A stretch of 20,488 bases of DNA from Clostridiales bacterium (GTDB taxonomy: Bacteria > Bacillota > Clostridia > Saccharofermentanales > Saccharofermentanaceae), in NCBI GenBank assembly GCA_017612755.1, contig JAGAFH010000118.1, forward strand, positions 1-20,488, written 5' to 3'. Each line of letters opens with the position of its first letter. The first letter of the stretch is position 1. This document shows, piece by piece, positions 1 to 20,488 of this stretch. Made by a program: the position numbers and the translations under genes. Under the pieces are notes generated by a model. The model did not search any database. It saw only the letters and a list, made by a program, of their open reading frames with translations, and was not told the origin of the DNA.

Positions 1-522
1 AGAGACGGTGTTTACCAGGTGGCCCTTCCCAACGGTGATATGGGATGGATCGGATCTTCAGGCGTTATCGAGATCGGTCCCAGAGAAGAGATAGAAGAAG
101 TATCCACCAGATATTTCGTATCCTCGGCATTGAGCTTTGTAAATTCCTCCTATCTTCCCGGAGGCATTACCATGAACGGCATGTCCATAGAAGGTCTCGT
201 ATATGTCTGCTCCTCCGTTAACGGCATAAAAATGCCCAGACCGGCCGGAGAACAGATGGAGATGGGAGAAGAAGTAGAACTTCAGTATGATGTGGTCACA
301 GGAGATCTGATGATAGATTCCATCATCCCGGGAGATATACTGTTCCTTAGAAGTCCTTACAGTGACTCTTATACGGATATATACGAGATGGCTATATGCA
401 CCGATACAGGGACTCTTCTGATGGTCTCGGGGTCCGGAACTACCATCAGACTGACCTCATTTGATGCCGGCAGTGAGCTGTGCGGAAGGATCATCTGTGT
501 AAGGCGTTATTTTTCGCAATAA
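1..522 (+). CDS. C-terminal part of an SH3b-NlpC/P60-like cell-wall protein, apparently catalytically dead (5' end outside window)
   Basis: The reading frame is open from base 1, so this is the last 173 residues of a longer protein. A GTG at 19 is internal, because the residues before it (RDGVYQV) fit the end of an SH3b domain of the form DGxWxVxLPDGxxGWV. From about residue 36 the layout follows NlpC/P60 peptidoglycan endopeptidases: an LPGG segment, a GLV helix, a GIKMPR strand like the family GIxLPR, Q and G positions, then IPGDILFL like the family xPGDLxFF, and a final RRYF. The catalytic positions do not fit. The Cys of DCSGLV is Ile (187-189, in MSIEGLV), the His position falls on Glu (385-387) and the third polar residue on Met (421-423). 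Family knowledge says the Cys and His are essential, so I infer a wall-binding pseudoenzyme. Assignment to the fold is by motif only. A hairpin and the rpmB promoter follow directly. Confidence 0.72.
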   Translation, partial: RDGVYQVALPNGDMGWIGSSGVIEIGPREEIEEVSTRYFVSSALSFVNSSYLPGGITMNGMSIEGLVYVCSSVNGIKMPRPAGEQMEMGEEVELQYDVVTGDLMIDSIIPGDILFLRSPYSDSYTDIYEMAICTDTGTLLMVSGSGTTIRLTSFDAGSELCGRIICVRRYFSQ

Positions 523-527
523 AACTG

Positions 528-556
528 TTGCAAGAAAGAATCACTTGTGTTATCAT
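528..556 (+). promoter_or_regulatory. Sigma-A-type promoter for rpmB with extended -10
   Basis: TTGCAA (528-533), a 17-bp spacer and TATCAT (551-556). The TGT just before the -10 box provides an extended -10 TGn. Transcription would start near 563, leaving a leader of about 32 nt that carries the AGGAGGTG ribosome binding site (581-588). The promoter overlaps the hairpin at 530-565. Confidence 0.6.
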
Positions 557-570
557 CTTTCTTGCGTTTT
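530..570 (+). terminator. Possible weak intrinsic terminator after the NlpC/P60-like gene
   Basis: A 10-bp stem, GCAAGAAAGA (530-539) with its complement at 556-565, around a 16-nt loop, followed by G and four T. The stem is AT-rich and the loop long, so termination would be weak. The same bases form the rpmB promoter, so the hairpin may be incidental. Confidence 0.35.
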
Positions 571-594
571 AAAGAAATATAGGAGGTGTTTCCA

Positions 595-792
595 ATGGCC
601 AAGTGTGAAGTTTGTCAGAAGGATACATTTTTTGGCAGAAAGATAAGCATCACGCGTTCGCAGATTTCACGTCGTGCGCTGACTACGCAGAAGCCTAACG
701 TTCACAGCGTTAAGGTTATCGTTGACGGCACCCCTAAGACAATGCATGTTTGCACACGCTGCCTTCGTTCCGGCCTCGTAAAGAGAGCTTGA
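595..792 (+). CDS. rpmB: 50S ribosomal protein L28 (zinc-binding form)
   Basis: A 65-residue protein of the bacterial L28 family, a component of the large ribosomal subunit. It starts MAKCEVCQK and ends with CTRCLRSGLVKRA, typical of L28. Cys4, Cys7, Cys53 and Cys56 form two CxxC knuckles, so this is the zinc-binding (C+) form; many bacteria also or instead carry a cysteine-free paralogue, which is not in this window. The ATG at 595 is chosen over an in-frame GTG at 586 because it lies six bases after a near-perfect AGGAGGTG (581-588), and because MAK is the usual L28 start. The gene appears to be monocistronic: its own promoter lies 39 bp upstream and a strong terminator 25 bp downstream, facing the convergent membrane-protein gene. 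Confidence 0.97.
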   Translation: MAKCEVCQKDTFFGRKISITRSQISRRALTTQKPNVHSVKVIVDGTPKTMHVCTRCLRSGLVKRA

Positions 793-817
793 TCGGAAGA
801 AGATCGCTTAAGTATCC

Positions 818-847
818 AAAAGGCTGTCCAAGAGGACAGCCTTTTTT
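818..847. terminator. Bidirectional intrinsic terminator between convergent genes
   Basis: An eight-bp GC-rich stem, GGCTGTCC (822-829) and GGACAGCC (834-841), with a four-base AAGA loop. It is flanked by four A on the left and a run of six T on the right (842-847). It terminates rpmB on the plus strand, and the A run makes it usable for the membrane-protein gene that ends at 875 on the minus strand. Confidence 0.9.
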
Positions 848-874
848 CGTGTCTGGTTTTATGTCTTGTGATTA

Positions 875-3550
875 TCACCAGGTCCAGTCGGCAAAGAGCT
901 TGCCTTTCTCCTCGCCCCGCAGGACTGCCTGACGTCTTCTGTACTCGTTGACGGAAGCAGTGGAGATGACTATGACTCCCAGGATGAGAAGATATACCCA
1001 CCAGAGCCTGCTCTCCCAGAATACTGCTGCGAAGAGAAGTCCGAACTGGACGATCATTACGATGGCCAGGATGAACCAGCTTCTCTTTTTCGCGATGAAG
1101 GAATAGATGAAGATGGCTATGGCAAAAAGGGATACGAGGGTAAGGGCCGGGAGATTTGCATCCAGAAGGGCCTTGCCTGCTTCGATCTCAAGACAGAATG
1201 TAACAGCTGAGAACCATATCCATTTTGAGCCTTGCCCGGGCTTTATGAGGAAGCTGATGAGTGCTGCTGCTGCCAGGATGAAAAGGAGCCTTATTTCCGT
1301 GTCCATCACATCCGAATAATCCACATCGAATATGGAAAAGCTAAATGCCAGCATTCCTACTGCTGCCGAAAGGATGATCCGCAGCTTTGACGTGACCTTT
1401 TCCTCCGCTGTTCCGTCTGAGAAACGGCCTATAAATGTCAGGATGTACAGGGTAATAAGGAAAGTTCCCAGATATACATGGTCTGCCATGGGAAGGAAAC
1501 AGGCCAGACCTGCCGTGAATGTCAGGAAATCGATGCGGTCCTTCTTTATTATCCTCTCACAGATGAGAAGCCTTCCGACAGTTACGAAGAGAATAATGAA
1601 TATTATACCTATGAACAACTTTTCCATACCCAGATCCATAAGCTGGTCTGTAACGACTACGAAGAAAGTCAGGGCGGGCAGGAAGCCAAAGTAGTTGTTC
1701 TTATCGAACATGGTGAGGACAGCGAAGATAATGTCCATGATAAGGATAAGAGCGAAGTATCTTCCGTCCTGTCCGAAATAGATGCTTATAAGACTTATCT
1801 GGCTTATGAGAAGGTGGACAAAAACGCTGTATCTGGAAGCGGTCCAGGATCTGTTGTCCACAGTGGCAAACCTCTTTATGAATACCAGCCCTGCGTAGAC
1901 TGCCAGGAATACTATGGCGATGACCACTGAAGGGGTCTCCATGCTCTTGGACATCCTGGCAAATACTACAAAGAATTCGACCAGTGCAGCGCTGCAGGCT
2001 GCGATGGGAAGATTGAAGTGGCCTGTCTTCAGCGAGATGAATACGGATGCTGCGGCAAGTCCTGCCATGATATAAAGAGGAGCGACACCTGTCATGACTC
2101 CCTCAAGGAATGAGATCAGTGATGCAAAGAGGAGATACCAGTATACGTTTCTTTCGATCTTATTCTTAGTCAAAAGGATAATGGCGGCGGGAGCTGCCAC
2201 GCCTACGGACAGTGCCAGGTAATAAAGGAAGTCCTTAGGATCGTTTATGACTGAAGAAGCCGTGAATATGGGCTCTTTGGCTGCGGCCAGAAGTAGAAGG
2301 GCTATACCGGGACCAATAAGGGCGTTGCTGGCGGGATTCTCATGCTTAAGGATCCTGTAAAGGACAAAGAGGACGATCATTGCCGCAAGATAGATGATGC
2401 CGATGGCAGACCTGTCCGTCACATAGCTTTCAGAATTCAGGATGAAAAGAGTGAAAAGGGGAGCTATGGCAGAGAAATATTTTATGAAAGGTCTCTTCTT
2501 TGTAAGGAGCAGAAGGGATACAAAGAAGAATAACTGGGCTGCAAGGGACCAGAACATCTGGTGGAAGTCGATGGCGGCGGACATGAAGAATCCGATGACA
2601 GCCACATAAGCCGTGACTTCGGCGAAGATGTTGAAGAACTTAAGGTTGGGCTTAAAGTAATAGATAAGGCCTGAGATCAGTGCTGCGGAACAGATGCCGA
2701 CTACAAAGCCGGTGTACTCGCCTATGGTCTCCATGCAGATGAAGATATCAAGCCATACAAAGCCGAAATAGCTTATGGCCACCTGAAGCTTAGATCCGAA
2801 GATCTTATATCCGATAAACCCTGTAATACCCAGGGACAATGCGCAGCAGCCCAGCATGATGACCGTCTCCTGGGACTTAAAGGCCATGAATCCTACGACT
2901 ATAGCCAGGGGAGTAATAAGGCTTCCCAGCATATAAAGGACGGAAGCGGTCTTTTCCAGTTTCAGCTTTTTACTGCAGAAAGCACTGAATCCGTAGACTA
3001 CAGAAACGATTGCTGCCAGGATCACGCACTTTGCGCCGGCTGCCATTGTCTGCCAGGTTGCTGAGATAAATACTGCTGCGGCGATGACCATAAGAAGGAT
3101 ACCGACGGAGAAGGATACTCCTACGGCGCCGAGACCGGCCTGCTTCTTCTTAACAGGCTGTGCCTGAACTGCAGGAGCGGCGGGAGCAGCAGCGGGACTG
3201 CCGGCTGCCGGTGTCGGTGCCGGAACTTTTGCAGCCGCGCCGGCAGGCGGGATATATGTATATTCCGCAGGCTTATAGGCGGGCCTGCTCTCCGGAGCCG
3301 GAGCTGATTTCGGCTGCTGCAGGGCGACTTCAGGAGTCAGGACCTCTGAAACAGATTCAGGAGTGGGGGCAGGAGCAGCGGGAGCTGCAGGAACATTACC
3401 GCCCTGAAGTTCCCTTATCTTCTGTTCCAGGGACTTCACCTTTCTTATATTCCTGTTGTTGGAATTTGAAGAGACGATATAAAGGATCGTCATGACCACT
3501 CCGTAGATCAGGAGTATGGTCGTAATTACTGTTGCTGCTGTAGTTGACAT
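875..3550 (-). CDS. Large multi-spanning membrane protein with Pro/Ala-rich linker (DUF2157/DUF2339-like architecture)
   Basis: 891 residues. One hydrophobic segment at about 8-27 is followed by a short charged helix (36-49, KSLEQKIRELQ) and then a Pro/Ala-rich low-complexity linker (51-136) ending in KKK. The rest, from about 140 to 875, is almost wholly hydrophobic, and I estimate some twenty or more membrane helices separated by very short loops. The order short coiled segment, Pro/Ala linker, polytopic body resembles DUF2339/DUF2157-type proteins, whose function is poorly known; the match is by architecture, not by a diagnostic motif. The ATG at 3548-3550 is preceded on the minus strand by AAGGGAGG (complement of 3559-3566). 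It has its own promoter (3599-3626) downstream of the serS terminator, so it is probably monocistronic. No catalytic motif was seen. The ORFs on the opposite strand (for example 1478-1930) are shadows. Confidence 0.85.
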   Translation of the reverse strand: MSTTAATVITTILLIYGVVMTILYIVSSNSNNRNIRKVKSLEQKIRELQGGNVPAAPAAPAPTPESVSEVLTPEVALQQPKSAPAPESRPAYKPAEYTYIPPAGAAAKVPAPTPAAGSPAAAPAAPAVQAQPVKKKQAGLGAVGVSFSVGILLMVIAAAVFISATWQTMAAGAKCVILAAIVSVVYGFSAFCSKKLKLEKTASVLYMLGSLITPLAIVVGFMAFKSQETVIMLGCCALSLGITGFIGYKIFGSKLQVAISYFGFVWLDIFICMETIGEYTGFVVGICSAALISGLIYYFKPNLKFFNIFAEVTAYVAVIGFFMSAAIDFHQMFWSLAAQLFFFVSLLLLTKKRPFIKYFSAIAPLFTLFILNSESYVTDRSAIGIIYLAAMIVLFVLYRILKHENPASNALIGPGIALLLLAAAKEPIFTASSVINDPKDFLYYLALSVGVAAPAAIILLTKNKIERNVYWYLLFASLISFLEGVMTGVAPLYIMAGLAAASVFISLKTGHFNLPIAACSAALVEFFVVFARMSKSMETPSVVIAIVFLAVYAGLVFIKRFATVDNRSWTASRYSVFVHLLISQISLISIYFGQDGRYFALILIMDIIFAVLTMFDKNNYFGFLPALTFFVVVTDQLMDLGMEKLFIGIIFIILFVTVGRLLICERIIKKDRIDFLTFTAGLACFLPMADHVYLGTFLITLYILTFIGRFSDGTAEEKVTSKLRIILSAAVGMLAFSFSIFDVDYSDVMDTEIRLLFILAAAALISFLIKPGQGSKWIWFSAVTFCLEIEAGKALLDANLPALTLVSLFAIAIFIYSFIAKKRSWFILAIVMIVQFGLLFAAVFWESRLWWVYLLILGVIVISTASVNEYRRRQAVLRGEEKGKLFADWTW

Positions 3551-3598
3551 ATTGATTACCTCCCTTATGCGAAGAGTAAATCTATGCTTCTTATGGTC

Positions 3599-3626
3599 AG
3601 TATAGCAAGAAAACTTTGATAGTCAA
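3599..3626 (-). promoter_or_regulatory. Sigma-A-type promoter for the 891-residue membrane protein
   Basis: Read on the minus strand: TTGACT (complement of 3621-3626), a 16-bp spacer, TATACT (complement of 3599-3604). Five of six bases match the consensus in each box. The start site would fall near 3592, about 40 nt before the ATG at 3550. Confidence 0.75.
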
Positions 3627-3658
3627 ACTAATTTATCTGTTTGCCCTTTATTTGCCAC

Positions 3659-3682
3659 AAATGCCGCCCTGAGGCGGCATTT
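3659..3682 (-). terminator. Intrinsic terminator of serS
   Basis: A 10-bp stem, AAATGCCGCC (3659-3668) with its complement at 3673-3682, and a four-base loop. It lies 25 bp beyond the serS stop on the minus strand. The stem is strong, but the following T run is short (the stem's own TTT and then GTGGC), so termination may be incomplete. Confidence 0.65.
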
Positions 3683-3706
3683 GCTTTGTTTCTTAATTAT
3701 AATAAA

Positions 3707-5005
3707 TTATTTTTCGGGAACCTCTATGACGCTCTTGCCGCCCATATACATGCGGAGGGGAAGAGGGATCCTGACGGAACCGTCCTCGTTTAAGTTGTTC
3801 TCCAGGAAGGCGATGAGCATTCTGGGAGGTGCGACTACCGTATTGTTGAGGGTGTGTGCAAGATAATTGCCCTGGGATTTGTCCGCAGGTCTTACCCTGA
3901 TGCCGAGCCTTCTTGCCTGGGCATCTCCAAGGTTGGAGCAGGAACCTACCTCAAAGTATTTCTGCTGTCTGGGGGACCAGGCCTCAACGTCGCAGGACTT
4001 GACCTTCAGGTCAGCCAGGTCTCCGGAGCAGCACTCCAGGGTCCTTACGGGGATATCAAGGCTTCTGAAGAAGTCTACGGTGTTCATATAGAGCTTAACG
4101 AACCAGTCTTTTGATTCCTCAGGCTTACATACGACGATCATCTCCTGCTTTTCGAACTGGTGGATCCTGTAAACGCCTCTCTCCTCGATGCCGTGGGCGC
4201 CTACTTCCTTTCTGAAGCAGGGAGAGTAGGAAGTGAGGGTCTGGGGAAGCTGGTCCTCGTCGGTGATGGTATCGATGAACTTACCGATCATGGAATGCTC
4301 TGAAGTACCGATAAGGTAGAGATCCTCGCCCTCGATCTTATACATCATGTTCTCCATCTCGGAAAAGCTCATAACGCCGTTAACTACGGAAGATCTGATC
4401 ATGAAGGGAGGAATATAATAGGTAAATCCTCTGTCGATCATGAAATCCCTTGCATAGGAGAGGATAGCCGAATGAAGCCTCGCGATATCGCCTCTGAGGT
4501 AATAGAAGCCGTTTCCGCTGGTGTCTCTTGCGGGATCCAGCTCGATGCCCTTAAGGTTTTCCATGATATCTACATGGTAGGGTATCTCAAATGAAGGAAC
4601 CACAGGCTCGCCGAACCTTTCCATTTCCACATTTTCGGAATCGTCCTTTCCGATGGGGACTGAAGGATCGATGAAGTTGGGGATGACTCTCATGATCTTA
4701 TCGATCTTCTCAGAGAGTTCGGTCTCCTTGACGGAAAGAGCTTCCAGCTCAGCTGCCATGGAAGTAACTTCCTTCTTGATCTCCTCGGCTTCTTCTTTCT
4801 TGCCCTGACCCATAAGGGCGCCGATCTGCTTTGAGATCTTGTTTCTCTGGGACCTTAAGTACTCGGCCCGGGTCTTGCTCTCCCTGTATTCCTTATCCAG
4901 TGCAACGACCTCGTCAACAAGAGGAAGCTTGTCATCCTGGAATTTCTTCCTGATATTTTCCTTTACTGCATCGGGATCTGCCCGGAGTACTTTGATGTCG
5001 ATCAT
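3707..5005 (-). CDS. serS: Seryl-tRNA synthetase, unusual archaeal-like sequence variant
   Basis: A 432-residue class II synthetase that charges tRNA-Ser in the cytoplasm. It begins MIDIKVLRADPD, followed by the long N-terminal coiled-coil arm (about 28-108) that contacts the tRNA. The catalytic core shows GTSEHSMIGKF (233-243), motif 2 from FRKEVGAHG to RIHQFEKQE (264-288), CSGDLADLK (326-334), FEVGSCSN (351-358) and motif 3 HTLNNTVVAPPR (384-395) with LENN at 401-404. Family knowledge: typical bacterial enzymes read TxEVPLTN, GSAGRDTRGLIRxHQF and HTLNGSGLAVGR. The present SEH, GAHG, YSPCFRKE and HTLNNT forms look more like the euryarchaeal branch of the common (type 1) SerRS. ATG 5003-5005 has GGAGGG (complement of 5015-5020) upstream. 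It follows the DUF4015 gene after 49 bp, too little room for a T-box leader, so the two are probably co-transcribed. Confidence 0.96.
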   Translation of the reverse strand: MIDIKVLRADPDAVKENIRKKFQDDKLPLVDEVVALDKEYRESKTRAEYLRSQRNKISKQIGALMGQGKKEEAEEIKKEVTSMAAELEALSVKETELSEKIDKIMRVIPNFIDPSVPIGKDDSENVEMERFGEPVVPSFEIPYHVDIMENLKGIELDPARDTSGNGFYYLRGDIARLHSAILSYARDFMIDRGFTYYIPPFMIRSSVVNGVMSFSEMENMMYKIEGEDLYLIGTSEHSMIGKFIDTITDEDQLPQTLTSYSPCFRKEVGAHGIEERGVYRIHQFEKQEMIVVCKPEESKDWFVKLYMNTVDFFRSLDIPVRTLECCSGDLADLKVKSCDVEAWSPRQQKYFEVGSCSNLGDAQARRLGIRVRPADKSQGNYLAHTLNNTVVAPPRMLIAFLENNLNEDGSVRIPLPLRMYMGGKSVIEVPEK

Positions 5006-5054
5006 TTGTTTATACCCTCCAACCGTTTTTACAACTTTTGTATTTTATCACTTA

Positions 5055-6404
5055 TCAACCGTTATTTCCCCCATAATTTCCTTCGGGGTATTCGCAGGCT
5101 GCGTTCCAGAGGATGAATTCGGACTGTCCCGCATCCTGAAGCGCCCTGATCTGGTCGTTTATTGCCGTATAGTCATATGTCATATAGCGCCCTTCTCCCA
5201 GGTATGAGGCAGTAAAAGCCTGAAGATAGGGCCGCACCTCTGCATAACCTTCCGCATTGTGGTACTGGCTTCCGGTGATAAGGGCACCGAACATGATGTC
5301 ATAGGGATTCTTATCCGGGAAATCGTAGGTGACTCCGTTCATTACAGTTCCCAGGGCGTAGTGGGAAGGATAGATCATGGGGCAGAGAGAATCTACCCCG
5401 GTAAGGCCCACGGTCTCCCAGTCCTGGCCCAGGATGTCTCCGTCCAGGGAGCTTGTAACTGCTATACCGAAGATATCGGCTGATACAGGGACACCGAGGG
5501 TGTCCTGGATCCTGATCCTGGCAGTCTGGAGAAATCTGTTGATGGCGTCGGATCTTTCGGGGACTTCCCCTGTCAGACCGTAATAAGGATCAGTACCTTC
5601 TTCGGAGGAACCTGTAGGGAATCTTACATAGTCGAACTGGATCTCGTCTACTCCCATGCCGATGGCTTCTATGGCCAGATCGATGAGATAATCCCAGTTC
5701 CTGGAGTCGTAAGGGCTTACAAAAGCCTCGTTACCTTCATTGGGGAAGTGGAGAGGCTGCCCGGTACTGTCGCAGATAGCCCTGTCGGGATATGCATTGG
5801 CCAGGTTTACGTCCTTAAAGCAGACGATCCTTCCTATGACCCATACGTCATTGTCGTGGCAGTAATCGCATACTTCCGTCAGATCGTAGTGGTTCCATAC
5901 GTATCCTACGGAGTTGGCCAGTTCGTTGGAGGAATTAAAGTAGACGCCGTCAGCCTCTTTAAGGTCGATGACCACTGCGTTGAGTTCGGAGTTTTTGGTG
6001 AGTTCCACATTCTGCTCCAGGTTCATGGCGGCGTTCAGGTACATGCCCCTTACTTCCATTCTTTCGTAGGGAACGGGGTTTTCTGCTTCCTCCAGTTCTC
6101 CCCAGTACTCATCGGCTACCGGGTTTTCGGGCAGATACTCAGTGACCGTATATGGGACGGTGGGAGTAGGGGTGGAGACAGATCCGATAGTGGCGGCGAC
6201 AGGCGCTGCGGAACTGTTATCTCCTGTCAGGGGGACTCCCTTGGACTTAAGGCCCAGAAGGCTTCCCATAAGGACGAATCCCAGTACTACGGCAGTTCCC
6301 GCAAGAACTATAAAGGCCATCCGCAGGTTCTTAAGGGAGCTTTCGGATGTCCTCTGCTTGCGGTTATAGTCCCGCAGATCATATTGTCTGTCATCATTTA
6401 TCAT
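5055..6404 (-). CDS. Membrane-anchored putative glycoside hydrolase of the DUF4015 (GH13-like) family
   Basis: 449 residues from the chosen start. A short basic cytoplasmic arm (1-27) is followed by one membrane segment (28-52), a Ser/Thr/Pro linker (about 60-115) and an extracellular beta/alpha-barrel-type domain. Diagnostic strings are RGMYLN (119-124), VVIDLKEADG (144-153), DEIQFDYVRFP (253-263), SADIFG (308-313), GQDWE (326-330) and CPMIYPSHY (341-349). These are hallmarks of the DUF4015 putative glycosyl hydrolase family; Asp258 and Asp310 are candidate active-site acids by analogy. The frame extends 30 codons further upstream, but those residues are not conserved-looking. I chose ATG 6404 because TATAAT sits seven bases before it; there is no ribosome binding site. 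A later Met at residue 29 would remove the cytoplasmic arm. The substrate is unknown; wall or capsule polysaccharide is an inference. Confidence 0.85.
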   Translation of the reverse strand: MINDDRQYDLRDYNRKQRTSESSLKNLRMAFIVLAGTAVVLGFVLMGSLLGLKSKGVPLTGDNSSAAPVAATIGSVSTPTPTVPYTVTEYLPENPVADEYWGELEEAENPVPYERMEVRGMYLNAAMNLEQNVELTKNSELNAVVIDLKEADGVYFNSSNELANSVGYVWNHYDLTEVCDYCHDNDVWVIGRIVCFKDVNLANAYPDRAICDSTGQPLHFPNEGNEAFVSPYDSRNWDYLIDLAIEAIGMGVDEIQFDYVRFPTGSSEEGTDPYYGLTGEVPERSDAINRFLQTARIRIQDTLGVPVSADIFGIAVTSSLDGDILGQDWETVGLTGVDSLCPMIYPSHYALGTVMNGVTYDFPDKNPYDIMFGALITGSQYHNAEGYAEVRPYLQAFTASYLGEGRYMTYDYTAINDQIRALQDAGQSEFILWNAACEYPEGNYGGNNG

Positions 6405-6410
6405 ATGAGC

Positions 6411-6439
6411 ATTATAATGGCATATATTTGAAAACAAAA
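6411..6439 (-). promoter_or_regulatory. Possible promoter giving a leaderless DUF4015-serS transcript
   Basis: On the minus strand a perfect TATAAT (complement of 6411-6416) lies only six bases before the ATG at 6404. A weak TTTTGT (complement of 6434-6439) stands 17 bp upstream. The usual start distance would place +1 on the A of ATG. The divergent Nudix gene must be served from the same AT-rich 128-bp gap; no convincing plus-strand promoter was found there (the best is TTGAAA at 6428-6433 with an over-long spacer). Confidence 0.4.
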
Positions 6440-6532
6440 GATAAATTTTACTTCTAATATATATATAAACACCGCATCCTATGATAAAATCCAAACATAT
6501 TCACAGCATAATAAAAGGAATATCAGAAATAT

Positions 6533-6946
6533 ATGGTAGTCAGAAATTGCGCAGGCGGAATCGTTTTTAAGGATGACAAGGTCCTTATGCTCATGAACGA
6601 CAAGAGGGAATGGGCTTTCCCCAAGGGGGTCGTAAGAGCGGGGGAGGATATCCTTGAAGTTGCCGTAGCCAGGATCAAGATCGAGACCGGGCTTACGGCG
6701 AAGATCCTTTCGCCTTGTGGAAAGACCCACTACGAATTCTATTCCGTCAGCAGAAGAAAGCCGGTCCACAACAATATCTCCTGGTTCGTCATGAGCACCA
6801 CCGAGGATAAGATCGACGTGGATTATTCGGAAGGCTTTATAGATGCCAGATTTTTCCCTATCGAAGAAGCACTTGAGACTATCACATACAGTCAGGACAA
6901 GGCCCTTCTCATGATGGCTTTCCAGCGTTATAAGGAGATCGGCTGA
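6533..6946 (+). CDS. Nudix-fold protein with a degenerate Nudix box
   Basis: 137 residues, the usual size of a single-domain Nudix hydrolase, which would cleave nucleoside diphosphates linked to another moiety in the cytoplasm. The N-terminal strand RNCAGGIVF and EWAFPKG (26-32) are typical. The Nudix box should read GX5EX7REUXEEXGU. Here Gly32 and Glu38 are present, but Arg-Glu becomes Ala46-Arg47, and of the later Glu pair only Glu51 remains (Ile50 replaces the first), before TGL. A related Clostridia family, with YEFYSVxRR and a C-terminal ITYSQDKAL as here (residues 897-905 area of the family pattern not implied; seen here near the end), also has Arg in place of the first Glu, so part of the change may be a family trait. 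Magnesium-dependent activity is therefore doubtful. AAGGA at 6515-6519 supports ATG 6533. The stop is two bases before yigZ, so the genes are coupled. Confidence 0.85.
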   Translation: MVVRNCAGGIVFKDDKVLMLMNDKREWAFPKGVVRAGEDILEVAVARIKIETGLTAKILSPCGKTHYEFYSVSRRKPVHNNISWFVMSTTEDKIDVDYSEGFIDARFFPIEEALETITYSQDKALLMMAFQRYKEIG

Positions 6947-6948
6947 TC

Positions 6949-7587
6949 TTGGAACGCGGATCTTTTATCACCCTCAAAGGTTACGGGCGCTCGTCTGTTG
7001 AAGTGAAGCAGTCTGAGTTTATCGGCCAGGCAAAAAGGATCAGATCCCCACAGGAAGCTGAAGATTTCATAAACGGCATCCGTAAGGAATACCCGGATGC
7101 AAGGCACAGCTGCTATGCATGGATCCTGGAAGAAGGAGTAAAGATGCAGAAGTACAGTGATGACGGGGAGCCTTCGGGAACTGCGGGAATGCCCATCCTT
7201 TCGGTTCTTACAAAAAATGAGATCACTGATGCGGTCATAGTCGTCACCAGATATTTCGGAGGGATCCTCCTGGGGAAGGGAGGTCTCGTCAGGGCCTATA
7301 CCGATGCGGCCGTACAGGCTGTTAAAGCTGCCGGAACAGTGAAGGCGGAACAGGGTACGGTCTTTTCTCTTTCCATGAATTATGATATAAGCGAAAAGAT
7401 GATCTTTGCTATCAGGAGCAAAGAATGGAATATTGACGACATCAGATATTCCGATAAAGTTGAAGTCGATGTCACGGTAAGAAAAGATGAGGAAGAGGCA
7501 TTTACTGATCTGATCACCGACAGGTCTTCGGGGACGGTGGTGCCGCAGAAAAACGGAGAAAGGGAGCTTCTTACTGATATTGCTTGA
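6949..7587 (+). CDS. yigZ: YigZ/IMPACT family protein (UPF0029)
   Basis: 212 residues, the usual length for bacterial YigZ. The N-terminal IMPACT domain shows KQSEFIGQAKRI (20-31), DARHSCYAWIL (50-60), YSDDGEPSGTAG (69-80) and VVTRYFGGILLGKGGLVRAY (98-117), all highly conserved in the family. The C-terminal part (about 140-205) fits the DUF1949 ferredoxin-like domain. The eukaryotic relative IMPACT affects Gcn2 signalling; the bacterial role is unsettled, and nucleic-acid or ribosome contact has been suggested. The start is TTG at 6949: no ATG is available before the conserved core, the preceding codon in the region is the Nudix stop, and AAGGAG (6932-6937) stands 11 bases upstream inside the Nudix gene. 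It is the middle gene of the likely operon Nudix-yigZ-htrA. Confidence 0.93.
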   Translation: MERGSFITLKGYGRSSVEVKQSEFIGQAKRIRSPQEAEDFINGIRKEYPDARHSCYAWILEEGVKMQKYSDDGEPSGTAGMPILSVLTKNEITDAVIVVTRYFGGILLGKGGLVRAYTDAAVQAVKAAGTVKAEQGTVFSLSMNYDISEKMIFAIRSKEWNIDDIRYSDKVEVDVTVRKDEEEAFTDLITDRSSGTVVPQKNGERELLTDIA

Positions 7588-7643
7588 GTTTTGCCGATAA
7601 TTAAAGACGGGGCAAGAGTAATATCAGCCTAGAGGTGATATAT

Positions 7644-8861
7644 ATGGAAAATCAAGAGAAGGAAAAAAAGAATAAGAATACGGCCGTAACGGTAGTGACA
7701 GTATTTCTGGTGCTCTGTATCCTGTTTTCGGCGGTGCAGACATTGTATATCTTTGCCCTGACTACCGGCAGGATCGGAAACATGAGCTATACCCCCGGGA
7801 TCGAGATCCCGGAAAAGACAGAAGACGGTAGCGATATGGAGAATGTTAATGCCGTAAGTCCCTATGCGGATCCATGCTTCTCACTTGAAGAGGCGGCCAG
7901 CGTTACTGACCCTGACAAGCAGACTTTGAGCACCATGGAGATCGCATCCAGCGTAGGTCCTGCCACCGTATCGGTCTTTATCATCGGAAACAGCAGTTAT
8001 ACCGGACAGCAGGGAGCCATTTCCGCAGGTTCCGGCTTCATTATCTCCGCTGACGGATATGTAGTAACAAATGCCCATGTGGTAGATGCGGTAGAGGAAG
8101 ATGATACCAAGTCCATAAAGATCATGGTCCCGGGTTACGACGACCTGATCGATGCCAAGATAGTCGGAACTGACGAGCAGACAGACATTGCAGTTATCAA
8201 GCTGATGGAAGGTGAAGATTATCCTTGTGTCACACTGGGAGATTCTGATGTCCTCCAGGTTGGAGAACTGGCAGTAGTCATCGGAAATCCTCTGGGAACC
8301 CTGGACGGAACTGTTACAGTCGGCGTCGTTTCTGCTCTTGAAAGAAGGATGAACAATAACGGCTATACCATGAAGCTGATCCAGACTGATGCTTCCATCA
8401 ATGAAGGAAACAGTGGCGGCCCCCTGATCAATTCCTTCGGCGAGGTAGTAGGCGTAACAAATGCAAAGATGAATTCGGCTGAAGGTCTGGGATTTGCTAT
8501 CCCCATCTCTGATGTCAAATCGGTAATAGAGTCCCTGATCAATTACGGATATGTGGCAAACCGTCCTTATCTGGGCATCACCGTCAACTATGTAACCTCA
8601 AACGCATATTACGGCGCCGTTCAGGGAGTGTACGTGGCAGAGCTTGCTCCGGGAGGTCCCGGAGATCAGGCAGGAGTCAGAGTCGGTGACCGGATCATTT
8701 CCTTTGACGGGGTTGAAATTGAGCAGTCAAGTGATATCATAGACATACGCGACTCGCATTCAGTGGGGGATGAAGTCCCCTTAGTCGTTGAAAGAGACGG
8801 CAGGAATGTAGAATTGACACTTACGATAGGAGACAGCAGTATCTCATATGAAGATGACTAA
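7644..8861 (+). CDS. htrA: HtrA/DegP-type membrane-anchored serine protease with one PDZ domain
   Basis: 405 residues. A lysine-rich cytoplasmic stub (1-13) is followed by a single membrane segment (about 14-38), a variable acidic linker, a trypsin-like domain and a C-terminal PDZ domain (about 308-400, with YLGITV and AGVRVGDRIISFDG). The catalytic triad is intact: His145 in VTNAHVV, Asp181 in TDIAVIKL and Ser257 in GNSGGPL. This matches the HtrA-like proteases of Firmicutes, which degrade misfolded proteins outside the membrane and are often induced by envelope stress. The frame opens at GTG 7635, but ATG 7644 is preferred: AGAGGTGA (7631-7638) sits at the proper distance. The gene follows yigZ after 56 bp without a clear promoter and is overlapped at its 3' end by a small membrane ORF. 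Confidence 0.95.
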   Translation: MENQEKEKKNKNTAVTVVTVFLVLCILFSAVQTLYIFALTTGRIGNMSYTPGIEIPEKTEDGSDMENVNAVSPYADPCFSLEEAASVTDPDKQTLSTMEIASSVGPATVSVFIIGNSSYTGQQGAISAGSGFIISADGYVVTNAHVVDAVEEDDTKSIKIMVPGYDDLIDAKIVGTDEQTDIAVIKLMEGEDYPCVTLGDSDVLQVGELAVVIGNPLGTLDGTVTVGVVSALERRMNNNGYTMKLIQTDASINEGNSGGPLINSFGEVVGVTNAKMNSAEGLGFAIPISDVKSVIESLINYGYVANRPYLGITVNYVTSNAYYGAVQGVYVAELAPGGPGDQAGVRVGDRIISFDGVEIEQSSDIIDIRDSHSVGDEVPLVVERDGRNVELTLTIGDSSISYEDD

Positions 8862-8958
8862 GAATTCATTTGTAACCAAACTCATTGCTACGATCCTTGT
8901 AGGCGCGATGTTGATCACTTTTATCTCGATCATTATCCTCATCGTAGCCGGTATCTGA
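8848..8958 (+). CDS. Small single-span membrane peptide overlapping the htrA stop
   Basis: A 36-codon frame starting ATG AAG ATG ACT AAG, in a different frame from htrA and overlapping its last 14 bases. The peptide has a short basic start (MKMTKNS), a helix beginning VTKLIA, then an almost unbroken hydrophobic stretch (about residues 13-35) rich in Ile, Leu and Val, ending IVAGI. It looks like a small membrane protein with its N-terminus in the cytoplasm. An alternative start is the second ATG at 8854. A weak AGGAG (8828-8832) lies 15 bases upstream; translational coupling to the htrA stop (8859-8861) is more likely. The stop at 8956-8958 is 16 bases before the terminator, so the frame fills the space between htrA and the end of the transcript. 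I recognise no family. A regulator or partner of HtrA is possible but is inference from position only. Confidence 0.55.
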   Translation: MKMTKNSFVTKLIATILVGAMLITFISIIILIVAGI

Positions 8959-8974
8959 TATTTATTAAGCTGAT

Positions 8975-9004
8975 AAAAAGACCTGCCCGGCGGCAGGTCT
9001 TTTT
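8975..9004 (+). terminator. Strong intrinsic terminator of the Nudix-yigZ-htrA operon
   Basis: An eight-bp stem, GACCTGCC (8980-8987) and GGCAGGTC (8992-8999), with a four-base loop CGGC. Five A precede it (8975-8979) and five T follow (9000-9004), so the stem can extend to 13 bp. It is 16 bp beyond the small membrane ORF. Confidence 0.93.
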
Positions 9005-9208
9005 CTGTGCCCGGAAAATGCCATAAATCGTGTCATCATATGGCACTTCCATAGGCAATAATCCAATAAATGCCATAGCTTCTGCCAGGCTATGGCATTT
9101 TCGCAGGCAATATCCAACAGATTGCCATAACTAATGCCATGTTATGGCATTCTTAATGGCATATTTTAGGGTATTGCCATAAGTTGTGCCATGTTATGGC
9201 ATCAACAG
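9001..9208. repeat. Four tandem 52-bp units carrying TGCCATA/TATGGCA half-sites
   Basis: TGCCATA occurs at 9019, 9071, 9123 and 9175, and TATGGCA at 9039, 9091, 9143 and 9195: each series has a spacing of exactly 52 bp. Between them a third, TGCCAT-like site occurs at 9031 (TGTCAT), 9083 (TGCCAG), 9135 and 9187, giving a 15-bp palindrome-like core TGCCAT-N3-ATGGCA in every unit. A further GGCA begins units two to four (9054, 9106, 9158). Units three and four share 27 of 30 bases between TTGCCATAA and TTATGGCAT, flanking bases included; the parts outside the half-sites have diverged. Unit two can form a 12-bp stem (9068-9079 with 9089-9100). The first unit begins in the T run of the preceding terminator. 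No coding frame was found here. Together with the 10-bp repeat and the small ORF it fills the 442-bp gap after htrA. Confidence 0.93.
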
Positions 9209-9226
9209 AATGATTTTCGACACGAT

Positions 9227-9250
9227 TTGTAACGGATTGTAACGGATTGT
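9227..9250 (+). repeat. Short tandem repeat of TTGTAACGGA
   Basis: TTGTAACGGA is present at 9227-9236 and 9237-9246, followed by a partial third TTGT (9247-9250). The 10-bp period is about one helical turn. It lies between the 52-bp array and the ribosome binding site of the nuclease-like gene, so it may be part of its promoter region, though no clear -35/-10 pair could be assigned. Confidence 0.75.
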
Positions 9251-9303
9251 CGTCCAAATCCATCTTGAAACAGTTCATCATATGTGAAAAAGGAGGTGAT
9301 TTG

Positions 9304-10017
9304 ATGATCCCATACAAATATCATGCAGCAAAAATATCCTGGCTGAAGAATGAACTTGATAAGCTTCCCAAGATCTATATCGGGAAAGATGTAGTTAATG
9401 TAATAACACCTGATGGAAAGAGAGTGAGGTATAAACACAATTCAAAGAATGCTATTAAGATCGAGCCGGTCATTGTCAAAAGGAAGAAGCTGGAGGATGA
9501 ATATAATGAACTGATGTCGCTGTGGAAGCAGATCTACAGATCACCTCCGCCTGTATATACGATGCCGGTTCCATGCAATACAAAACTGGATTACGGGTTC
9601 TTTGAGAAGGCAGCTCCGGGGATGAATACATTTCCCATGACCAACTGTACAGAATATAAAGGCATTAAGTTCAGGTCGAAAAATGAACAGATCGCAGCAT
9701 ATGTACTGGATCAGATGGGATTGCCTTATAAATATGAGACAGCTGTGATCACTAAAGAGAATGAGATCATATGCCCGGATTTTCTGATAGGAGTAGTGGA
9801 GATCAACAGATGCTTCTACTACGAAGTCTGTGGAAGGACTGAAGACAGTCAGTATCTGGACAGAAAGCTTAATGACAAAAAGAAACTTATCAGGGACGGG
9901 TACAGGATGGGAAGAGATGTCCATTTCATCTATGCGCCGGATTCCCATTCATTTGATATCGGGCAGATGAGGCATCAGATACTGAGCGCTATCGAAGGTC
10001 TGATCCCGGAGCAATAA
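9304..10017 (+). CDS. PD-(D/E)XK nuclease-like hypothetical protein
   Basis: 237 residues. The N-terminal part (1-110) is basic with a helical KKLEDEYNELMSLWKQIY segment (61-78) and is not recognised. The C-terminal half resembles a PD-(D/E)XK-fold family seen in gut Firmicutes: FRSKNEQIAAYVL (123-135) with Glu128, a PYKYE strand (141-145), then ICPDF (156-160) with Asp159, and FYYEVCG (171-177) with Glu174, followed by a Lys-rich helix (187-197) and a DVHFIYA strand. The Lys of the ExK motif is absent: the position carries Cys176, and Lys188 or a nearby Lys could substitute. Nuclease activity is inference. ATG 9304 has AGGAGGTGAT (9291-9300); the TTG at 9247 would add an unlikely 19 residues. 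Codons are more AT-rich than in the neighbours (ATA, AAA, AGA, AAT frequent), suggesting an accessory gene. Repeats stand upstream, and a convergent foldase gene downstream. Confidence 0.7.
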   Translation: MIPYKYHAAKISWLKNELDKLPKIYIGKDVVNVITPDGKRVRYKHNSKNAIKIEPVIVKRKKLEDEYNELMSLWKQIYRSPPPVYTMPVPCNTKLDYGFFEKAAPGMNTFPMTNCTEYKGIKFRSKNEQIAAYVLDQMGLPYKYETAVITKENEIICPDFLIGVVEINRCFYYEVCGRTEDSQYLDRKLNDKKKLIRDGYRMGRDVHFIYAPDSHSFDIGQMRHQILSAIEGLIPEQ

Positions 10018-10043
10018 AAAGAGGACTGCGGGGCAGTCCTCTT
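10014..10043. terminator. Terminator between the nuclease-like and foldase genes
   Basis: A nine-bp stem, GAGGACTGC (10021-10029) and GCAGTCCTC (10033-10041), with a three-base GGG loop. Read on the minus strand it is followed by TTTTTATT, so it is a good terminator for the foldase gene ending at 10068. On the plus strand only TTA follows, so it would act weakly for the nuclease-like gene, whose stop it overlaps. Confidence 0.85.
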
Positions 10044-10067
10044 AGGTGATCTGAATGATATCCGGAT

Positions 10068-11819
10068 TTAAGGTACGTCCTGGATGGCGTCAAGGCCGGC
10101 CTGGACGAAGGAGTAATCATACTCGCTCTCCATCTCTGATAAGAAGGCCTGGTAGTTTCTCATCCTGATGAAACTGTTGACCCTGTCGTACCATTCGGGA
10201 TTCTCGGAGATTGAGACCATGTAGACGATGTAGTATCCGTCGCCGGTCTCAAGGAAAGCCTTGTCGCCCGGTTCCCTGTCTTCCGAGAAGATCCACTCAT
10301 CTACGATTCCGTTGTATTTGCCGGGATAAGTGTCGCTGCTGTGGATGACTTCCATGGAGCCCTGGAGGATGAAATCTGTATATGTGTTCTCCGTCTCCTG
10401 CATATCGTTTTCAGTCTCGATACCGTCGTAGACTTCCTGAGCCAGCATCTGTGCTTCGGAGATGGAAAGACCTTCTATACCGTCTTCTTCACCTGCACCC
10501 GGGGTGTAGGTGATATGTACCATTCTTACATCCCTCAGAGGTACTGACTGTCTCTGCCTTGAAACGAATACGATGATAATGGGGAATCCGTCGCTGTCAG
10601 TGAAGATCTGGGCATCGCCTGAGGTCCTTTCACTGTCGAAGAGCCAGTCACGGAAATCGTTATGGGAGAAGTCTGCATATCTTGCATCACTTACAAGTGT
10701 GGAATCATCTTCTGCCAGTCTGGTTGCAGCTTCGCCGGAAAAGTATTCAGCGGCACAGGACTCGAAAAGGGAAGGATCGTGGCCCATAGCCTCGATGATC
10801 TCGTTGGCATGAAGGTTAGCCGTCTCTACAAAAGCCTCGTCCCTCTGCTCGTATCTGATGCGGAGGAGTTTGTAGTCCACCGTATCGTATGCATTGGGAT
10901 TGTCCTGGTATGCTTCTTCCGCCTGTTCTTCCGAAGCCTGAAGTTCAACCAGTTTTGCACCGGAGGAATAGTCTTCCGTGAAATACTTTTTGGCAAGGGT
11001 ATTCAATATGCACTGCTCGTCCACCTGGTTGCCGAATACGCCTCTGATATAGGTATCAAGAGGAACGTTAAGTTCATTGGCTTTGCCCTGGAGCCAGTCG
11101 ATATATGCTCTGGCCAGTTCGTAGTGCTTGCTTTCGATGGAATAACCGTGGGCTGTAGCGTCGTCATATAAGATCTGGATAGTCTGCATCTCCTGGGCAG
11201 TCATATCCAGGAAGTAGTCCCTGGTGGTGGCATATCTCTCATCTGCAGATTCTCCGGCCAGCATCTCCGGAGTATCTGATGCGAAGATATCAACACCGTT
11301 GTCGATAAGGATGTAGTGGTACATGAAGCTGAACTCGGCGCTGTCCACATAATCCCCGTTGATGATAAGGGGGCTTTGAAGCTTTTCCTTGATGCCTGCT
11401 CCATAGAAGAGGGAAACGCCTACACCGATAAGCACGATGATGACGGCGGCGATCAGGAATCCCAGCCCCTTACTCTTCTTTCCGTCCTTCCGGCCGGGAA
11501 CGAAGACCGCCTCTTTGTCGGAGGACATATCAAGTTTGATGGGTTCGACTTCGTTATGCGTGAACTTTTCTTCCTGTTCTGTCTCCGCTTCCTTGAGGGC
11601 AGGAGCTGCTTCGTCGGAAGTCTCTTCTCCGGTCAGAAGTTCCGGATCTATCTTTGAGATCTCTGACAGATTCTGGGGAGCAGAAGATGCTTCTTCTTCA
11701 GGCAGGGGGATCTCTTCGATCTCGCCTGTGACCTGCGACTCTTCGATCAGGATATTGGATTCTTCGATCTCGGGAGTGACCTCCGGTGATCTTACCTTAT
11801 TCTTGTCGTCTTTTTTCAC
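10068..11819 (-). CDS. Membrane-anchored SurA/PrsA-like foldase with two parvulin-like modules and a long acidic cytoplasmic tail
   Basis: 583 residues. Residues 1-116 are strongly acidic, Glu/Pro-rich and presumably cytoplasmic; a KKSKG patch leads into one membrane segment (118-140); the rest is outside. Residues 150-280 look like the helical SurA-N/chaperone region found in PrsA and SurA. Two rotamase-like modules follow. The first (about 313-420) has YKLLRIRYEQ, FRDWLFDSERTSGDAQIF and a closing IIIVFV. The second (about 430-537) has VRMVHITYTP, VDEWIFSEDREPGDKAFL and YYIVYMV. The repeated WxF-(6-8)-GD pattern is what supports duplication. Such proteins assist folding of exported proteins; whether either module is an active prolyl isomerase cannot be told. 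The start is GTG 11819, seven bases after AAGGAGG (complement of 11827-11833), overlapping the stop of the lipid-kinase gene by four bases (GTGA). Confidence 0.8.
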   Translation of the reverse strand: MKKDDKNKVRSPEVTPEIEESNILIEESQVTGEIEEIPLPEEEASSAPQNLSEISKIDPELLTGEETSDEAAPALKEAETEQEEKFTHNEVEPIKLDMSSDKEAVFVPGRKDGKKSKGLGFLIAAVIIVLIGVGVSLFYGAGIKEKLQSPLIINGDYVDSAEFSFMYHYILIDNGVDIFASDTPEMLAGESADERYATTRDYFLDMTAQEMQTIQILYDDATAHGYSIESKHYELARAYIDWLQGKANELNVPLDTYIRGVFGNQVDEQCILNTLAKKYFTEDYSSGAKLVELQASEEQAEEAYQDNPNAYDTVDYKLLRIRYEQRDEAFVETANLHANEIIEAMGHDPSLFESCAAEYFSGEAATRLAEDDSTLVSDARYADFSHNDFRDWLFDSERTSGDAQIFTDSDGFPIIIVFVSRQRQSVPLRDVRMVHITYTPGAGEEDGIEGLSISEAQMLAQEVYDGIETENDMQETENTYTDFILQGSMEVIHSSDTYPGKYNGIVDEWIFSEDREPGDKAFLETGDGYYIVYMVSISENPEWYDRVNSFIRMRNYQAFLSEMESEYDYSFVQAGLDAIQDVP

Positions 11820-12733
11820 AATGATTCCTCCTTGCCGGGGATAACCAGCGTTATAGCCTCATGTATGCACCGGACTTTGGCAGGAAGATGAGGTCCTTCC
11901 TCGCCGTCTATGTCGAGCACGACGGGAGTATCCCCGTCTGAGTGCAGTTCAAGCTCTTTTGTCTGAAGATAGAGGACGTTGCTGCTGTTGATGTGGTCTC
12001 CTATCATCAGTTTTCCCAGAAGAGGAACGATCTCTCCGGGTTCCATCTTCTTTACGACCAGCACATCCAGAAGTCCGTCGGACAGATCGGCCATGGTCAT
12101 GAGCTTTCTGAATCCTCCGACACTCTTGGAGTTGCTGATGAGGAACATGATGGCGTCTTCCTCATATACTTCATCTCCTGCTATGATCTTCAGGCTCACC
12201 GTGTCGTTCATGGCGGGAAGATCCTTCATGGCAGATATCCAGTATGCTGCAGGACCGAAGGCGGTCTTAAGGTCGGAAGGGACCTTATAGGCTACGTCTG
12301 TCATAAGCCCGCCTGCCAGAACGTTCAGGAAGTATTTCCCGTTTACCTTTCCGCAGTCGACCTTTACCAGGTCGGGGGAGATGAGCATCCTGGCAAAATC
12401 CGAAGGCCTGGAGGGCAGCTCGTTAATGGTGGCAAAATCGTTTACTGTCCCTGATGTATAGATGGCAAGAGGAATGTCCACTTTGCCCTCCATCAGTCCG
12501 GTCACGACTTCGTTTACCGTTCCGTCACCGCCTACGGCGATCAGATAGTCATACTCCGAAGGGTCTGTCGAAGCGGCATATTTAACCGCATCGAAGCGCT
12601 TGGTAGTATAGTAGATATCTGCTCTCTCAAGTGCGGAAAAAGACACGAGGTATGCCAGCATATCCTCTATGTTTACTCTGGCTGTTTCCCTTCCGGAAGA
12701 AGGGTTCATTATGATCTTAAGTCTAAGCGCCAT
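11816..12733 (-). CDS. Diacylglycerol/lipid kinase family protein (YegS/DgkB type)
   Basis: 305 residues, the normal length. It shows NPSSGRE (10-16), the glycine-rich nucleotide loop GGDGTVNEVVTGL (68-80), TSGTVNDFA (93-101), GGLMTDVAYK and, near the end, DIDGEEGP, all typical of the family with the diacylglycerol kinase catalytic domain. Members phosphorylate diacylglycerol or related lipids at the inner membrane face using ATP; in Gram-positive bacteria DgkB recycles diacylglycerol released by lipoteichoic acid synthesis. That role here is inferred from the family and from the YfhO genes next door. The frame extends to GTG 12748, but ATG 12733 has GGAG seven bases upstream and gives the usual start MALRLKIIMNP. 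It is divergent from the YfhO operon and translationally coupled to the foldase downstream. Confidence 0.92.
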   Translation of the reverse strand: MALRLKIIMNPSSGRETARVNIEDMLAYLVSFSALERADIYYTTKRFDAVKYAASTDPSEYDYLIAVGGDGTVNEVVTGLMEGKVDIPLAIYTSGTVNDFATINELPSRPSDFARMLISPDLVKVDCGKVNGKYFLNVLAGGLMTDVAYKVPSDLKTAFGPAAYWISAMKDLPAMNDTVSLKIIAGDEVYEEDAIMFLISNSKSVGGFRKLMTMADLSDGLLDVLVVKKMEPGEIVPLLGKLMIGDHINSSNVLYLQTKELELHSDGDTPVVLDIDGEEGPHLPAKVRCIHEAITLVIPGKEESL

Positions 12734-12758
12734 ATGTACTCTCCGCACATGATTTCAC

Positions 12759-12787
12759 AATATACTCTATCATAAAAAAACTGTCCG
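12759..12787 (-). promoter_or_regulatory. Possible promoter for the lipid kinase-foldase operon
   Basis: On the minus strand CGGACA (complement of 12782-12787), a 17-bp spacer and TATATT (complement of 12759-12764). This would start near 12752, 19 nt before ATG 12733. It competes with the hairpin at 12774-12801, which uses the -35 bases. The plus-strand promoter for the divergent YfhO operon is likely in the AT-rich bases 12805-12850 (TATAAT at 12830-12835), but no good -35 box was found. Confidence 0.4.
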
Positions 12788-12801
12788 TTTATTACGACAG
12801 T
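12774..12801 (-). other. Terminator-like hairpin upstream of the lipid kinase gene
   Basis: Read on the minus strand: ACTGTC, a 10-base loop, GACAGT, then a run of T (complement of 12774-12780). The stem is only six bp. It would be an attenuator if transcription began upstream of 12801, or a backstop against antisense transcription from the YfhO side. Confidence 0.35.
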
Positions 12802-12868
12802 GCTACAATTTCAATATTATGTCATTAATTATAATAATGTATGATATTATCTACTGTGGGTGAAAAAT

Positions 12869-15535
12869 ATGGCAAAAGCAAAGGATGTTTTCCGTAAGAC
12901 GATAACTCATCCAAAGACGATCGGGTTTGCCGTGTCGTTTGTTTTTGTCTGTCTGATCTTCGCCATCTTAAACGTCTACCCCTTTGGAACAAAGACTATG
13001 CTGACGGTGGATCTTTACCACCAGTACATGCCTTTTATCTATGAATTCCGTGCCAGGCTCCTGGAGGGCAGGTCTCTTTTTTATTCGTGGAATACAGGCC
13101 TCGGTACTGAATATTTTGCGGCATATGCCAACTATGCGGCCAGCCCTTTAAATATCCTCTGCATCTTTTTCCCTTACAAGACACTTCCTGTTTTTGTGGC
13201 TTTTGTGACTGCTCTTCGCGCAGGTCTGGCCACTGTTTTTATGATGTGTTTCCTGGAGGGATTTGACAATAAGAAGAGCGATGCCATCGTTCTTCTGTGC
13301 GGCATGTCATATGCCTTCTGCGGCTGGTTTCTGACAGATTTCTGGAACATAATGTGGTGTGACGCCTGGGTGCTTTTGCCCCTTATCTGTCTGGGCCTGA
13401 TCAGGCTCTTCAAGAAAAAGGATTTCAGGCTTTATGTAATTTCCCTGGCCGTATGCCTTTTTTCTAATTTTTATTCCGGCTATTTCATCTGCCTTTTCCT
13501 GGCATTTTTCTCGGTGGTCCTTTATTTTGCTGTCCACACCAAAGAGGAGATCAACATAAAGAGCTTCGCCGGATGCGCCGTAAGGTTTATCCTGGGAAGC
13601 CTGGTGGCAGCCCTTATCGCTTCCGTTATGATCCTTCCCACATATCTCATTCTCCAGCATTCATCTGCTACGGGAGATGAGTTTCCCAAAGATTACAACC
13701 TGACAGGAAACCTCTTTGATTTCCTGGGAAGGCTCATGCCTTCCGCCAATCCCAATATCAGGGACGGAATGGCAAATGTAGCCTGCGGTACCATAGCGGC
13801 TGTATCCATCCCCCTGTTCTTTATGGCTCCTGAAAAGAGCAATATCACAAGAAGACAGAAGGCCGGATTCGGTTTCATGGTCCTTCTTATGTACTTCAGC
13901 TTTACCAACAGAGCCTTAAACTTCATCTGGCACGGTTTCCATTTCCCCAACCAGATCCCTTACAGACAGTCATTTATCATGAGTTTCCTTCTTGTGACCA
14001 TGGCCTATATGGTGCTCAGGAATATCAGATCTTACCCTAAGGCCAGGGTGGGGGCCGTCTTTGCAGGCGCGTTTATCTTTCTCGTGCTTTTCGAAAAGAT
14101 AGGAGAGGGAAAGGAAGGATACCAGCAGATCGGACTTGCCCTTCTCTTCCTTCTCGTCCAGGGGGTAAGCCTTCGAAATTACATTAGATCTCCAAAGGGA
14201 GACAGATCTTTCTACTGTTTTATCCTGGCTGCCACAGTCATTGCCGAGATATTTGTATCCTCTCTCATCACTATCGCAAGAGTAGCTGATAACGAGGGAT
14301 TTACCGGTTACGAGTACTATGCGAAAAACAGGGATATCATCCATAACTACGCGGTTGAGGCGGAAGGCACCGAAGGTCACAGCACATTTGAGAGGACAGA
14401 GCTCTATCCCAATTTTATCTGTGATATACAGTCTGTTTATGACGTTAAGGGATTGTCCATATTCTCGTCTACGGCCAGGGAGAGCTTTATCAAGTATATA
14501 AGGAACTTCGGTTTTCACAATAACGGTATCAACGGGCTTCGTAATCCCGGCCTCACAAGGGTCACGGCGGCACTTCTGGGAGTTCGGAACCTGGCGGCCA
14601 TCGAAAATACAAGATCCATACCCCTTCTTTACGATCTTTCCTATACTGAGGACGATGTGAAGATCTATACGAATCCCGATGCGCTTTCGGTGGGATATAT
14701 GGTATCGGAGGATCTTCTGTCTTATGATCCCAATGATTCCCAGAGGGATGTCTTTGTAAAGACAAATGAACTGGTGAGCTATATGGGATCTCCGGAAGAT
14801 GTCTATGCCCATGTTTCAGTCGTTAATGTTTCATCAGATAATGCCAACTACAACGGACCCTGCAGAAACGGTATCTTTTATTCGACCGTTGATGCTTCTT
14901 CCAAGGTGTCTTTTTCCGTAGACGTTATCGGAAAGACTATGGGAGCTGATCTTTATATCTACGTGGATTCATCCAAGGGCGGAACGGTAGCCATAAGTTC
15001 CGACAATGTGGACAGCTATTCCTATGAGATACGAAGCTACCAGATCATCTACCTTGGGAAATATGAGGGGGTCCCCGTACATGTGACATTTACATATAAC
15101 AAGGCTCCCACGGGATCTATCGAGGTCTATGCCTATGAACTCAGGGAAGAGGGATATGAGCAGATGCTCGATATCCTGTCAGACGAGCAGCTTCAGGTCA
15201 CATCCTATGATGATACTTCCCTCACGGGAACCGTCACTACGGAAGATGGAGGTCTTCTTTTCCTCACTATTCCGTATGCCGAAGGTTTTACCCTTACCGT
15301 GGACGGGAAAGTGACAGAGATCACTCCGGTCCATGATGCATTCTGTGGAGTCCTTTTAGATCCCGGCACCCATGAGATAAGACTTGAATATAAGCCGGAA
15401 GGTTTTTCTGCCGGACTTTATATGACTATAGCGGGACTGGCATCCCTGGCTATGCTCATAATAACGCCGAAGATGAAGACGGAGAAGAAGGTACGGCCTG
15501 CTCCGGTACCCCAAGAGGCTTACCAAGATGGCTGA
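12869..15535 (+). CDS. yfhO: YfhO-family multi-spanning membrane protein (GT-C-like glycosyltransferase candidate)
   Basis: 888 residues from ATG 12869. A first membrane helix (about 18-38) is followed by the family signature in the first outer loop, with FGTKTMLTVDLYHQYMPF (39-56) including Asp48, then YSWNTGLG (72-79) and an ASPLNIL segment. About a dozen more helices follow up to roughly residue 485, then a large beta-rich extracellular region (about 490-840), a last membrane helix and a basic tail. YfhO proteins of Firmicutes are linked to glycosylation of teichoic acids or other wall polymers from undecaprenyl-phosphate sugars; Asp48 stands where GT-C enzymes hold a catalytic acid. The frame also opens at GTG 12860, but GGGTG (12858-12862) then fits as ribosome binding site for the ATG. 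The stop overlaps the next start by eight bases. Confidence 0.9.
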   Translation: MAKAKDVFRKTITHPKTIGFAVSFVFVCLIFAILNVYPFGTKTMLTVDLYHQYMPFIYEFRARLLEGRSLFYSWNTGLGTEYFAAYANYAASPLNILCIFFPYKTLPVFVAFVTALRAGLATVFMMCFLEGFDNKKSDAIVLLCGMSYAFCGWFLTDFWNIMWCDAWVLLPLICLGLIRLFKKKDFRLYVISLAVCLFSNFYSGYFICLFLAFFSVVLYFAVHTKEEINIKSFAGCAVRFILGSLVAALIASVMILPTYLILQHSSATGDEFPKDYNLTGNLFDFLGRLMPSANPNIRDGMANVACGTIAAVSIPLFFMAPEKSNITRRQKAGFGFMVLLMYFSFTNRALNFIWHGFHFPNQIPYRQSFIMSFLLVTMAYMVLRNIRSYPKARVGAVFAGAFIFLVLFEKIGEGKEGYQQIGLALLFLLVQGVSLRNYIRSPKGDRSFYCFILAATVIAEIFVSSLITIARVADNEGFTGYEYYAKNRDIIHNYAVEAEGTEGHSTFERTELYPNFICDIQSVYDVKGLSIFSSTARESFIKYIRNFGFHNNGINGLRNPGLTRVTAALLGVRNLAAIENTRSIPLLYDLSYTEDDVKIYTNPDALSVGYMVSEDLLSYDPNDSQRDVFVKTNELVSYMGSPEDVYAHVSVVNVSSDNANYNGPCRNGIFYSTVDASSKVSFSVDVIGKTMGADLYIYVDSSKGGTVAISSDNVDSYSYEIRSYQIIYLGKYEGVPVHVTFTYNKAPTGSIEVYAYELREEGYEQMLDILSDEQLQVTSYDDTSLTGTVTTEDGGLLFLTIPYAEGFTLTVDGKVTEITPVHDAFCGVLLDPGTHEIRLEYKPEGFSAGLYMTIAGLASLAMLIITPKMKTEKKVRPAPVPQEAYQDG

Positions 15536-17804
15536 CAGGAACAGATATGCCCTGATAAGGAGATTATCTGTCGTTTTCCTGATCACGATGCTGTTCTCCT
15601 ATGTTTCCTATTATCTGGTGATGAAGACAAACGGATCCACCACTGTTCCTCCTGCCCTTACTATGAGAAATTCCGCCTTCGATGAGGGCTGGTTCGACGG
15701 AATAAGGAATGCTGCGGAAGATATCAGGGGCATCAGGGACTCTCTAATGGAGGGAGATACCCTCGTGCATCCCGAAGCCTGGAGAACTCTTATTTCGGAT
15801 CATTTCGATATATTCACCCTGCTGATACTTCCGTTTGATACGGAGGTTTCTGTCCGGATCCTGAAAGCTTCCATGTTCATCAGATTCGGGCTTGCAGCTG
15901 CTTCAATGGCCCTGTTTCTTGAAAAGACGTCAAAGAACAGCAGACTTTCCGTTCTCCTTCTGTCGGTAGTCTATGGTCTTTCGGGGATCGGCGCCGTAAG
16001 CGCCCTTGATATCAGGCTTTTAAATTTCATGATCGTTATCCCGGCAGTTTGTCTTTTCGTAAGAAAGCTGGCCGTAAGTGAAGAACGGAAGTTTATCTTT
16101 CTTACTGCCTTTTCCTTTGGGATCCTGTTTTCAACGGGTATATCCGGGCTTGTGACAGGTCTTCCCCTGGCGGTGGCCTTTTCGCTCTTCGTTTCCTTTT
16201 CCTTTTCCAAAACTGCATATGAGACTCTTGTCAATGTTATGAAGACTTTGCTGTCGGCTGCAATGGGCGGACTTATGGCCCTGCTTCCCCTGGTCTGCCA
16301 GATCGGATGCGCAGGGAAGACTGTAGATGTTAAAGCGGCTTTCAAGGATACGGATGTCAGAGGGGTGCTGTTTGATTTTCTGACTGATCTGACAGACGGA
16401 AAGCCCTTTGATGCTTCCTCGGCTATAAATACACCTTCCTTCGGGACAGGGATGATCGTCCTTTTCCTGCTGGTGCTCTTCTTCGTGAATACAAAGATCC
16501 CCTTCGGCCTCAGGGCCTTTTCCGGAGTGGCCTTTCTGGTCTACTATCTGAGCGGAGCGGTATCTTCGGCGGACAGGATCCTGAGCGTCTTCGAAAACAG
16601 CGGATCGTTTCTCTGGTCCAGATATATATGTCTCCTTTTCCTGATGCTGGTAGCGGCAGACATGTCACTGGAGAAGATCAGATCTGTTGAAAAAGAGGCG
16701 GTCATCTTATCCATGTTCCTTGTACTTGGTATCATTATCCTATCCAACTCTTCCGCTTCTGACGTATCGCCGTCCATATTCTCCCTTTATTTCTCGGCAG
16801 CGGCAGTGATCTTCTGGTGCGCAGTCGTCTTAAGGGCAAGGGAAGGAAACGGGAAACTGCCGGCCCGGGCCGTATATATCGGACTGGCGGGGATAATCTT
16901 CAATTATTTCTTCTGCCTGGGGCCTTCTGACTTTTCGGGATCCGGCATCCTGTTTGAAGGATCTTTCGCTTCGGGGGAGGACAGCGCCTTTAATATCGTG
17001 CTCCCCGAAAACGAGACATTCCCTCTTTTCGGCACAAGTGAGAGGGATCTTTATCTGGTAGCGGAGGGCAACCTGAGTGAGGACCTGGAGGGCAAGTCCC
17101 TGCCTGAGCTTATGAATCTCATCGACGAAAACGCATTCTACAAGATCCCGGCCAGGACCATTAATCTTGATAATGCGGAGGAGCCAGTCCCGGGCCTTTA
17201 TACTACCCTGGGAGATACGGGAGACATCACCATCAGGGCCAATGGTCTTACTTCAGACAGACGCTATTTTATATCCACGGCTTTCGACGGAAGACAGTAT
17301 CTTACGGAATCCTATTCTGAAAGCGACCGGGTCTCTGTAGTTGACGGCCCCTCTTTTGTAATGATCGTACCCCTGGAAGAGAGCGCTGATATCAAGCTTG
17401 CCTTCAAGCAGTCCTGCGACGGACAGAGGGATTACAGCCTCTGGCAGGCAGAAGAAGGACTGACTTCCATAGAAGATGATATTAAGAGGAGCGAAAACGG
17501 AATGATCGATATCTCCGACAACAAAGGGGAGATCACGGTCATCACATCGATACCCTTTAATAGGAACTATAAGGTCACCATGAACGGGGGAGACGGATAC
17601 GGAGTCAAGATCTTTGACTTCGGAGGAAGGATAGCTTTTACCACTCCTGCCGAAGGAAGGCTGATATTTGAGATAAAAGATCCTTCCTTTGATATAATAT
17701 CCTCTCTTGTTGTATCAGTCATTTTTACCGGGTGTGCTGTTTTCGCATATGTTTATATGTATAATAATAAGAAAAATTTTAAAGGAAAAGATTTAAGTGC
17801 TTGA
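15528..17804 (+). CDS. Second, diverged YfhO-like membrane protein lacking the loop Asp signature
   Basis: 758 residues. A membrane helix (about 10-31) is followed by an outer segment, then about ten more helices to residue 470, an extracellular beta-rich part (about 480-725) and a final membrane helix (about 728-750) with a Lys-rich tail. The layout and the C-terminal part, with an IPFNRNYKVTMNGG segment matching IPYAEGFTLTVDGK of the gene upstream, show that it is a distant YfhO paralogue. The first outer loop lacks the TVDxYxQY signature: here it reads VPPALTMRNSAFDEGWFDG, with Asp and Glu but a different pattern. The start ATG 15528 overlaps the previous stop as ATGGCTGA and has AAGAGG (15513-15518) upstream, so the two genes are translationally coupled. 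A partner or regulatory subunit of the first protein is an inference; an enzyme with altered acceptor is the alternative. Confidence 0.75.
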   Translation: MADRNRYALIRRLSVVFLITMLFSYVSYYLVMKTNGSTTVPPALTMRNSAFDEGWFDGIRNAAEDIRGIRDSLMEGDTLVHPEAWRTLISDHFDIFTLLILPFDTEVSVRILKASMFIRFGLAAASMALFLEKTSKNSRLSVLLLSVVYGLSGIGAVSALDIRLLNFMIVIPAVCLFVRKLAVSEERKFIFLTAFSFGILFSTGISGLVTGLPLAVAFSLFVSFSFSKTAYETLVNVMKTLLSAAMGGLMALLPLVCQIGCAGKTVDVKAAFKDTDVRGVLFDFLTDLTDGKPFDASSAINTPSFGTGMIVLFLLVLFFVNTKIPFGLRAFSGVAFLVYYLSGAVSSADRILSVFENSGSFLWSRYICLLFLMLVAADMSLEKIRSVEKEAVILSMFLVLGIIILSNSSASDVSPSIFSLYFSAAAVIFWCAVVLRAREGNGKLPARAVYIGLAGIIFNYFFCLGPSDFSGSGILFEGSFASGEDSAFNIVLPENETFPLFGTSERDLYLVAEGNLSEDLEGKSLPELMNLIDENAFYKIPARTINLDNAEEPVPGLYTTLGDTGDITIRANGLTSDRRYFISTAFDGRQYLTESYSESDRVSVVDGPSFVMIVPLEESADIKLAFKQSCDGQRDYSLWQAEEGLTSIEDDIKRSENGMIDISDNKGEITVITSIPFNRNYKVTMNGGDGYGVKIFDFGGRIAFTTPAEGRLIFEIKDPSFDIISSLVVSVIFTGCAVFAYVYMYNNKKNFKGKDLSA

Positions 17805-18780
17805 CAGGAAGATAGAAGACGGAACCGTATTTGTTGTATTCGACATGGAGTGGAATCAGCCTTTCACGGGTAAAGAATATGATTTTGAAGTGTCGGAATT
17901 AAGCGGCGAGATCATTGAGATCGGAGCTGTCAGATATGAATATCAGAACGGCACCATCAACAGGACCGGAGTTTTCTCCTGTGACATCAAGCCCGTAAAA
18001 TACAAAAAGCTCCATTTCCACGTTAAGAAGGTTACCCATAAGAGCAATGAAGATCTGAAGAACGGTATAGACCTGAAGACTGCATATGAGAACTTCAGGG
18101 AGTTCTGCGGTCCCAATGCTATCCTTGCCGGATGGGGAAACTCGGATCCCGATATGCTCAAGATGAACCTTAAGTTCTTCGGCCTTGATGATGAGCTCAG
18201 GATGTTCTTTATCGACGTACAGCCTGTCTTTTCCCATTTTGCAGGGGAGAGGGGCAAGCAGAGAAGCGTTGAGTTTGCGGTAGACCACTACGGGATCCCC
18301 AAGACGGATACTTTCCACAATGCCACTTCCGATGCATCATATACCGGAGAGGTGCTCAAGAGGATATTCGATTGCAGCAAGACGTCGGAGGTCTTAAGCG
18401 TTCTGTCCTCATCTGCCATCGATCCGGATATCAAGCGGGAGTTTTCATCCGTAGGCGCCTCCTGCGAAAAGCCGGAGGAAGCCCTGGCGCTTCTGATGCC
18501 TTCGGAAAGGACCTGCCCCATTTGTAAAAAGCCGATGTTTAAGGAGATCGGAGAGTTCCGTATAAGAAAATCGGTCTATGCCCTTTACAATTGTGAAAAG
18601 CACGGGGATATATTTGTCAGGATCAGGGTCAAGAAGAATAAATCAGGTCACTACTACGCATCGTCCATCGAAAGGATCGCCACCCAGAATGACTACTTTC
18701 TTGTAGCCTCCAAAAGGGAAGAATTTTCCAAATTCGGATCAAAAGGCGAGCCTAAGCAGGAGAATGTGGAAGAAATGTGA
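17797..18780 (+). CDS. DEDDh 3'-5' exonuclease with C-terminal Cys/His site
   Basis: 327 residues. The N-terminal two thirds is an exonuclease domain of the RNase T/DNA polymerase III epsilon type: FDMEW (15-19) gives Asp16 and Glu18, EIIEIGAV (38-45) follows, Asp117 or Asp119 in GWGNSDPDML gives the third acid, and HNATSDA (174-180) gives the DEDDh pair His174 and Asp179. Such enzymes remove 3' nucleotides from DNA or RNA with two metal ions. The C-terminal part has CPICKKP (240-246) and NCEKH (265-269), a CxxC plus CxxH arrangement that could bind zinc. The sequence has no ATG near the front; GTG 17797 overlaps the upstream stop as GTGCTTGA and has AAAGGA (17781-17786). Linkage of an exonuclease to wall-glycosylation genes is odd; no helicase or polymerase partner is nearby. 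A substrate cannot be named. Confidence 0.85.
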   Translation: MLDRKIEDGTVFVVFDMEWNQPFTGKEYDFEVSELSGEIIEIGAVRYEYQNGTINRTGVFSCDIKPVKYKKLHFHVKKVTHKSNEDLKNGIDLKTAYENFREFCGPNAILAGWGNSDPDMLKMNLKFFGLDDELRMFFIDVQPVFSHFAGERGKQRSVEFAVDHYGIPKTDTFHNATSDASYTGEVLKRIFDCSKTSEVLSVLSSSAIDPDIKREFSSVGASCEKPEEALALLMPSERTCPICKKPMFKEIGEFRIRKSVYALYNCEKHGDIFVRIRVKKNKSGHYYASSIERIATQNDYFLVASKREEFSKFGSKGEPKQENVEEM

Positions 18781-18822
18781 CAAAAAAATGAATCAAATTA
18801 CGAAAAAAATCAAAATTCTTTA

Positions 18823-18851
18823 TTGAAATTGCATTTACCATCCTTTATAAT
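18823..18851 (+). promoter_or_regulatory. Near-consensus sigma-A promoter of the surface-protein gene
   Basis: TTGAAA (18823-18828), a 17-bp spacer and a perfect TATAAT (18846-18851), set in an A-rich upstream tract (18781-18818) that could act as an UP element. The start would be near 18858, giving a leader of about 60 nt. This is the best promoter in the window. Confidence 0.88.
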
Positions 18852-18874
18852 GTGTGTAGTTTAATAGGATTTTA

Positions 18875-18891
18875 ATGTGTCATGGACACGT
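18875..18891 (+). other. Compact hairpin in the 5' leader of the surface-protein gene
   Basis: ATGTGTC (18875-18881) pairs with GACACGT (18885-18891), seven pairs including one G-U, around a three-base ATG loop. An alternative pairing of TGTCAT (18878-18883) with ATGACA (18892-18897) overlaps it. It lies about 15 nt after the predicted start and ends 12 bases before the ribosome binding site AAGGAAGG (18903-18910). It could stabilise the mRNA, act as an operator, or be chance. Confidence 0.4.
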
Positions 18892-18917
18892 ATGACATTG
18901 AAAAGGAAGGGTCTATT

Positions 18918-20488
18918 ATGCGCAAGTTGTTTGCCGGAAAAAAGACAGGTAAAAAGAAGAATGGTGTTATTCTCCTTACGGTCGTTTTCATCTTGGCTAT
19001 AGCACTGATCTTTATCATTTCAGCGCTGATGCTTACAACAGCAACCAGGTCAAGAGTTTACGAATCCGCATTTGACAACCAGGCAAGGCTTACTGTTACA
19101 TCAGTAGCAGAGGCTTTCTACCAGGCATTACAGTCACAGGAGATCACGGACTCTACGTTTGAAAGTCTTAAGAATAAGACCATCAATATCACCGGTGATA
19201 TGCCCGGTATGCAGGGTGATCCCGATTCTTATACCACAGCGTCATTCACAGAGAGCGGTGGAGGAATCAAGGTTACTTTTACTACCAGGATCGGTGATTC
19301 TATCGAATGTATCGATATGGTATTAAAGAAGACTGATGCCGGTGAACCGCCTTCAGGTTTCTCCAGACAGATGGAGCTCGGAGACGGCGCCAACCTCGTA
19401 CGTGCCAATGTAGGTGGTTCCGTTAACGGCGGACCTTACACAGGTGATACTTCCGGTAACACGATCCTTTCCTATGGTGATCTTAATGTCAATATCGGAA
19501 ACCCGAATGTTTATTCTGACGTTTTCTGCCTTGGAATCCTTACAGGTCACGATACTGTCTACTACGGCGATATCTACTTTGTAGGAGAGGATGCAGGTCT
19601 TGGTGTAGATACACAGTCAGTTTCTTTCGCCAGCCCCGAATCGACAGCTTACTTCATCAACAATGATAATGCTTTCTATCTGTATGATGGCGACAACTTC
19701 GCTAATGGTACAAATACACCGATCGAACCCGGCATGGTAGGTTCGACAGAGGCAAGATCAAGATCGTACGTCAGAGGCGGTAGAGTAGTATTTGCAGACT
19801 GCGATAACGTTACGATGGGTGTAAATGCTCTTGGTCAGTATAACGGTGATCAGGCTGTAGCTTATGGTGTAAGTGCTGACGGTGATCTTCAGTTTGGCGA
19901 TGGTTCCTTCAGTTACTCCGGTAGTTCTTCCAACCTCCGCGGTAATGTCTCTGAAGACCAGCAGACAATGATCGATGATCTTTACAGCCAGTATGACAGC
20001 CTCTTTGATGCAGATGGCAATCCCATCAATCAGGATACTCCTGACTCCTGGGAGGAGGTCGATGACCGTTATGGCCTCTCTTCCGAGCAGAGCGGTGCGC
20101 ATGGTCTTGCCTCTTCACTGGGCATCAACCTGACAACAGCTTCAGGAAACTATACCCTTGCCCCCGGTGCTTATACAGTATCCGGTACTATGGGACAGGC
20201 TGACGGTACAGGCGCTCCTGTTATCAATATCGACCTTGCAGCAGGTGACTACTATATCTTCGTAAATGACAACCTTACTGTTGAGGACGGATTCTTCAGG
20301 ATCCTTAATGGCGGTTCTGAGGGAGATCACAAGTGCTTCTTCGTAGTTGAGTATGACAAGTACCTTCAGATCGGTGTTCCCAACACAAAGCACCCCTGCG
20401 GCATCATCGATGATGCTTGCTATCCCGGTGTAAGTTCATCTGACGACGGTTCCGGATATGTTCTTTCTGCTATCGACCAGACGGTAAC
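18918..20488 (+). CDS. Large secreted or pilin-like surface protein, 5' part (3' end outside window)
   Basis: Open from ATG 18918 to the window edge, 523 codons without a stop. A basic N-terminus (MRKLFAGKKTGKKKNG) leads into one hydrophobic helix (about 17-39, VILLTVVFILAIAL) followed by TRSRVYESAFDNQARL and VAEAFYQAL. This resembles the N-termini of PilX-type and other pilin-like proteins, where a helix anchors the protein and a Gly before it is the prepilin-peptidase site; the conserved Glu at position 5 is lacking. The remaining 430 or more residues are polar, rich in Gly, Ser, Asp and Asn, with very few Lys, and look like a beta-rich extracellular domain, with no motif I recognise. Codons such as GGT, GAT, CTT and GTA are favoured, unlike the neighbours, which with the near-consensus promoter suggests high expression. 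AAGGAAGG (18903-18910) is the ribosome binding site. The reverse-strand ORFs inside are shadows. Confidence 0.8.
   Translation, partial: MRKLFAGKKTGKKKNGVILLTVVFILAIALIFIISALMLTTATRSRVYESAFDNQARLTVTSVAEAFYQALQSQEITDSTFESLKNKTINITGDMPGMQGDPDSYTTASFTESGGGIKVTFTTRIGDSIECIDMVLKKTDAGEPPSGFSRQMELGDGANLVRANVGGSVNGGPYTGDTSGNTILSYGDLNVNIGNPNVYSDVFCLGILTGHDTVYYGDIYFVGEDAGLGVDTQSVSFASPESTAYFINNDNAFYLYDGDNFANGTNTPIEPGMVGSTEARSRSYVRGGRVVFADCDNVTMGVNALGQYNGDQAVAYGVSADGDLQFGDGSFSYSGSSSNLRGNVSEDQQTMIDDLYSQYDSLFDADGNPINQDTPDSWEEVDDRYGLSSEQSGAHGLASSLGINLTTASGNYTLAPGAYTVSGTMGQADGTGAPVINIDLAAGDYYIFVNDNLTVEDGFFRILNGGSEGDHKCFFVVEYDKYLQIGVPNTKHPCGIIDDACYPGVSSSDDGSGYVLSAIDQTV

Follow-up and report, generated by a model that had tools for sequence, protein, structure and literature searches.

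Phased palindromic arrays with a 12-bp step in Saccharofermentans-like bacteria suggest a REP-like class of dispersed elements with a candidate nuclease-fold partner

Introduction

Behind an htrA-like gene of a gut Clostridiales bacterium, four tandem units of palindromic words recur at an exact spacing while the bases between the words have diverged. What keeps such words in register could be a protein that reads them in duplex DNA, the folding of an RNA or a single strand, or nothing more than the history of a duplication. The whole stretch of DNA analysed, which we call the window, is 20,488 nucleotides long and belongs to a genome (G000) of 1.83 Mb in 240 contigs that is 70% complete. A preliminary description of the window proposed that the words are protein-binding half-sites, as in iterons, partition sites or multi-operator arrays, and named a structured RNA with four stem-loops as the alternative. 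The features on which the argument draws are these, in window coordinates.

8980..9004, + strand: terminator-like hairpin of the upstream gene, GACCTGCC-CGGC-GGCAGGTC, followed by TTTTT
9019..9070, no strand: array unit 1, TGCCAT at 9019, TGTCAT at 9031, ATGGCA at 9040, degenerate TAGGCA at 9052
9071..9122, no strand: array unit 2, TGCCAT at 9071, TGCCAG at 9083, ATGGCA at 9092, degenerate CAGGCA at 9104
9123..9174, no strand: array unit 3, four of four words perfect, TGCCAT-N6-TGCCAT-N3-ATGGCA-N6-ATGGCA at 9123-9161 with 0 mismatches
9175..9213, no strand: array unit 4, words at 9175, 9187 and 9196, fourth word lost
9227..9250, + strand: two TTGTAACGGA direct repeats and one TTGTCG word between array and gene, read from the sequence
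9304..10017, + strand: gene for a 237-residue protein, the candidate cognate protein, with a predicted C-terminal PD-(D/E)XK-like domain and a less conserved N-terminal half

Results and discussion

The array starts 14 bp past the T run of the upstream hairpin, which was read from the sequence and is not listed by a simple scan. From the end of the last recognisable array word, at 9201, it is 102 bp to the ATG of the downstream gene. TGCCATA at 9019, 9071, 9123 and 9175 and TATGGCA at 9039, 9091, 9143 and 9195 are exact where they had been reported; the TGCCAT-N3-ATGGCA core that had been read in every unit is exact in two of the four and carries one mismatch in the other two. The 52-bp repetition is confirmed and the units are richer than first described, each consisting of four words of 6-7 bp, a direct pair at a 12-bp step facing an inverted pair at the same step. 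Set against this 24-base form unit 3 is perfect, units 1 and 2 have 3 mismatches and unit 4 lacks the fourth word. Tandem Repeats Finder reports only 2.2 copies for the array, and a scan of the window gave no clear promoter overlapping it. A hydrophobic peptide is encoded by a 36-codon ORF (8848-8958) that overlaps the htrA-like gene at its end and lies ahead of the terminator, and a similar frame also follows HtrA in two relatives, G033 (L052) and G009 (L053).

The same genome holds further arrays. TGCCATA and TATGGCA separated by 10 to 16 bases match seven times in the 1.83 Mb, all seven with N13, and the reversed control pattern does not match. Besides the window array there are two more of TGCCAT, on contigs C19 and C127, with three units each at a 52-bp period, both placed after the terminators of unrelated genes. 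Over the ten units (four in the window, three in C19, three in C127) the word columns are 86% pairwise identical and the other columns 39% (88% and 38% for the window units alone), which bears out the earlier statement that conserved words lie in diverged spacers. Several word families coexist within one genome, since the C6 array has another word, TGTCC, at a 53-bp period and the C8 locus has TTTGCG. These observations give no support to readings of the array as iterons, as a partition site or as a single operator array: a Pfam scan found no replication or partition protein among the seven window proteins around the array, and the arrays occupy three unrelated intergenic regions in a genome with several word families. 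Beside the C127 array a gene for an Mrr-type restriction endonuclease (PF04471, L093:5715-6152) converges on it; G033 and G009 have a downstream frame similar to this gene, without an array.

The conservation of words over spacers is also one of two points that tell against a selection-free origin, in which short palindromes were duplicated in tandem, spread by recombination and are now decaying; the other is the 12-bp step, common to unrelated words. Decaying fourth words, near-identical units in some G033 arrays (85% and 89% self-match at 53 bp) and arrays present in one species and absent in a close one speak for such relics, which we nonetheless consider improbable.

Protein half-sites and paired stems make different predictions for how the words vary. 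Among the ten G000 units none of 22 pair positions that deviate is compensated across the dyad, and because departures from the word are uncompensated a structured RNA is disfavoured and half-sites in duplex DNA are favoured. In 44 units of the TTGAGG family direct partners agree at the variable word positions (z +2.7 and +2.1), dyad partners show no covariation there (z -1.5 and -0.9), and disagreement in the spacer between outer partners exceeds expectation (z -3.9). The proposal of half-sites rather than stems is thus supported, with words that behave as sites in duplex DNA. As RNA the window units fold better than their shuffles (z -3.1, -3.0, -2.5 and -1.3), which is what any palindrome gives, and a few units look compensated (TGCCAAA/TTTGGCA beside GGACAAA/TTTGTCC in G016; outer and inner words of G109); the window contains no Rfam match at gathering score. 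The four-stem-loop RNA accordingly keeps a small residual probability.

The same evidence bears on the broader view that the units act as hairpins, either as structured RNAs or as single-stranded DNA of the kind that RAYT proteins serve in REPINs. Genes resembling RAYT are indeed present in G000, G033 and G109, with PF01797 matches in 21 of 85 genomes, but none is found in G031, G058, G023 or G016, all four of which have arrays and the first of which is 100% complete. In the flanks read in nine genomes, the RAYT-like genes of G000 and G033 are bordered by GGGGAC-type repeats and not by array words, and a link of RAYT to the arrays is not supported. Taken with the uncompensated words, this makes hairpins the least probable reading that we weighed. 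The GGGGAC-type repeats (GGGGACGTATCTC in G000, GGGGACGGTTCTG in G033) and their Y1 transposase genes (L256:9362-10117 on G000 contig C137; L257 on G033 contig C129) seem to make up a REP system of their own. On G109 contig C17 (1574-1969 and 2107-2736 of L109) another Y1 transposase gene is present as two copies in tandem, of which the first is shorter, amid repeats that contain GGTGTCAGGTCAACATGGCGG.

Across the genus it is the step that stays and the word that varies. The 12-bp step recurs in Saccharofermentans-like genus-mates, whose arrays use TTGCCC, TTG[AC]GG[GC], TTCATAA, TGTACTGC and other words. Allowing up to 3 mismatches, the 24-base TGCCAT pattern matches one of 99 genomes, G000 itself, and an exact 18-base TGCCAT pattern matches 20 stretches of a species-genome collection, of which only L045 (Saccharofermentans sp., horse faeces) is by eye an intergenic array of this kind, several others being coding or chance-like; viral contigs have no exact 18-base match. 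A looser TGCC/GGCA spacing pattern with 1 mismatch is matched in 6 of 85 genus genomes (reversed control 4): the matches in G000, G033 and G109 are multiple and tandem, 7-8 per genome, the single ones in G058 and G031 prove when inspected to belong to tandem arrays, and that in G021 is chance-like. TTCATAA units number 22 in G109, the other 84 genomes giving one 2-mismatch match, equal to the reversed control, and TTGAGG units number 37 in G058, 14 in G031 and 1-4 in five more of the 85 genomes, with no control matches.

A word-agnostic scan of 20 fetched loci and the window found 61 dyads at step 12, compared with 0-2 at each other step from 7 to 22 and 1 in shuffles, a count that takes in overlapping dyads per array and many loci preselected by step-12 patterns. 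The pattern persists, less strongly, in unselected DNA. Run on 40 loci (784 kb) with 218 intergenic gaps, a step-free detector returned 15 tandem arrays of palindromes, and 0 when the gaps were shuffled; nine of the 15 have a 12-bp step and three a 21-bp step. Plain step scans of two sets of the same loci gave 9 step-12 matches in each. Step 9 gave 16 matches in one of these sets and 4 in the second, step 18 gave 13 in the former and step 15 gave 6 in the latter. In 246 kb from 20 genomes of other families in the order there were 4 step-12 matches, apparently coding chance, and in 50 kb of E. coli K-12 no step from 8 to 19 gave any dyad. Some arrays do not show the 12-bp step: L118:10005 (period 62) and L127:15839 (period 52) are both tandem palindromic, and hairpins beside L293 and an array behind ddh, the diaminopimelate dehydrogenase gene, in G053 likewise lack it. 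In some dyads of L288 and L290, both of G109, the two sides differ, one having the 12-bp step and the other a step of 21 bp.

Array clusters number 56 in all. The genes that flank them are co-directional in 25 cases, convergent in 10 and divergent in 7; a further 6 clusters lie in open frames and 8 are unplaced, so that 42 of the 48 placed clusters are intergenic. Gaps of all kinds in the same loci number 133 co-directional, 28 convergent and 43 divergent, and the arrays therefore have no strong preference for 3' ends.

The period of the units follows the lineage. Autocorrelation of 32 arrays gives 52-53 bp in G000 and G033, 62 in G016, 62-64 in G031, G058 and G041, 70-72 and 83-85 in G109 and G023; the TAGAACT arrays of G109 have a period of 51. 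Different words in one genome mostly have a common period, with the exception of G109. Among repeats of 6-20 bp coherence is best at about 10.0-10.5 bp, with R 0.73 over 20 genome-word pairs, which are non-independent, and 0.80 at 10.5 on 10 lineage means, L118, L127, L126a and L281 having been left out; the p values of this test are accordingly indicative. Unit periods cluster near whole helical turns, and the phasing first proposed from 52-bp units is now visible over many arrays.

Helical phasing, the duplex half-site behaviour of the words, periods that are lineage-specific and common to different words in one genome, and the scarcity of arrays with a family gene beside them (see below) would all suit architectural or regulatory sites of the host. 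These would be half-sites of ordinary DNA-binding proteins, paralogues that differ in specificity but assemble with a single geometry and serve to organise the DNA between genes or to limit transcription. The nuclease-like gene would be a chance or passenger neighbour. Against such sites stand the position of 35 of the 42 placed intergenic arrays between co-directional or convergent genes and the lack of a clear promoter over the window array, as well as two observations that follow, the differing presence of arrays at the same site in close species and the enrichment of family genes directly beside arrays. We regard host sites as unlikely, though a more serious rival than decaying relics.

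Comparison of the same chromosomal place between species shows the words changing. Behind htrA the sister species G033, whose HtrA is 88% identical, has a TTGCCC array with a 53-bp period, directly past the terminator and at the position of the window array; the G033 contig ends inside this array, with the following gene outside view. Behind ddh (22 of 30 fetched loci looked at, two of them without a readable end) the word is TTGCCR in G109, TTGCCC in G033 and GTACAG in G023, and G000 has no array; the G023 protein is 99% identical to that of G109, yet the array word differs. Behind the PRPP-synthetase gene there is an array in G000 and none in G033 or G009. These flanks show that arrays come and go and that words are exchanged between species. 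The 100-residue neighbour of the C19 array has no match in seven genomes, and hence C19 has no orthologous site to compare. Homologous regions lacking the half-sites had been named beforehand as telling against selection for protein binding, and the outcome is divided: the sister species has an array at the htrA site, but of another word, and has none behind its PRPP-synthetase gene.

If a protein reads the words, the product of 9304-10017 is the nearest candidate. Its predicted structure has the sheet and helix order of the PD-(D/E)XK fold, several nucleases of that superfamily are among the best structural matches listed, and E128, D159 and E174 are invariant in 15 family sequences, so that on the model the protein appears to combine the fold and the acidic core of the superfamily; no sequence match was found in the PDB. 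A search beside PD-(D/E)XK genes, suggested in the preliminary description, was positive in two other genomes: homologues directly adjoin arrays of two other words, TTCATAA in G109 and TTGAGG in G058, placing the family beside arrays in three species. Family genes account for 3 of 77 array-adjacent ORFs and 0 of 329 others (p 0.007), an excess based on small numbers, to which two homologues from unselected DNA add weak support; most arrays have no family gene beside them. The family gene of G109 (L293) is interrupted and preceded by five TTGTCGG repeats, which together with the TTGTAACGGA repeats at 9227-9250 form a possible separate operator of family genes.

For the family protein of L239, neither plasmids nor phages yielded a homologue and viral contigs yielded no relative; an alignment search of viral contigs returned one distant protein, without an array. 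Queries with the L296 protein and with the C-terminal piece of L293 gave one stand-alone homologue (L296) and larger AAA/helicase-type proteins. A literature search by title and abstract, mostly outside subscription journals, gave no description of these arrays or of this protein family beside repeats, and the data together suggest that these dispersed repeats and the protein that matches them are of a kind not described before.

The best explanation, to which we give a probability of about 0.45, is that the window array is one member of a dispersed, REP-like class of extragenic elements with a cognate nuclease-fold protein. Each unit is a direct pair of 6-8 bp words at a fixed 12-bp step, opposed by an inverted copy of that pair, and the units recur at about 5, 6, 7 or 8 turns of B-DNA. 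The words would be half-sites read in double-stranded DNA, with protomers of successive units on one face of the helix. The likeliest reader is the 237-residue product, with its predicted nuclease-type fold in the C-terminal half, and its faster-diverging N-terminal half may choose the word. We infer that this protein binds the words and cuts DNA, and thereby spreads or keeps the arrays. As in a REPtron, gene and array would stand together at one locus, and the word would recur elsewhere in the genome in arrays that lack the gene. Between species the words would change, presumably along with the protein. A wider version is doubtful, if somewhat less so than host sites: a Vsr/homing-endonuclease-like family, with hundreds of homologue clusters in gut Clostridia, in which each member reads its own 6-8 bp word as 12-bp direct pairs, seeds and keeps phased arrays genome-wide and switches word by N-terminal co-evolution, a duplex-DNA counterpart of the REPtron.

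Were this so, a second solution would stand beside HUH enzymes and folded single strands, built on a nuclease fold, duplex half-sites and fixed 12-bp and helical-turn spacing, and intragenomic repeat populations of the REP sort would have arisen more than once. Different words at one chromosomal place in sister species would then be a natural series of a DNA-binding protein changing its word while the assembly geometry stays constant.

Comparison with known systems

The C-terminal half of the 9304-10017 product may resemble, in its predicted fold, Vsr, the EDxHD homing endonucleases (I-Bth0305I) and TnsA; the product differs from them in its N-terminal half, which is less conserved, and has no sequence match in the PDB. 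We know of no dispersed word arrays that form part of Vsr, EDxHD homing endonuclease or TnsA systems. Iterons, partition sites and multi-operator arrays share the repeated, helically phased half-sites; here, unlike those, there are several words per genome, many unrelated loci and no clear promoter.

TGCCAT-type words in a dyad with the 12-bp step are also found inside the coding region of AlbA_2/AAA_4-type genes of termite-gut Propionibacteriaceae (L035:4474-5880, L044:2165-3241), the difference being that they are coding DNA of ATPase-like genes, repeats of 4 residues (12 nt), and the AlbA_2/AAA_4 winged helix-turn-helix was rejected as binder. Its domain PF13749 occurs in four of eight array genomes and is absent from G000, G033, G109 and G023; among nine PF13749 loci fetched, L184 is the one with a step-12 dyad, and there the dyad does not lie within the gene.

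The nearest likeness is to REP, BIME and REPIN elements with RAYT (TnpAREP) and to the REPtron. As far as the cited accounts extend, these are dispersed extragenic palindromes, often in tandem and with several families per genome, of which most copies lie far from the one gene and some close to it, and which are served by HUH enzymes acting on folded single strands (PMC8266576, PMC3733652, PMC3116915). The arrays described here are likewise short, palindromic, extragenic and dispersed (three TGCCAT arrays in G000, 22 TTCATAA units in G109, 37 TTGAGG units in G058), in copy numbers far below the usual hundreds. Their units differ in having four half-sites, a fixed 12-bp step and no selected stem; in G000, whose word alone was inspected for the tag that stands at the foot of REP palindromes, the ten units by eye contain no GTAG and no CGTC stands beside the words. 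The protein linked to them has a PD-(D/E)XK-like predicted fold rather than that of an HUH enzyme. The arrays thus depart from REP/RAYT systems in tag, transposase and stem, yet their working would be REPtron-like, a likeness suggested by the candidate cognate gene that lies immediately near some of the copies.
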